Of a stretch of DNA of 64,000 nt, positions 1-64,000 are shown in pieces. Made by a program: the position numbers and the translations under genes. The stretch spans positions 1-64,000 of the forward strand of contig JAJZVN010000007.1 of assembly GCA_021845685.1 (NCBI GenBank), written 5' to 3'. Under the pieces are notes generated by a model. It saw nothing but the letters and a program-made list of their open reading frames with translations. It was not told the DNA's origin and did not search any database. How positions within the stretch are numbered: the first letter of the stretch is position 1; every line of letters starts with the position of its first letter. This DNA comes from a bacterium. Its GTDB lineage: Bacteria; SZUA-79; Acidulodesulfobacterales; Acidulodesulfobacteraceae.

Positions 1-131
1 TTTATATTAAAAACTTATTTATATTAAAAACTTATTTATATTAAAAACTTATTTATATTAAAAACTTATTTATATTAAAAACTTATTTATATTAAAAACT
101 TATTTATATTAAAAACTTATTTATATTAAAA
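1..131. repeat. 17-bp tandem repeat array
   Basis: Seven complete head-to-tail copies of the 17-mer tttatattaaaaactta fill positions 1-119, followed by a partial eighth copy to about 131. The copies shown are identical, which indicates recent expansion. The array is cut by the window's left edge, so its full size is unknown. It lies downstream of the minus-strand efflux operon. No spacers separate the copies, so it is not a CRISPR array. Confidence 0.95.
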
Positions 132-176
132 TAATATTATTAAATTTATAAGCTTATTGATTGGCATTTCAATTTA

Positions 177-205
177 TCTATTACATATATAACATATGTA
201 ATAGA
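177..205. terminator. Perfect A+T hairpin, possible terminator of the efflux operon
   Basis: A perfect 12-bp stem (tctattacatat / atatgtaataga) closes over a 5-base loop. It lies about 120 bases beyond the stop codon of the minus-strand RND adaptor gene. It is made almost only of A and T and lacks a GC core. Termination is therefore an inference; a protein-binding palindrome is the alternative. Confidence 0.4.
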
Positions 206-324
206 TTATATATATTTTTAACCTATCACAAAAATTATAGCTTGTCAAATATCTTAAATATCCCAAAATTGCCGATAGAAAATTTAACTGGGGATACTTT
301 GGGTATTATATTATATATTAAATG

Positions 325-1461
325 TTAGGCTTTAAAATATGTAAGAAATTTTAACGAATTAATAAATTTTTCACCTTTTTTTAAACCTTTAATTACAGGA
401 TAATACCCATGATATTTTTTGCCGATATTAATTTTTTGGGGCATAAAATAACCGTTTCCGCCGTTAACCAAAACATAAGCCGTTTTATTTATTATTAAAA
501 CACTTTTGGCAGGCACGGCAAGTGTTTTAACGGGTGGAGTTTTAAATGTTATTTTGCCGTACATGTTTGGTTTTAATAATCTATGATGATTAAATACAAT
601 TATTGTTTTTGTTGCATCTTCTTTAGCAGATACAAATGGATACATAGATAAGACCATACCTTTGTAATTTGCGTGAATATCGTCAAAATAAGCGCTGAGA
701 TATTGACCTTTATAAATATTTGCCGTTAATTTCTCGGGTATTTCTATCGTCATCCATAAATTACTTAAATTTGCAATCGTTAAGAGTTTCCGTCCGACAT
801 TAAAATGGCTTCCTGAATTAATAAATTTTTTAATAAGAGTTCCGCTTACAGGCGATTTTATTATTATATTGGTTTTAGCAGCCAAATTATTTTTAAGCGA
901 ATTAATCCGCTTTGAAGATATCCCCATCAAAGCAAGTTTCGTCTTGGCTGCATTATAAAAACTTTTTGCTATCTTTTTGCTATAATTAAAATGACCTATT
1001 TTAAATTCAGTGCTGTCAATTTTTAAGTAATTTTCATAAGCTAAAATAAAATCATTCTCTGCGTCTAAAACAGTAGGGGAATAAATTTCTATAATTGGCT
1101 GCGACGCCTTTATTGCCTGACCTGGTCTATTAGCATATAATTTTTCAATATATCCGCTATATTTAAGTGAGATATTTTTTATTAAAGGCGCGGCATAAGT
1201 TAGCCTGCCTGCAAGCGTTATTTTTCTAGAAACAACAATCTCTGTTGGAGATATTATCTTAATTTTATATAATTTTCTCTCCTGCTTGTTTATAAGAACA
1301 TATCCTTTTGCCATTTTTATGTTATGAATAATTTTTTTTCTTGCTATATGCTGCCTATTAGAAAAAATAAACAATATATTAAAAACAATAATGGCAATAA
1401 TAATTCCGATTAAAAATAGAATTATATATTTAGGTTTATTAAATTTAGTAATTATATTCAT
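325..1461 (-). CDS. RND efflux periplasmic adaptor subunit (CusB/HlyD family)
   Basis: This is a periplasmic membrane-fusion protein that would link an inner-membrane RND pump to a TolC-type channel. The 378 residues begin with one membrane anchor (about 13-34). Next comes a barrel/lipoyl half with SGYIEKLYANRPGQAIKASQ, then an alpha-hairpin region around residues 135-190. A second lipoyl half has SPVSGTLIKKFINSGSHFNVG, and a beta-barrel domain follows. This order is typical of CusB-like heavy-metal adaptors. The start overlaps the stop of the upstream outer-membrane gene by 4 bases, so the two are translationally coupled. No RND pump gene follows inside the window, so the metal assignment (Cu/Ag) is only suggested by family and by the neighbouring Met-rich protein. 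Confidence 0.85.
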   Translation of the reverse strand: MNIITKFNKPKYIILFLIGIIIAIIVFNILFIFSNRQHIARKKIIHNIKMAKGYVLINKQERKLYKIKIISPTEIVVSRKITLAGRLTYAAPLIKNISLKYSGYIEKLYANRPGQAIKASQPIIEIYSPTVLDAENDFILAYENYLKIDSTEFKIGHFNYSKKIAKSFYNAAKTKLALMGISSKRINSLKNNLAAKTNIIIKSPVSGTLIKKFINSGSHFNVGRKLLTIANLSNLWMTIEIPEKLTANIYKGQYLSAYFDDIHANYKGMVLSMYPFVSAKEDATKTIIVFNHHRLLKPNMYGKITFKTPPVKTLAVPAKSVLIINKTAYVLVNGGNGYFMPQKINIGKKYHGYYPVIKGLKKGEKFINSLKFLTYFKA

Positions 1462-2897
1462 TTTTTATAAATATTTCCATTTTTATAGGCAATTTTTTTA
1501 TAATTTAAAGAAAATTTTCCGATCGTTATTTTTAAAAAAGCTATCTTTTTCAAATAATCAGCTTTATATTTATATATATTTAATTCAGATTTAACAACCT
1601 TTTTAAATGCATCTATCATTGCAAAACTTGACGAATGATGGACTTCAAAGCTATTAGTGTATAAATTAAGTAAAAATAGAGATTCGGGCAAGTACAATTT
1701 TTTATTTGCGGTATATAATTTGTAATATTTATTTAAATAATTTAAAGAGTTTTTTATTTCGGAATTTATTTTTAAAAATACCCAATTTTTTTTATAAATC
1801 GCAGACAGCATATATTTTTTATTTTTTTTAATATCAGGCATCTGTTTTTGACTAAAATATAAGGGTAAGGATAAACTGATACCCGCGGCAAGAGCAGGAG
1901 GGTAAAAGTATCTGTAGCCATAACTTAAAGAAACGAAAAAATTTGGATAAAAACCTTGCTCGGCAAGGTTCAAAGAAAGTTTTGACTGTTTATATAGATA
2001 TTTAGCCGATTTTATATATGGATTGCGTCGGTATGCTATATGTAAAAGTTTTTTATAATTTAATTTAGCATATGAAATATGTGAGGGGAATGTCGGCTTT
2101 AAATTATTTTTTATATAATTAAACTTTTTATCGGTTATCAGTGAAATAAATAATAAAAATTTTCTTCTTCTTGCCTTTAAGGTTATCAAATCAGATTTCA
2201 TATCTATCATTTCAAGCATTAGCCTTACGGGACCTGTAGCATTGGTTTTTTTAACGACATAACTTTCTTGCACTATCTTTTTAATCATTTTCAAAAGCGA
2301 ATAATCATATTTAATAATTGCAATATCGCTATCGGTAAGAGCTAAATCATAATACAAATATTTAGCATTTAATACAGTAAGCAAAGAAAATCCTATGAAA
2401 TTATCATTTAAAGATTTATAGCGCATTTTAGCTATTCCGCTCTTTAAAAATAACTTTGCAGGAAAAGGAATTTCTTGATTAAAAGAATAAGTATAATTGC
2501 TTCCTAAAACTGTACCTATTTCCGGATTATTAAATCCGTTTGCATTATTATAAGTAAAGCCGAATACAGGGTCGGGCAAACTTTTATCAATTTTGATATT
2601 TTGTCTGTATCCTTTAATTTTATTTAATGCGGATTTAATTTTTGGATTTTCTAATGCAAATTTTATAAGGTCTTTTAATGTTATTGCCTTATTTATTTTA
2701 TTTATTTTATTATTTTTTATAATTGTTTTTAAATTTTTAATGGCTAAATCAACTTTTCTTTTTAATAATATATTATTTTTAATGTTAGAATTATCGGCAT
2801 AAGAATTTACGGAAAAAAATAGGATAAATAACAAATTAATTGTAAAAATAAAAATAATAAACCGTAAAAAATTTTGTTTTTGAATAACTATATTCAT
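1458..2897 (-). CDS. TolC-family outer-membrane efflux protein
   Basis: This is an outer-membrane channel of the TolC/CusC type, 479 residues, close to the usual family length. An N-terminal hydrophobic signal peptide (about residues 11-34, ending near SYA) is followed by a long, helix-rich, Lys/Asn/Tyr-rich body. It shows the family's duplicated pattern, with paired segments around LKDLIKFALENPKIKSAL and LLHIAYRRNPYIKSAKYL. These are the two TolC repeats, each starting with an 'A...NP.i..a' helix. It is the first gene of a two-gene operon with the downstream adaptor (4-base overlap). It probably has a promoter in the A+T-rich gap beyond 2897. Confidence 0.85.
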   Translation of the reverse strand: MNIVIQKQNFLRFIIFIFTINLLFILFFSVNSYADNSNIKNNILLKRKVDLAIKNLKTIIKNNKINKINKAITLKDLIKFALENPKIKSALNKIKGYRQNIKIDKSLPDPVFGFTYNNANGFNNPEIGTVLGSNYTYSFNQEIPFPAKLFLKSGIAKMRYKSLNDNFIGFSLLTVLNAKYLYYDLALTDSDIAIIKYDYSLLKMIKKIVQESYVVKKTNATGPVRLMLEMIDMKSDLITLKARRRKFLLFISLITDKKFNYIKNNLKPTFPSHISYAKLNYKKLLHIAYRRNPYIKSAKYLYKQSKLSLNLAEQGFYPNFFVSLSYGYRYFYPPALAAGISLSLPLYFSQKQMPDIKKNKKYMLSAIYKKNWVFLKINSEIKNSLNYLNKYYKLYTANKKLYLPESLFLLNLYTNSFEVHHSSSFAMIDAFKKVVKSELNIYKYKADYLKKIAFLKITIGKFSLNYKKIAYKNGNIYKK

Positions 2898-3444
2898 ATT
2901 TCATATAATAATATAAAATAATGTAAAATGTAATAAAATAAATGGATATAAATATTAATTATTAAGTAGTATATATAAAAATTAATATATAGAACTCGGT
3001 TATGTGTTATGTTGCGTGTATATTTTTAATAAGACTTAGACTTATATTTATTATTATAATAAAATATTAGGGGTAAATCAAATATTATCCATTAATATTG
3101 CATTATAAAGCAAATAATAATTGAATTAATATCGCGAAATTGTGTATTATTTATATTATTTATATTATTTTATTTATTGAAAAAATTTTACGCGATCCCA
3201 TCCCGCGACTATTTTGACTATTTTAATACGCTTTAGTATAATAAATTAAATAATTTTAAATATATCTTAAAATTATTATTGAAGGATTAAGGTTATTGGT
3301 AATTTAAAAACTGTCACGATACATATTAAATAAAATTAATAAATTATATTTAATATCTGTGAAGTTAAATTAATTAATACTTTTAACTAATTAATTAATA
3401 CTTTAACTAATTAATTAATACTTTAACTAAGGAGGTGCCGCAAG
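2898..3444. other. Divergent intergenic region
   Basis: This 547-base gap separates the minus-strand efflux operon from the plus-strand DsrE gene and must hold promoters for both. It is almost pure A+T apart from one GC island (cgcgatcccatcccgcg, about 3192-3208). I see no gene, tRNA or recognised riboswitch. The last 65 bases contain the 20-bp tandem repeats listed separately. Confidence 0.6.
3367..3428 (+). repeat. Three 20-bp tandem repeats abutting a ribosome binding site
   Basis: The unit ctaattaattaatactttaa occurs three times in tandem. The first copy is slightly diverged, with one extra T. The last copy runs directly into the aaggaggtg ribosome binding site of the DsrE-like gene at 3445. 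It may be an operator, a 5'-UTR element, or slippage-prone sequence that varies in copy number. Confidence 0.8.
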
Positions 3445-3816
3445 ATGAAACAAGTAGCAATAATAATTCATCAGGGAACAGAATGTCAGGATAGCGTTCC
3501 AAGAGTTAGACATGCTCTCATTTACGCCAAAGAAATAAAAGAAGCCGGTAATAATGTTTTGTTAATTTTTGACGGCGAAGGAACAAAATGGTTGAAAATC
3601 ATAACTGATGAGAACAATCAGTACAAATTTTTAAATGATTTGCTCAACGAAGTTAAATCGTTAGGTATTGAATACAAAGCTTGCGATTTTTGTTCAACAA
3701 GAAAAGAAGTAAAAGAAGATTTATCTAATAAGCATATTCAATTCTTAAACGAATACGACGGTCATCCCGATATCGGCAAATTAATAAATGAAGGCTACCA
3801 AATAATAGTTATATAA
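3445..3816 (+). CDS. DsrE-family protein
   Basis: This small cytoplasmic protein (123 residues) has the DsrE/DsrF/TusD-like fold signature. It has an N-terminal strand MKQVAIIIHQGTE, a loop carrying the substrate-pocket region, LLIFDGEG in the second strand, and a cysteine after the third strand (EYKACDFC). A C-terminal GYQIIVI strand completes it. In this family the cysteine relays sulfane sulfur or persulfide. A strong Shine-Dalgarno (aaggaggtg, 8 bases before ATG) fixes the start. It is followed 34 bases later by the Met-rich exported protein, probably in one transcript. Its precise partner is not known; it is one of three DsrE-like genes in this window. Confidence 0.8.
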   Translation: MKQVAIIIHQGTECQDSVPRVRHALIYAKEIKEAGNNVLLIFDGEGTKWLKIITDENNQYKFLNDLLNEVKSLGIEYKACDFCSTRKEVKEDLSNKHIQFLNEYDGHPDIGKLINEGYQIIVI

Positions 3817-3850
3817 ATTAACAACAATTATTTAAACGGAGGTTAACAGA

Positions 3851-4399
3851 ATGATTAAAAAAGCTACATTGTTTGCATTAATGTCCCTAATATTTTTTTT
3901 AAGCCTTAATGCAGTTAAGTCAAATGCTATGATGATGAGTAAAGTTAAGATGATGAAATTGATGAAAATTTTTAAGCAACACAATTTAGGGTTTTTGCCT
4001 GTTTTTTACAGATTTCATCCCGGTCCTAATTGGGTTTTAATGCACGCTAAAGCTCTTAATCTTAACTCTTCGCAGATTAAACAGGAAAAAATACTTACTA
4101 TGGAAATGATGCATAATACTATAAAAGGAGTTATGAGGTTTAAAAAAGCATTGAAGCAATATAAAATGGACGCTATGCAGAATAATCCAAACATAAGCAA
4201 ATTGATTAGCGATGTGAAAGCCGTCGGAAACGCCGAAACATATCTCGGATATGTAATGATACCTTTCCATATAAAAGGCTACCGCGTTCTTTATCCTTCT
4301 CAAAAATCATTATATCACAGACTTGCAAAAATGAACTGGATAAAAACAATGCAGATGATGCGTAAACAAAAGATGCATAAAACAAAGATGATGCATTAA
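3851..4399 (+). CDS. Exported Met/His-rich protein, Spy/CpxP-like
   Basis: This 182-residue protein has an N-terminal signal peptide (about 1-26, ending SNA), so it is probably periplasmic. The mature part is all-helical and very rich in Met, Lys and His. It opens MMMSKVKMMKLMK and closes with a QMMRKQKMHKTKMMH tail. The stretch KALNLNSSQIKQEKI resembles the 'LnLt.eQ...i' helix of Spy/CpxP/ZraP-type periplasmic metal-stress chaperones. I do not recognise a specific orthologue. The Met/His clusters and the divergent CusBC-like operon suggest Cu(I)/Ag(I) binding, by inference. A ggaggt ribosome binding site precedes the ATG, and it is probably cotranscribed with the DsrE gene upstream. Confidence 0.6.
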   Translation: MIKKATLFALMSLIFFLSLNAVKSNAMMMSKVKMMKLMKIFKQHNLGFLPVFYRFHPGPNWVLMHAKALNLNSSQIKQEKILTMEMMHNTIKGVMRFKKALKQYKMDAMQNNPNISKLISDVKAVGNAETYLGYVMIPFHIKGYRVLYPSQKSLYHRLAKMNWIKTMQMMRKQKMHKTKMMH

Positions 4400-4451
4400 T
4401 ATTAAAATTAATACTTATACTATAATATTTAATAAATTTATTATAATTTTT

Positions 4452-4506
4452 AAAACCGAGAATGCAGACTAACATTATATTGTCTCTGTTTTTTCGGTTT
4501 TTTAAT
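4452..4506 (+). terminator. Rho-independent terminator between converging genes
   Basis: An imperfect hairpin pairs aaaaccga with tcggtttt (inner agac/gtct) and is followed by a run of T. It lies about 50 bases after the Met-rich gene and before the end of the converging TetR gene. The A/T flanks could allow it to work in both directions. Confidence 0.7.
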
Positions 4507-4534
4507 TTAAAAAAATAGATAATTTTAATTCAGG

Positions 4535-5131
4535 CTATATTTTTAATAATAGCAGGTATTCTTTCAAAACAGAAAAACAGCCTTTTAACACTTCTTTGCT
4601 ATGATTAGATTTAGAAATCATAATGCAGCCTTCAAATGATGCAATTATAAAATTTGCAACAAAACTTTCATCTAATTCTTGTTTAATAATTTTTTTTGTT
4701 TTTGATATTTGTAAGGCTTTTTTTATATGATTATGCCACATTATTATTATTTCATTAGTTAAATTTGAAAGAGCAGGGTCTTTTGCCGACATTTCAAGAA
4801 TTAAATTTCCTAAAGGACACCCTGTTTTGGCAAGATTATCGGCGCTATTTAAATATATATCGTCAATAATTTTACATATTTCGTTAATGGGATTAGATGC
4901 CTTATAAACGGTAGACCACTGACTGTCAAAAAAAGGTTTTATTATTTCTTCTATTACTGCGATAGCAATTTCTTTTTTTGATTTAAAATAATAATAGATA
5001 CAGCCCTTCGTTGCATTAATATTATTTATAATATCCTGTATACCCATATCTTCATAGCCTTTTTCAAGCATCAGAGTATAGGCTGTATCTATTATTTCTA
5101 TTCTTTTGTAATCTTTATTTCTAACTGCCAT
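4535..5131 (-). CDS. TetR/AcrR-family transcriptional regulator
   Basis: This 198-residue DNA-binding repressor has an N-terminal TetR helix-turn-helix. AYTLMLEKGYEDMGIQDIIN is followed by the recognition helix in ATKGCIYYYFKSKKEIAIAV (about residues 15-60), which matches the family consensus closely. The C-terminal ligand domain resembles the TetR_C type with a conserved GCPLGNL turn. It lies between two DsrE-like genes and near the efflux operon, so either could be its target. No operator palindrome was clearly identified. Confidence 0.9.
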   Translation of the reverse strand: MAVRNKDYKRIEIIDTAYTLMLEKGYEDMGIQDIINNINATKGCIYYYFKSKKEIAIAVIEEIIKPFFDSQWSTVYKASNPINEICKIIDDIYLNSADNLAKTGCPLGNLILEMSAKDPALSNLTNEIIIMWHNHIKKALQISKTKKIIKQELDESFVANFIIASFEGCIMISKSNHSKEVLKGCFSVLKEYLLLLKI

Positions 5132-5272
5132 CTTTAGTTAATTCAGTCAATATTGACATACGAAAATATAAAATAATATATTCAAATTACATATTTTTAA
5201 AGCTTTATTTCAAATTATTATTTGATATAAAATTTCGCATTTATCTTTAATATTATATTATTTGGTGAACTA

Positions 5273-5292
5273 CCTATCAATTAATTGATAGG
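5273..5292. repeat. Perfect 20-bp palindrome
   Basis: CCTATCAATTAATTGATAGG is its own reverse complement. It sits at the 3' end of the TnpB remnant and about 140 bases upstream of the TetR gene start. It may be a leftover transposon-end hairpin. Alternatively it is an operator for the neighbouring TetR regulator, whose binding sites are usually palindromes of this size. Confidence 0.7.
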
Positions 5293-5390
5293 CTTCTTCC
5301 TGTTTCAATGATGACAGCTATATCCGGTATTATGGATACCCGCTGGAACATACTCCACAGGCGTTAATTCCGACCATTCCAGCCGTATTC
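5273..5390 (-). pseudogene. Remnant of the C-terminus of an IS200/IS605 TnpB (OrfB)
   Basis: Reading the minus strand from about 5390 gives NTAGMVGINACG, then VCSSGYP, a stop, a short piece with another stop, and LSSLKQEEAYQLIDR. TnpB/OrfB proteins of IS605-type elements characteristically end with an '.aG...iNACG....' zinc-ribbon-proximal segment followed by 'SLKQEA'. A stop codon lies just upstream in the same frame, and no further TnpB sequence remains. The last codons overlap a perfect 20-bp palindrome at 5273-5292, which may be part of the element's right end. This is a scar of a past insertion; nothing here is functional. Confidence 0.65.
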
Positions 5391-5465
5391 TAAAATTTGG
5401 AATAAAATTGGAATTAAAATTGTTGACTGATATGTAATATCAATATAATATATATTACAGCGTTG

Positions 5466-5816
5466 TTAAAAAGTCAATGGCTGATAACCGTCTGCCATAA
5501 TTTGTGCAATTGCCTGACCTGCATGAACCAATTCAACTTTTTTATCAATCAAAATTTGACTGACCCCATAACCATCGGCAACTGCCACGCATGCCTGCGG
5601 CACTATATTGTTATTTAAAACTTGTCCGTAAGCTTCTAAAATTTCTTTATCATCTGTTTTGGCAATAAAATCTTCTCCCGGTCCAAAAAAAATTAATTTT
5701 ACATCTTCAAACGCTCCGCTGTTTTTCGTTCTCCACGCAACATTAAGACCAAGTTTAACTTTAACGGGATTGTCGTTTCCCGATAAAATAATAATCAATG
5801 CTTTTGCTTTTGCCAT
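5466..5816 (-). CDS. DsrE-family protein
   Basis: This 116-residue DsrE/DsrF-like protein has the strand AKALIIILSGN, a helix GLNVAWRTK, the strand VKLIFFGPGEDF, and the conserved cysteine in IVPQACVAVADGYG. It ends with the C-terminal VELVHAGQAIAQIMADGYQ. The cysteine position matches sulfur-carrier members, but which sulfur pathway it serves is unknown. A strong aggaggc ribosome binding site lies before the ATG. It is a single-gene unit flanked by repeat-rich gaps. Confidence 0.8.
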   Translation of the reverse strand: MAKAKALIIILSGNDNPVKVKLGLNVAWRTKNSGAFEDVKLIFFGPGEDFIAKTDDKEILEAYGQVLNNNIVPQACVAVADGYGVSQILIDKKVELVHAGQAIAQIMADGYQPLTF

Positions 5817-6133
5817 TGTAATGCCTCCTTTTTAATTTTAGTGTTAAATTTTTATTTATATAAAAACCATAATGCAAATTAAGCCGGATATGTTATTTAT
5901 TTTATTTTAATCCGCATATAATTAATTAATTTATTAAAAATATAAAATGTTTTATCTAATTTTTAAAACAATAAAACTATTTATATTAAATTACATTAAA
6001 TATATATTTATTAAAAAATATATATACCGCTTATACCTTATACTCAGTTACTTAAATGGTTGCTTAAATGGTTGCTAAAATACCAACTGGTTTGTATTTT
6101 ATTATAAATAAAAAAAATTGTCAACACATAAAT

Positions 6134-6372
6134 ATTGCTCAAAAATGCCGATAGAGGTTTTAAAATTACTTTAAAGTATTATCAATACTGAATTCCCGCT
6201 TTCGCGGGAATGACTTTATAGGTTTTTAAGTTTTCACCTAAGTGGTGTCATTCCAGCGAAAGCGGGAAAATTCCGAAGATAGAAACGCACGCAGTTTCTG
6301 TTTACGAGGCTGTAAGCCGAGAGCGAAGCGGTCATCTATAAAAATAATTTTCTATCGGCAATTTTGAGTAAT
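6134..6372. mobile_element. Palindromic interspersed element, family C copy 1
   Basis: This 239-base element is bounded by imperfect 22-bp inverted repeats (attgctcaaaaatgccgataga / tctatcggcaattttgagtaat). Inside are an inverted REP-like pair (cccgctttcgcggg ... cagcgaaagcggg) and the 66-bp module (6271-6336) that recurs at 10207-10272 and in part, reversed, at 38869-38911. It is much richer in G+C than its surroundings. It encodes no protein and occupies most of the 573-base gap between the DsrE and 3-methyladenine glycosylase genes; the rest of that gap is featureless A+T. Confidence 0.75.
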
Positions 6373-6389
6373 GTATGTTAATATAATAG

Positions 6390-7193
6390 CTATTTACTTA
6401 CCCAAATATTACCCTTAATTTTAAATCTCCATGGCAATAAAGCATGCTCTTCTGCATAGTCAACGCCGATTCTTGCCGTTTCTATTATATCTTCATTAGA
6501 AATATTTACACTTCTGTCTTCCAGCCATATTTCAAGTTTATTTTTATATTCATCGTCATTATTGCTTATATTTTTATCATTATTATTAATATTAAATTTA
6601 TTAAAATTATTGCTGTCGTTTACATCTATTGTCATATTTTTATTCTCACATATCACAATACCGTTATGCCTTAGATTAATTCCTAATGCGATTGTTAAAA
6701 GACCGGGGCCTGATGTAATTCTATTTATTATAATATTATTTTTTTCTAATCCCGACGCAATTTTATTTATATTACTATTTATTTTTAATGTTTTATTAAT
6801 AGATAAATCATTTTTAGATTTTAATCTTCTCATTTTCCTTTGGATCATTATGTCAATGCCTATTTCTGGCTCTATCGCTCTTATAAGAACAGCGTTTGCC
6901 GTATTTTTACTCCCGGTTACGACATTAAACAAATAATACATTCCATAACAAAAATAAACATAGGCGTTTCCGCCTTCTTTGTATAAATTTTCATTTCTTT
7001 TGGTTCTGCGATTATTGTAACCATGAGATGCTTTATCCTCAGCTCCGAGATATGCTTCAACTTCAACTATTTTTCCGCCTGTAATGCCTTCTCCGTTAAT
7101 ATTTGTCAACAAATACTTCCCTAATAATTCCTTAGCTGCTTGCAATGTATCTTCTCTGACAAAAAATGATTTTTGAAGTTTTGGGTAATTCAT
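6390..7193 (-). CDS. DNA-3-methyladenine glycosylase (AAG/MPG family)
   Basis: This base-excision repair enzyme removes alkylated purines. The protein has 267 residues and the AAG core: LGKYLLTN, then GKIVEVEAYLGAEDKASHGY (with the catalytic-site Glu and Tyr), the strand NAYVYFCYGMYYLFNVV, and ANAVLIRAIEPEIGI. The second half, GPGLLTIALGINLRHNG..., ends in ARIGVDYAEEHALLPWRF, the conserved 'R.GI..a.d.pwRf' motif. Two Asn/Lys-rich insertions (about residues 120-145 and 185-215) make it longer than the usual 200 or so. The family A element between it and the next gene suggests it is transcribed separately from the alcohol dehydrogenase. Confidence 0.9.
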   Translation of the reverse strand: MNYPKLQKSFFVREDTLQAAKELLGKYLLTNINGEGITGGKIVEVEAYLGAEDKASHGYNNRRTKRNENLYKEGGNAYVYFCYGMYYLFNVVTGSKNTANAVLIRAIEPEIGIDIMIQRKMRRLKSKNDLSINKTLKINSNINKIASGLEKNNIIINRITSGPGLLTIALGINLRHNGIVICENKNMTIDVNDSNNFNKFNINNNDKNISNNDDEYKNKLEIWLEDRSVNISNEDIIETARIGVDYAEEHALLPWRFKIKGNIWVSK

Positions 7194-7263
7194 AGTTAAA
7201 TAGTTAAATAATATAATTAATCAGACAAACAAAATATAATGTTGCATGCAATAATGTTAATTA

Positions 7264-7444
7264 CCTAACTTTTCCTTATTTTTTATGCAGGACATTTGAA
7301 CTTTCTATTTTTATTAAATATTTTTATATTATTTTTATTTGTCCTGTATACTGATATACACTATATTATCTATTTTATAAAATAAGTAACATAATAATAT
7401 CGAATAGTTATAATGTCCTGTATAAAATTCATAGAAAAGTTAGG
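7264..7444 (+). mobile_element. MITE-like element, family A copy A1
   Basis: This 181-base non-coding element has inverted ends starting CCTAACTTTTC and ending GAAAAGTTAGG, with imperfect pairing over about 35 bases. A perfect 6-bp target duplication (taatta, 7258-7263 and 7445-7450) flanks it. The central palindrome seen in copy A3 is damaged here. The right target copy contains the stop codon of the alcohol dehydrogenase gene, so the insertion was just beyond the coding region without harming it. Confidence 0.92.
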
Positions 7445-7447
7445 TAA

Positions 7448-8605
7448 TTAAAAAGAGGCTTTTAATAATTTAAGCGCCTCTTTTTCGCCTAATACTACAG
7501 GATTGTTTAAAACTGCAAAATTCATAGTCGTAAAAGCTTCTTTTCCAATTTTTTCTAATTTATCTTCGCCGACTCCTAAATCTTTAAGTTTTACATTTAA
7601 GCCAACATCCGATAACATTTTTTTGACAGTTTCAATTAATTCGTAAGCCATATCTTCCTCAGTTTTATTTCCTTTAATTTTTCCAAATATATGGACGACT
7701 TTAGCGTATTTTTCTCTGCAAGTTTTATCTTTAATATTTAGTTCTATAGATGCAATAATCAAAGCCGCTAAACCTGCTCCATGAGCAATGTTTGGAAAAT
7801 TACCCGACACGGGATGTTCAAGTGCATGTATTATGCCGACGCCTGCGGAATCAATCGCCAATCCTGCTAACGCAGAAGCTATTGCCATATCCGACCTTGC
7901 CTTAATATTTTCAGGTTCATTGCAAGCTACAATAAAGCTTTCTCTTAATAAAGCAAATGCTTTTTCGCAATAACTGTCGGCGATTGGGTTGCTTATTTTA
8001 CCCGTATATGCTTCTAAAACATGGACAAAAATATCAAAACCCGTCGTAGCGGTAACATATTTTGGCATTGATTGCATAATAACAGGGTCTATAATAGCTT
8101 CTTTAGGATACATACATTCATATCCAAATCCCGGTTTTTCGCCTGTTTTAGTATTTGTCATAACAGAAAATCTATTAACTTCAGATCCTGTTCCAGAAGT
8201 AGAAACTATCGTTATAATCGGCAATGCTCCTTTCGGTTGAATTTTTAAGTAATCCCATACAGGTATATTGCCTTTTGCCGCAACGGCAATAGCTTTAGAT
8301 GAATCAAGAGGGCTTCCTCCTCCAAGACCAATTATTAAATCAATATTTTTTTCTTTAGCAAGTTCTGCCGCAGCATCAATCTCATCTATGGTAGGATTTG
8401 GAGTAATATCGGAAAATGCGATAGAATTTATACCTTCATCTTTTAAAATTTTTACAAGTTTGTCTAATACGCCTGATTTTTGCATTGATGACTTTCCCGT
8501 TACAATTAATGCGTGCGTGCCGTATTTTTTCGCAATTTTACCTGCATCCTGCAATGAATCTGTGCCGAAATGAATTTTTACCGGATTAAAAAAATCAAAA
8601 GACAT
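7448..8605 (-). CDS. Iron-containing alcohol dehydrogenase
   Basis: This group III NAD(P)-dependent alcohol or aldehyde dehydrogenase has 385 residues, the normal family length. The nucleotide-binding GGGSPLDSSKAIAV motif (about 97-110) and the SGTGSEVNRFSV segment are clear. The iron ligands are expected in GFDIFVHVLEAY, IIHALEHPVSG and NIAHGAGLA, where Asp and three His are conserved in the family. The physiological substrate cannot be read from sequence. An agga-type ribosome binding site precedes the ATG. The gene is bracketed by an inverted pair of family A elements (A1 at its stop codon, A2 upstream), so it may be transcribed alone. Confidence 0.9.
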   Translation of the reverse strand: MSFDFFNPVKIHFGTDSLQDAGKIAKKYGTHALIVTGKSSMQKSGVLDKLVKILKDEGINSIAFSDITPNPTIDEIDAAAELAKEKNIDLIIGLGGGSPLDSSKAIAVAAKGNIPVWDYLKIQPKGALPIITIVSTSGTGSEVNRFSVMTNTKTGEKPGFGYECMYPKEAIIDPVIMQSMPKYVTATTGFDIFVHVLEAYTGKISNPIADSYCEKAFALLRESFIVACNEPENIKARSDMAIASALAGLAIDSAGVGIIHALEHPVSGNFPNIAHGAGLAALIIASIELNIKDKTCREKYAKVVHIFGKIKGNKTEEDMAYELIETVKKMLSDVGLNVKLKDLGVGEDKLEKIGKEAFTTMNFAVLNNPVVLGEKEALKLLKASF

Positions 8606-8749
8606 AAGATTATCTCCTTATAATATATTATAATTAATATAATTAATATAATGGTTAATTAAAAATAATAGTTAATTAAAATTTCTTTATTTAAAAACTA
8701 CTATAAAACAATTTAAAAACATAGTTTGTATATTTATACTTATTATTTA

Positions 8750-8930
8750 ACTAACTTTTCTACGAATTTTATACAGAACATTATAACTATGCGATATTAT
8801 TATGCTACTTATTTTATAAAATAGATAATATCCTGTATATTAATATACAGGATAAATAAAAATAATATAAAAATATTTAATAAAAATAGTAAGTTCAAAT
8901 GTTCTTCATAAAAAATAAGAAAAAGTTAGG
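8750..8930 (-). mobile_element. MITE-like element, family A copy A2 (inverted)
   Basis: This 181-base copy is in reverse orientation relative to A1 and A3. Its ends are actaacttttc and gaaaaagttagg. A perfect 6-bp target duplication (tattta) lies at 8744-8749 and 8931-8936. The central palindrome (cctgtatattaatatacagg) is intact. It fills about half of the 373-base gap between the TauE-like gene and the alcohol dehydrogenase start; the rest of the gap is plain A+T. Confidence 0.92.
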
Positions 8931-8978
8931 TATTTAACTAAAAAATATGGATAAATAAAATATATTAATTTATATAGC

Positions 8979-10010
8979 TTATTTAATATAAGATATTGCA
9001 AACATTAAAAGTCCTAATGTTATAATTATCCAACCTTGGTACAGCCTTAGGGTTCTTGAATTAAGCAATTTAGATATATGCACGCCGAGTTGAGACCCTA
9101 TTATCGCTCCAATCATTAAAGGGATTAAATATATTATTATTGCATTATACGAAAACCTCATATATGATAGATGAATAAATCCGCCTACAACAGATGTTAA
9201 AATCATAGCTAATATAATGGTAGAAAATGCAATTCTAGGGGGAATCTGTTCAACAGCCGTTAAAAATGTGCCTGTTATACCGCCTATGCCTATACCTATA
9301 AATCCGGAAACAAACCCTGCGATTAAAGAAAAAAAATTAATAACAATCGGTTTTTTAATATAATAATCAAATGTATTGCCTGTTCTGTCTATTTTTTTTC
9401 TCTTTATATCACTGCTTATATGTATATGTTTCAGATAAATAATAATTGACTTCAGTTTAAAATTTTTATTTCTGCCGCTTCCGCTTAAAGTTTTAATATT
9501 CTCATTGCTGCTTTCTTTTTTATTGTTAATTTCTTTATTTTTTTTTATATTGAAAGAATTAGTGCTATAATCACTCTTAACTTTATTTAAATCAATATTT
9601 AAATCAATTTCATTTTCTGCTTTTTTTGTCTGAATATTTGTAGCTATTAATGAAAATACGCCTATAATAATAATAATTAAAGAAAAAATTCCTTTAAATT
9701 CATCGGTTTTTATATATTTACTTAAAATTGAACCTGCAATAACTCCTGGTACGGCAAAAAGAACTATCATTAAATACAATTTAAAATCTATTATTTTTTC
9801 TTTTATAAATTTAAAAGACCCCCCTGACGAGCTTGCCAAAATTGTAAAAAGACTTAATCCGCTCGCTTTTACCGGAGATAAATGCATATATAAAAGAAAA
9901 AAGGGGACAAGAAGAATACCTCCGCCTATTCCTATAACGTTACCCACAATGCCGACTGAAATTGATGTAAAAAACAAAATCACTACAACAAATATAATAT
10001 TCGTTATCAC
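8979..10010 (-). CDS. Sulfite exporter TauE/SafE-family membrane protein
   Basis: This inner-membrane permease has 343 residues and about eight membrane segments in two four-helix halves. The halves carry the family's glycine-rich repeats: GNVIGIGGGILLVPFFLLY in the first and GFVSGFIGIGIGGITGTFLT in the second. The family exports sulfite, sulfoacetate or other organosulfur anions; the substrate here is not known. A roughly 100-residue Asn/Lys/Ser-rich cytoplasmic insertion (about 124-225) separates the halves, well beyond the usual linker. With three DsrE-like genes nearby, a role in sulfur anion transport is a reasonable inference. Confidence 0.85.
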   Translation of the reverse strand: MITNIIFVVVILFFTSISVGIVGNVIGIGGGILLVPFFLLYMHLSPVKASGLSLFTILASSSGGSFKFIKEKIIDFKLYLMIVLFAVPGVIAGSILSKYIKTDEFKGIFSLIIIIIGVFSLIATNIQTKKAENEIDLNIDLNKVKSDYSTNSFNIKKNKEINNKKESSNENIKTLSGSGRNKNFKLKSIIIYLKHIHISSDIKRKKIDRTGNTFDYYIKKPIVINFFSLIAGFVSGFIGIGIGGITGTFLTAVEQIPPRIAFSTIILAMILTSVVGGFIHLSYMRFSYNAIIIYLIPLMIGAIIGSQLGVHISKLLNSRTLRLYQGWIIITLGLLMFAISYIK

Positions 10011-10069
10011 TCAATACGCTCCTTTGTATTTATTGTATCATTTTAATATTACTTCTTCAAATGATGCTA

Positions 10070-10285
10070 ATTTCCTTAATCCTGAGATAAAAATTATTAA
10101 ATATTCAGTAATATTTTAGAACTCTGTATCCCCGTTTTCGCGTGAATGACGCCAAATGGGTGAAATGATAGAATCTCTCAAAGTCATTCCTGCGTGGACA
10201 GGAAAGTTCCGAAGATAGAAACGCTCGCCGTTTCTGTTCATGGGGATATTAGCCGAGAGCGAAGCGGTCATCCGAAATATAAAAT
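10070..10285. mobile_element. Palindromic interspersed element, family C copy 2
   Basis: The 66-bp module at 10207-10272 closely matches the one at 6271-6336: both run ttccgaagatagaaacgc ... gccgagagcgaagcggtcatc. It is preceded by a REP-like inverted pair as in copy 1. The 14-mer atttccttaatcct at 10070-10083 also marks the left end of the copy at 38834, so I place the left boundary there. The right boundary is uncertain. Confidence 0.6.
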
Positions 10286-10469
10286 CCTATCACAGAATTA
10301 AGCAAATTCCCAACATTTGTGATATAATTTTATAAAATAAATCAAATATTACCTCTTTGAATTATTTGATTATTGTGATTATTGATTGTTATCTTAACTA
10401 TCTTTATAACTTTATAAATAAATTCTTTAATAAATAAATTTAATCAAATAATAATTTAATAATTTTTTT

Positions 10470-10635
10470 CGGAATTATGCACTTGACAAACCAATTCTTA
10501 GTATTTGGCGTAATAACTACGAGATTGCATCGGACGCGTGGTCCGATATATCGCTACCGCTCCTCGCAATGACTGCTTTATTCCGTCATTGCGAGCGTAG
10601 CGAAGCAATCCCGGTTTGTTAAGTGCATAATTCCG
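10470..10635. mobile_element. 166-bp MITE-like element (family D) with 8-bp target duplication
   Basis: The inverted ends CGGAATTATGCACTTGACAA and its counterpart (ending TTAAGTGCATAATTCCG) pair over about 23 bases. The 8-mer attttttt flanks both sides (10462-10469 and 10636-10643), as a target duplication would. The interior holds tcattgcgagcgtagcga, a G+C-rich motif of a kind widely scattered in bacterial genomes. It has no coding capacity and is the only copy in this window. Confidence 0.75.
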
Positions 10636-10651
10636 ATTTTTTTATCGCGAA

Positions 10652-10832
10652 AAATTATCATTTTAAGTTTATTGACATACGTTGGCATATAAGTATCTAC
10701 AAATAAGTATCTACAACTATTGAATTAATCAACTGAAAATTATCATATTAAGTTCATTGACATACGTTGGCACATAAGTATCTACAAATAAGTATCTATA
10801 ACTATATAAAAACTATTGAATTAATCAACTAA
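10652..10832 (+). promoter_or_regulatory. 85-bp tandem duplication in the H+-ATPase leader
   Basis: Two copies of an approximately 85-base segment lie in tandem just upstream of the ATPase gene; attgacatac begins at 10671 and again at 10756. Each copy contains ttgacatacgttggca and two direct 14-base-spaced copies of taagtatctacaa. The direct repeats inside a duplicated promoter-like segment suggest regulator binding sites and possibly two promoters. The assignment rests on position and repetition only. The rest of the 852-base gap holds family C copy 2 and the family D element. Confidence 0.6.
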
Positions 10833-10862
10833 AAATAAAATTTATTTTCAAAAGGCGGACAA

Positions 10863-13274
10863 ATGACTGATATTGATAAAGATAAAGACAAAGATAATGA
10901 TAATGATAAAAAAATTGCTGCTATTGCTGCTGATATAAAAATATCCCCTCATCTTTTAAGCGACGATATAAAAGGCTTAACTTCCGAGGAAGCTGAAAAA
11001 TTAATAAAACAGTATGGATTAAATGCAATTAAAGAACAGAAAAAAAGTTCTTTAATTATTTTTCTTTCAAAATTCTGGGGTCCTGTTTCCTGGATGCTTG
11101 AATTTACATTTATTATTGAATTAATTCTTGGAAAATATGTTGAAGCTTATATTATTATCGGTTTAATTTTATTTAACGCAATTATTGCTTTTACTCAGGA
11201 ACATAAAGCAAACAAAGCTCTCGAATTATTAAAACAGCAGCTTAAAATCATCACTCGGGTTTTAAGAGACGGAAAATGGATAAAATTATCTGCCGAAGAA
11301 TTAGTCCCCGGAGATATTATTCATATAAGAATGGGTGATTTAGTGCCTGCAGACACTGAAATTACTTCCGGCGATGTTATGGTTGACCAATCTGCTTTAA
11401 CAGGCGAATCTCAGCCTGTTGACAGAAATCCCGGCGGAACTGTTTATTCCGGTTCGGTAATTAAAAGAGGAGAAGCAACCTGTAAAGTTATTGCCACAGG
11501 CGCTTCAAGCTATTTCGGCAAAACTGCCGAACTTATTAAATCTGCCAAAATTAAAGGACATTTAGAAGAGCTTATAATGAAAATAGTAAAATATTTCATT
11601 ATGATTGACGGTATTTTAGTAGCTGCGATTTTCATTTATGCCTTCATATACAAATTAAATTTTGGTGAAATTTTACCTTTTGCTTTAATTTTACTTGTAG
11701 CGTCTATTCCTGTTGCTTTGCCTGTTACATTTACTTTAGCCACGGCTCTTGCATCGTTAGAACTATCAAAAAAAGGTATCCTCGTAACTCATCTTTCCGC
11801 TATTGAAGATATTGCTTCAATGGAAGAATTATGCACCGATAAAACAGGAACTTTAACAACTAACATTCTTACGCTCTCTGCATTTAAATCTTTTAAACCT
11901 TTTAGCAACATTGAACTTTTTTCATACGCAATGCTTGCTTCGGACGAATCCACTCAAGACCCTATTGATATGTCTATAATCTCTTTCATAGAAAATAATA
12001 AAATTATTGTTATAGAAATTGGCAGTAAATTAAAATTTATTCCTTTTGACCCTCAAACAAAGAGATCTGAATCTATTATTGAAAAAGTCGGCGATAGTCA
12101 AAAAATTAGGGTTGTAAAAGGTTCGCCTATTGTTATATCGCAAATTGTTTACGACTCTGATTTGATTGACAGAGAATCAAAAAATTTTGAGACGGACGGT
12201 TTTCGTGTTATAGCCGTTGCTATGGGAAATGAAAATAATGAAAAATTAACTCTCGTCGGTCTTTTAGGTTTGTCTGATCCGCCTCGTGAAGATTCAAAAC
12301 AGTTATTACAAGAACTTAAAGATTTAGGTATCAGGGTTAGAATGGTGACGGGGGATACTGAATTAACGGCCAAAACAATTGCAGACAAAATTGGATTGGG
12401 TCAGCATATATGTCAGCGTGAGTGCTTTAAAAACCCTGCTGATTGCGATGTTTTTGCAGGAGTTTTCCCCGAAGACAAATTTCATCTTGTTCAAGGATTA
12501 CAAAAACTTCACAAAATAACAGGGATGACGGGGGACGGGGTAAATGACGCACCTGCGCTAAAACAGGCAGAAGTTGGCATTGCAGTTTCAAATGCAACAG
12601 ATGTCGCAAAAGCATCTGCTAGTTTAATTTTGACAAAACCTGGTTTAGAAAATATAGTCGATGCCGTTAAAAATGGAAGAATGGTATATCAAAGAATGCT
12701 GACATATACGTTAAATAAAATCTCTAAAACCTTTCAAGTTGCTTTTTTTCTTAGTCTTGGATTATTAATTTTTGGTGTGTTTGTAACGACACCCACTCTT
12801 ATTTTGATTTTAATCTTTGCAAATGATTTTGTCACTATGTCGTTAGCTGAAGATAATGTCGTGTACTCTAGTAAACCGGACAAATGGCATATTAAACTTA
12901 TTGTGTCCGCATCATTAATAATTGCAGGAGCATGGCTTATATACTCTTTCCTTGTTTATATTATCGGTGCTGATGTTTTAAGTTTATCTTTAGCAAAGGT
13001 CCAAACATTGGTGTTTCTTGCATTAGTTTTCAGCGGTCAAGCTACAGTTTATCTTGTAAGGGAAAGAAGACACTTTTATAAATCGCGTCCGGGAACTTAT
13101 TTGCTGCTCGCTACAATAGGAGATTTAGTCGCTGTTAACTTAATGGCATATTTCGGTATCTTAATGGCGCCTATTTCTTTGATTTATATTATAGGATTAT
13201 TGATTGGAACATTTATTTATATGGTTGTTCTGGATTTTATAAAATTTCCTTTAATGAAAAAATTAATCAGCTGA
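10863..13274 (+). CDS. Plasma-membrane-type H+-transporting P-type ATPase (P3A)
   Basis: This inner-membrane proton pump uses ATP to expel H+, and an acidophile would use it to hold its cytoplasmic pH. It has 803 residues and all the P3A landmarks. These are the GLTSEEAEKLIKQYGLNAI N-terminus, paired helices with GKYVEAYIIIG, and the actuator VDQSALTGESQPV (TGES). Next are the PVALPVTFT membrane motif, the phosphorylated Asp in DKTGTLT (D326), and the GDGVNDAPALKQAEVGIAV hinge near residue 555. The IPVALP and DPPREDS features fit H+-ATPases rather than heavy-metal or Ca2+ pumps. An aaaggcgg ribosome binding site precedes the ATG, and the N-terminus is Asp/Lys-rich. The duplicated leader implies regulated expression. 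Confidence 0.92.
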   Translation: MTDIDKDKDKDNDNDKKIAAIAADIKISPHLLSDDIKGLTSEEAEKLIKQYGLNAIKEQKKSSLIIFLSKFWGPVSWMLEFTFIIELILGKYVEAYIIIGLILFNAIIAFTQEHKANKALELLKQQLKIITRVLRDGKWIKLSAEELVPGDIIHIRMGDLVPADTEITSGDVMVDQSALTGESQPVDRNPGGTVYSGSVIKRGEATCKVIATGASSYFGKTAELIKSAKIKGHLEELIMKIVKYFIMIDGILVAAIFIYAFIYKLNFGEILPFALILLVASIPVALPVTFTLATALASLELSKKGILVTHLSAIEDIASMEELCTDKTGTLTTNILTLSAFKSFKPFSNIELFSYAMLASDESTQDPIDMSIISFIENNKIIVIEIGSKLKFIPFDPQTKRSESIIEKVGDSQKIRVVKGSPIVISQIVYDSDLIDRESKNFETDGFRVIAVAMGNENNEKLTLVGLLGLSDPPREDSKQLLQELKDLGIRVRMVTGDTELTAKTIADKIGLGQHICQRECFKNPADCDVFAGVFPEDKFHLVQGLQKLHKITGMTGDGVNDAPALKQAEVGIAVSNATDVAKASASLILTKPGLENIVDAVKNGRMVYQRMLTYTLNKISKTFQVAFFLSLGLLIFGVFVTTPTLILILIFANDFVTMSLAEDNVVYSSKPDKWHIKLIVSASLIIAGAWLIYSFLVYIIGADVLSLSLAKVQTLVFLALVFSGQATVYLVRERRHFYKSRPGTYLLLATIGDLVAVNLMAYFGILMAPISLIYIIGLLIGTFIYMVVLDFIKFPLMKKLIS

Positions 13275-13288
13275 TTTTAGATTCCCGC

Positions 13289-13336
13289 ATCAATAAGTTA
13301 TAATTTTATAATAATAAAAACGATGAAGTTGGGCTA
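13289..13336 (+). repeat. Solo end of a family B element (B5)
   Basis: Positions 13289-13336 match, in reverse, the first 48 or so bases of the family B elements. They read tcaataagttataatttt and then gatgaagttgggctaa, ending at a TA. No matching second end is visible, so this is a decayed or internally deleted copy. It lies between the H+-ATPase and atpE, which converge. Confidence 0.75.
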
Positions 13337-13367
13337 ACGGTGATATAAGGAAATTATATAAAAAAAA

Positions 13368-13412
13368 CCGTCATTATATGTAATAGAATTAAACTATTAT
13401 ATATAATGACGG
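13368..13412. terminator. Bidirectional hairpin terminator
   Basis: A 19-bp, nearly perfect stem (ccgtcattatatgtaatag / ctattatatataatgacgg) closes over a 7-base loop. It is preceded by a run of A and followed by an A/T-rich tail. It lies between the converging H+-ATPase and atpE genes and would stop transcription from both sides. Confidence 0.75.
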
Positions 13413-13484
13413 GAAATATTTTACTCCAAATTAGTTTAATCTTATAATAGTAAAGAATTATACTATCATATGGTATGTTAAAAT

Positions 13485-13883
13485 TTATTTCAAAATTATT
13501 CCTTTAAATGGATTTGCATAAAATAAAATAAATGTAATTAATAACGCGTATAATGCTAATGATTCCATAATTGCCATACCTGTAATCATCCAGACGATAA
13601 GTTTCTTTTCCATGGCAGGGTTTCTACCCATAGATTCTAATGCACCCCTGACTGCACTTCCCATACCTACGCCGGCACCTATAACGCCTAACCCTATTGC
13701 TAAACCGCCGCCGAGCGCTGAAAGTCCAAAGAACAAGCTCTTAGACATAATATCCGCATGCGAAGCAGCTATCCTATGTACTGATCCTGCCATATTATGA
13801 GTTGTTATATTCGCTGCGAAAACCTTAGCGCTTTCAAACAATATAACTGCGAAAGCTGCCAAAAAAGAAAAAATTTTAAACAT
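13485..13883 (-). CDS. atpE: ATP synthase Fo subunit c
   Basis: This is the rotor-ring subunit that carries ions through the membrane sector. It has two membrane helices: GGGLAIGLGVIGAGVGMGSA, then the polar loop RNP (87-89), and the second helix with the ion-carrying Glu107 in MAIMESLALYALL. The place often held by a Na+-coordinating Gln in helix 1 is Met74, which favours H+ coupling. The protein is 132 residues against about 80 for the family. An extra 45-50 residues at the N-terminus include a signal-peptide-like segment (cleavage near VFA/AN, residue 23), a known variation in some lineages. A ggagggg ribosome binding site is present. A family A element separates it from atpB. Confidence 0.93.
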   Translation of the reverse strand: MFKIFSFLAAFAVILFESAKVFAANITTHNMAGSVHRIAASHADIMSKSLFFGLSALGGGLAIGLGVIGAGVGMGSAVRGALESMGRNPAMEKKLIVWMITGMAIMESLALYALLITFILFYANPFKGIILK

Positions 13884-13952
13884 TTCCCCTCCAATATAAT
13901 ATTATTTTAAAAATTAATTTATTATCTTATTTATTCTATTTAATATTAACTT

Positions 13953-14140
13953 CCTAACTTTTCCTTATTTTTTATGCAGGACATTTGAACTTCCTATTTT
14001 TATTAAATATTTTTATATTATTTTTATTTGTCCTGTATATTAATATACAGGACATTATCTATTTTATAAAATAAGTGGCATAATAATATCGCATAATTAT
14101 AATGTCCTGTATAAAATATAAAATTCATAGAAAAGTTAGG
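13953..14140 (+). mobile_element. MITE-like element, family A copy A3
   Basis: This 188-base element has CCTAACTTTTC / GAAAAGTTAGG ends and a perfect 6-bp target duplication taactt (13947-13952 and 14141-14146). It keeps the complete central palindrome gtcctgtatattaatatacaggac-like core. It lies between atpB and atpE, in the same orientation as A1, and would fold as a long hairpin in the atpB-atpE transcript. Confidence 0.93.
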
Positions 14141-14171
14141 TAACTTATCTTTTTATTAAACTTTATTAAAT

Positions 14172-14852
14172 TTAAAGTGCATTCTCCCCCTCTCCCATTT
14201 CTTCCGATTCAAGGGAAAGAGCAATATAAATGATAGCTAAAAGATAAAAAACAAACGCCTGCATAAAATCAGTAAAAATTTGCATATACATCATTATAGC
14301 AGGAATAACCCAAGGGAGCAGAAACAATAAAACCGTTACCATAAATCCTTCCGCAAATATATTTGCAAATAGTCGCAATGCATGAGAAAAAGGTCTTGAA
14401 AGCGCAGACATAACTTCTATTATTATCATTATCGGAGCTAATACTATTAACGGACCTAAAAATTTCTTCAAATATTTAACCTTATGTTTCTTTAACCCCA
14501 TAAAATGTGATAGAACAAACACTATCAAAGCTAAGGCGGCAGTTGTATCAATTGTTTCCGTAGGGGACGTAAATCCAGGAATACTTCCTATCAAATTAGA
14601 AAATAATATAAAGACCGCAAAAGAAGCAATAAGAGGTAAATATATTGCGCCTTCGTCACCAATGATTTCTTTGAGAAAATATTCCGTCATTATTATGATA
14701 AGTTCGGCAAAACTTTGAACTGCGCCGGGAACAATTTTTAAACTTTTCCCAATAATGAACGAAAGTGAAAGAACTATTATCATTGTAATAACAGTCATAG
14801 TCCAGTAAATTGGAATTCCTGGAATATTAATTAATATAGGTGCCGTTAACAT
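14172..14852 (-). CDS. atpB: ATP synthase Fo subunit a
   Basis: This is the stator channel subunit of the membrane sector, 226 residues with five or six membrane helices. The essential stator arginine is Arg160 in SALSRPFSHALRLFANIFAEG, which faces the c-ring glutamate. The N-terminal INIPGIPIYWTMTVITMI and QSFAELIIIMTEYFLKEIIG segments are typical of delta-type subunit a. It follows atpZ and atpI on the minus strand and precedes atpE, the usual order when the Fo genes are separated from the F1 operon. No atpF or F1 gene is in the window. Confidence 0.95.
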   Translation of the reverse strand: MLTAPILINIPGIPIYWTMTVITMIIVLSLSFIIGKSLKIVPGAVQSFAELIIIMTEYFLKEIIGDEGAIYLPLIASFAVFILFSNLIGSIPGFTSPTETIDTTAALALIVFVLSHFMGLKKHKVKYLKKFLGPLIVLAPIMIIIEVMSALSRPFSHALRLFANIFAEGFMVTVLLFLLPWVIPAIMMYMQIFTDFMQAFVFYLLAIIYIALSLESEEMGEGENAL

Positions 14853-15074
14853 ATATCAAAACCTCATAAATTTATTTATATAATTTAATAATTTTAATAT
14901 TTTAATAATGATTATAAAATTAATGTTTTAATTATCATAATAATTTATTTAATATACAAACTTAAATACTAAATATTTATAGGCTATTTAAACAAAAAAC
15001 TTTACGGTATCTTAAATATAATTTTAATTTTAATAATATAAAATTAATACCGATTTTATATATTATGAATATTA

Positions 15075-15506
15075 TTATTTAATTAATAAATCAGACCAAA
15101 ATATCCATGCCCATAAAATTGAAAAAGGCATAATTGTAAAACCGATAGAAACTCCGATAAAATTATAACGGATGAATTTATATGTTATTATAAAAAAAAA
15201 AGTAGTTAAGAGCAAGTTTTTTATTAAATTAAAAATTGCTAAAACAGGATTTAAATTTTTTATGTGTTTAGAAATATATAAACTCATGTCAATATAAAAA
15301 ACAAAAGCAATTATGAAACCAATAAATATACTTAACGCAAAATTTATATTATTAAAAACGATTACCGTAAATAAACCTGCTATAAAAAAAATAGCTAAAC
15401 CGATTGTAAAAGGAATATTAATAAGCAATGATATATTTTGATAATTTTCATACTTTAGTATTAAGTTCTTTTTTAATTTGCTTATAAATTTCATAAATTC
15501 CTGCAC
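15075..15506 (-). CDS. ATP synthase I-like membrane protein (AtpI)
   Basis: This 143-residue protein has four membrane helices (for example IPFTIGLAIFFIAGLFTVIV and FALSIFIGFIIAFVFYIDMS). Length, topology and position directly before atpB match the ATP synthase I family, which helps assemble the c-ring. The first ATG lies 59 bases inside the upstream atpZ gene. A later start (ATG at 15494, or a TTG just after the atpZ stop) is possible. Sequence conservation in this family is low, so the call leans on context. Confidence 0.7.
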   Translation of the reverse strand: MQEFMKFISKLKKNLILKYENYQNISLLINIPFTIGLAIFFIAGLFTVIVFNNINFALSIFIGFIIAFVFYIDMSLYISKHIKNLNPVLAIFNLIKNLLLTTFFFIITYKFIRYNFIGVSIGFTIMPFSILWAWIFWSDLLIK

Positions 15507-15663
15507 TAAATCCTATTATTGTAAAAATAATCACAAAAAGATAAATATATCCCGTATATTTATCTAAATAATATCCTATAATAAACCCTATAATAGAAGA
15601 AATTATAACATTCAAACCAAGAGAGCTCATTCTTGTTATTTGTTTTATAAATTCTTTATCCAT
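15448..15663 (-). CDS. atpZ: AtpZ/AtpI-family small membrane protein
   Basis: This 71-residue protein has two membrane helices: SSLGLNVIISSIIGFIIGYYLD and then YIYLFVIIFTIIGFSAGIYEIYK. This is the AtpZ pattern: a polar N-terminus, a Gly-x-x-x-Gly helix ending GYYLDK, and a second glycine-containing helix. It is the first gene of the Fo cluster. AtpZ-type proteins are linked to Mg2+ or Ca2+ handling for the ATP synthase. Its end overlaps the start of the AtpI-like gene. Confidence 0.8.
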   Translation of the reverse strand: MDKEFIKQITRMSSLGLNVIISSIIGFIIGYYLDKYTGYIYLFVIIFTIIGFSAGIYEIYKQIKKELNTKV

Positions 15664-15844
15664 ATTGTATTTATTAATAATTAAATTATATAATTTTTAA
15701 AAAATTTATTGTATAAAATAATTTAATTAAAAAATATTTAAATTATTTTTTATTATAATTATTCAAAATCCTCAAATATTAATTATTTTAATATATCCGT
15801 AAAATTAAGATTTTATCTGATATTTTAAATTTATAGAGGTATTT

Positions 15845-16007
15845 TAATCCAACTTCACCATAATTACCAGCAGTCTATTAATATTATTGCTATATTTATG
15901 GGGGCTGTAAAAATGTCTATGGAAACTGTAAATTAAAAAAGAAATGTAATAATATCAATATCAATGGATTATAATTTCAGAATAATAAAATAAGTGAAGT
16001 TGGGTTA
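15845..16007. mobile_element. MITE-like element, family B copy B1
   Basis: This 163-base copy, with TA at each end, has the ends taatccaacttcacc and gtgaagttgggtta. Its centre has diverged from the other copies but keeps an atttatgggggctgta core and TAATATCAATATCAAT. It is the one full copy not placed between converging genes: it lies upstream of atpZ and beyond the terminator of the cytochrome operon. The remainder of this 502-base gap is A+T-rich sequence plus the terminator at 16035. Confidence 0.75.
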
Positions 16008-16034
16008 AAAAATATAAAAATAAATCATCAAAAA

Positions 16035-16068
16035 ATAGGCATTTACTTTTCTTAAAGTAAATGCCTAT
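16035..16068 (-). terminator. Strong terminator of the cytochrome operon
   Basis: A perfect 15-bp stem ataggcatttacttt / aaagtaaatgcctat surrounds a 4-base loop. On the minus strand it is followed by a run of T. It lies about 100 bases beyond the last gene of the Rieske-cytochrome b-cytochrome c operon. Confidence 0.85.
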
Positions 16069-16165
16069 AAAATTTTAATTGAGAATATTTAAATAATTTA
16101 AATCGGATTATTCATAATAATTTCAATCAATAATTTAAATCATTTATTTTCAATTAGATTTAATT

Positions 16166-17992
16166 TTATTTCAATGAATCTAAATAATCTGCCACTGTTT
16201 TTAATTGTGACGGATTTAAATTGTGATTCGGCATTATAGTTGTAGGAGTATGCACTTTAGGTGTATTTATCTGGACTTCAATCCAGTGAACGCTGTGACC
16301 TTTAGTTCCTTCTTGTGAAAGATTAGGCCCTACGGCGCCTCCTTTTCCGTTAATAGTATGACACCCTAAACATCCTTGAGCATCAATTACTTTCATTGCT
16401 GCAGTTTTTAAATTTGCATTATTCACAGAAGCTGCTTTAGAGGTAGATTTGTTTTGTGCAACTTTTGTCTTAGATTCAGCCTTTGCCTTTTTTGATTTTG
16501 AACTGTTTGATACTGCAGGTTTCCCCCATGGCAATGATGACGGCGGAGCCCATTTTTTATGTATTTTTGCAAGATGGAGGTTGTAAGCGATAATATTTAA
16601 AGAATCTAAATATTTAACAACTTCTTTCCCCTCTGCTGTCGTAATAGGGCATCCGTTGACTACTTTCATCTGATGAAGAACAAGATTTTTCCATGGACCG
16701 TATGCCTTACCGTTATATCTTTCAACTCTGTTCAACGTATGACAAATAACGCATTTATCATGCAATATTCCAAATCCTTTTTTTACAGGCCAGGGATAGA
16801 CGATAGGCGGAATATATTTAGATCCGCTGAGATTCATCGTTTGGTAAATTATTCTATTTGTACCTCTTGCCGCTATTTTCATATATCCCATCAGCGGAAC
16901 ATTGAACGCAACTAGCAATCCGCCTGCTATAAGAAACAATTGCGGTATTTTTGAAATATTTCCAAATTTGAAATTGGGCGTTAAATCTTTAAGATAATAT
17001 CCTAAAACCATAAATCCCGTCAAAAACAATCCTGCAAGAGCGAGATATTTTACGGGCTGCATATTGCCTAACACGCCCATTGAAAGAGGCAATGCTCCAA
17101 ATATTAAAGATACAATTGCAACTACAATAAAAAACCATATCAATCCGACAGATACTGTAGGTTTGCTTTTATCTCTTCCATTTATCAATTTCCACAGCAT
17201 ATACATAAAATTTAAAATCAATGCGGCGCCAAACGATTCTAAAAAGTCATACATTATCCACTGATATTTTCCTAGCATTATTCTGTTAAATCCAGTGCTG
17301 GAAGTAGCTCTGAAATGTTTAAACCAGGCAAAATATACTATTGGATACATAATAAGAAACATAACGGTTATAATGCTTGCAAAAGAACCCATCCAATCAT
17401 AAAATTCTTTATCGTCTTTTTTAGAAGACACAATATACCTGACCGCTGCATAAATTGCGAGCACTGCACCCGCTAAAACAAACAACTGAATATTTTTTTC
17501 AATAACCAATAGAATCGACATTGGAGTTCTAATCGCAGTCTTAGGAGTCGGACCTATCGTATAACTTTCCGTTATAGTATAAAAAACATCCGACAAAAAC
17601 CCAAAGATAAATGCCATTATTCCGATAAAAACATTCCAGCCTTGATGTTTATTATTAGCCCTGGCATTAAATCCTGCATAATATAGAGCGCCCAAAATAA
17701 GGAATAGCAGCATCGAGTCCATTGAATACCCGATGACACCAGGCTGAAGTTTATTCATCAATATCCAGAAATTAGGAATGCCGTTTCGCAATAGACTTAA
17801 AAAATAAAAATAAACAATCGTCTGAATTGTTCCAATTATTAATGAAATAAGAATTAAAGGTTTTGCCAACCAAAAATACCTATCCTCTTTTTTAAATATC
17901 CCTATGTAATGAGATATAAATGCGATTGCCATAAACCCTAAAGCTAATCGATTGATAAAAAGATTAAATATATCTATAGTTCCTAAATTCAT
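16166..17992 (-). CDS. CydA-like polytopic membrane protein fused to a di-haem cytochrome c region
   Basis: This is a 608-residue respiratory protein. Residues 1 to about 390 form roughly ten membrane helices. The start NRLALGFMAIAFISHYIGIF, the pair SMDSMLLFLILGALYYAGFN / FIFGFLSDVFYTITESYTIG and the overall topology resemble the CydA subunit of bd-type oxidases, but the usual Glu of the second segment is Asp. The C-terminus has two CXXCH haem sites (C414-H418 in CVICH and C541-H545 in CLGCH). They are joined by an Ala/Lys/Ser linker, and IMPNHNLN supplies a likely axial Met for the second. It is the third gene of the Rieske-cytochrome b operon, so it probably accepts electrons from that complex. 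Whether it reduces oxygen is unknown. Confidence 0.7.
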   Translation of the reverse strand: MNLGTIDIFNLFINRLALGFMAIAFISHYIGIFKKEDRYFWLAKPLILISLIIGTIQTIVYFYFLSLLRNGIPNFWILMNKLQPGVIGYSMDSMLLFLILGALYYAGFNARANNKHQGWNVFIGIMAFIFGFLSDVFYTITESYTIGPTPKTAIRTPMSILLVIEKNIQLFVLAGAVLAIYAAVRYIVSSKKDDKEFYDWMGSFASIITVMFLIMYPIVYFAWFKHFRATSSTGFNRIMLGKYQWIMYDFLESFGAALILNFMYMLWKLINGRDKSKPTVSVGLIWFFIVVAIVSLIFGALPLSMGVLGNMQPVKYLALAGLFLTGFMVLGYYLKDLTPNFKFGNISKIPQLFLIAGGLLVAFNVPLMGYMKIAARGTNRIIYQTMNLSGSKYIPPIVYPWPVKKGFGILHDKCVICHTLNRVERYNGKAYGPWKNLVLHQMKVVNGCPITTAEGKEVVKYLDSLNIIAYNLHLAKIHKKWAPPSSLPWGKPAVSNSSKSKKAKAESKTKVAQNKSTSKAASVNNANLKTAAMKVIDAQGCLGCHTINGKGGAVGPNLSQEGTKGHSVHWIEVQINTPKVHTPTTIMPNHNLNPSQLKTVADYLDSLK

Positions 17993-18178
17993 CTTAATTT
18001 ACTCCTCTTAAATATATAATAATTGTTATTAGCGACTTCATAATTAATATTTAATAATAAATTAATCAGGTTTATTTTTATATTATATATTATTGATTTT
18101 ATTTTTATATTACCGCTAAAATCAATAATATATAAATCTGTGTTTAAATTAACCCAGATATATTATTATATAAAAACG

Positions 18179-19285
18179 TTAAACTGTCGCCGGCGCCTTA
18201 GGTTCTCCGCCGATTAATGTTAAATAAACTAACAAAAGGAGAAACAATATTCCCAAAACGGTTGCCGCAGGTCTTTTAAACGGGCTTCTTTCCTTTGTTC
18301 TGTCAATAAAAGGAAGTGCAAATAGTATTGCAAAACCGATTGAAGGTACAAGAAATGTTGAAAATATAATAAGCCCATGCCCCGGAAAATATTTCAACAA
18401 TTCTTCATTTGCAAGGAAATACCAGTCTGCCTCAGGAGCAAAATTAAGAGCTAGCGGTCTATACATAGGTCCTATAGGAGCGCCAACATACACTGCTAAA
18501 ATATATACAACGGCAAAAACACCTAATGCAACAATCATATCTTTATAAAATTGATCGGGAAAAAACGGCACCGTTCCGTCGGGATGCTGCCATTTTTTTT
18601 CATCGTCGTCACTCAGTTTGCTATTTTTATATTCTAAAGCCATACCCTGATGACCTGTTTTTCTTATTAAGAATAAATGTATCGGTATAAACATTATTAC
18701 TACGATAGGTAATAACCACACATGAACCGCAAAAATATGCTGCATTGTCAAAACACTCGTTTCTGTGCCGCCTTTTACTATAATCCTTAAAAATCCCCCG
18801 ATAAACGGCGTATGAGAAGCGACATTGTCAAGAACATTTATCGTCCACCATGAATTTTCGTTTCCTACAAGCATATAACCCGTTAAACCTAAAACTACGA
18901 CTACAGAAAATAAAACCATACCCACAATCCATTGCATTTCTCTAGGTTTTTTATAAGCTCCCGAAAAATATACCCTTGCCATATGAATAAGGATAATAAA
19001 TATCATTGTAAAGGCGCCCCAAAGATGGATGCCTAACAATATATTTCCAAAAATAACGTGATGTTTTATAAAGTAAGTTGCATTTCTTGCTATAGGAAAA
19101 TATGGCACATAATAAAATAATAGAAATATGCCTGTTACTACCTGAACGGTAAAAAGGAAAGCAAGCACGCTTCCTAACGTATACGCCCAGCCTCCGCGTC
19201 TCGGTATCCTTTCGCCGTTAAATTCTTCTATAACTTTGGTTAGACCGATTCTTTCGTCAAACCAGTTTTGAATTTGTTTAAACAT
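18179..19285 (-). CDS. Cytochrome b of a bc/b6f-type quinol-oxidising complex
   Basis: This membrane subunit carries two b haems and the quinol sites. It has 368 residues and eight or so helices, with the haem-ligand pairs in NILLGIHLWGAF / IILIHMARVYFSG and MQHIFAVHVWLLP / FIPIHLFLI. The Qo-site loop reads PEADWYFL, a variant of the PEWY motif. The protein joins the b6-like N-terminal part to a shortened subunit IV-like part. Its ATG overlaps the Rieske stop codon (tgatg), and a ggggga ribosome binding site precedes it. Confidence 0.92.
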   Translation of the reverse strand: MFKQIQNWFDERIGLTKVIEEFNGERIPRRGGWAYTLGSVLAFLFTVQVVTGIFLLFYYVPYFPIARNATYFIKHHVIFGNILLGIHLWGAFTMIFIILIHMARVYFSGAYKKPREMQWIVGMVLFSVVVVLGLTGYMLVGNENSWWTINVLDNVASHTPFIGGFLRIIVKGGTETSVLTMQHIFAVHVWLLPIVVIMFIPIHLFLIRKTGHQGMALEYKNSKLSDDDEKKWQHPDGTVPFFPDQFYKDMIVALGVFAVVYILAVYVGAPIGPMYRPLALNFAPEADWYFLANEELLKYFPGHGLIIFSTFLVPSIGFAILFALPFIDRTKERSPFKRPAATVLGILFLLLLVYLTLIGGEPKAPATV

Positions 19286-19809
19286 CAGATCCCCCTGTCT
19301 TTTGGATTGTCTTTAAACTTATTTTGAATGTAAACAGTGTCCTTATCTTTGCCAAATTTATGAACCCACTGATAAAGAGGTCTTGGCGGCGGTCCTCCGA
19401 CTACCTGTCCCGTGATGTTAAACATACCTCCATGACATGGGCATAAAAATTTTTGTCTTGCAGGTATCCAATGCAGAGGGCATCCTAAATGCGTGCATTG
19501 ATTTGAAAAGAACAACAGATCGCCGTTAACCTGCTTTACGACAACTACCTGTCGAGGCAAAGTGTTAACTGACCAGCCTTCTTTAACTCTAAAATAAACC
19601 GGAACAAACTTCGGGTCTAACGGTTTTAAATTTAAATCACTGATTTTGCCAAGTTTTGTCCAGACAATGTCTCTTTTTCTGAACAATGGATTTAAGACTA
19701 CACCAAGAATAGGAACCGCTAAGGCGATACCGATAACAGTTGAAATCAATCCAATGACAACCATCATAAAAGTTCGCCTTGAAGGCGATTCTTCCGAACT
19801 TTTTGCCAT
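19285..19809 (-). CDS. Rieske 2Fe-2S protein
   Basis: This is the iron-sulfur subunit of the quinol-cytochrome c reductase complex, 174 residues. The twin-arginine motif SRRTFM (R11-R12) and a membrane anchor (about 15-42) direct it to the outer face of the inner membrane. The cluster ligands are in CTHLGC (C105, H107) and CPCHGG (C123, H126), with C110 and C125 placed for the stabilising disulfide. The GPPPRPL turn near the end is characteristic. It is the first gene of the operon, with a gggg-rich ribosome binding site, and its stop overlaps the cytochrome b start. Confidence 0.95.
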   Translation of the reverse strand: MAKSSEESPSRRTFMMVVIGLISTVIGIALAVPILGVVLNPLFRKRDIVWTKLGKISDLNLKPLDPKFVPVYFRVKEGWSVNTLPRQVVVVKQVNGDLLFFSNQCTHLGCPLHWIPARQKFLCPCHGGMFNITGQVVGGPPPRPLYQWVHKFGKDKDTVYIQNKFKDNPKDRGI

Positions 19810-20021
19810 TTTTAACCCCCCTTTAGTTTAAATAAATATAATATAAATAATATAATAAATTTAAAAATAATTAATTTAAAAATTTAGTGATCGTGTAGGT
19901 ATTTTATTATAACGATGTAATAAATTTTACTGCTTCAGATTTATTTTTTATCACTATATCAGGTTAAAGTCAATACTTTTTTACAATTTTATTTTTGGCA
20001 GCTTGGTCTAAAGCTCACTAT

Positions 20022-22868
20022 TTATACTTTATTAATGTCTATTTCATTTTTTAAATATTTTCCCGTCAATGAATTTTCATTCAGTATTATTTCGTAAGGA
20101 TTTCCTTCTGCAACCACATAGCCGCCGTCGTCTCCTCCTTCCGGTCCTATATCAATTACATAGTCTGCGCATTTTATTACATCCATATTATGTTCAATTA
20201 CAACAACGGTATTTCCTGAATCAACTAATAGATTAATAATTTTTAATAATTTTTTTATATCTTCAAAATGCAGTCCAGTAGTGGGTTCGTCTAATATATA
20301 AAGCGTTTTAAACTCATTCGGTCTTGACAGTTCTTTTGATAATTTTATTCTTTGAGCTTCCCCCCCTGAAAGAGTAGTCGCAAGCTGCCCTAAAGTAATA
20401 TAATCCAACCCCACGTCTATTAAAAATTTTATTTTATGAGCAAGCGACGGTATGCTTCCAAAAAAATCGTAAGCTTCTTTAAAGGTCATATTTAAAACAT
20501 CGTAAATATTTTTATCTTTGTATTTAATTTCAAGCGTTTGACTATTATATCTTTTGCCTTTGCAAACATCGCAAGTGACATAAACATCAGGCATAAACAG
20601 CATTTCTATTTTTTTAACTCCGTCTCCTGCGCAGGCTTCGCATCTTCCTCCTTTTACATTAAAACTGAATCTGCCCGGTTGATATCCTCTTATTTTTGAT
20701 TCTTTAGTTTCCGTGAATAATGTTCTGATTATTGTAAAAATACCGGTATAAGTTGCAGGATTAGATCTCGGCGTCCTGCCAATGGGCGATTGATCAATAT
20801 CTATAACTCTGTCGATTAGGTTTATATTCTCAATAAGATCAACATTAAATTTTGAAAAATCTTTTATTCCGTTTTTATAATTAAAAATCGCTTCATATAA
20901 GGTGTCTATAACTAAAGTGCTTTTCCCCGAACCTGAAACTCCGGTAACACATACTAAATTGCCGAGAGGAATTGAAACATCTATATTTTTTAAATTGTTT
21001 TTTTTAGCTCCGATAATTTTTATAAAACCTTTATTTTGATTCCTTGTTGTTGCAGGAATATCTATTTTTAATTTTTTGGTTAAATATTTTCCTGTCAGAG
21101 AATCAGGGTTGTTCATTATTTCTTCGGGAGTTCCCGCGGCCACTACATATCCCCCGTTTTTTCCTGCTCCTGGTCCCATATCAATAATATAATCGGATTT
21201 AAGCATAGTTGTCTCATCATGTTCTACAACTAATACGCTATTGCCTTTATCTCTTAAATCAAATATAGTTTTTAAAAGTCTTTCGTTGTCCCGCATATGA
21301 AGACCTATGCTGGGCTCGTCTAAAATATACAGGACACCCGTAAGTCCGGAACCTATCTGGGTTGCTAATCTTATTCTTTGAGATTCGCCGCCTGATAATG
21401 TCGAAGAAGGTCTTGATAAAGTCAGATAATCTAACCCCACATTTACAAGAAAAGATAGTCTTTCGGTAATTTCTCTAACGATTTTGTCTGCTATACCCTG
21501 CTCATATTCATTAAGGTCAATATTTTTAAAAAAAAGCAGCGCATCTTTTATGCTTAAATTTGTAATATCAACAATTGATAAATTATTTATTTTATAGCTT
21601 AAAGACTCCTTTTTCAGCCTGAATCCGCCACATTCCGGGCAAGGCTTTTCACTCATAAATTTATAAGGATCTATGATATAATTGGCTGCGCTATTGTTAA
21701 GACTCTTTTTAAGTATAGGTATGATTCCTTCCCATTCTTTTAAATGAAAAGATTGCTTATCTGAATGTTCATCGTAAAATTCAATTTTTTCGCCGTTTGA
21801 ACCGTATAAAATAATTTGTTTTATATTTTCATCCAGATTTTCATAAGGCATATTTAAATTAAACTTATAATGCGAAGCTAAACTGTTTATAATATGATTT
21901 CTATAAACAGGGCTTGAATTTTTCAGTATAGCAATTGCGCCGTCTTTTAAAGATAATTTTTTATCGGGAATAATAAGATCTTCGTCAAAAAATGTTTTAT
22001 AGCCTAATCCTCCGCAAGAAGAACATGCACCTGCTGGATTATTAAAAGAAAACATTGCAGGCTCCGGTTTTACATAATTTATTCCGCAGTCTAAACATAC
22101 TGAATGTTCGCTTAAGAATAGATCAATTTCTTTTTCATCTTCATTTATAAATTTTAATTTTAAGATTCCGAAGGATAATTTTAATGCAATTTCAATAGAA
22201 CTATATAATCTTTGCTTAATTTCATTTTTTATAATAAGCCTGTCCACCACAACATCTATATCATGTTTTTTATTTTTATCCAGCACAATTTCATCTTCTA
22301 AATTATACTGGATTTTATCTGCATAAATTCTGGAAAATCCATGTTTAAGATACTCTTCAAATTTTGTTTTAAATTCCCCTTTACGGCTTATAACAACGGG
22401 GGATAAAACTATTAATCTGCCGCCGCCGTTTTTTTGACGATAGCTGAAAATAAAATCTATCATCTGATCTATAGTTTGAGGTTCAATTTTTTTGCCGCAT
22501 TTATAGCAATAAGGCGTTCCTATCCTGGCAAAAAGCACCCTTAAGTAATCAAATAAATCAGTGATAGTGCCGACTGTAGAACGGGGATTTTTACTGACTG
22601 ATTTTTGTTCAATGGAAATAGTAGGGGATAAACCTTCGATTGAATCAACATCCGGCTTGTCCATCTGTTCCATAAATTGCCGCGCATATGACGACAAAGA
22701 TTCTAAATATCTTCGCTGTCCTTCGGCAAATATAGTATCGAAGGCAAGGCTAGATTTTCCGGAACCTGATAAACCTGTTATAACAACAAGTTTGTCTTTA
22801 GGAATTTCTAAATTAATATTTTTTAAATTATGCTGCCTTGCGCCTTTTATTATTATTTTTCTTTCCAT
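20022..22868 (-). CDS. uvrA: Excinuclease ABC subunit A
   Basis: This is the damage-recognition ATPase of nucleotide excision repair, 948 residues, the normal length. It has two ABC ATPase modules: the first Walker A GLSGSGKSSLAFDTIFAEGQ, the second GVSGSGKSTLVIDTLY, and signature motifs in LSGGESQRIRLATQ and LSGGEAQRIKLSKE. Zinc fingers are seen as CYKCGKKI, CLDCG...CSSC and CEACAGDG...CDVCKG. Its start overlaps the end of pdxA by 16 bases, so the two genes are coupled. Confidence 0.97.
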   Translation of the reverse strand: MERKIIIKGARQHNLKNINLEIPKDKLVVITGLSGSGKSSLAFDTIFAEGQRRYLESLSSYARQFMEQMDKPDVDSIEGLSPTISIEQKSVSKNPRSTVGTITDLFDYLRVLFARIGTPYCYKCGKKIEPQTIDQMIDFIFSYRQKNGGGRLIVLSPVVISRKGEFKTKFEEYLKHGFSRIYADKIQYNLEDEIVLDKNKKHDIDVVVDRLIIKNEIKQRLYSSIEIALKLSFGILKLKFINEDEKEIDLFLSEHSVCLDCGINYVKPEPAMFSFNNPAGACSSCGGLGYKTFFDEDLIIPDKKLSLKDGAIAILKNSSPVYRNHIINSLASHYKFNLNMPYENLDENIKQIILYGSNGEKIEFYDEHSDKQSFHLKEWEGIIPILKKSLNNSAANYIIDPYKFMSEKPCPECGGFRLKKESLSYKINNLSIVDITNLSIKDALLFFKNIDLNEYEQGIADKIVREITERLSFLVNVGLDYLTLSRPSSTLSGGESQRIRLATQIGSGLTGVLYILDEPSIGLHMRDNERLLKTIFDLRDKGNSVLVVEHDETTMLKSDYIIDMGPGAGKNGGYVVAAGTPEEIMNNPDSLTGKYLTKKLKIDIPATTRNQNKGFIKIIGAKKNNLKNIDVSIPLGNLVCVTGVSGSGKSTLVIDTLYEAIFNYKNGIKDFSKFNVDLIENINLIDRVIDIDQSPIGRTPRSNPATYTGIFTIIRTLFTETKESKIRGYQPGRFSFNVKGGRCEACAGDGVKKIEMLFMPDVYVTCDVCKGKRYNSQTLEIKYKDKNIYDVLNMTFKEAYDFFGSIPSLAHKIKFLIDVGLDYITLGQLATTLSGGEAQRIKLSKELSRPNEFKTLYILDEPTTGLHFEDIKKLLKIINLLVDSGNTVVVIEHNMDVIKCADYVIDIGPEGGDDGGYVVAEGNPYEIILNENSLTGKYLKNEIDINKV

Positions 22869-23911
22869 TTCATTCTGTTGTTTGCAATTTTTGAGGCAAG
22901 CATTATTGAATAAACCATACTTTTTTCATCGGCGATATTTTTTCCTGCAATCTCATAAGCCGTTCCGTGTACGGGCGATGTTCTGACAATTGGAAGACCT
23001 ATCGTTACATTGACTCCGTAGTTAAAAGATAAAAGTTTAAAAGGTATTAATGCCTGGTCATGATACATAGACACTACAATATCAAAATTTTTATATCTTT
23101 TTGCATAAAAACTGTCGGAAGGAAAAGGACCTTCTATATTAAAATTATCTCGCTTAAATTTAGCAATAACAGGATTGATTATATCAATTTCTTCATTTCC
23201 GATTTTTCCGTTTTCTCCCGCATGAGGATTCAATCCCAGAACCGCAATATGCGGATTGTTTATCCCGAAATCAATTTTAAGTGAACTGCAGGATATATTT
23301 ATGATTTTTTCTAATGAATTTTTAGTTATTTTGCCTGAAACTGATTTTAAAGGAATATGAATTGTTGAAAGTACCGTTATTAATTTCTTTGAGTAAAACA
23401 GCATTGCATAATTTTCTGCCGAAGTAATGTAAGCTAAAAGCTCTGTATGAGCAGGGAACATAGCCCCGCCTTTTATCATCATATCTTTATTTATAGGAGC
23501 GGTAGTAATGCCTTTTATTTTGCCTGTCTTAGCAAATTCAACTGCTTTTAATATAAATTTTTCCGTATCTTTGGCGTAATCAGGGTTTTCTAATCCAAAC
23601 TTGACAGACATGTATGTTTCATCTGAGCAATCTATTACATTAATGCAATTATTTTTATAAAGCCTTAAAATATCGTCTTCGTTATTTATTACTTTTAGAC
23701 TTATAGAATTTACTTTTAGTTTTGATTTAATAACGAAGGTATTTACGAAATCTATGTACTCGGCCGATCCAAAAATCAAAGGTTTAATATTGCTGTTCTT
23801 TTTTTCTATAAAATATTTGCATGATAAAATAGATATTTCCGGACCGACTCCGCCGGGATCGCCCATAGTAATACCTATGATAGTCGTACCAATAATATGA
23901 TTTTTATCCAC
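22853..23911 (-). CDS. pdxA: 4-hydroxythreonine-4-phosphate dehydrogenase
   Basis: This NAD-dependent enzyme works in the DXP-dependent pyridoxal phosphate pathway. It has 352 residues. The N-terminal GITMGDPGGVGPEI motif, the metal-binding His in MFPAHTELLAY and in VSMYHDQALIPFKLL, and the C-terminal GLPIVRTSPVHGTAYEIAGK are all diagnostic. The gene is followed by uvrA with a 16-base overlap and preceded, 70 bases away, by the SurA-like gene. PdxA directly after a SurA-like foldase is a common bacterial arrangement. Confidence 0.95.
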   Translation of the reverse strand: MDKNHIIGTTIIGITMGDPGGVGPEISILSCKYFIEKKNSNIKPLIFGSAEYIDFVNTFVIKSKLKVNSISLKVINNEDDILRLYKNNCINVIDCSDETYMSVKFGLENPDYAKDTEKFILKAVEFAKTGKIKGITTAPINKDMMIKGGAMFPAHTELLAYITSAENYAMLFYSKKLITVLSTIHIPLKSVSGKITKNSLEKIINISCSSLKIDFGINNPHIAVLGLNPHAGENGKIGNEEIDIINPVIAKFKRDNFNIEGPFPSDSFYAKRYKNFDIVVSMYHDQALIPFKLLSFNYGVNVTIGLPIVRTSPVHGTAYEIAGKNIADEKSMVYSIMLASKIANNRMKWKEK

Positions 23912-23981
23912 ATGAAATGCAATATATATTTATTTAATATATTAATTAAATCTCATTAGCTTTGTATAGTATAGTATAGTA

Positions 23982-25019
23982 TTAGGAAACTAAAAGCACT
24001 TTAATAAACGAATTTTTTCTTGCTTTTTTTACAAGTTTTGACATATACTTATTTGTTTTATTTTTTTCCAACAATTCAAAAATTCTTTGCTTAACTTGCT
24101 CAAAAGATTTATACGAGCCGTATTTTTTACCTACGGATTTTAGCAATGTATAACCAAATTTTGACCGTATTATTTTGCTTATCTGTCCCACTTTTAACTT
24201 AAATGCTATAGAGGAAAAAGACGGGGATAATTTGTCTTTATAAACATAGCCTATTCTGCCGCCATTTTTTTCCGAAGGATCGTCCGAATATTTTGACGCA
24301 AGAGAAGAAAAACTGACATTTCCTTGAAGAGCCAAATTCCTGATATGAAGCATTTTATTATATATTTTTTTTCTTAATGCATTGCTTGCTCCTGTAGGAA
24401 CCGAGATAAATATAAGTTTCAGGTCTTCTTCTTTCCTGCCTCTGAATTCTTCAATGTTTTTCCTGTAATAGCTAAGAAGCATTGCATTTGTGATATTCAT
24501 CTTATTACCGTATATTTTTCTTAAGAGGCTGAATTGCATAAAATGTTCCTCAAGCTGCTTTTTATACTCATGATAGCTGATACCTTTAGTTTTTAGCATT
24601 TTTTTAAATTGAGGCACCGTTAATTTATTTGACTTTGCTACAGCTTTAATATAAGCATCAATTTTTTTAGGAGATATATAAAGAGCGGCTTTTTGCTCTT
24701 CCTGCTTTATAAGCAACCTATCAACCAAAAAATTAATAATTTTCTTTGTCGAGGTCATTATTCGTTCGTCATTGCTATTGAATATCCCGCTTGAGGCGTC
24801 TTTTTGCATTTGTTCGTAATTTTCAAAGGCAGGTTCATTAAATTTTGCAAAATCATACAAAGTTATAGGGGTTTTATTGACAACGGCAATTACCTGATCG
24901 GCTATAATCGCGTTAGCGCTTAACACCGGCAAAAAAATATAAACTAATAAAAACACGATAAGAGACGGGATAATAAAACGTCTCTTATCGTTACATTCTA
25001 ATTTAACTTGCTTACTCAT
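23982..25019 (-). CDS. SurA-like periplasmic peptidyl-prolyl isomerase/chaperone
   Basis: This exported folding factor for outer-membrane proteins has 345 residues. An N-terminal signal segment (about 15-38) is followed by the SurA N-domain start IADQVIAVVNKTPITLYDF. One parvulin (PpiC) domain runs about 195-305 and contains KLIFISVPTG, ASKYSDDPSEKNGGRIGYV and FKLKVGQISKIIRSKFGYTLL. Only one rotamase domain is present, against two in the enterobacterial SurA. It sits in a run with the lipoprotein foldase upstream and pdxA downstream. Confidence 0.85.
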   Translation of the reverse strand: MSKQVKLECNDKRRFIIPSLIVFLLVYIFLPVLSANAIIADQVIAVVNKTPITLYDFAKFNEPAFENYEQMQKDASSGIFNSNDERIMTSTKKIINFLVDRLLIKQEEQKAALYISPKKIDAYIKAVAKSNKLTVPQFKKMLKTKGISYHEYKKQLEEHFMQFSLLRKIYGNKMNITNAMLLSYYRKNIEEFRGRKEEDLKLIFISVPTGASNALRKKIYNKMLHIRNLALQGNVSFSSLASKYSDDPSEKNGGRIGYVYKDKLSPSFSSIAFKLKVGQISKIIRSKFGYTLLKSVGKKYGSYKSFEQVKQRIFELLEKNKTNKYMSKLVKKARKNSFIKVLLVS

Positions 25020-25075
25020 ATTTTGCTATTTCCTGCATTAAAATTTAAAAACATTAATAAATAAAAATTATAATA

Positions 25076-25993
25076 TTATTTTTTAGAAGGTTTAGAAGGC
25101 AATGGCTTAACTTGATTTAATACAGCTAAGTTATTGTAATAATAAGTAATTTTAGAAGCTTTTTTGACTTTATCAAGATAAGTTTTAAATAAATTTTGAC
25201 CCTCTTTTTCTTTCATAATCATAATAATTTGACTTTTTATTTTAGAGAACGGTCTAGGTTTGCCCGCTAAAATATTATTTAGTTTAATGATGTCGTAATT
25301 TTTGCCCACATTGACTATACTGGAATAACCGCCTATTTTAGATATACCGAATGCAGCCTGATTAAAAGCAGGGGTTGTCTGTCCAAATTTAATCCAGCCT
25401 AGAGTCCCTCCCTGTGCCGCATTTGGAGCAGCTGAGTATTTTTTTGCTAATTTTGGAAATGAAATACCTTTTTGCAAATCCGAGTAGACTTTTTTTGCGG
25501 CAGACAATGAATGTAATTGAATATAGCTTACATTAATTTTAGACGGCAGATTAAACGTATTAAGATGTTTTTTGTAAAAGTTCTTTGCGGCCTGATTTGT
25601 AATTACCAATTTTTTCTGTACTTTTTCATTTAACAAAAGCTGCACGAGCAAGCCCTTTTTGAAATCGGACAACTGCATTTTATAAGCCTTTGATTTATTA
25701 ATGCCGTCTTTAATCGCTCTGTCTGCCAAAATTTGCCTTTCAACCATACTTTTAAGAAACCGTTTCTGACCCTGCGGCGTTGACACAAAAGATGAAACGG
25801 ACGGGGGTAGCTTGGCAACTTCGGTTTTAAATTCATTTACCGTTATCGGTTTACCGTTTACCATTGCCAAAACTTTTGCCGGCGGTGCTGCTTTTTTGGC
25901 GCATCCGTAAAGCCCGAAAGATACTAAAAACATAAATAAACTAAATAAAATAATTTTTGAAATTTTTTTATACTGATTAGAATGTTTTGGCAT
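25076..25993 (-). CDS. PpiC-domain lipoprotein (PrsA-like foldase)
   Basis: This 305-residue peptidyl-prolyl isomerase has a lipoprotein signal: hydrophobic segment LFSLFMFLVSFGLYGC with Cys31 as the lipid-modified residue. The SurA/PrsA start LAMVNGKPITVNEFKTEV is followed by a parvulin domain (about 150-245) with VSYIQLHSLSAAKKVYSDL, YSAAPNAAQGGTLGWIKFG and GYSSIVNVGKNYDIIKL. The basic tail is rich in Lys. It lies just upstream of the SurA-like gene, and together they form a periplasmic folding pair. Confidence 0.87.
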   Translation of the reverse strand: MPKHSNQYKKISKIILFSLFMFLVSFGLYGCAKKAAPPAKVLAMVNGKPITVNEFKTEVAKLPPSVSSFVSTPQGQKRFLKSMVERQILADRAIKDGINKSKAYKMQLSDFKKGLLVQLLLNEKVQKKLVITNQAAKNFYKKHLNTFNLPSKINVSYIQLHSLSAAKKVYSDLQKGISFPKLAKKYSAAPNAAQGGTLGWIKFGQTTPAFNQAAFGISKIGGYSSIVNVGKNYDIIKLNNILAGKPRPFSKIKSQIIMIMKEKEGQNLFKTYLDKVKKASKITYYYNNLAVLNQVKPLPSKPSKK

Positions 25994-26125
25994 ATTAATT
26001 CTCCTGAAATAATTAAAATTTTTAAAAATACTTATTAATTGTGAAATTTATTTTTTATTTATTATTATTTTAATAATTATAATATTATACCATTATAAAT
26101 TTTATAAACAAAAAAAATAAATTCA

Positions 26126-26168
26126 TATATTTTATATTTTATATTTTATATTTTATATTTTATATTAA
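26126..26168. repeat. 7-bp tandem repeat at the 3' end of mfd
   Basis: Five or so copies of attttat lie in tandem and run over the mfd stop codon. This is simple-sequence slippage; no function is evident. Confidence 0.7.
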
Positions 26169-29100
26169 ATATTAACATAGCGGTCTATTTCTTGCAAGAT
26201 AAATATAATATTGTCTATATCAATAATATTTTTTATTATCTTTAGACTGATATTATTTTTATTATTATTATTAATTTTAATTTTTATTCTTAGTTTGTAT
26301 TCAGAAAGGAAATTTATTATATATTTAGACAATATTTCTCTATCATTAATAAAATTTATCAATGCTTTTGAAAATTTTATATTTTCATCATTAAGCAAAT
26401 CATTGGATATTTGCAAATTTGAAAATTCCGGGATATAATTATTTCCCGAATATAATTTCTCATATTCTTTAAAATTATGAATTATGTCTTTATTATTACT
26501 ATTGTTTTCTGAACTATTATAAAATTCTATATCAAATTTATCTTCTTGAATATCAATAAGTTTTACTTTTATTTTTCTCATATAAACTTTTAATCCGGAG
26601 ACTTTTATTAAATTTTCAACTTCTTCAGGACATCTGCCGAATCTGTCAATTAATTCTTCTTTAATGCTGTAAACTTCCTCGATGCTTATGCATGCCGTTA
26701 ATCTGCGGTAAACATTTAATTTTATTCTGCTATCTTTTATATAACTGTCCGGGATATATAGATCAAGGCTAACTTTAACTTCCGGAAATATTTCTGCAGG
26801 AAGGACCTTCCCTTCTATTCTCTTAATCTCGTCTTTAAGCATTTGCATACACATCTCTAAACCTATAGAATCTATATTTCCTGATTGAGCTCCGCCTAAA
26901 ATATTGCCTGCGCCTCTTATTTCTAAATCTGCCATGGCTAACCTGAAACCTGAACCTAAATCGTTATATTCCATAATAGCGGAAAGCCTTTTATTCTGCT
27001 CTTTGGTTAGCTCAGAAGAATTTACTAAAAGCAAGCAATATGCCTGCAGATACGATCTTCCGACCCTGCCTCTTAATTGATATAGCTGGCTTAAACCTAA
27101 TCCTTCCGAACTATTTATAATAATAGTATTAACATTGGGATTGTCAAGACCTGCTTCTATTATTGAAGTGCTCAGCAATACATCGTACTCTTTATGATAA
27201 AACTTATGCATTATTTCTTCAAGGTCGTCGGCGTGGAGTCTCCCATGCGCTATGCCTACTCTGATATCAGGCATAATCTTGCTGAATTTATTTAACAAAG
27301 ATTCAAGGTGCGATATTCTGTTATCTATAAAATAAACCTGTCCTCCCCTGCTTATTTCTCTATAAATATATTCTTTAACCATAGTTTCGTCATATAAAGA
27401 AATGGCGGTGTTTATATTTTTTCTGCCGATAGGCGCCGTATTAAGAATACTGATGTCCCTTATGCCCGATACAGAGAGATAAAGCGTCCTAGGTATAGGG
27501 GTCGCGCTTAATGCCAATACATCAATTGAAGATTTTATTTTTTTTATTTTTTCTTTCTGGAAGGCTCCAAATTTTTGCTCTTCGTCAATTATTAAAAGTC
27601 CAGGGTTTTTAAATTTTATTTTATCTGATAAAAGTTTATGTGTTCCTATAATTATATCTATACTGCCATTTTCTAACAATTTTATCGTTTCTTTTTCTTC
27701 TTTTGCCGAAATAAATCTTGATAAATAAGCAACTTTAAACGGATATTTTTCAAACCGTTTTGTAAAGTTGGTAAAATGCTGTTCAACCAACAGAGTCGTA
27801 GGAGCTATAAATATAACCTGTTTGCCGTCCATCGCAGCTTTAAAAGCAGCTCTGATTGCAACTTCCGTTTTGCCGTAACCGACGTCTCCGCAAACTAATC
27901 TATCCATCGGCTTATTTGATTCCATATCTGTAAGAACATCTTTTATAGCTATAGCCTGGTCTTCCGTTTCCTCATATTCAAAATTTTCTTCAAATTCTCT
28001 GTAGGCTTCATCTTCTTTTGAAAAAGCATACCCCTTTTCGGATTTTCTTTTAGCATATAATTCAATAAGATCTTTAGCTATTTCTTCAATTTTTTCTTTA
28101 GCCTTTTTCTTTGATTTTGCCCATGATTTAGTTCCTAATTTATTTAACTCGGGTTCCGATTCCCCTGAGTTTATATACTTATGTATGAGATATATTTTTT
28201 CGGAAGGAACATATACTTTATCGCCTCCCGCATAAATAATTTCAAAATAATCCGCCGTCAAATTTCCCGATGCAATTGTTTTTATTCCTGTAAATTTTCC
28301 TATGCCGTGATTGATATGAACTACAAAATCGCCTGAATTTAATTCTCTGATATTTTCAAAAAAATCTGTGCCGTTTTTTTCTTTTTTTAATTTATCGGTA
28401 TCAATAATTTCTATGCGCTTTTTAAATAATTCCTGATCGGAAAAAATAAGAAATTTTCGCTTCTTGGAAAAAAATCCTGCGCTAATATCCGACGATACTA
28501 TATGAAAATTTCCTTTATTATAATTTTCTCCTTCAAAAACATTAAAAGCTGAGAAAATTTCTTTTAATCTTTCTCTGTATATATCATTTTTAACCGATAA
28601 CATAACCGAAAAACCTTTAGAGAATATTAATTTAAAAAACCGCTTGGTTTTTTTTATATTTAACTGCTCTTTAGATTCGTCCCATAAACATTTTAAAAAA
28701 CCGACATCTCTATAATCTAATTTATAATAATTTTTTGGCGATTGTATATAACTTGCCTGTTCATTTAAATTAAAATAAAAAACATTGTCATTATTATATT
28801 TTTTTAATAAATTATTAAGCCGATTTTCAATATTGATAGTTTCACTATTACAGTCATAGGGGCTATCTAGTATAAAATTTTGTTTATCTCCTTTTTCTTC
28901 TTCTTTTATATTGTCATTATAGCTTTTATCATATATTTTTATTATTTCGTCTGTATTTTCTTTATTATTATCATTATTTAAATTAAAGTTTTCCGTAAAG
29001 ATTAACGGTTTTTCAATAATATCAAGTATATTTAATTTTTTCCCTAATATGTCATCTTTTAATGGGAAGATTATATAGCTATCTATTTTATTAATGCTTC

Positions 29101-29683
29101 TTTGGCTGTTTATATTAAAATATCGTATATCCTGCACCTCGTCGTCAAAAAAATCAATCCTGACAGGGTTATCGGTTTCGCCGCCGTATATATCTATTAA
29201 CTCTCCTCTAACGGAAAATTGAAACGGATCCTGAACATACTCCGCTTTTTCATATCCGAAAGACAATAAATTATCAATTAATTTATTTCTGTCTATGATA
29301 TGTCCTTTTTTTACATTTATAATAGTTTCGGAAATATCAAGCAATGATGGAACGCTGCTCAAAAATGACTGATAGGTAAGTATTAAATTAACGGCATTAT
29401 TAATACCGTTAATTAATTTACTATTTTGAAATTCATATAAAATACTTACAGGAATTATTTCTTCACACAGAAATACTTTTTTAAATTCATTGTTTTGGAA
29501 GAAATTTATATTTTTATATAAATTTCTCGCGCTATATGCATTTTTGCATACATAAACGACAATACCGCAATTATCCGCATTGCCGTTTATGAGTAAAGAA
29601 GCTTCTAACGCAAATGCCGTCAGAGCGCTTTTATATTTTAAAATATTGAAACTATTTTTAATTGTATTTATATTATTTATCAT
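26165..29683 (-). CDS. mfd: Transcription-repair coupling factor
   Basis: This ATP-driven translocase removes stalled RNA polymerase and recruits UvrA. It has 1172 residues. The UvrB-like N-terminal part contains YVQDPFQFSVRGELIDIYGG. The polymerase-interacting domain starts at DFVVHINHGIGKFTGI. The RecG-like motor has DRLVCGDVGYGKTEVAIRAAF (Walker A), LLIIDEEQKFG (DEEQ box) and LSATPIPRTLYLS, then the hand-off motif QLYQLRGRVGRS. An Asn/Lys-rich low-complexity insertion lies around residues 235-295. The start overlaps the ppdK stop by 11 bases. Having mfd and uvrA nearby groups transcription-coupled repair. Confidence 0.96.
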   Translation of the reverse strand: MINNINTIKNSFNILKYKSALTAFALEASLLINGNADNCGIVVYVCKNAYSARNLYKNINFFQNNEFKKVFLCEEIIPVSILYEFQNSKLINGINNAVNLILTYQSFLSSVPSLLDISETIINVKKGHIIDRNKLIDNLLSFGYEKAEYVQDPFQFSVRGELIDIYGGETDNPVRIDFFDDEVQDIRYFNINSQRSINKIDSYIIFPLKDDILGKKLNILDIIEKPLIFTENFNLNNDNNKENTDEIIKIYDKSYNDNIKEEEKGDKQNFILDSPYDCNSETINIENRLNNLLKKYNNDNVFYFNLNEQASYIQSPKNYYKLDYRDVGFLKCLWDESKEQLNIKKTKRFFKLIFSKGFSVMLSVKNDIYRERLKEIFSAFNVFEGENYNKGNFHIVSSDISAGFFSKKRKFLIFSDQELFKKRIEIIDTDKLKKEKNGTDFFENIRELNSGDFVVHINHGIGKFTGIKTIASGNLTADYFEIIYAGGDKVYVPSEKIYLIHKYINSGESEPELNKLGTKSWAKSKKKAKEKIEEIAKDLIELYAKRKSEKGYAFSKEDEAYREFEENFEYEETEDQAIAIKDVLTDMESNKPMDRLVCGDVGYGKTEVAIRAAFKAAMDGKQVIFIAPTTLLVEQHFTNFTKRFEKYPFKVAYLSRFISAKEEKETIKLLENGSIDIIIGTHKLLSDKIKFKNPGLLIIDEEQKFGAFQKEKIKKIKSSIDVLALSATPIPRTLYLSVSGIRDISILNTAPIGRKNINTAISLYDETMVKEYIYREISRGGQVYFIDNRISHLESLLNKFSKIMPDIRVGIAHGRLHADDLEEIMHKFYHKEYDVLLSTSIIEAGLDNPNVNTIIINSSEGLGLSQLYQLRGRVGRSYLQAYCLLLVNSSELTKEQNKRLSAIMEYNDLGSGFRLAMADLEIRGAGNILGGAQSGNIDSIGLEMCMQMLKDEIKRIEGKVLPAEIFPEVKVSLDLYIPDSYIKDSRIKLNVYRRLTACISIEEVYSIKEELIDRFGRCPEEVENLIKVSGLKVYMRKIKVKLIDIQEDKFDIEFYNSSENNSNNKDIIHNFKEYEKLYSGNNYIPEFSNLQISNDLLNDENIKFSKALINFINDREILSKYIINFLSEYKLRIKIKINNNNKNNISLKIIKNIIDIDNIIFILQEIDRYVNI

Positions 29684-32330
29684 TTTTTATTGCAGCATGG
29701 GCTGCGGCAATTATCGCAACCGGAACTCTGAACGGAGAACAGCTTGAATAATCCAAACCTAAGATATGGCAAAACTCAATGGAACTTGGATCTCCGCCAT
29801 GTTCGCCGCAAATTCCCAGCTTAATATTACGCCTTGTTTTTTTCCCGCCTTCAACAGCTATTTTCATTAAACCGCCTACCCCTTGTCTATCAAGTTCAAT
29901 AAACGGATCTGCTTGCAACACATTTCCTTCCAAATAATCGGGTAAAAAAGAACCTATGTCATCTCGAGAAAAACCGAATACTGTTTGAGTTAAGTCATTT
30001 GTGCCGAATGAAAAAAATTCGGCTTCCTTTGCTATCTCGTCGGCTATCATACAGGCTCTTGGAAGTTCTATCATGGTGCCTACAAGATAATTCAGTTTAA
30101 CTCCTCTCGATAACATAACTTCCTTTGCTTTTTTATCAACCATAGCCTTTAATATTCTTATTTCTTCATAAATACCTACGACAGGTATCATAATTTCAGG
30201 TATTATTTCATTGCCCTGCGAATAAAAATCACATGCGGCCTCCATAATTGCTTCTACCTGCATTTCGTAAATTTCCGGATAACTTATTCCAAGTCTGCAT
30301 CCTCTATGTCCAAGCATAGGATTAATTTCATGAAGAGAATTTGCTTTTGAATTTAATTTGTCAAACGAAACATTCATAATTTCGGCGAGTTCTTTTATTT
30401 CGCTTACAGTTTTAGGCAAAAATTCATGCAAAGGAGGATCTAAAAGCCTTATAGTAACAGAATATCCTTTCATTTCATTATAAATATCCAAGAAATCGCT
30501 CTTTTGCATGGGGAGCAATTTTTTAAGAGCTTTTTCTCTTTCTGCTTTTGAATCGGCTAAAATCATTTCTCTGACTGCTTTAATTCTGTCGCCTTTAAAA
30601 AACATATGTTCTGTTCTGCATAATCCTATACCTTCGGCGCTATAATTTCTGGCAACTTTAGCATCTTCGGGAGTATCTGCATTAGCTCTTATTTTTAATT
30701 TTTTAAGCTCATTAGCAAAACCCATTATAGTAAGAAAATCATCATTTAATTCGCTTCTTATCATATCTACGTTTCCGTTATAGATTTCTCCCGTAGAACC
30801 GTTTAAAGTAATAATATCTCCTCTTTTTACTGTTCTATCGCCTACCGCTATCTCGCCTTTCTTTTCATTTATTTCAAGAGCCGAACATCCTGTTATAGCA
30901 CATTTGCCCATACCTCTTGCAACAACCGCGGCATGAGAGGTCATACCGCCTCTTGCGGTAAGTATCCCTTCGGCAACGCTCATTCCGTGTATATCTTCAG
31001 GGGAAGTTTCCATTCTTACAAGAATAACTTTTTTACCTTTTTTCGATTCCATCTCTGCTTCCTCTGCCGAAAATACGACTTCTCCGCTTGCGGCTCCAGG
31101 AGAGGCAGGTAAACCTCTTGCAATAATATCTTTTTTTGATTTTGGGTTAATTGAAGGATAAAGAAGCTGAACTATTGAATTAGGGTTTACTCTTAAAACA
31201 GCTTTTTTTTTGTCAATTAAGCCTTCGTTATACATATCAAGAGCAATTTTCACCGACGCCTTAGCTGTTCTTTTACCCGAACGCACCTGAAGCATATATA
31301 AAATATCTTCTTGAATAGTAAATTCTAAATCAAGCATATCTTTATAATGATTCTCAAGAATTTTTGCATATTCTAAAAGTTCTTTGTAAACTTGAGGCAG
31401 AGCTTCTTCTAAAGACACTTCGTCTTTATTTTTCTTTGACATATTATTAATAGGCTGAGGAGTCCTGATTCCCGCTACAACATCTTCGCCTTGCGCATTA
31501 ATAAGATATTCGCCGTAAAATCCGTTTTCACCCGTTGAGGGATTTCTCGTAAAAGCAACTCCTGTGGCTGAATTATTTCCCATATTGCCGTAAACCATAG
31601 AGACGACATTTACCGCAGTTCCCCAATCTTCAGGTATATGATTTAATCTTCTATATGTAATAGCTCTCGGAACATTCCATGATTCAAAAACTGCGGATAT
31701 ACCCATCCATAGCTGTTTATAAGGGTCATCCGGAAAATTTATTCCTTTTTGCTCTTTGACGACATCTTTAAACTTATATACTAATTCTTTTAAATCTGAA
31801 GCACTAAGTTCGTTGTCGTTGCGGACATTTTTCTCTTTCTTTTTTTTCTCTAATATTTCTTCCATAATTTTAGAATCAATACCGAGAACAACATTTGAAA
31901 ACATTTGAATAAATCTTCTATATGTATCGTAAGCAAATCTTTCATTTCCCGATTTTTTAATCAAACCTTTTATAGTTTCATCATTTAAACCAAGATTTAA
32001 AACAGTATCCATCATTCCTGGCATTGAAATTCTTGCGCCGCTTCTGACGGAAACTAAAAGAGGATTTTCAGCATCGCCAAATTTTGCGCCCATAGTTTTT
32101 TCAACGGTCTCTAAATTGACGAGCACTTTATTTTCTAAATCTTCCGGATATTTTTTGCCGTGTCCGTAAAAATAAGTGCAAACCTCCGTGGTAACGGTAA
32201 AACCTGCGGGGACTCTTATACCTAACTTTGTCATTTCCGCTAATCCCGCGCCTTTGCCTCCCAACAAATTTTTCATAGAGCCATCGCCATCAGCATATTT
32301 ATTGCCGAAAAAATACACATATTGCGCCAT
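29673..32330 (-). CDS. ppdK: Pyruvate, phosphate dikinase
   Basis: This enzyme interconverts pyruvate + ATP + Pi and phosphoenolpyruvate + AMP + PPi, reversible in central carbon metabolism. Its 885 residues fit the family. The N-terminal nucleotide domain has GGKGAGLAEMTKLGIRVPAG and VSVRSGARISMPGMMDTVLN. The swivelling phosphohistidine domain has the catalytic His in GGMTSHAAVVARGMGKCAI. The C-terminal barrel has GIGLCRTEHMFF, MLGHRGCRLGI and the catalytic Cys in KLGICGEHGGDP. An aggagg ribosome binding site precedes the ATG. It starts the ppdK-mfd pair. Confidence 0.97.
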   Translation of the reverse strand: MAQYVYFFGNKYADGDGSMKNLLGGKGAGLAEMTKLGIRVPAGFTVTTEVCTYFYGHGKKYPEDLENKVLVNLETVEKTMGAKFGDAENPLLVSVRSGARISMPGMMDTVLNLGLNDETIKGLIKKSGNERFAYDTYRRFIQMFSNVVLGIDSKIMEEILEKKKKEKNVRNDNELSASDLKELVYKFKDVVKEQKGINFPDDPYKQLWMGISAVFESWNVPRAITYRRLNHIPEDWGTAVNVVSMVYGNMGNNSATGVAFTRNPSTGENGFYGEYLINAQGEDVVAGIRTPQPINNMSKKNKDEVSLEEALPQVYKELLEYAKILENHYKDMLDLEFTIQEDILYMLQVRSGKRTAKASVKIALDMYNEGLIDKKKAVLRVNPNSIVQLLYPSINPKSKKDIIARGLPASPGAASGEVVFSAEEAEMESKKGKKVILVRMETSPEDIHGMSVAEGILTARGGMTSHAAVVARGMGKCAITGCSALEINEKKGEIAVGDRTVKRGDIITLNGSTGEIYNGNVDMIRSELNDDFLTIMGFANELKKLKIRANADTPEDAKVARNYSAEGIGLCRTEHMFFKGDRIKAVREMILADSKAEREKALKKLLPMQKSDFLDIYNEMKGYSVTIRLLDPPLHEFLPKTVSEIKELAEIMNVSFDKLNSKANSLHEINPMLGHRGCRLGISYPEIYEMQVEAIMEAACDFYSQGNEIIPEIMIPVVGIYEEIRILKAMVDKKAKEVMLSRGVKLNYLVGTMIELPRACMIADEIAKEAEFFSFGTNDLTQTVFGFSRDDIGSFLPDYLEGNVLQADPFIELDRQGVGGLMKIAVEGGKKTRRNIKLGICGEHGGDPSSIEFCHILGLDYSSCSPFRVPVAIIAAAHAAIKNDK

Positions 32331-32519
32331 TGAACTTTTCCTCCTCGGTTTATTTATTTAAATATTTAAATATTTAAGTTAATAATATTAAAAAACAATC
32401 GATATGTCTTATGTATTCAATTATCATATCATTAATAATCCTGATTAGTTGAGTTAATAAGTTTAATAAAGACTAATAAATCAAGATATCAATTATAAAT
32501 ATAAATATAAATAATTATA

Positions 32520-34691
32520 TCAGTAAGACAGTTTAGAGAAATCGCATAAATTTTTTAATTCTATTAATATGTTATTTAAAAAACCTATTCTTGAATTTTT
32601 TAAATCTAAGTCCTCAACATTGACCATTACATTATCAAAAAATTTATTGACGGGATAAACTATCTCATGATATAAATTCATTAATTTATAATAATTATTT
32701 GATTTAATATATCTATGAGATTCATTTTTAATAAATTCATAAGATTCCATAAGAAGTATTTCTTCTTTTAAAATTAATTTTTTACCGTCAAAAGAAACTA
32801 TATCGCTGTAATTAAAGGTAATATTGTTTAATCTCTTAAAAACAAAAGTCAAATCATACATATATTCATGCAATTTATTTTTAGCCACAAAATCAATTTT
32901 TAAGTAAGATGTATAAACATCATCAAAAGTATCGTCTATAGCAGACGATATTTCATCAAAATTATAATTTAAAGACAACATTATATTTTTAAACCTTGTT
33001 TTGGCAAATAAAATAAAAGTATCTTTTAAATTTAATAAATTTAAGTTCCTGTCTTTATAAAAATTATCGAAATAAAAACTAAATATTTTATTTAATGACA
33101 GTTTATATTTTTTTGCGAGCAAAATTTCAATTACACCGATCATTGCCCTTCTTATAGCAAAAGGATCTGATTCTCCGGTAGGAAGCTTATTCAACATTGT
33201 GAATGATAAAACGGTATCCAATTTATCCGAAATTGCGGAAATGTCTCCAAATTTATCCGCGGGCATTAATTTTTCCCCATGCTTCATAATCGGATAATAA
33301 TGCTCTTCTATGGCTCTTGAAACTATTTTGTCTTCCTCAAATTTATTTGCATAAATCCTGCCGATAATTCCCTGCAATTCAGGAAATTCATATACAACAT
33401 GCGTTGTTAAATCAAATTTTAATAAAGATGCGCATCTTTCAATAATTTTTTTGTCTTTAATATTATTTATGATTTCTATTTCTTTTTTATTTGATTTATT
33501 AATTATATTTTCAAAAATATACGGGGCGAGCTGTTTAATCCTTTCTGTTTTTTCATAATATGTGCCGATGCCCTTATAAAAAATAACCTCTTTTGTTTTA
33601 TCTATAAAGTATTTAATGGATTGTTTTGTATCTTCTTTGTAAAAAAAATCGGCATCATTTAATCTTGCGGCCAAAACTCTTGAATAGCCCCGGGAAATAT
33701 TATTATCCCTTATATCTCTTAAATCATTATTATAAATATCGGAGGTTAAATTTGCAATTCCGATAAAATACTGCATTAATTTAGATTTGTCTTTTGCAAA
33801 TAAAGGAAAAAATCTCTGATGCTTTTTCATAACTAAAGATAAAAGCTCATGGGGTATATGTAAAAATTTTTTGTCAAATTGTCCTTGAATTATATGCGGG
33901 CTTTCTGTAATTCCTACAATTTCATCAATCAAATTATCGTCATTTTCAAAAATACATTCAATTTTTTTTGAATTATTTATTAATTCTTTTTTTATAAAAT
34001 TTTTTCTTTCAAGGTTATCTAAAATTATGCCCGCTTTTTTAAGTTTTTCAATATAATCGTTCGCATCTTTAATTTTTACAAATGATTTTGAAAACGAATC
34101 TTTTCTCAAAATATATGAATAATTGCCTGCCTTGCAGTCTCCGTAATTAAATTGTATAATTTTTCCGTCAAACAAAGCAAGAATCCATAATATCGGTCTT
34201 GGATATCTTATATCAGCGTCCGACCAGACCATAGATTTTTTAAATGACGGCTGTTTAATAATAGACGGAATGTTTTCGGATAATATTTTTTCTAGATTTC
34301 TTCCTTTAATAATTGTTTTATATGCGGCATACTCTCCTTTTTCCCGGCTAACTGCATAAATTTTTTTATAATTTTTTATATTGTTTTTTTTTACAAATTG
34401 AATTAAAGGAGCCGCGGGACTGCCGTCAGACAAATAGCAGACTTTTAAAGGAGGACCTATTATTTCTATTTCTTTATCTTCGGTTTTTAAAGGTATATTT
34501 TTAACCAATAGCGTCACTCTTCGCGAAGTTGAATAATATTCAATATTTTTATTATCGTTAAGGTCTAATTCATTTAAATCTAATTCATTAGCAAAAAAAA
34601 TTTTAAAAGATTCAGCCAATCTGCGGGGAAATGTTAAAACTTCTTTATAGGGAAGCTCTCCTGAGCCTATTTCTAATAAAAATTCGCTCAT
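32520..34691 (-). CDS. glyS: Glycyl-tRNA synthetase beta subunit
   Basis: This is the tRNA-binding subunit of the bacterial two-chain glycyl-tRNA synthetase, 723 residues. The N-terminus MSEFLLEIGSGELPYKEV is the family's signature start. It also has ESPHIIQGQFDKKFLHIPHELL, MKKHQRFFPLF, an HD-like helical region, YYPIMKHGEKLMPADKFGDIS and the GESDPFAIRRAMIGVIEIL motif. The C-terminal anticodon-binding region is Asn/Tyr-rich. It follows glyQ by 228 bases on the same strand. Confidence 0.95.
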   Translation of the reverse strand: MSEFLLEIGSGELPYKEVLTFPRRLAESFKIFFANELDLNELDLNDNKNIEYYSTSRRVTLLVKNIPLKTEDKEIEIIGPPLKVCYLSDGSPAAPLIQFVKKNNIKNYKKIYAVSREKGEYAAYKTIIKGRNLEKILSENIPSIIKQPSFKKSMVWSDADIRYPRPILWILALFDGKIIQFNYGDCKAGNYSYILRKDSFSKSFVKIKDANDYIEKLKKAGIILDNLERKNFIKKELINNSKKIECIFENDDNLIDEIVGITESPHIIQGQFDKKFLHIPHELLSLVMKKHQRFFPLFAKDKSKLMQYFIGIANLTSDIYNNDLRDIRDNNISRGYSRVLAARLNDADFFYKEDTKQSIKYFIDKTKEVIFYKGIGTYYEKTERIKQLAPYIFENIINKSNKKEIEIINNIKDKKIIERCASLLKFDLTTHVVYEFPELQGIIGRIYANKFEEDKIVSRAIEEHYYPIMKHGEKLMPADKFGDISAISDKLDTVLSFTMLNKLPTGESDPFAIRRAMIGVIEILLAKKYKLSLNKIFSFYFDNFYKDRNLNLLNLKDTFILFAKTRFKNIMLSLNYNFDEISSAIDDTFDDVYTSYLKIDFVAKNKLHEYMYDLTFVFKRLNNITFNYSDIVSFDGKKLILKEEILLMESYEFIKNESHRYIKSNNYYKLMNLYHEIVYPVNKFFDNVMVNVEDLDLKNSRIGFLNNILIELKNLCDFSKLSY

Positions 34692-34919
34692 AAATAAATA
34701 ATATCTACCTTAAAATTATAAATTTTAATTATTTTATTGAATTATTTTAATTAATTATGAATACCGTTTATTTTATATAAATTTTTTATAAAAAATAATT
34801 ATAATTAATCAGACTTATCTATCATATACCATATACATATGCATATACAATCATATATAACATATATAAATAGATGACTTTTTATTAATTGTATTGAATG
34901 CGGATATTAACGCATTTAA

Positions 34920-35765
34920 TTATGATATTTTATTTTTATATTTTATGGCGCATTGTTCCGCTATGGTTCTTACTCTCAATATATAATTCATTCTTTCGGA
35001 AACACTGATAAATCCTCTTGCATCAAGCAAATTAAAAACATGAGAACATTTAAGACAATATTCATACGCAGGTTTAACCGATTTTTCATTAGATAAAATC
35101 AGCTTTGCTTCATTTTCATAAATGTTAAAGAGAGAAAATAATGTATCCGCCGAAGCTAATTCAAAATTATATTTTGAAGTTTCATATTCGTCGTCTTTAT
35201 GAATGTCTCCGTAAGTCAAATAATCATTCCATAATAAATCAAATACGCTGTCTTTTTCTTGCAGATACATTGCTATCCTTTCTAAACCGTATGTAATTTC
35301 AATAGCTATGTTTTTAAGTTCTATACCGCCGATTTGCTGAAAAAAAGTAAATTGAGATATTTCCATACCGTCAATCCAAACTTCCCAGCCTAATCCCCAT
35401 GCGCCGAGCGTGGGAGATTCCCAATCATCTTCTATAAATCTTATATCATGTTCATTAGAATTAATACTTAACGCCTTAAGACTTTTTAAGTATATTTCTT
35501 GAATGTCTTTTATATACGGCTGCAAAATAACCTGAAATTGATAATATCTTGCCAATCTATTAGGATTTTCTCCGTATCTCCCGTCTGCAGGTCTTCTTGA
35601 AGGCTGAACATAAGCCGCCTTCCAGTTTTTTTCTTCCAAACATTTTAGAAAAGTATAAGGGGAAAATGTACCCGCTCCAACTTCCATATCATATGGCTGC
35701 ATAATGGCGCAGCCAAAGTCGGACCAGTATTTTTGAAGTTTAAAAATTAAATTCTGAAAATTTAT
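34920..35765 (-). CDS. glyQ: Glycyl-tRNA synthetase alpha subunit, probable non-ATG start
   Basis: This is the catalytic alpha chain of the two-subunit glycyl-tRNA synthetase. The body is clearly GlyQ, with [60 protein letters not shown] and the [11 protein letters not shown] ending of the core. The first in-frame ATG is at 35702 and would begin at MQPYD, cutting off the family's N-terminal helix. Upstream in the same frame, with no stop, the codons read [20 protein letters not shown], exactly the conserved GlyQ start. They begin at an ATA codon (35763-35765), where Met is expected; an ATT lies at 35784-35786. I therefore extend the gene to 35765. A start-codon mutation or sequencing error is the alternative. 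Confidence 0.88.
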
Positions 35766-35865
35766 ATGATTTTTTTTATTATTAATTTTCTTTTACCATA
35801 TTTATATAATTTATATTTGTAATTTATATTTATTATTATTTTATTATTGAATTTATAAAACAAGC

Positions 35866-36789
35866 TTATAAAGCAAGCATATTTTCAATTGATTTTCTAG
35901 CTTTCAGCCTAATATCTTCAGGAATTTCAATAATATTTTTCATGTTAGAAAGAGAGTCTATCGTATTATCTAAATGTGTTTTTTTCATATTAGGGCAAAC
36001 AAGACTTGCGTTCGCCGCAATAAAAATTTTATCAGGATTTTCAATTTTCATTTTATACATAATACCTATTTCCGTTCCTATAATAAAATATTTTGCATCT
36101 GTTTGTCTGACATATCTGTACATCCCCGAAGTTGAGGAAACATGATCCGCAACATCTATAGTGTCATGCGTAGATTCCGGATGCGCAACAAATAATGCTC
36201 CCGGATACTTTTCTTTTAAATTTTTTATATCGGCAGGAGTCGTTCTGTTATGAGGGGGGCAAAACCCCGGCCAGCTTATTATTTCTTTTTTGGTAAATCT
36301 CTGAACGTAATCTCCGAGATTTTTATCGGGAATCATTATAACTCTTTTATTGGGCAATGAATTAACAACTTTAACGGCGTTTGCAGAAGTACAGCAAATA
36401 TCGCTGACGGCTTTACACTCGGCTGAAGTATTAACATATGCTACGACTGCGGCATCCGGAAACTCCGCTTTCATATTTAATATATCTTTAACGGTAATCA
36501 TATCTACCATAGGACATCCTGCATCTTCTGCCGGAAGTATGACTTTTTTATCGGGGTTCATTATTGCGGCGCTTTCTGCCATAAATCTTACGCCGCAAAA
36601 AACTATAATATCTGCATTTGTTTGATTGGCTTTAATAGATAATTCAAGCGAATCGCCTTGAAAATCGGCAATTTCTTGAATTTCATCTCTCTGATAATTA
36701 TGAGCTAATAATATAGCATTTTTCTTTTTCAGCAATTCTTTCAATAGATTCTGTTTTCTTTTAATTTCGCCGTCTATTTTTTTTTCCAT
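35866..36789 (-). CDS. nadA: Quinolinate synthase
   Basis: This 4Fe-4S enzyme condenses iminoaspartate with dihydroxyacetone phosphate in NAD synthesis. It has 307 residues. LLAHNYQRDEIQEIADFQGD is the N-terminal substrate motif. The three cluster cysteines are expected in VFCGVRFMAE, WPGFCPPHNR and SLVCPNMKKT. The MVDMITV, AYVNTSAECKA and HPESTHDTIDVADHVSSTSG segments complete the three-domain pattern. No nadB or nadC is in the window, so the gene stands apart from its pathway partners. Confidence 0.96.
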   Translation of the reverse strand: MEKKIDGEIKRKQNLLKELLKKKNAILLAHNYQRDEIQEIADFQGDSLELSIKANQTNADIIVFCGVRFMAESAAIMNPDKKVILPAEDAGCPMVDMITVKDILNMKAEFPDAAVVAYVNTSAECKAVSDICCTSANAVKVVNSLPNKRVIMIPDKNLGDYVQRFTKKEIISWPGFCPPHNRTTPADIKNLKEKYPGALFVAHPESTHDTIDVADHVSSTSGMYRYVRQTDAKYFIIGTEIGIMYKMKIENPDKIFIAANASLVCPNMKKTHLDNTIDSLSNMKNIIEIPEDIRLKARKSIENMLAL

Positions 36790-37103
36790 TTTTGTTTCCT
36801 GCTATTAATAACATTTAAAGAAGAAATTAATAATATAAAAAATATGAATATTAATTATTATTAATTCTATATAAATATTAATATATAAAATCAGAATAAA
36901 TATAATTACATAATCAAACTTATATTTTATCATATTTGTTATTATAATAACAATAAAAAACTAATATTGATTTTTGTATTAATAAAACAATTCAAAAAAC
37001 TTGATTTTAAACACAAAAGAATATTATAATAATTGAATTCCGTGCAATGTGCAATACGCATAATATAAACATTTAGACTTTATAAATAATTATATATAAT
37101 AAT
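36790..37103. other. Divergent promoter region between nadA and trpS
   Basis: This 314-base gap separates genes pointing away from each other. It is nearly all A and T, with one less A+T-rich patch at ttccgtgcaatgtgcaatac (37038-37057). I see no RNA gene, attenuator hairpin or T-box-like structure. The trpS start has no strong ribosome binding site. Confidence 0.5.
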
Positions 37104-38165
37104 ATGGATAATAATAAACAAAATCCTGCGGTAGCATCAGGATTTAAATTTGAAAGTCCTGATGCTATAGGTAAAATATACAGAAGAATATTGACTGGAG
37201 ATAGACCGACTGGTCCTCTTCATCTAGGGCATTATTGCGGCTCTCTAAAAAATAGGGTTGCACTTCAGGATAAATATGACACATTTATATTAATAGCAGA
37301 CATACAGGCTTTAACGACTAATTTTGATCATCCTGAACTTCTTAAACAAAATATATTACAGGTTGCATTAGATTATCTTGCAGTCGGAATTGCACCTGAA
37401 AAATCAACAATTATAATTCAATCAATGATTCCTGAGATAGCCGAATTGACAATATTTTTTTCAATGTTTATTTCAATAAATGCTTTAAAACATAATCCTA
37501 CTATTAAAACCGAAGCAAAAGAAAGAGGCTATAAAGAACTTAACTACGGTTTTTTAGGATATCCTGTAAGCCAAACCGCCGATATAACTATCTTTAAAGC
37601 CGACTTAGTTCCTGTCGGGATAGATCAATTGCCTCATATAGAATTATCAAGAAAAATAGTAAGGCGGTTTAATGATCTTTACGGCAGCGCTTTAATTGAA
37701 CCCGAAGCTCTTTTAAGCGAATTTCCAAAACTTATCGGTCTTGACGGAAATTTAAAAATGAGCAAGTCCTACGGGAATGCAATTTTTCTCTCTGATGATT
37801 TTGATACCGTAAAATCTAAAATAAGAACTGCTTTAACCGACAAGTCGCGTATTCATCCATCGGATCCCGGTCATCCCGATATATGCACAATTTTTTCATA
37901 TCATAAAACTTTTTCAAATATTGATTTAACGAAAAATACCGAAAATGACTGCATTAATGGTTCAATAGGGTGCGTGCAATGCAAAAATAATCTTTTTGAA
38001 TCGATTAAAAATATTTTAATTCCTATGAATGAAAAACGCCAATATTATAAAGAACGGGCTTCCGAAATTTGGGATATTTTACTAACCGGCACAAATAAGG
38101 CGAAAAAGATTGCCGAAGAAACCTTAAGGGAAGTAAAGAATAATATGAAAATTAATTATTTTTAA
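37104..38165 (+). CDS. trpS: Tryptophanyl-tRNA synthetase
   Basis: This class I synthetase charges tRNA-Trp. It has 353 residues. The HIGH-type motif is in GDRPTGPLHLGHYCGSL (about 32-48) and the KMSKS motif is exact (218-222, LKMSKSYGNAI). The family's VPVGIDQLPHIELSRKI and NYGFLGYPVSQTADI segments are present. The N-terminus carries about 25 extra polar residues before the catalytic core. The ATG is not preceded by a clear Shine-Dalgarno, so a slightly later start cannot be excluded. Confidence 0.95.
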   Translation: MDNNKQNPAVASGFKFESPDAIGKIYRRILTGDRPTGPLHLGHYCGSLKNRVALQDKYDTFILIADIQALTTNFDHPELLKQNILQVALDYLAVGIAPEKSTIIIQSMIPEIAELTIFFSMFISINALKHNPTIKTEAKERGYKELNYGFLGYPVSQTADITIFKADLVPVGIDQLPHIELSRKIVRRFNDLYGSALIEPEALLSEFPKLIGLDGNLKMSKSYGNAIFLSDDFDTVKSKIRTALTDKSRIHPSDPGHPDICTIFSYHKTFSNIDLTKNTENDCINGSIGCVQCKNNLFESIKNILIPMNEKRQYYKERASEIWDILLTGTNKAKKIAEETLREVKNNMKINYF

Positions 38166-38451
38166 TAAAAAGCGGCATATGCATTTATATTTATTATATA
38201 AATTTAATATATACAAAAGCTTACCGTGCCCGTTATTTACAAAAAAAAAATTTATATTTTTATCATATCAATAACTTATTCAATAACTTATATGTTTATA
38301 TTCTAATCAATAGGTATATATATTTTAATATATTTTTTTATTGCAATTTGCATGTATTTATAAATACTATTAAATACTATAAATACAATGATATGATATT
38401 ATGCTGCATTATGTAATTAATTAAAAAAATTAAAAATTAAGGAGAAAAAAC

Positions 38452-38829
38452 ATGGCTAACAAATTGTTTATTATGCTTCAAAATACAACACCGGATAATC
38501 CGCATCAATTAGGAGCTCCCTTTTTCCAGGCTGCTGCTGCTGCAACAATGGATTACGAAGTTGAAATGGTACTTACGGCAGATGCAGGACTTCTGATGAA
38601 AAAAGGCGTAGCGGAAAATTTAAGAGTAAAAACGGGGAGTCCTAAATCTGTATACGATTTCATTAAAGACGCCTATGAAGCGGGAGTTGTTCTCAAAGTA
38701 TGCACGCCTGCCTTAGAATTAAACAATTTTACAAAAGATGATCTTATACCTGAATGCAGCGGCGTCGTAGGCGGAGCCTATGTTGTAGAAATGGCAATGG
38801 ATGATGATGTGAAAGTGTTGGCTTATTGA
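38452..38829 (+). CDS. DsrE-family protein
   Basis: This 125-residue DsrE/DsrF-like protein has the N-terminal strand KLFIMLQNTTPDNPHQ, the helix APFFQAAAAATMDYEVEMVL, and the central strand with a cysteine in VVLKVCTPALELNNF. It ends with GAYVVEMAMDDDVKVLAY. The Cys followed by a short helix matches the persulfide-carrier position of the family. A good aaggag ribosome binding site lies 8 bases before ATG. It seems to be transcribed alone. It differs clearly from the other two DsrE-like proteins here, so the three are not recent duplicates. Confidence 0.82.
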   Translation: MANKLFIMLQNTTPDNPHQLGAPFFQAAAAATMDYEVEMVLTADAGLLMKKGVAENLRVKTGSPKSVYDFIKDAYEAGVVLKVCTPALELNNFTKDDLIPECSGVVGGAYVVEMAMDDDVKVLAY

Positions 38830-38833
38830 TTTG

Positions 38834-38955
38834 ATTTCCTTAATCCTACCATAGACATTTATTTTATGGACGACCGTTTCTCTCTCGGCTTATAGCCTCG
38901 TGAACAGAAACATTGAAATATCATTGACAGTTTCTAAGACAGGATTAAGGGATTT
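38834..38955 (-). mobile_element. Palindromic interspersed element, family C copy 3
   Basis: This 122-base element has imperfect inverted ends atttccttaatcct / aggattaagggattt. It contains, in reverse orientation, 43 bases of the family C module (38869-38911: gaccgtttctctctcggct ... gaacagaaac). The left end matches 10070-10083 exactly. It lies immediately after the DsrE gene. Confidence 0.65.
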
Positions 38956-39013
38956 AAATTGACTTGATTTATTTATAATTATTTTTATTAATTTATTATA
39001 TTATATTTTATAT

Positions 39014-39168
39014 TAACCCAACTTCACCGTTTTTATTATTATAAAATTATAACTTATTGATATTGTTGCATTTTATTTTTTATTTTGTAGTCCCCATAAA
39101 CATTTTTATTGCCCCCATAAATATAGTAATATCAATATGCTGCCGGTAATTATGGTGAAGTCGGGTTA
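39014..39168. mobile_element. MITE-like element, family B copy B2
   Basis: This 155-base element runs from TA to TA with the ends taacccaacttcaccg and ggtgaagtcgggtta. Its interior (ttgcattttattttttattt, tagtccccataaacattttt) is almost identical to that of B3 and B4. It lies between the converging DsrE and BadF-like genes, ending 16 bases before the BadF-like stop codon. With family C copy 3 it accounts for most of this 355-base gap. Confidence 0.92.
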
Positions 39169-39184
39169 AGAGTTTTTTAAGAAT

Positions 39185-39832
39185 TTATACCCTGCTTGCG
39201 GAATATTCAAGAACTCCTTCTATCAGGGTGAATCTATCTAAGCAGATTGTCTCACACGGCATAGATTTTACAAAAAGTTCATTGTTTACTAATCCTCCTG
39301 TCAAATAAATTTTAGCAGGTCTTCTTGCAAACCTATACATTGACATGCATATTCCTTTTATTAATCTTGCGGCGGCAATGCTTGGTTCAACATTAGAAGC
39401 AACCATATCAAAAACATGTCCCATTCCTAAAAGCCCGCATGTAGCAACGATAAATTCTTTTTGAGGTTCTATTTTATTATAATCTAAATTTAAATAATTT
39501 CCCAAAATTTCTATAGCCTGCCCTGTAAATGCCCCGCATTCCGTATTCCAATCGCTATGAATAAAATTGCCGTCTTCAAAAACAACATACTTTGCATCTC
39601 TTGAGCCTACATCCAATAAAGTGAAGGATTTTTCTTTTATCAGTCTCTTGCCCGCATAAGAAAGAGCTATTATTTCATTTACGGATTGTTTTGCAAATCT
39701 ATCTATATTATGTCCTGTTCCTATATCTGCCCTAAATGTTTTTTCAATGTCCGCAACTTTTTTAACAGTCTTTTCATTAGTTTCGGTATTTAAAATTTTA
39801 GCATATGTGGTTCCCGCATCTAAAAGTATCAT
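39185..39832 (-). CDS. BadF/BadG/BcrA/BcrD-type ATPase (dehydratase-activase-like)
   Basis: This 215-residue ASKHA-fold ATPase has phosphate 1 MILLDAGTTYAKIL, phosphate 2 LLDVGSRDAKYVVFEDG, the conserved cysteine in NTECGAFTGQAIEIL, and the adenosine motif AKIYLTGGLVNNELF. Activators of 2-hydroxyacyl-CoA dehydratases and benzoyl-CoA reductase subunits share this layout, and the Cys would help hold a 4Fe-4S cluster at the dimer interface. It is shorter than the typical 255-270 residues, with a shortened region after the first strand pair. It lies 149 bases after an unassigned 308-residue gene on the same strand, probably its partner. Confidence 0.8.
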   Translation of the reverse strand: MILLDAGTTYAKILNTETNEKTVKKVADIEKTFRADIGTGHNIDRFAKQSVNEIIALSYAGKRLIKEKSFTLLDVGSRDAKYVVFEDGNFIHSDWNTECGAFTGQAIEILGNYLNLDYNKIEPQKEFIVATCGLLGMGHVFDMVASNVEPSIAAARLIKGICMSMYRFARRPAKIYLTGGLVNNELFVKSMPCETICLDRFTLIEGVLEYSASRV

Positions 39833-39981
39833 TATAATATTTCCGCCTTAGTTTTATCATTATTAATATTAATAAATATTTCAAAATTGACGACAGAGAT
39901 TGTTAAATATACCGCAATGCATTAAAAACATTAATATGAAATCATATCGGCAATTTTAGGATAGATAAGTAATAAATTATA

Positions 39982-40908
39982 TTAAACAACCACTCCGTTA
40001 AGCTGCAAAAATGCTGTTAACTTTGCCACTGTGCTTCTTGTAAGTCCTAAATCCATATCAATAAAAATACCCCTCGGATGTTTGCTTGCAAGATAAGATG
40101 CAAGCCCTGCTTTTGGACAAAAACTTTGCGCAAAAAAAACAGTAGGCACATCAGGGTCAAATTCTAACTCAAGTTTTAAGTCGCCCGGCGTCAGGTTTTC
40201 AACACATCTTGTCCAGCCATAAATATGAGTTTCATCAGGAAAATAACTTGCTAAGGAAAAATCTCCCCACGGAGGCGTTCCCCAGAATGCGCATTTAGGC
40301 TTAATATATTCAGGCTTGAAGGGTTTTTTCTTTTCAATATCTCTATAAAAATAGCCTGCAATTTGACCAAATTTGTCATCTAATGGGATGCCGCTTTTGC
40401 AAATAAAATCCCCTTTCCTTTCGATATCATTGTTTTTAACGCGGGTTAATTTTATTTTTAATTCATTTTCAATAAAATCGGCAATAAATCCCATTTCATT
40501 GCATCTTGCTATTTCTGAATCTTCAATTATTATCTCCGATATAGGATTCCTTCCCACAAGAACGGAATCAACGACATCCTCCGTCCAATAATCCGTTGCG
40601 GCTAAAATATTGGCTATAATCCGTTTAATTTGAGCGCAATATGCTTTAGGAAGAATATTTTCCGTGGGTTCGGTAATTAATTTATCTATCTTATACATAT
40701 CTAAAGACAATACGATAGCATTTTTTTTAATAAGATCTTCCATAATTTCTTTTGGAGGAATACCTATAATTCCGACAAACGGCTTGTCTTTAGGATTTAG
40801 AAGAAACGATTTTTCCTTGCCCTTAACAAATCCATGTCTTGTTAAAACCATATCCTGCATAGGGCTATAACCGGTATTATCATTATCTTCCACTTTTGCA
40901 ATCCTCAA
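39982..40908 (-). CDS. Unassigned protein paired with a BadF-like ATPase
   Basis: I do not recognise this 308-residue protein. It has no signal peptide or membrane segment. It contains six cysteines, in YCAQIKR, ARCNEM, FICKSG, PKCAFW, TRCVEN and SFCPKAG, enough for an iron-sulfur cluster. Two Trp/Gly/Pro-rich stretches stand out: CAFWGTPPWGDFSLASYF and VFFAQSFCPKAGLASYLASK. Partners of BadF-like activators are commonly dehydratase or reductase subunits with HgdB-type folds. By context it could be a divergent or minimal relative of those, but no clear motif proves it. It is probably cotranscribed with the ATPase gene that follows. Confidence 0.6.
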   Translation of the reverse strand: MRIAKVEDNDNTGYSPMQDMVLTRHGFVKGKEKSFLLNPKDKPFVGIIGIPPKEIMEDLIKKNAIVLSLDMYKIDKLITEPTENILPKAYCAQIKRIIANILAATDYWTEDVVDSVLVGRNPISEIIIEDSEIARCNEMGFIADFIENELKIKLTRVKNNDIERKGDFICKSGIPLDDKFGQIAGYFYRDIEKKKPFKPEYIKPKCAFWGTPPWGDFSLASYFPDETHIYGWTRCVENLTPGDLKLELEFDPDVPTVFFAQSFCPKAGLASYLASKHPRGIFIDMDLGLTRSTVAKLTAFLQLNGVVV

Positions 40909-41192
40909 ATTTAATATAACAATTTCTTAAGCTATATTATTATTATGGATAATTACTCTTAAATCTTACGATTTAAGCATCGTCCCGTTAAGGTGTGGTA
41001 ATTGACCTGTTAAGTTTTAAATATAATATAAATTTTTAACTTTAAATATGACTTTTATCACACAAAAAATAAATATACTTGATAAACATTTAAATAATAA
41101 TTTACTTAATTAAGTATGTCAAAAAATGCTAAATGAATTATTTTAATAAATGACTTAAAATAATTATTAGAAAAGTATTTAAAAATATTAAA

Positions 41193-42107
41193 TCAGCAAA
41201 CATCGCATATATATTCTTCCGCCATAGTAGCGGCTAATGCTCCGTCTCCCACAGCCGTAGCCACTTGAAGCAGTTTTTTTGCGCGAACGTCTCCTGCACA
41301 AAAAACTCCCGGCATAGATGTCATAAGAGTATACGGATCTGTTTTAATGAAACCGTATTCGTCTTTTTCAATATTGTTTACAAAAGTTGTCTGCGGTTTT
41401 ATACCGACAAATATAAAAACTCCCTTAACAGGAATTATCGTCTTCTCTTTAGTTTTTACGTTTTCTATAGTTAACGACTCTACCGTCTGATGACCGTTTA
41501 TCGAAATCGGTATATGTTCTAATTTAAGCATAACATTTTTGGCATTATGAAGTCTTTCCTGAATAATCTTTTCTGCCCTTAGCTCTTTTCTTCTATGTAC
41601 CAGAACAATAGACTTTGTAATTCTTGCAAGATAATTAGCTTCTTTAACGGCTGTATCTCCTCCGCCTATAACTGCAATATCCTGATCTCTAAAAAATGGA
41701 CCGTCGCAGGTTGCGCAATACGAAACTCCTCTGCCGGTAAGCTCTTTTTCTCCCTGTATTCCAAGCTTTTTAGGGGATGCTCCGACGGCAATAATAACAG
41801 TCTTTGTATCGTAATCGGTTTCTACGCCTTTCAATGTCTTGAGCTCGCCATTATCTTTAATTTCTTTTATCTCGTCAAAAACTATTTTTAATCCGAAGCT
41901 TTTAGCATGTTCTTCAAATTTATCCATAAGTTCTGCCCCTGAAAGAGACGGAAAACCTGGGTAATTTTCAATAACATCGGAGACGGCAATCTGCCCCCCC
42001 GTAGCCATTTTTTCTATTAATATAATGTTAAGCCTTGCCCTTAAAGCATATATGGCTGCAGACAATCCTGCCGGACCGCCCCCTATAATTACCATATCAT
42101 AAACCAT
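41193..42107 (-). CDS. trxB: Thioredoxin-disulfide reductase
   Basis: This FAD/NADPH flavoenzyme reduces thioredoxin. It has 304 residues. The FAD-binding GGGPAGLSAAIYALRA (about 9-24), the redox CATCDG pair, the second dinucleotide motif AVIGGGDTAVKEANYL with VHRRKELRAEK, and the C-terminal GVFCAGDVRAKKLLQVATAVGDG are all present. An aaggagg ribosome binding site precedes the ATG. No thioredoxin gene is adjacent. The 284-base gap to the previous gene holds an 8-bp stem (cttaaatc / gatttaag) but no gene I can support. Confidence 0.96.
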   Translation of the reverse strand: MVYDMVIIGGGPAGLSAAIYALRARLNIILIEKMATGGQIAVSDVIENYPGFPSLSGAELMDKFEEHAKSFGLKIVFDEIKEIKDNGELKTLKGVETDYDTKTVIIAVGASPKKLGIQGEKELTGRGVSYCATCDGPFFRDQDIAVIGGGDTAVKEANYLARITKSIVLVHRRKELRAEKIIQERLHNAKNVMLKLEHIPISINGHQTVESLTIENVKTKEKTIIPVKGVFIFVGIKPQTTFVNNIEKDEYGFIKTDPYTLMTSMPGVFCAGDVRAKKLLQVATAVGDGALAATMAEEYICDVC

Positions 42108-42367
42108 TTTACCTCCTTGAAATTCACTTAATTTAGTATTAATTCTTAGTAGTATATATTAATTCTTAGTTTGGCGTTTAGCGGTCATCTGATATTGTTT
42201 ATTATTGAAATATCATTATTAATTATTTTCTATTGCAGGATTAATCTTATTTAATTATTGAATTTTTTGTATTTATATTGTAATTTAAAGAATATTTATG
42301 TAATATTTTATTTAAATATTTAATAATAATATTGAATCATATTAATTAAATATTATAAATCAAACTA

Positions 42368-43942
42368 TTGAAAAAATCATTAAAAAAATCATTAAATCTT
42401 TTACAGCTTACCTTTGCTTCTACAGGTGCCATAATCGGCTCAGGCTGGCTTCTTGGAATATATTTTAGCGCAAAATACACAGGTCCTTCGTCTATTATTT
42501 CATGGATAGCCGGCGGTTTTGCGGTAATACTTATAGCGCTTGTTTACAGTGAATTAGGAAGTATGCTGCCGTTGGCAGGCGGTATTGCCCGATATCCCAA
42601 ATATACTCACGGCGCTCTTTTAGGTTTTATTTCAAGCTGGATATTGATAATATCAGGGGCAGCCGTTAGTTCAATAGAAGCGGAGGCTTCAGTTCAATAT
42701 CTAAACTATTATATACACGGACTTTATATAAATTCTTCACTTACGCCTTCAGGTCTATTAATAACATTTTTTATACTTCTATTATTTTTTATTATTAATA
42801 TATTCGGAGTAAAAATTTTTGCGAAAACTAATACATTTTTAACTTGGTTTAAATTAGCCATACCTGTAATTGTTGCATCTGTTTTAACTTATGCCGCCTT
42901 TAAAAGTAATAATATTTCATCTCTGAATCATTACAGTTTTATGCCTTACGGATTTGGCGGAATGATGAAAAGCATATCTTTAGGCGGCATTATGTTCTCT
43001 TTCTTAGGATTTAGACAGGCAGTAGAACTTGCCGGCGAATCTAAAAATCCGGGAAGAGATGTTCCATTGGCTACAATAATATCGGTAATTATAGGAATAA
43101 TTATTTATGGAGCGCTGTCTCTAAGTTTTATTTTCGCGGTTCCTTTTGTAAAATCAAATAACTGGCACGCCTTAAATTATTCTTCACCTTTTATAAGCTT
43201 ATCTCAAAACTATAACCTGATTTTTTTGACGGTGCTTATAATTATCGGCGCTATTATTTCTCCGTTTGGAACGGGGTTAACATATATGAGTACTACTTCG
43301 AGAGTCAGCTACGCTATGTCAAAAATGAATTTTTTGCCGCGTAAACTTTCGCAATTCAACAAATACGGCATTGCATATATTTCGCTTATTTTTATATTTT
43401 GTCTTTCCGTCATATATCTGATGCCTTTTCCAAGCTGGCAATCTTTAGTGGGAATAATAACATCAAGTATTGTATTTACTTATATACTCGGTCCTGTGAG
43501 CCTGATGTCTTTCAGAAAGCTGACCCCTAATCTTAAAAGGCCGTTTTATCTTCCTTTTGCCGCTATAATATCTCCAATCGCTTTTATTATCGGCTCGTTA
43601 ATAATTTACTGGTCCGGCTTCGGAGTTTTATGGAAACTTTTTATCGGTATAGCGGTTGGATGTATTATATTTATAATAAAAGATTATAAGAAAAAAGATT
43701 TTAAAAGAAATTTTCTGCCCGGACTATGGTTTTTATTTTATATAATTACGATAATAATTTTATCATATTTAGGAAGCAAAAATTTTGGCGGGATAAATAT
43801 ACTCAAATTTCCGTATGATGTAATAGCAGTCATAATAGCTTCTTTAATCTACTATGCCATATCTATACAAACATTTATTAAAACAGATGAAATTAAAATG
43901 ATTTTGGAAGAACAATTTATAAGTGAAGAATTTGACGAATAA
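42368..43942 (+). CDS. APC-family amino acid permease
   Basis: This 524-residue inner-membrane transporter has about twelve to fourteen helices. The APC signature in helix 1, FASTGAIIGSGWLLGIYFSA, contains the unwound G-S-G substrate site. The helix 6 region reads GGIMFSFLGFRQAVELAGESKNPGRDVP, the typical 'F.f.G...a...aEE..nP.r..P' pattern with Glu retained. The substrate cannot be assigned. The start codon is TTG, followed by a repeated KKSLKKSL. No Shine-Dalgarno is obvious, so a later start is possible but would cut into helix 1. A family B element follows. Confidence 0.88.
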   Translation: MKKSLKKSLNLLQLTFASTGAIIGSGWLLGIYFSAKYTGPSSIISWIAGGFAVILIALVYSELGSMLPLAGGIARYPKYTHGALLGFISSWILIISGAAVSSIEAEASVQYLNYYIHGLYINSSLTPSGLLITFFILLLFFIINIFGVKIFAKTNTFLTWFKLAIPVIVASVLTYAAFKSNNISSLNHYSFMPYGFGGMMKSISLGGIMFSFLGFRQAVELAGESKNPGRDVPLATIISVIIGIIIYGALSLSFIFAVPFVKSNNWHALNYSSPFISLSQNYNLIFLTVLIIIGAIISPFGTGLTYMSTTSRVSYAMSKMNFLPRKLSQFNKYGIAYISLIFIFCLSVIYLMPFPSWQSLVGIITSSIVFTYILGPVSLMSFRKLTPNLKRPFYLPFAAIISPIAFIIGSLIIYWSGFGVLWKLFIGIAVGCIIFIIKDYKKKDFKRNFLPGLWFLFYIITIIILSYLGSKNFGGINILKFPYDVIAVIIASLIYYAISIQTFIKTDEIKMILEEQFISEEFDE

Positions 43943-43969
43943 TATTCTATCGGTAAACTAAGATTGTTT

Positions 43970-44122
43970 TAACTCAACTTCACCGTTTTTATTATTATAA
44001 AATTATAACTTATTGATATTGTTGCATTTTATTTTTTATTTTGTAGTCCCCATAGACATTTTTATTGCCCCATAAATATAGTAGTATCAATATGCTGCTG
44101 GTAATTATGGTGAAGTTGTTTA
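43970..44122. mobile_element. MITE-like element, family B copy B3
   Basis: This 153-base element runs from TA to TA with the ends taactcaacttcaccg and ggtgaagttgttta. It is nearly identical to B2 and B4 inside. It fills the space between the converging APC permease and YajR-like genes and stops one base before the latter's TAG stop codon. Confidence 0.92.
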
Positions 44123-44123
44123 A

Positions 44124-45296
44124 CTATTTTTTAATTTTTACGAGAGATAATCGGCTTATCATAATATATAGCGAAACAGAACACGCGACTAAAATAATAG
44201 GAATAATTCCAAAATAATTTTTAAATAAAAATCCTGCGAGAACTCCTCCTACAAAACTTCCTGAAAATTGAAAAGTATTATATATGCCCATTGATGTTCC
44301 GACAAAAGAGGGGTCTGAAACTGAAGAAACTAAAGACGGCATTATAGGTTCGGTAATTGAAAATCCCATGAAAAATAAAATGCCTCCTATTATTATAACG
44401 GGCAGCGCATACATTTCGCTATTCGAAAATACAAACAATGCCGCAATTCCCATCAGCAGATAACTTAATTTCAGCAAATGAGTTTCGTATCCCATATCGG
44501 CTTTTTTTGAAGCTTTCATCATTGCAAATAAAGCAAATACGACCATAGGGATCAGCACCTTATAATAATCTGCCGTTCCCAACCGCAATTTGACTATCAT
44601 CGGAAGCGCAAAAAAGAAAACCGTCATAAAAAAAGATAATATAAAGCCCTGAATAGAAAGATTGGCAACTATTTTATTTTTAAATATATTTATAAATCTG
44701 CTAAAAGACATCTCTACTTCTTTAAGAATTTTTTTGTTTTTAGGTTCTTCAACAAATAAATAAATAAAAATTGCAGACAATATTCCAAGCGCACCTGAAA
44801 AATAAAATAAAAATGGATATCCGAAATACAGCGAAAGAAGCGGTCCAAGAACTATGCCGACTACAAAACTCAAACCGATAGGAATTCCAAGATACGCAAG
44901 AGCCGTAGCCCTTTGTTTTTCCGAAACCGTATCGGCAACAAGAGCAAAGGCAACTGAACTTTCAGCTGCAACCCCTTGTAAAAATCTTAATAAAATCAAT
45001 TCTAAAATATTGGAAGAGAAACCTATTAAAATAGTAAAAATGCCAAAAAGCAGCATTCCTACAAAAAGTATGTTCTTTCTGCCGTATTTATCCGATAAAT
45101 ATCCGAAAGGTATCTGAAATATTGCTCTTGACAAACCATATATTCCAAAAGCAAGGCCTATAAGTAAATAACTATTTGTAAATTGGCGGGCATACAACGT
45201 AAATACCGGCAGTATCAAAAACACGGCCAGCATTCTTAATCCTACAACGGAACTCATTGCGCCGATAGTTTTTTTTTGGGCAGAGGTAAATGACAT
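44124..45296 (-). CDS. MFS transporter, YajR-like
   Basis: This 390-residue twelve-helix major-facilitator exporter opens VVGLRMLAVFLILPVFTLYA, which strongly resembles YajR-type transporters. Motif A reads GYLSDKYGRKNILFVG, the usual G-x-(L/I)-(S/A)-D-(K/R)-x-G-R-K, and the helix 4 motif is RFLQGVAAESSVAFALVAD. The C-terminal cytoplasmic domain found in the enterobacterial YajR is absent, since the protein stops after helix 12. The substrate is unknown. It appears to be a single gene, ending at a family B element. Confidence 0.85.
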   Translation of the reverse strand: MSFTSAQKKTIGAMSSVVGLRMLAVFLILPVFTLYARQFTNSYLLIGLAFGIYGLSRAIFQIPFGYLSDKYGRKNILFVGMLLFGIFTILIGFSSNILELILLRFLQGVAAESSVAFALVADTVSEKQRATALAYLGIPIGLSFVVGIVLGPLLSLYFGYPFLFYFSGALGILSAIFIYLFVEEPKNKKILKEVEMSFSRFINIFKNKIVANLSIQGFILSFFMTVFFFALPMIVKLRLGTADYYKVLIPMVVFALFAMMKASKKADMGYETHLLKLSYLLMGIAALFVFSNSEMYALPVIIIGGILFFMGFSITEPIMPSLVSSVSDPSFVGTSMGIYNTFQFSGSFVGGVLAGFLFKNYFGIIPIILVACSVSLYIMISRLSLVKIKK

Positions 45297-45384
45297 GGTA
45301 TTGAATTATATCAAAACTTTAATCGCCATTCAATCAAATAAATCTTTCTCTATATATAATATAATTATAAATATATCGCAGATT

Positions 45385-46221
45385 TTATTTTCCCTGCCTT
45401 ATCTGACGGAATTGATAGCTTCTGATAGCTCTTAAAAAATCAATTTTTCTGAATTCCGGCCAGTAAGCATCGCAAAAATAATATTCGCTGTAAGCGCTTT
45501 GCCATAATAAAAAACCGGACAGCCTGACTTCTCCGCTTGTCCTTATAATAAGTTCCGGATCAGGAACATCGGTAGCATAAAGATACTTAGAAATATTGTC
45601 AATTGTTATTAGATTTGAAAGTCTGCCGCAAGATAATGTCTGAGGATAAATTTCATTTTTATAATTTTCGTCTTCTTTTATGGCAGACGATATATTGTAA
45701 AAATTATCCGCTATAAATTTGCCGAGCGCATCGCAAATTTCCTGTCTGCCGCCGTAACCTAAGGCAATATATAAATAAAGATTAGAGTACGAATTTGTTT
45801 TTTCTTCCAATCGCTTAATTACGTCTTTTAAATCATCAGGAAGTAAATCTTTTTTGCCTATAATGCTAACTTTTATTTTATTTTTATCAATAAAATCGGA
45901 GTCTATATATAATTCTAATTTAGATTTTATAATATTAAAAAGTGAATTTACTTCTCCTTCTCTCCTATTAAAATTATCGGTAGAAAATCCCCATATAGTA
46001 ACAATTTTAATCTTAAGTTCTAAGCACCACAAGATTACCTCGTCAATCTTATCGGCGCCTTGCCTGTGTCCTTGAGACACATTTGTAAAACCTTTTCTTT
46101 CTGCGTATCTACGGTTGCCGTCAAGAATAATTCCGACATGAGAAGGCGCCTTTTTATCAGATACTTCTTTATTTAATTTTTTTTCATAAAAATAATAAAT
46201 TAATTTTTTTAAAAAAAACAT
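45385..46221 (-). CDS. uppS: Isoprenyl (undecaprenyl-type) diphosphate synthase
   Basis: This cis-prenyltransferase makes the lipid carrier for cell-wall precursors. It has 278 residues. The substrate motif reads HVGIILDGNRRYAERKGF (catalytic Asp), followed by GHRQGADKIDEVILWC, TIWGFSTDNFNR and the C-terminal RTSGEVRLSGFLLWQSAYSEYYF with WPEFRKIDFLRAI. The form DGNRRYA, rather than DGNGRWA, is nearer to archaeal and some deltaproteobacterial enzymes. A 28-residue basic, aromatic N-terminal extension precedes the core. Confidence 0.93.
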   Translation of the reverse strand: MFFLKKLIYYFYEKKLNKEVSDKKAPSHVGIILDGNRRYAERKGFTNVSQGHRQGADKIDEVILWCLELKIKIVTIWGFSTDNFNRREGEVNSLFNIIKSKLELYIDSDFIDKNKIKVSIIGKKDLLPDDLKDVIKRLEEKTNSYSNLYLYIALGYGGRQEICDALGKFIADNFYNISSAIKEDENYKNEIYPQTLSCGRLSNLITIDNISKYLYATDVPDPELIIRTSGEVRLSGFLLWQSAYSEYYFCDAYWPEFRKIDFLRAIRSYQFRQIRQGK

Positions 46222-46344
46222 ATTAGTAAATTATATACATTTGATATATTATATTTATATCTATAAAAACTTCACAAATAAACAAAATTATAATTAATAA
46301 ATTAACTATAAATTAACTTAATCAAACATAAATATTAATTAAAT

Positions 46345-47175
46345 ATGCCTTTTGTCACAATACATGAAAAAATAGAAATATTTTATATATTGCATAAAAA
46401 AAATGGGCAGACAAAAACTATCGTATTAATACATGGCGCCGGCGGCAATCATTTATCTATGCTTTATATTTTTGATTATATTAAAAAAAAATGGGGCAAT
46501 TTTTTTAATATTCTAATATTTGACCTTCCTTTTCATTATAAATCAATTTATGCTGAAAATACAAATAATATAATGAATAAAAACATAAGTATTAATTTTT
46601 ACTCATCAGTTTTAGAAGAACTTCTTAAAAAGTTGCATTTAATTTCTAAAAAAAATATAATATTAATAGGTCATTCTATGGGTGCCCAAGTATGCTTAAG
46701 GTATGCTTCTCTTTTTGCCGAAAACATCAATAAAATTATGCTCATTGCAGGATGTGATAACGTTTATATAAAAGACAGTTTTATTTTAAGTTTGTATAAT
46801 AATTACGATAGAACAATTAAGCTGTTTTTAAAAGACGCTTATTCTAAAGAAACATATTTTAATAAAATTAAATTTCAAAATGCTATTAATGATATAAATA
46901 GAACATTTTATAAAATTGTTATAAATGATTTTATTGCGGTTAAGTCTTTTGCAGCCGATAAAGAAATTAATTTTTCCGAATTAAATAAAAAAAACATTTA
47001 TTTTAATATTTTATACTCAAATCAAGATGAGATTATAAACAAAGATTGCATATTTGCGCTAAAAAATAAATTATCTTGCGTTAAATTAAGCCTGATAGAA
47101 AACAAAAGCCATATAGAAATTATTTTTGACGGTTATAAATTAAATAATTTTATAGATAAATTTTTAGAACAATAA
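46345..47175 (+). CDS. Alpha/beta-hydrolase-fold protein
   Basis: This 276-residue hydrolase has the oxyanion-hole motif VLIHGAGGNHLSML (about 28-41) and the nucleophile elbow ILIGHSMGAQVCLRYA, with the catalytic Ser near residue 111. A likely acid is in YSNQDEIINKDC and the histidine in NKSHIEIIFDGY. No signal peptide is present, so it acts in the cytoplasm. The substrate cannot be deduced. It is unusually rich in Lys, Asn and Ile for the fold, in line with the genome's A+T bias. It precedes aspS but with a 186-base gap. Confidence 0.85.
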   Translation: MPFVTIHEKIEIFYILHKKNGQTKTIVLIHGAGGNHLSMLYIFDYIKKKWGNFFNILIFDLPFHYKSIYAENTNNIMNKNISINFYSSVLEELLKKLHLISKKNIILIGHSMGAQVCLRYASLFAENINKIMLIAGCDNVYIKDSFILSLYNNYDRTIKLFLKDAYSKETYFNKIKFQNAINDINRTFYKIVINDFIAVKSFAADKEINFSELNKKNIYFNILYSNQDEIINKDCIFALKNKLSCVKLSLIENKSHIEIIFDGYKLNNFIDKFLEQ

Positions 47176-47361
47176 ATTTTTATTGACATCACAATATCAA
47201 TAGTTATAAACTTAAAAATTGAATTTAAACTTCCCTTCTTTAATGTTTATACATAATTAATTATATATTAATTTTACTTTATAATTAATTTTACTTTATT
47301 TTAATAATATTTAAATAATATTTAACCAAAATTAAACATTATTTTATCTATGAGGTAATTT

Positions 47362-49215
47362 GTGGGAACTGGCAAATTAAAAAGAACTTTATCCGAGGAA
47401 ATAAATGAAAGTCTTGTAGATTCCGATTTTAATCTAAAAGGCTGGGTTATGCATTATAGGGATCACGGCGGACTTATATTTATTGACTTAAGGGATTACG
47501 CAGGCATCATTCAGATAGTCTTTGATGAGAACATATCTGCAGAATCTTTTAATACGGCAAAAAAAATTAAAAACGAATATGTCATTTCGGTTGAAGGTAA
47601 GGTTAAAATACGCCCTGAAGGAACAGAAAATGAAAATTTAAAAACCGGCAAAATTGAAATAGAAGTAAAAAAAATTGAAATATTAAACGAATGTGAAGTG
47701 CTCCCGTTTCAAATAGAAGAAGAGTCGGATATAAATGAATTAATACGCCTTAAATATAGATATCTTGACCTCAGAAGAAAAAAGATGAAGGACAATCTAA
47801 TATTCAGGTCCAAATTTAATTTTTTGATAAGGGAATTTTTGAATAAAAACGGTTTTTTTGATATTGAAACTCCGTTTCTAACTAAAAGTACGCCTGAAGG
47901 CTCAAGAGATTTCCTCGTGCCTTCAAGACTTAATAACGGAAATTTTTATGCTCTTCCGCAGTCGCCGCAGTTATTTAAACAAATCTTAATGGTAAGCGGT
48001 TTTGAAAAATATTATCAAATAGTCAGGTGTTTTAGGGATGAAGATTTAAGGGCGGACAGACAGCCTGAATTTACGCAGTTAGATATGGAAATGTCTTTTA
48101 TTGAACAAAAAGATATTATGTCTTTGTCTGAAGAAATGTTTGCGTTAATTTTTGATAAACTTTTAAATATTAAATTAAATCTGCCTATAAAAATTATGGA
48201 TTATGACGACGCTATGGAATCATACGGCAGCGACAAGCCGGACATAAGATTCGAAATGCGTCTTAAAACAGTTTCCGATATTTTTGGCGGTTCCTCTCTA
48301 AATGTTTTTAGAGATTGTCTTTCAAAAAACGGCGTTATAAAGGCTATATGTTTTAAAAACGGGTCAAATCTGCTTTCCAGAAAAGATATAGACGAACTTG
48401 TAACGGTAATTAAAGATTTTGGCGGAAAAGGTCTTGCATGGACAAAGGTTGGAAAAGCGGAGCAGAGACCAAAACCTGCCCCGTTTACAAATAGCAGTCT
48501 TTTGACTGTAAGTGCTCAAGGATGTAAGTTGGAAGGCGGAATTGCTAAATTTATCACCGAAGAGGAAGAAAAGATTCTGATTGACAGACTTGAGGCAGAA
48601 AACGGCGATATTATATTTTATCAGGCAGACGAAAAAAAGGTTGCCGATACTGTTCTCGGCAGACTGAGACTCTATTTGGCAAAAAAATATAACCTTATTC
48701 CTGAATCAAAATTTGAATTTTTATGGGTTGTTAATTTTCCACTTTTTGAATATTCGGAAGAAGAAAAAAAAATAGTTGCGATTCATCATCCTTTTACAGC
48801 TCCTAATGAAGAAGATATTAAACTTCTTGATACTAATCCGCTTATGGCAAAATCACAAAGTTATGATTTGGTTTTGAACGGGGAGGAAATAGGAGGCGGG
48901 AGTATAAGAATACATAAAACAGAACTGCAAGAAAAAATATTTGAAATTCTTTCAATTAAACCAGAAGATGCTCGGTTAAAATTCGGTTTTCTATTAGACG
49001 CTCTTAGTTTTGGAGCCCCTCCCCATGGCGGAATAGCCTTCGGGGTTGACAGAGTTCTTATGCTGGTAAAAAACGTTGATTCTATAAGGGACGTTATAGC
49101 CTTTCCTAAAACTCAGAAAGCTCAGTGTCCGCTCTCGGATGCGCCGTCTCATGTAAGATCGGAACAGCTTCGCGAATTAGGAATCAAATTAATAGAAAAA
49201 GACAAACTTATATAA
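47362..49215 (+). CDS. aspS: Aspartyl-tRNA synthetase
   Basis: This class II synthetase charges tRNA-Asp (and possibly tRNA-Asn in non-discriminating forms). It has 617 residues, the bacterial type with the GAD insertion. The N-terminal OB fold has GWVMHYRDHGGLIFIDLRDY. Motif 2 is IVRCFRDEDLRADRQPEFTQLDMEMSF and motif 3 is PHGGIAFGVDRVLMLV. The start is GTG with a tgaggt ribosome binding site 7-8 bases before it. No gatCAB gene is in the window, so discrimination cannot be judged. Confidence 0.96.
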   Translation: MGTGKLKRTLSEEINESLVDSDFNLKGWVMHYRDHGGLIFIDLRDYAGIIQIVFDENISAESFNTAKKIKNEYVISVEGKVKIRPEGTENENLKTGKIEIEVKKIEILNECEVLPFQIEEESDINELIRLKYRYLDLRRKKMKDNLIFRSKFNFLIREFLNKNGFFDIETPFLTKSTPEGSRDFLVPSRLNNGNFYALPQSPQLFKQILMVSGFEKYYQIVRCFRDEDLRADRQPEFTQLDMEMSFIEQKDIMSLSEEMFALIFDKLLNIKLNLPIKIMDYDDAMESYGSDKPDIRFEMRLKTVSDIFGGSSLNVFRDCLSKNGVIKAICFKNGSNLLSRKDIDELVTVIKDFGGKGLAWTKVGKAEQRPKPAPFTNSSLLTVSAQGCKLEGGIAKFITEEEEKILIDRLEAENGDIIFYQADEKKVADTVLGRLRLYLAKKYNLIPESKFEFLWVVNFPLFEYSEEEKKIVAIHHPFTAPNEEDIKLLDTNPLMAKSQSYDLVLNGEEIGGGSIRIHKTELQEKIFEILSIKPEDARLKFGFLLDALSFGAPPHGGIAFGVDRVLMLVKNVDSIRDVIAFPKTQKAQCPLSDAPSHVRSEQLRELGIKLIEKDKLI

Positions 49216-49386
49216 AATATAACTAAATAATAATATAGACAAAAACAAGCAAGAAAAATAAAGTTTTAAAATTAGTAAATATATATAACAAAAAATTAAT
49301 AAATAACTTTTATATATTATATAAGCAATGATGCTTTTCATAAAAGTCATTTATTAAATATTTAATTTTATAGGAGGATATAAAAT

Positions 49387-50886
49387 TTGGATAAAAAAAG
49401 TCCTTTCCCTGCTAATTATTTTGTTTCTCATCCAAACTGGAAATGGTTTATTCTTACAACGGTTTTGATAGGCGCGACTATGTCGGCACTTGACGTAAGC
49501 ATAGTAAATGTCGCTATGCCGACTATGAAAAATAGTTTTGCCGTTTCGATGGCTGTAATAGAATGGGTTGCTATGGCTTATATGCTTACGCTTACCATAT
49601 TTCTGCCTCTTTTCGGCAGACTCGCCGATATGTTCGGCAGGACTAAAATGTATAATATTGGCTTCATAGTATTTACTGTAGGTTCTGCTCTTTGCGGCTT
49701 TGCTCCTGATGCAAATTTTATTATATTTTCCCGTGTGATTCAGGCTGTCGGGGCTGGAATGCTGCAAGCAAACTCTGTCGCAATCATAACTCAGGCATTT
49801 CCTTCAAATGAATTGGGAAGGGCAATAGGTCTTCAAGGCGCCGTGCAGGCCATCGCAATGTCAATAGGACCTTTCATAGGCGGTATGATAATAAGCGCAA
49901 TAGGCTGGAGATTTATATTTTACGTTAATGTTCCCATCGGAATAATCGGAACCATTGCCGCTATGTATATTTTACCTGCAAGCAAGAAAAACGAGAAAAG
50001 GGAAAAAATAGATTTCTTCGGAATTTCTGTTTTTGCCGCAGGTTTAGCATTATTGGTTCTAGCAGTTAACCAGGGAAGCACATTTGGCTGGTCATCACCC
50101 TTAATAATCGGATTTTTTATTGCAGCTGCTATTTTACTGCCACTTTTTGTGTATATAGAGTTAAAAGTGGAACATCCAATGATTGATTTAACACTATTTA
50201 AAAAATGGGCTTTTTCTGCAGGAAATATAACAGGAATGATGTCGTATTACGTTCTATTTGCAGTCCTTTTTCTAATGCCATTTTATTTTGAGGATGTTTT
50301 AAAATATAATGCGGCAGCGACAGGTATCATGCTAACGCCTATCCCTCTTTCAATGGCTATTATAGCCCCATTTGCAGGGGCAATTTCCGATAGGATAGGT
50401 TCAAGAATAATGACATCTCTTGGAATGTTTGTATGTACAATTGCAACACTCAGTTTTATTTTTATCGGAACAAGTGCAAATATTATTTTACTGCTAATAG
50501 AGTTTATAGTATTAGGAATTGGCATGGGGCTCTTCACGCCGCCGAACAACAGCAGCATAATGCATTCTGCGCCTCCTGAAAGACTTGGTGTCGCTGGCGG
50601 AATACTGAATATGATGCGCGCTTTAGGATTAATATTCGGCGTTGCAATTTCAGGCCTTTTGTTTACTTCTTTACAGCATCAATATTTAACAAGTTATATG
50701 GTTTCTCATCATATACATATATCTGAAGTTTCTAAACTAATAAAAAATAACGCATTTGTTCATGGTATAGCATTTGTTATGTTTACTTTAGTCGTAATTA
50801 ATTTAACAGCGACAATATTATCGGCTGCCAAGAAAGACATAAAAGGCGGTAAGATTGAAGGGGCTGAGCCCATAGACCTTATGTAA
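49387..50886 (+). CDS. DHA2-family MFS drug exporter (EmrB/QacA type)
   Basis: This 499-residue proton-coupled exporter has fourteen predicted helices. Helix 1 carries the DHA2 signature MSALDVSIVNVAMPTM. Motif A is PLFGRLADMFGRTKMYNIG, and the antiporter motif C region reads GLQGAVQAIAMSIGPFIGGMI. The start codon is TTG with an aggagg ribosome binding site 9 bases before it. No EmrA-type adaptor gene is adjacent, so it probably works alone in the inner membrane. The substrate is unknown. Confidence 0.9.
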   Translation: MDKKSPFPANYFVSHPNWKWFILTTVLIGATMSALDVSIVNVAMPTMKNSFAVSMAVIEWVAMAYMLTLTIFLPLFGRLADMFGRTKMYNIGFIVFTVGSALCGFAPDANFIIFSRVIQAVGAGMLQANSVAIITQAFPSNELGRAIGLQGAVQAIAMSIGPFIGGMIISAIGWRFIFYVNVPIGIIGTIAAMYILPASKKNEKREKIDFFGISVFAAGLALLVLAVNQGSTFGWSSPLIIGFFIAAAILLPLFVYIELKVEHPMIDLTLFKKWAFSAGNITGMMSYYVLFAVLFLMPFYFEDVLKYNAAATGIMLTPIPLSMAIIAPFAGAISDRIGSRIMTSLGMFVCTIATLSFIFIGTSANIILLLIEFIVLGIGMGLFTPPNNSSIMHSAPPERLGVAGGILNMMRALGLIFGVAISGLLFTSLQHQYLTSYMVSHHIHISEVSKLIKNNAFVHGIAFVMFTLVVINLTATILSAAKKDIKGGKIEGAEPIDLM

Positions 50887-50972
50887 TACAATTAAACATT
50901 AATAATAAATAAATATTTATATAAAAATTATTTTTTTACTTTTTTACTTAATAATTAATATACAGTTAAATC

Positions 50973-52799
50973 ATGCGATTATTTAATAAAAATAATAAAG
51001 GCGCTCTTTTAAATAAATTTAACAAAGAAATAATATCCGGCATTGAAATAATTTTTAAAAGAGCTCAAAGCAACGGCGTAAACAATCTCTTTTTAGATGA
51101 AAATATTAATCATTTATTACCTGAGATATTAGATTTATCTTCGGTAAAAAAATATTTAAATATTAATTCGCTGTGGTTTAGTGTGTATGGTTTAAGTATA
51201 ACTAGACAAAGAAGCTTTGTTATTTGCAATGCCGATTCTTTTTTTAGTTTTTCTCAACTAGAAGAACTTTTTTTAAAATCAAATCAATTTTATGGCGGTA
51301 TTGTAATATTTATTCTTAACAGAGATAATTTTAATAATTTTTCTTCTGAAACCGAAAAAAAATTTCCGATTTTTAATTATTCAAAATTAGACGAATTTAT
51401 TGATTTAATCCCTTCTAAATTTCAATTATCGGAAAAATTAAAACTCCCTGTCATAGCATATCTTAATAACTCAATATTATTAGAATATAAAGTATATGAA
51501 AGCAATCAATTTGCCGAAAGGACTGAAGCTAAAACAGTTTTAAAAGCAACCGGCAATTTAGAATCCGGCAAAAATCAATTTATTTTACCTGAAAATTATG
51601 AAGGTTTTAAAAATTTTGATAATTCTATTGAATTTATTTCAAATGATAATTCGGATAATTTAATTTTATGCGATTCCAAAGCTTTTCCTGAGATAATTGA
51701 AAAATTCAGCAATTATAATATAATTTATTTTAAACTATTAAATCCCGTTGACATAGAAAAACTTAAAAGTATATTTGATAAAATTCCTGAAAAACGATTT
51801 GAAAATATTTTAATTTACGATAGTTATCAACTATTATCAAAGCAACTATATCTATTTTTTAAAAATAATAGCAAAATTAAATTTAATAAATTAAATTTAA
51901 TAAATAGTATTTATAATAGTAACTGCAATAGTAACTGCGGGAATAGCAATAACTACGGGGGGGATAACAGCAACGATTATTTTTATTTAGAAAATTTTAT
52001 TCCAGCGGCAATGCCTTCATATCCTTCTTTTTGCATAGGATGCAATCTTTTTGCTTTTTTGCAAAAGATGAATAAAATAAACAATAAAAATATTGTTCTG
52101 ATAGGAGATAATAATTGCTTTTCACTTATATCTTCAAGCCCTTTAAAATTTTCGTTTCCTGATTTATTTTTAATAAAAGAACCGATTTATTTTATTTCAA
52201 ATTTAGATATTAAAAATTTAAATAAACAAATTTATGTTTTTATATCTTATTCTAATTTATTAAATAACATTGACTTAATTGCAAATAAAATAAATAACCT
52301 TACTTCTAAAGAAAAAATTTATTTTGTTATATACAATTCAATTTATGATTATTGCAATGATTCTCTAAAAATTAATAATAATGATTATAATTTGCCTCAA
52401 ATAAAAAATATTAAGTCTGAAATATTAAAAAATAATTTAACTTTGCATGATTTTAAAGATCAATACAAAACTAATCTTATTTTTATTGAAGATAATTGCT
52501 TGAAAAAAACTAAAGGGATTAAAAATTATAACTTTTATAAATATTTAAAAATTAATAACGATATTTGTTTAAAATTTGAATGTAAATTATGCTTTCAGAC
52601 CACTGGCTGTCCTGCCATTAAAATAGAAGAAAAAAATAATCTCGTTATTGATCCCGTTATATGCACAAATTGTCAGTTATGTATTGAAATTTGCACTTAT
52701 AAGGCTATAAAAATGTATAAAAAGAAAAAAATAAAAATTAAGGAAAGTATAGAAAATAAAATTAACTTAAAAAAAGGAAAAAAAAATAAAATTACTTAA
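50973..52799 (+). CDS. Degenerate IorA-like protein (indolepyruvate:ferredoxin oxidoreductase alpha family)
   Basis: This 608-residue protein follows the domain order of IorA but has lost its catalytic motifs. The N-terminal domain aligns by pattern with the IorA pyrimidine-binding domain up to YGGIVIFILNRDN, but the 'NEKVA' glutamate site reads INSLWFS. The middle has PSYPSFCIGCNLFAFLQKM, matching IorA 'PGCPHR', and then GDNNCFSLISS in place of 'GDIGCYTL'. The 'GDStF.H.G' thiamine-diphosphate motif is gone. The C-terminus (about 536-585) keeps seven cysteines in CKLCFQTTGCPAIK and CTNCQLCIEICTYKAI for two 4Fe-4S clusters. An Asn/Ser/Gly tract lies at about 308-336. A 110-base gap leads to the IorB-like gene. 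It may be a non-catalytic electron carrier; it could also be a decaying gene. Confidence 0.65.
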   Translation: MRLFNKNNKGALLNKFNKEIISGIEIIFKRAQSNGVNNLFLDENINHLLPEILDLSSVKKYLNINSLWFSVYGLSITRQRSFVICNADSFFSFSQLEELFLKSNQFYGGIVIFILNRDNFNNFSSETEKKFPIFNYSKLDEFIDLIPSKFQLSEKLKLPVIAYLNNSILLEYKVYESNQFAERTEAKTVLKATGNLESGKNQFILPENYEGFKNFDNSIEFISNDNSDNLILCDSKAFPEIIEKFSNYNIIYFKLLNPVDIEKLKSIFDKIPEKRFENILIYDSYQLLSKQLYLFFKNNSKIKFNKLNLINSIYNSNCNSNCGNSNNYGGDNSNDYFYLENFIPAAMPSYPSFCIGCNLFAFLQKMNKINNKNIVLIGDNNCFSLISSSPLKFSFPDLFLIKEPIYFISNLDIKNLNKQIYVFISYSNLLNNIDLIANKINNLTSKEKIYFVIYNSIYDYCNDSLKINNNDYNLPQIKNIKSEILKNNLTLHDFKDQYKTNLIFIEDNCLKKTKGIKNYNFYKYLKINNDICLKFECKLCFQTTGCPAIKIEEKNNLVIDPVICTNCQLCIEICTYKAIKMYKKKKIKIKESIENKINLKKGKKNKIT

Positions 52800-52909
52800 A
52801 TTCATAATTAATTATAAGTTGTATAATAAATTGTAAATCAATAAAATTAACTTAAAAGAAAAAATAAAAATTATTTAAATATTTAATTATTAACTGGGAA
52901 ATATTTTGA

Positions 52910-53500
52910 ATGGAAAATATAAATTTCAATTTTATCGTTAACGGCACTGATTTTCAAGAAATAAAATTTTTAAGCCAAATATTATATTTATCATTGTTAA
53001 ATGAAAATTATACTGCCTCTATTTCGATTAAATCATTATCAAATATTTCTAATTACAATCTTTCTTTCAGTTTAATAAAAATAGGCAAAATTGATTCGGT
53101 TGCATGCGTGAAACATATAAATGCTTTAGTTAGTTTAGATTACCAGTCCGTAATGAATTATTTAGAATTTTTTGATAATAGCACAATAGTTTTGGTTAAT
53201 TATTCTAAATTTAATATATGCAATTATTTTCTTGCCGATAATGATAGCGTTGACAGCAATATCAAGCAAAAAACAGATAATTTGCTTAAAATTCCTGTAG
53301 AAAAAATAGTAAATATAGATTTAATGGGCAAAAATAAAGTCAGTCCGAACATTTCTTTACTGGGGGCATTGTCTGCTAAATCAGGGGTAATTGATTTGGA
53401 TAATATTACATCTGTTTTAGCTTCTATATCTAAAAATGATACCGAAAAAAAGAATTACATAAACGCGTTGATTGCAGGTTATGATTTTGTTAATTCTTAA
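52910..53500 (+). CDS. Degenerate IorB-like protein (2-oxoacid:ferredoxin oxidoreductase gamma-domain family)
   Basis: This 196-residue protein has the secondary-structure and motif order of IorB. The start is FIVNGTDFQEIKFLSQILYL, in place of 'GvGGQGi..a..iLa', so the glycine-rich motif is lost. SFSLIKIGKIDSVACVKHINALVSLDYQSVMNYLEFF corresponds to the 'vRiG......aD.l...ep.ea.r.l' stretch. KIPVEKIVNIDLMGKNKVSPNISLLGALSAKSGVI matches the family's 'N...lGa.a......' end. Together with the upstream IorA-like gene it forms an alpha/beta pair in which both partners are degenerate in the same way. The family B element begins at its stop codon. Confidence 0.6.
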   Translation: MENINFNFIVNGTDFQEIKFLSQILYLSLLNENYTASISIKSLSNISNYNLSFSLIKIGKIDSVACVKHINALVSLDYQSVMNYLEFFDNSTIVLVNYSKFNICNYFLADNDSVDSNIKQKTDNLLKIPVEKIVNIDLMGKNKVSPNISLLGALSAKSGVIDLDNITSVLASISKNDTEKKNYINALIAGYDFVNS

Positions 53501-53652
53501 CTCAACTTCATCGTTTTTATTATCATAAAATTATAACTTATTGATATTGTTGCATTTTATTTTTTATTTTGTAGTTCCCATAGACATTTTTATTGCCCCC
53601 ATAAATATAGTAATATCAATATACTGCTGTTAATTATGGTGAAGTCGGGTTA
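53498..53652. mobile_element. MITE-like element, family B copy B4
   Basis: This 155-base element runs from TA to TA, with the ends taactcaacttcatcg and ggtgaagtcgggtta. The left TA is part of the TAA stop codon of the IorB-like gene, and the right end stops 4 bases before the Fur-family stop codon. It thus occupies the entire space between two converging genes. Confidence 0.92.
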
Positions 53653-53655
53653 AAA

Positions 53656-54114
53656 TCAATTTGAGGTTTGATTCTTGCAATTATTGCAAAGACCAAGGAA
53701 TTCAACATTATATCCTATAATACTATATTCTTTCTTTAACTTTGGGCTAATATAAATTTCGGTCATTTCATCGTTTGAATCGTCATAAACCTGTAAATCA
53801 ATTATTTCTTTGCAATTTTTGCAAATTATATGCGCATGGGAAGAAATATCGCCGTCATATCTAACTGCGCTCTGAAAAGATTTAATTTCGCGGACTTCAT
53901 TAATTTCTAAAAGCATTGCGATATTTTTATATACGGTATTTAAAGAAATCATAGGATACACTGATTTTACTTTGGAATAAATATCAACGGCAGAAGGATG
54001 ATTTTTTGATTCGGCCAAGATTCTGATAATTTCATACCTCTGAGGTGTAAGACTATAGCCATGTTTTTTTACTTTATTTAACATTTGGTCTAATCTGTTA
54101 CTGTTATTAGCCAT
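53656..54114 (-). CDS. Fur-family (PerR-like) metal-dependent regulator
   Basis: This 152-residue repressor has a winged helix with GYSLTPQRYEIIRIL, then the recognition helix in SLNTVYKNIAMLLEINEV. The dimerisation domain carries SSHAHIICKNCKEIIDL and LGLCNNCKNQ, the two CxxC pairs that hold structural zinc. The 'HaHiiC..C' pattern and basic N-terminus are closer to PerR/Fur of peroxide response than to Zur. No binding site was confidently identified near it. Confidence 0.9.
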   Translation of the reverse strand: MANNSNRLDQMLNKVKKHGYSLTPQRYEIIRILAESKNHPSAVDIYSKVKSVYPMISLNTVYKNIAMLLEINEVREIKSFQSAVRYDGDISSHAHIICKNCKEIIDLQVYDDSNDEMTEIYISPKLKKEYSIIGYNVEFLGLCNNCKNQTSN

Positions 54115-54366
54115 TTTATTATTAGCCTCTCTAATAATTGATCAATTTTTATAATAATAATTGTCAAATTCAATTTTCTTTGCACAAAATAAATTAATAT
54201 TTAATACTGATTTATATTATAGTTAATATTAATATGCAATAATAATATATTATACTTTAATAATTATTATTATATAATTTTAAAAATTAAATGTCAAACA
54301 TAATACTTAATCTTAATACTACAGATACAATAGAACTTCTTAAGCTAATATTTTTTTAACGTAAAA

Positions 54367-57300
54367 TTAAACAAAATATTTATTATTTTTATTTAGACTA
54401 TCGTAAAAAGCTTCTAATCTAGTAACATATCCTGCATCCGCATTATGTTCGTCTATTTCAATTTCTAAATAAGGTTTGTTTTTCATATAGTCGGCAAAAA
54501 AAGTTTTAATAAATGAATCCGGTCCGCAGCTATAGCTTGTTAAATATACGGCATTCAATTTAGGATTGTCTTTTATTATTTTTGCTGCCGACAATATTTT
54601 ATGTCCTGCATGCCAGAACATATTGTCGTGTTCAGAAAATATCGACACTTCATTGTAATCAAGAAAATCCATAGGCATAACCGTCATACCTAATGATGAA
54701 ATTTTATTAGGAATTGCAAGATTAATTCCATCGTCTCCCATATTATACGGTCTGCCTACAAGAACAGTTATATCATCATATTTTTCAAGAATTTCCTTGC
54801 CTTTATTTTTAAGTTTATTAAAAAAATCTATTTGTTTATCTAATGCATTATCAAATGCATTAATAATTTTTTTTCTTGAAATTTTAAATTTTCTTAAATA
54901 ATGAGTCAAGCTATCTATAGTTATATCTATATCTTTTTTATTATTATTTAATCTAAATTCAGGCGTAATAAGATAAGTATCGCCAAAATCAATAAGCGAT
55001 TTAGTCGAAAAAGGAACTCCCTGAATATACGGACACTGCGACGTGTTTGTCTGAAGTTCGTGATTTTTTTCTCTATTTATTAATGCAGGCAAAAATACGG
55101 CATCCACTTTCTTATCAATAAGATTCTTGGAATGGCCTAAAAGTACTTTTACGGGAAGACATGTATCCGTTATAGATTGCATATTTGAAATACCGATAAT
55201 AGATTTATTTGTTTCATCGGATAGTATTACCGTAAAACCAAGCTCTGTAAACAAGCTGTTATATAGCGGGAACAAATCATAAGTTTCTAAACATAAAGGT
55301 ATTCCTATGCGCGGTTTTGATAAATCATTTTCATTTTTTTGCGCATCATAATTTTCAAATAATAGACTTTTTCTATAAATAAAGAAATTTTCGCCTTTTT
55401 TAATTTTACTTTTATTATCAATTTCAAAAATATCGCATCTTGCGCCATAATAATGAGGGGGCTCTTGTTCTACAGAAACTTTATTGACTTCGCACAAATT
55501 CGAACATTTTTTGCATTCAAAAGATTCCTGCCCATATTTACGGTTTCTTAAATCAAATCCGACAAATTTTGATTCGTCTTTAGTTTGAAAGGCTAATAAT
55601 GCGCTTCCTATCGCACCCGTTACTTCATTATGGTCAGGCACCGTAATTTTCTTATTCAGCAGAGTTTCAAAAGCGCTGACTACCGCCTTATTTAACGCAA
55701 CCCCTCCTTGAAACAGTATATGCTCTCCTATAGGTTTTCCAAGAACAACTTTATTTAAATAATTTTCCACGATAGAATAGCTTAAACCTGCCAAAAGCTG
55801 ATCTTTAGAAGCTCCTTTCTGTTGATGAGAAACGAGATCTGATTCCATAAAAACAGTACATCTTTCTCCAAGACTGCAGGGGTTATCCGCTCTAAACGCC
55901 GACTCCGAAAATTCTTTTATTATATCCACATTTAATTTATCGGCTTGCTCTTCAAGAAAAGAGCCCGTTCCTGCAGCGCATGCTTTATTCATTTCAAAAT
56001 CCACGACGACGCCGTTATTAATTCTTATATATTTAGAATCTTGCCCGCCTATTTCAAAGACGGTATCAACTGTATTATCTATAAATACCGAAGCTTCAGC
56101 CTGAGCCGTTATTTCATTTTTGACGATATCCGCTCCGATAAAATCGGCAATCAAATATCTTCCTGAACCGGTGGTGCATGCTCCTTTGACTTCAGTCCTT
56201 ATATTATAAGCCGTCAGGTCGCCGTAAATTTCATATAAGGTTTCCGTTACAACTTTGATCGGCTCGCCGTTGGTTTTTTTATATTTTTTAATTACAAGCT
56301 CTTTATTGTCATCTAATAACACTATATTAGTAGAAACGGAACCTGTATCTACTCCGATATAAACCGGAACCGTCAGTCCTGAATATTTTATTAAATTTTT
56401 ATCCCGAACAAAGTCAAAATCGGCTGTTTTGCTTACTGCTGGCTTATTAAGATTAGGATGATATTTTCCGGTTAATCTGCTTTCACCGAGAAATTTTTCT
56501 AAGTTTTCTAATCCATTAAATTTAAAACTATTAATTTCGTTTTTTGCAATTTCATTTTTTGATATTAAGGCAATCCCGATTGCGGCCATTACAGTGTGAT
56601 GCTTCGGTATTACCAATTCTCCGTTCTTTAAACCTAATACATCTTCAAACGCCCTTATCATACCTTTATTGTAAGCAACTCCTCCTTGAAAAATCACGGG
56701 TTTTTTTATTTTTTTCCCCTTTGCCACAACGCCCATAAAATTTCTTGCGACAGCATAACACAAACCTGCAACTATATCCTGAATAGGGGTAGAAATTTGC
56801 TGCAGATGAATCATATCGGATTTTGCAAACACGGTACATCTGCCTGCAATTTTTGCAGGATTTTCAGATAAAACCGCTAATCTTCCAAAATCTTTCTCTA
56901 TATCAATATTAAGTCTATCTGCCTGCTGATCTAAAAAAGAACCCGTACCTGCGGCGCATAAATCGTTTAATCCAAAATCGTCTAAGTATATATCGCCTGT
57001 TTTTTCATTTTTATTTAACAATATAAATTTTGAATCCTGCCCCCCCATTTCAATAACTGTTTTTACTTCGGGATAAAAATATTTAACAGCTTCTGTTTGA
57101 GCGACAAGTTCATTAATATTGGGTATGTTTAATATATCGCCGAGGGTCCTTGATCCTGAACCTGTAACCCCGATTGAATAAAAATTTTCAACTGGAAATT
57201 CACTAAAAGTGTTTTTTAATACATTATATGCAGTTTTAAGCGATTCCCCATTTGATCTCGTATATGTTTTAGATACAACATTTAGCTTTTCGTCTAATAT

Positions 57301-57375
57301 TGCAGTTTTAACAGTGGTTGAGCCTATATCTATGCCTAAAAAAAGTTTATCCATTATCATCAAATCCTTTTCCAT
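54367..57375 (-). CDS. Large 2-hydroxyacyl-CoA-dehydratase-activase-like protein (two BadF domains + DUF2229)
   Basis: This 1002-residue cytoplasmic protein contains two ASKHA ATPase domains in tandem. The first (about 10-275) has FLGIDIGSTTVKTAIL, GGQDSKFILL and LCAAGTGSFLDQQADRL. The second (about 335-590) has IGVDTGSVSTNIVLL, GGQDSKYIRI and KACAAGTGSFLEEQADKL. The Cys of each CAAGTG would bind a shared 4Fe-4S cluster. A DUF2229-type region follows, with CKKCSNLCEV and RIGIPLCLETYDLFPLYNSL. Family members of about 1400 residues carry a further domain that is missing here. Its start overlaps moaE by 16 bases; an alternative ATG lies 8 codons in. The substrate reductase or dehydratase is not in the window. 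Confidence 0.85.
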   Translation of the reverse strand: MEKDLMIMDKLFLGIDIGSTTVKTAILDEKLNVVSKTYTRSNGESLKTAYNVLKNTFSEFPVENFYSIGVTGSGSRTLGDILNIPNINELVAQTEAVKYFYPEVKTVIEMGGQDSKFILLNKNEKTGDIYLDDFGLNDLCAAGTGSFLDQQADRLNIDIEKDFGRLAVLSENPAKIAGRCTVFAKSDMIHLQQISTPIQDIVAGLCYAVARNFMGVVAKGKKIKKPVIFQGGVAYNKGMIRAFEDVLGLKNGELVIPKHHTVMAAIGIALISKNEIAKNEINSFKFNGLENLEKFLGESRLTGKYHPNLNKPAVSKTADFDFVRDKNLIKYSGLTVPVYIGVDTGSVSTNIVLLDDNKELVIKKYKKTNGEPIKVVTETLYEIYGDLTAYNIRTEVKGACTTGSGRYLIADFIGADIVKNEITAQAEASVFIDNTVDTVFEIGGQDSKYIRINNGVVVDFEMNKACAAGTGSFLEEQADKLNVDIIKEFSESAFRADNPCSLGERCTVFMESDLVSHQQKGASKDQLLAGLSYSIVENYLNKVVLGKPIGEHILFQGGVALNKAVVSAFETLLNKKITVPDHNEVTGAIGSALLAFQTKDESKFVGFDLRNRKYGQESFECKKCSNLCEVNKVSVEQEPPHYYGARCDIFEIDNKSKIKKGENFFIYRKSLLFENYDAQKNENDLSKPRIGIPLCLETYDLFPLYNSLFTELGFTVILSDETNKSIIGISNMQSITDTCLPVKVLLGHSKNLIDKKVDAVFLPALINREKNHELQTNTSQCPYIQGVPFSTKSLIDFGDTYLITPEFRLNNNKKDIDITIDSLTHYLRKFKISRKKIINAFDNALDKQIDFFNKLKNKGKEILEKYDDITVLVGRPYNMGDDGINLAIPNKISSLGMTVMPMDFLDYNEVSIFSEHDNMFWHAGHKILSAAKIIKDNPKLNAVYLTSYSCGPDSFIKTFFADYMKNKPYLEIEIDEHNADAGYVTRLEAFYDSLNKNNKYFV

Positions 57376-57788
57376 TTTTCATGATCGCCGAAAGATTCTT
57401 TTTTCCATATCGGCACAGTTTCTTTTATATTGTCTATTAAGAATTTAGAAGCTAAATAAGAAGTATCTCTATGCGGGCTGGAAACGGCGATTGAAATTGA
57501 AATTTCACCTATTTCTATCTTTCCTGTTCTATGAATAACGGCAATTTTATTTAAATCATATTTCTTGAAAGCATCGCTTATAAGTTTGTCTATCTCCTTT
57601 AGCGCCATTTCTTCATATGCTTCATAGTAAAGAAATTTAACAGGCGTGCCGTCTTCATTATCCCTAACCGTGCCGTTAAATAGAAGGACGGATCCTGCCG
57701 CCGGATCGGATACAAAATTTAGAGCTATATTTACATCAATATTTGTTTTAACGATATCTATATAAAAAAAATTATTACCGATAGGCAT
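57360..57788 (-). CDS. moaE: Molybdopterin synthase catalytic subunit
   Basis: With MoaD, this protein inserts two sulfurs into cyclic pyranopterin monophosphate to give molybdopterin. It has 142 residues. Diagnostic segments are GSVLLFNGTVRDNEDGTPVKFLYYEAYEEMA, IAVIHRTGKIEIGEISISIAVSSPHRD and VPIWKKESFGDHEKW, with the conserved Arg, His and Lys residues of the active site. It lies between moaD (103 bases upstream) and the activase gene (16-base overlap). Confidence 0.94.
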   Translation of the reverse strand: MPIGNNFFYIDIVKTNIDVNIALNFVSDPAAGSVLLFNGTVRDNEDGTPVKFLYYEAYEEMALKEIDKLISDAFKKYDLNKIAVIHRTGKIEIGEISISIAVSSPHRDTSYLASKFLIDNIKETVPIWKKESFGDHEKWKRI

Positions 57789-57891
57789 TATTTTTATATC
57801 CTTTATTTATTATTTATTTATTTATTATTTTAATGCACATCTTACGATAAATTTACTATAGTTCATAGATTATTCGTATTATTTTTATTTA

Positions 57892-58143
57892 TTATATTAA
57901 TCCGCCACTGACCGGCATTATAATTGTAACTTCATCATTATTACTTAAAACAGGATTGTCATCTCTGTATTCCATATTTACCGCAAATTTAGAAATACTA
58001 ATCAAACGGTTTACTTCAGGATAAGAAGTTTTAATATAATTTTTCAAGTCTTCTAATGTTGCGCCCTCTTCAAAATTTAAATCTAACTCGCTTTTTCCGA
58101 TTAAATCTTTAAAAGCCGCAAATAACTTTAATTTAATTTGCAT
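57892..58143 (-). CDS. moaD: Molybdopterin synthase sulfur-carrier subunit
   Basis: This 83-residue beta-grasp sulfur carrier has MQIKLKLFAAFKDLIGKSEL and an EVTIIMPVSGG end, the ubiquitin-like C-terminus that is thiocarboxylated on the final glycine. Here two residues, Leu-Ile, follow the Gly-Gly before the stop codon, where most MoaD proteins end exactly at Gly-Gly. A processing step, a tolerated variant, or use in another sulfur-transfer route are possible. The gene is directly upstream of moaE. Confidence 0.87.
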   Translation of the reverse strand: MQIKLKLFAAFKDLIGKSELDLNFEEGATLEDLKNYIKTSYPEVNRLISISKFAVNMEYRDDNPVLSNNDEVTIIMPVSGGLI

Positions 58144-58291
58144 TTTTATATTATTTTTTTATATTTATTATTATGAAAATGCCATATTTGTTAAATTAAT
58201 AATCACTTAAATCCTTAGTTGACAAAATTACTTAAAATACTTAAGATTGTTTAAATAAAATTTGTATATTTTTTAATTATATTCTATAGGG

Positions 58292-58810
58292 CTATTTAGT
58301 AATTTCATAATACATATGCCCGATTTCTTTGATTATTATTTTTTCCATTGCTAATTTAACGGCATTAATAGAACCCGGTATAGAAAAAATAATTTTTTTA
58401 TTATAAATACCGCAGGAACCTCTTGACATTATTGCTGCAGAACCAATTTCTAAGAAACTTAAATGTCTGAATAATTCCCCAAATCCATATATCTCTTTAT
58501 CATAAAGTTCGCTTACCGATTCATATGTATAATCTCTTTGCGATATGCCTGTGCCGCCGTTAATTATAATTGAATTTACATCTGCATTAAAATTTTTAGA
58601 ACATATATTAACTAATTCTTTCTGAAGCAAGTCTTTATCGTCTTTTAATATTTTGTATCCTACAATATTATGATTATTTTCCGTTAAATAATTATTAATA
58701 TAAATTCCGCTTTCATCTGTTTCTTTATTTCTTGTATCGCTTAATGTTATAGTAAATACATTTAAAGATTTTTTTGCATTATTACTTGATTTATGTTCTA
58801 AATGTCCCAT
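58292..58810 (-). CDS. moaB: Molybdenum cofactor biosynthesis protein B (MoaB/MogA family)
   Basis: This 172-residue molybdopterin-binding protein adenylates or handles molybdopterin before metal insertion. The family motif SIIINGGTGISQRDYTYESV contains the pterin-binding GGTG. FGELFRHLSFLEIGSAAIMSRGSCGI is the conserved helix-strand, and IIFSIPGSINAVKLAMEKII the end. It heads the moaB-moaD-moaE cluster on the minus strand. Confidence 0.92.
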   Translation of the reverse strand: MGHLEHKSSNNAKKSLNVFTITLSDTRNKETDESGIYINNYLTENNHNIVGYKILKDDKDLLQKELVNICSKNFNADVNSIIINGGTGISQRDYTYESVSELYDKEIYGFGELFRHLSFLEIGSAAIMSRGSCGIYNKKIIFSIPGSINAVKLAMEKIIIKEIGHMYYEITK

Positions 58811-59203
58811 AATATATTTTATATGAAATTTTTAAAATATTTTTTTATTATCAAATTTAAACAAAAATAACAAAAAAAATAACAAAAATAAAACGACGAG
58901 TTAATATATAGTATTATATAATATCATATATTAAAAAGCTATATAGATTTTATTCCTTAATTCTTAAAATATTGCTGCATATTTTATAATTTCTATTGCA
59001 TGATTAAGATTATTTTCTTATCCTTTAATATAATAAAACTTTTAAAATATTGTTTAAACGATTATAGATATTGATATTAGCTGTTATTATATTTTTCACA
59101 GCAAATACATTTTGTTTGTAACAGTAAAATCCGTCTTTAAAAAATAATAGATAGAATATATATATAGTATAGATAGGATAGATAGATAAAAACTATTTAT
59201 TAA
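58811..59203. other. A+T-rich intergenic region upstream of moaB
   Basis: This gap of about 390 bases, before the groEL terminator, must contain the moaB promoter. It is mostly simple A/T sequence, with runs such as aaaaataacaaaaaaaataa and a tatagatagataggatag-like stretch. I see no molybdenum-cofactor riboswitch structure, tRNA or gene in it. Confidence 0.5.
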
Positions 59204-59256
59204 AAAAAATGCCGACTGCAGAATAATGATTATTTACTCTGTCTTCGGCATTTTTT
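59204..59256 (-). terminator. Terminator of the groESL operon
   Basis: The stem aaaaaatgccga / tcggcatttttt has further partial inner pairing (gcaga with tctgt) and T runs on either side. It lies 36 bases beyond the groEL stop codon on the minus strand. Confidence 0.8.
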
Positions 59257-59291
59257 AATTTTGAAATTTATTATTATTTGTTAATTAATTA

Positions 59292-60956
<1,665 letters not shown>

Positions 60957-61078
60957 TTAAATTTCATTTAAAAATATTAACATTCTTGTAAACTTTCTTG
61001 TACCACATAATATAAATATATAACTATAATATATATAACTATAATTTTCAGGCAAGCATATAATAATAAAAATTAGAA

Positions 61079-61369
61079 TTACTTTTCAATAATAGCCAGA
61101 ACATCATCTTCTTTCATAATAAGATATTCTTTATCGTCTACTTTGATTTCATTGCCTGAATATTTTGCAAATAAAACTAAATCGCCTTCTTTGACTTCGA
61201 GCGGTATTTTTTTTCCGTCTTCGGACGTTCTTCCATTACCGACAGCGATAACTTTGCCCTGCATCGGTTTTTCTTTTGCCGCATCAGGTATAAACAAGCC
61301 GCTTTTAGTTTTTTCTTCTTCCTGAAGCCTTTCAACAAGTATTCTGTCCTGCAAAGGTTTAACTTTCAT
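61079..61369 (-). CDS. groES: Co-chaperonin GroES (Hsp10)
   Basis: This is the lid of the GroEL chamber. It has the KPLQDRILVERLQEEEKTKSG start with the mobile loop, then GKVIAVGNGRTSEDGKKIP, VKEGDLVLFAKYSGNEIKVD and the closing YLIMKEDDVLAIIE. Two ATGs lie three codons apart. I choose the second (61369), giving 96 residues beginning MKVKPLQD. It matches the family start and sits 9 bases from the aaggag ribosome binding site, whereas the first ATG (61375) would be only 3 bases away. Confidence 0.97.
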   Translation of the reverse strand: MKVKPLQDRILVERLQEEEKTKSGLFIPDAAKEKPMQGKVIAVGNGRTSEDGKKIPLEVKEGDLVLFAKYSGNEIKVDDKEYLIMKEDDVLAIIEK

Positions 61370-61442
61370 AAACATTCTCTCCTTAATTATAATTATTTAA
61401 ATTAATTATTTTTATTAAAATTATGATATATATTTTTATATT

Positions 61443-61469
61443 TTAGCACTTAAATATATTGAGTGCTAA
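61443..61469. promoter_or_regulatory. CIRCE operator (HrcA binding site)
   Basis: The inverted repeat ttagcactt-N9-gagtgctaa matches the CIRCE consensus TTAGCACTC-N9-GAGTGCTAA with one mismatch. It lies about 75 bases upstream of the groES start. HrcA represses groESL through this site at normal temperature. No hrcA gene is in the window. Confidence 0.95.
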
Positions 61470-61632
61470 CTTTTCTAAATATACACTCACTTTTTTTAAA
61501 ATACAATCATATGATTTTGCGTTATTTTACATAATAACATAAAAATTTCTATATGTATATTAATATAATACTGTTTTTTTAAGTTTTACTTAATTTTTCA
61601 ATTTATTATTATTTTAAAATTGTTTTTTAGTT

Positions 61633-62430
61633 TTATGAAATCATTCTTTTTTTTATAAAATAAACCGAAAGATAAAAAAAGATAAAAGAAAAAATCAAAA
61701 TTATTATTAAATCAATAAACATCATAAAATTTATATGCCCTAAAAACAAAGATCTTGTAACTTTTACCGTATAATATAAAGGCATTATGTAAACAATATA
61801 TCTGACTGTATTCGGCAATGCGGAAACAGGATAAAAAACTCCCGAAAATAAAAACATAGTAGATATTGCTACGGTGAAATAATAAGAAAAAAAATCGTAA
61901 GAAGGCGCAAATGATGTTATAAGTATAGATAAAGATGCAAACATCAATCCGTTTATAATAATAATGATGGGAATTAACAGTATAAAAGGCGAAATATGCG
62001 GTCTGAAAAAAATTAACGCTATTAATAAAACAGCAAATCCGCTCATAAACGCTTTTGCCGCAGCCCATAAAACTTCTCCTGCGGTTATTTCTTCAATGCT
62101 TACAGGGGTAACCAATATTGCATCAAATATACCTTTTGTAGTCATTCTCGTATATGAGCCGAATGTTCCTTCAAAGGAAGCTGCATACATTGAAGAAGAA
62201 GCTATAATTCCGGGTATAATATATAAAAGATAAGGAGTTCCATGTATATTGTGTATAAATTTTCCTATTCCTAAACCTAAAGCTGCAAGAAAAAGCAGCG
62301 GTTCAAGAATGTCTCCTATTACGCTTGGTTTATAAAACCTGAGCCAAACTTTGAAATTCCTATAAAAAACTGCATATAATCTAAGACTGATATTATGATT
62401 AATTTCATTAATTACTTTTATAATTTTCAT
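61633..62430 (-). CDS. ABC-2 type transporter permease
   Basis: This 265-residue inner-membrane permease has six helices, including YLLYIIPGIIASSSMYAASF, VLWAAAKAFMSGFAVLLIALIFF and YYFTVAISTMFLFSGVFYPV. The last is the typical 'flsG.fyPi..lP' ABC-2 signature. The arrangement resembles NodJ/DrrB exporters. Its start overlaps the end of the ATPase gene by 23 bases. Together they form a complete two-gene exporter; lipids, polysaccharide or a hydrophobic drug are possible substrates. Confidence 0.88.
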   Translation of the reverse strand: MKIIKVINEINHNISLRLYAVFYRNFKVWLRFYKPSVIGDILEPLLFLAALGLGIGKFIHNIHGTPYLLYIIPGIIASSSMYAASFEGTFGSYTRMTTKGIFDAILVTPVSIEEITAGEVLWAAAKAFMSGFAVLLIALIFFRPHISPFILLIPIIIIINGLMFASLSILITSFAPSYDFFSYYFTVAISTMFLFSGVFYPVSALPNTVRYIVYIMPLYYTVKVTRSLFLGHINFMMFIDLIIILIFSFIFFYLSVYFIKKRMIS

Positions 62431-63238
62431 TTTTAACTATATCCATAAAAACATCCTCTAATGATTTTAATCCTTTATTGTTATTTTGCAGTTCTTCTTT
62501 TTGCAGCAGATTGCCGAATGCATCAGTAACAATATTTTCACCATTATTTTTATTTAAAATATAGTCAACGGATCCGTTTAAAACTATTTCTCCATGGTTA
62601 AGCAGTATAACATTTCTAAATAGTTTCTCTGCTTCATCCATATAATGCGTTGACATTAATATAGTAATGCCGCTTTTATTTAACAATTTTAATTTATTCC
62701 ATATATTTAGCCTGTATTCAGGATCTAGCCCTATCGTAGGCTCGTCAAGTATAATAATTTTCGGACTGTTGACAAGAGCTCTTGCAATTAGCAGTCTTCT
62801 TCTATATCCTCCCGATAGATTGATAACTTTAAAATTTTTCTGTTCCGCCATATTAAAAAAATCCAGCAACTCGGAAGCCCTTTTTAAAGATTCTTTTTTA
62901 TTTATTCCAAAATACATCGAATATATTATCAAATTTTCAAAAACGCTTAAATCTTCGTCAAGATTATCTTCCTGAGGAACAACGCCTATAATAGACTTAA
63001 TCTTTCTCGCATCATGCTGTAAATTTGACGTTATATTTAAACCTAAAATATCAATATTGCCGGATGTCGGTATTACAACGGAATATAAAATTTTCAAAAT
63101 TGTCGTTTTACCGGCACCGTTCGGACCGATTATGCCAAAAAAATCTCCTATTTTAATCCTGAACGAGATATTATTAAGGGCTGAAAAATTATTGTAGAAC
63201 TTAGTTAAATTTTCAACTGAGATAGCATAATCATTCAT
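62408..63238 (-). CDS. ABC transporter ATP-binding protein
   Basis: This 276-residue nucleotide-binding subunit has Walker A GIIGPNGAGKTTILKIL (about 37-53), the Q-loop GVVPQEDNLDEDLSVFEN, the signature NLSGGYRRRLLIARAL, Walker B KIIILDEPTIGLDP and the H-loop STHYMDEAEKL. The Q-loop followed by 'D..LTv.EN'-type sequence places it with the DrrA/NodI/CcmA-like exporters that work with ABC-2 permeases. It is translated ahead of the permease with overlap and lies 30 bases after dcd. Confidence 0.92.
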   Translation of the reverse strand: MNDYAISVENLTKFYNNFSALNNISFRIKIGDFFGIIGPNGAGKTTILKILYSVVIPTSGNIDILGLNITSNLQHDARKIKSIIGVVPQEDNLDEDLSVFENLIIYSMYFGINKKESLKRASELLDFFNMAEQKNFKVINLSGGYRRRLLIARALVNSPKIIILDEPTIGLDPEYRLNIWNKLKLLNKSGITILMSTHYMDEAEKLFRNVILLNHGEIVLNGSVDYILNKNNGENIVTDAFGNLLQKEELQNNNKGLKSLEDVFMDIVKNENYKSN

Positions 63239-63268
63239 AATTATAATTATTATAAAAAGGCGAATGTT

Positions 63269-63817
63269 TTAAAGGCGCGGAAGAGTTATGCCTGCCTGAG
63301 ACTGATATTTTCCCTTTTTATCTTTATACGAAACTCTGGGCGCTTCTCCTTCAAAAAAAAGCACCTGAGCAAGGCCTTCATTTGCATATATTTTTGCAGG
63401 CAAAGGAGTCGTATTTGAAATTTCAAGAGTAACATATCCTTCCCATTCCGGTTCAAAAGGGGTAACGTTCACTATTATACCGCATCTTGCATAAGTGGAT
63501 TTACCAAGACAAATTGTGACTACATTTCTAGGAATCTTAAAATATTCGACGGATCTTCCAAGAGCAAAAGAGTTAGGAGGTATAATACATTCTTCCGTAG
63601 TTACGTCAACAAATGACTTGGTATCAAATTTTTTAGGGTCAACTATCGTAGTATTAATATTGGTAAAAATTTTAAATTCGTTAGATATCCGCAAATCATA
63701 TCCAAATGACGAAACACCGTAAGATATTACTCCGTTTCTAACCTGCGCATTCTCAAAAGGCATTATCATATCATATTCTTTTGCCATTTTTTCAATCCAG
63801 ATATCATTTTTAATCAT
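63269..63817 (-). CDS. dcd: dCTP deaminase
   Basis: This enzyme converts dCTP to dUTP for thymidylate synthesis. It has 182 residues. The motifs are [37 protein letters not shown], the nucleotide-binding [31 protein letters not shown] (with catalytic Arg and Glu) and the C-terminal QVLFFEG...[19 protein letters not shown]. Some family members also hydrolyse dUTP; that cannot be told here. It is followed closely by the ABC exporter genes. Confidence 0.94.
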
Positions 63818-63930
63818 TATAAAAACAACCGCCAGTTTAAATTTGCAAAAATCTAAACTTAAACGCCTCCATATAATATTTACGCGTGAATTTACAGATT
63901 TTTATTCAAATGTTATTTTGTTATTTATTA

Positions 63931-64000
63931 TTACCCTAATTTTAAATTAAATTTTATAATATTATCAACAATTTCATCAGGGTCATCTAAGACTTGCAGA
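63931..64000 (-). CDS. C-terminal end of an unidentified gene (partial)
   Basis: An open minus-strand frame enters from the right window edge and ends at a TAA at 63931-63933. Its last residues are LQVLDDPDEIVDNIIKFNLK followed by LG. The 'v.DdpdE.vd.i' pattern recalls the tail of LOG/lysine-decarboxylase-like (TIGR00730) proteins, but 22 residues are too few to identify it. The spacing to dcd (113 bases) fits a co-directional neighbour. Confidence 0.55.
   Translation of the reverse strand, partial: LQVLDDPDEIVDNIIKFNLKLG

Follow-up and report, generated by a model that had tools for sequence, protein, structure and literature searches.

The 2-oxoacid:ferredoxin oxidoreductases (OFORs) are ancient, central redox enzymes. 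We know of no described OFOR that lacks the thiamine site while carrying a complete cluster wire, and our search of the full-text literature for thiamine-free OFOR paralogues or pseudoenzymes found none, which is limited evidence. As for the clusters themselves, the catalytic one has been assigned to conserved cysteines of the beta-type subunit, and two clusters to the delta-type subunit, with its eight cysteines (PMC13285125).

In this work, we focus on a pair of adjacent genes, here called alpha and beta, that resemble the indolepyruvate:ferredoxin oxidoreductase, IorA/IorB, of this family. They lie in a stretch of 64,000 nucleotides, the whole of which we call the window, from a draft genome of 3.04 Mb whose host probably belongs to the acid mine drainage group SZUA-79 / Acidulodesulfobacterales. 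An earlier note, made from the letters of this stretch, had described the pair as an IorA/IorB-like module that had lost its catalytic motifs while remaining fully open, and had proposed that it might be repurposed for electron transfer or as a scaffold.

The genes and their family

The two genes are the following.

50973..52799, + strand: alpha chain, an IorA paralogue without a thiamine-diphosphate site, 608 aa
52910..53500, + strand: beta chain, an IorB / OFOR-gamma paralogue without GxGGQG, 196 aa

Both frames are indeed open over these spans. With a GC content of 21.9%, as in the alpha gene, the probability that a random frame remains open across 608 codons is about 2e-27, and the other frames there hold between 33 and 110 stops. 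The GC content of alpha may be set beside the 30% of the window, the 35% of AspS and the 39% of the MFS gene, and asparagine makes up 14% of the protein. No RNA families or tRNAs were found within the window.

The family identity of the pair was examined with profiles and with predicted structures, since comparing the sequences of alpha and beta with the PDB had given nothing useful. Against the NCBIfam model TIGR03336 (IOR_alpha), alpha scores 56.2 bits (E 2e-15) and fails the curated cut-off of 650.9 bits, a cut-off that the thiamine-intact IorA copies of the same phylum also miss slightly, with 586-643 bits. Beta passes the gathering score of the Pfam family PF01558 (POR), with 30.7 bits for a threshold of 27.4. 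When profiles are compared with hhalign, alpha aligns with canonical IorA over 514 columns (E 2.6e-11, probability 97.3), which is nearly its full length. The AlphaFold model of beta (pLDDT 87) has OFOR chains that hold the gamma fold as all of its top 37 Foldseek matches, with probability 1.0, and among solved structures no significant match besides OFOR gamma subunits. The model of alpha is moderate (pLDDT 65, pTM 0.39), too weak for domain packing or pocket geometry, and it matches thiamine-diphosphate enzymes, including OFORs, with a poor global superposition.

The structure comparison that had been suggested for both proteins thus gives the OFOR gamma fold for beta and a thiamine-enzyme fold for alpha. 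Together with the TIGR03336 and PF01558 matches and the 514-column alignment, it bears out the family identity first read from the sequence pattern, and the profile searches led to IorA/POR and not to some different family. The IorA-like domain order that had been recognised is likewise supported, both by the profile-profile alignment and by the search of the AlphaFold models against solved structures. Judged by its profile and fold matches, then, the pair is a divergent IorA/IorB paralogue, which by its defining catalytic features falls outside IorA, yet is clearly derived from the IorA family.

Distribution and selection

Thirty genomes of the phylum were examined, and a full-length alpha with beta behind it is present in 25 of them, with alpha identities to the window copy of 37-79%. 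For the search of genome contigs, a single-protein query matched nothing, and an alignment-seeded query did. The alpha profile was run on 386 genomes of the domain, the 30 of the phylum included; among the others, about 356 in number, no pair-type alpha was found, every match there being confined to the C-terminal ferredoxin region.

The pair is intact in all 25 phylum genomes in which the locus is assembled, and the inspection of close relatives for stops, which the earlier note had recommended along with a measurement of dN/dS, revealed no internal one. Pairwise comparisons within the genus, at dS values of 0.1-1.1, give alpha a dN/dS of 0.115-0.203 and beta one of 0.043-0.109. These values are similar to those of the neighbouring genes (GroEL 0.03, AspS 0.08, hydrolase 0.19) and lie far below 1 in every comparison, which excludes a pseudogene. 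The idea that the two genes are decaying pseudogenes could draw on the disappearance of the catalytic motifs and on the unusual A+T and Asn richness of alpha (GC 21.9%, N 14%), but it has to face reading frames open in 25 genomes, a dN/dS of about 0.2 at most and dozens of invariant residues. We therefore give it a negligible probability and consider it refuted by the dN/dS and the phylum-wide conservation.

Loss of the catalytic motifs

A canonical iorAB had been proposed as something to look for elsewhere in the genome, and two motif-intact sets were found, on contigs 9 and 43 (C9 and C43 in what follows). These canonical IorAB sets cover indolepyruvate-type oxidation, so that the copy forming the pair was freed. 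The places at which it departs from them are these.

51027..51449, + strand: degenerate POR_N-like (PYR) region of alpha, in which the NE[KH] catalytic Glu segment is lost
52245..52340, + strand: site of the canonical GDS(T)F...DN thiamine-diphosphate/Mg loop in alpha, with G, D and N replaced in 25/25
52940..52963, + strand: site of the canonical GxGGQG in beta, which reads NGTDFQEI here and NGADFKEI in relatives
53039..53053, + strand: invariant SNISN of beta, at the canonical SExHG position

The thiamine-diphosphate/Mg motif GDS-x(~26)-N is found in 32/32 canonical IorA and in none of the 25 alphas, and its residues G500, D501 and N529 (C43 IorA numbering) are kept by 0% of them. The NE[KH] catalytic glutamate, present in 15/16 full-length canonical IorA, occurs in 0/25 alphas, and no conserved acid replaces it in this region of the 25 proteins. 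The SSQNEQD-type loop has also been lost from all 25 alphas. On the side of beta, GxGGQG is kept by 0/25 and SExHG has turned into SNISN in all. The losses noted earlier in the window copy (the NEKVA-type glutamate and the GDStF-type motif in alpha, the GvGGQG motif in beta) are consequently those of all 25 relatives, and the alignment that might have revealed an intact ThDP site revealed none, G, D and N being replaced in 25/25. From this motif loss, we predict that the pair carries out no CoA-dependent 2-oxoacid oxidation.

A shifted thiamine motif was also considered. The loose pattern GD[GSAT]x20-34N is matched by 9/25 alphas, and this candidate was rejected, the matches either coinciding with the GDxxC cluster site or lying within a linker that is not conserved.

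Retention of the cluster ligands

The following features of alpha concern its cysteines and its C-terminal end.

52032..52043, + strand: C354 and C357 (CxGC), medial [4Fe-4S] ligand positions 1 and 2, aligned to the CPGC of OFOR beta
52116..52118, + strand: C382 (GDxxC), medial-cluster position 3
52497..52499, + strand: C509, medial-cluster position 4
52566..52694, + strand: dicluster ferredoxin region, with C532, C537, C540, C546, C564, C567, C570 and C574
52710..52796, + strand: conserved basic C-terminal tail, not in canonical IorA

Invariance was defined on a canonical reference set of 32 IorA sequences, which have 76 invariant positions. All 12 invariant cysteines of canonical IorA are present in 25/25 alphas, versus 10/64 of the other canonical invariants (kept in at least 90% of alphas), a difference with a Fisher p of 2e-8, and the 12 cysteines that are invariant in alpha occupy the same 12 positions as in canonical IorA. 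This is where the earlier note has to be amended: it had counted seven C-terminal cysteines, and the dicluster region has eight (8/8 invariant in 25 members); its total had also missed four invariant ones upstream, in the former thiamine-diphosphate domain, which makes 12 in all.

These four overlooked cysteines alter the interpretation of the pair. C354, C357, C382 and C509 align with the CPGC, IGC and NC of the KorB of the same genome, the cysteines of which align in turn with those of 5b46_B and 8ys5_C, two OFOR beta chains of known structure. In 5b46_B they correspond to positions 12, 15, 46 and 197, which we take to be the ligands of the cluster that adjoins thiamine in OFORs. Since all four are invariant, the entire wire appears to be under selection, beyond the ferredoxin tail.

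Taken together, we favour with a probability of roughly 60% a reading in which the pair is a phylum-specific IorA/IorB paralogue, thiamine-free and non-oxidising, that has been kept as a three-cluster electron-transfer protein. Alpha would hold one medial [4Fe-4S] cluster in what was the thiamine domain, together with two C-terminal clusters of ferredoxin type, and these three would form a wire connecting the former active site with the surface of the protein, beta being presumably a structural partner, as in IorAB. Electrons would enter or leave where a protein partner docks, which might be on the face of the emptied active site or on the new basic tail. The tail has 9-14 K/R versus 1-3 D/E in 25/25 alphas; most canonical IorAs stop at most ~16 residues past the last cysteine, and those of the C9 type have a longer tail of mixed charge. 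The repurposing into an electron-transfer module that had been proposed is thus favoured over a pseudogene by the dN/dS, the 25 intact orthologues, the motif loss and the 12 cysteines. We infer the electron-transfer function itself, and a cluster-less scaffold role is less likely. The kept cysteines could alternatively serve a sensor or a structural cluster. Tentatively, and at somewhat less than even odds, we would extend this to the view that an OFOR became, throughout the phylum, a dedicated three-cluster electron conduit or redox sensor whose former thiamine site receives a new partner or ligand, and that it represents the first clear 'pseudo-OFOR'.

The pair also has invariant residues of its own. 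In alpha, some of these family-specific invariants stand at lost canonical residues, for example S389, L391, F395, R80 and R183, and beta has SNISN, DxQS and GYD. Such residues of alpha and beta, placed where the canonical ones vanished, would be expected if the emptied thiamine pocket had come to bind a different cofactor or substrate, with the three clusters serving a new reaction. This new catalyst seems unlikely to us, however, as Pfam and NCBIfam scans show no recognisable cofactor motif besides Fe-S, and the former pocket region is largely poorly conserved.

Canonical relatives in the same genome

In the best tree, the alpha clade joins the C9-type IorA of the phylum with a support of 95/97, on very long branches (several changes per site) that leave a grouping with the C43 type unrejected (p-AU 0.14). 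This connection to a canonical IorA could suggest that the pair is a regulatory or structural pseudo-subunit, which would form mixed oligomers with one of the cell's two canonical IorAB enzymes and tune its activity. The same genome does contain two canonical IorA genes (C9 and C43), and many pseudoenzymes tune their active relatives in this way. Nevertheless, we find such a role improbable, to about the same degree as the new catalyst: in addition to the weakness of a tree drawn on such branches, the contig of the pair differs from those of both canonical sets, and a purely allosteric role needs no selective keeping of cluster ligands.

The genome also carries POR and KOR clusters. The C9 set forms part of a redox cluster (C9:15865-19335) made of MetV (DUF5981), a degenerate MetF-like protein, a thiamine-motif-intact IorA and IorB. 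The MetF-like protein has 257 aa, no Pfam match and a weak MTHFR match (3.9e-7), and the neighbours in this cluster recur in two relatives with 40-76% identity. A normal MetF adjoins the POR cluster on C108.

Genomic neighbourhood

The gene order is UppS, hydrolase, AspS, MFS permease, alpha, beta, Fur-family regulator, activase, MoaE, MoaB and GroEL, and it is conserved from UppS to GroEL in nearly all relatives. Two of these genes are given for context.

49480..50886, + strand: EmrB/DHA2-type MFS efflux permease, upstream of alpha
54367..57375, - strand: orphan acyl-CoA-dehydratase activase, 2x BcrAD_BadFG + DUF2229, a possible partner only

The neighbours are mostly housekeeping genes and, as the whole block is conserved, adjacency to the pair means little. 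The distance from the MFS gene to alpha is usually 14-33 bases in the relatives, and that from alpha to beta is 5-7 bases in most of them and about 100 in the genus of the window; these short gaps make it likely that MFS, alpha and beta form one transcript. In the SZUA-79 MAG, the pair is kept without the MFS permease, and a 275-aa ORF lies on the opposite strand between AspS and alpha.

The Fur-family regulator and activase genes are convergent to the pair. Activases of the BcrAD_BadFG class require a low-potential donor such as ferredoxin (PMC6739815). This one is about 1000 aa long across the phylum, whereas in most of the other phyla that were searched the length is about 1400 aa. The 30 phylum genomes yielded no HGD-D dehydratase above the cut-off, which makes the activase an orphan. 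Its requirement for low-potential electrons (PMC6739815), its orphan status and its position two genes from the pair in nearly every relative make it a weak candidate for a partner, and the pair might be its dedicated electron donor, feeding an ATP-driven, low-potential electron pumping. We hold this to be quite unlikely, slightly more so than the two readings above, because the convergent genes form no single operon, conservation extends over the whole block, AspS, UppS and GroEL among it, and DUF2229 activases occur in other phyla without the pair.

Nor does their joint absence help. Five phylum genomes (G002, G009, G014, G016 and G029) are devoid of the pair and of the activase as well. In the same five, GroEL gave no match (in a search run without a positive-control genome alongside), three have no full-length AspS, and in the remaining two the contig breaks off either just past AspS or where the MFS gene ends. 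With GroEL unmatched and AspS missing or at a contig edge, the co-absence most likely reflects an assembly gap within the block, so the phylogenetic-profile link between pair and activase was rejected and dropped as evidence. Two of these five genomes are 97-98% complete, one in 7 contigs.

Significance and comparison with known systems

If our preferred reading as a three-cluster electron-transfer protein is true, the electron-transfer half of an OFOR has been naturally separated from its catalytic half, and the pair offers a clean protein on which to test what the medial cluster does. It would also suggest that uncultured bacteria of acid mines have an undescribed route for low-potential electrons. 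The complex I of these bacteria has been reported without NuoEFG (PMC6776010).

Among the known systems, IorA/IorB (TIGR03336 / PF01558) is like the pair in the alpha-beta gene order, the domain order of alpha, the 12 cysteines and the fold of beta. The pair is unlike IorA in having no thiamine-diphosphate loop, catalytic Glu or SSQNEQD-type loop, and in its new basic C-tail, and it is unlike IorB in a beta without GxGGQG and without SExHG. PorABCD, KorAB and OorDABC share with it the medial ligands CxxC...C...C, the two ferredoxin clusters and a gamma-type fold, but they are active thiamine enzymes, the subunits of which are separate or differently fused. Finally, dicluster ferredoxins and PorD-type delta subunits have the 2x[4Fe-4S] carrier role that we propose for the pair; in contrast to them, the pair has its ferredoxin still fused to a full, apparently catalytically dead IorA body, and it has a partner subunit and the site of a third cluster besides.
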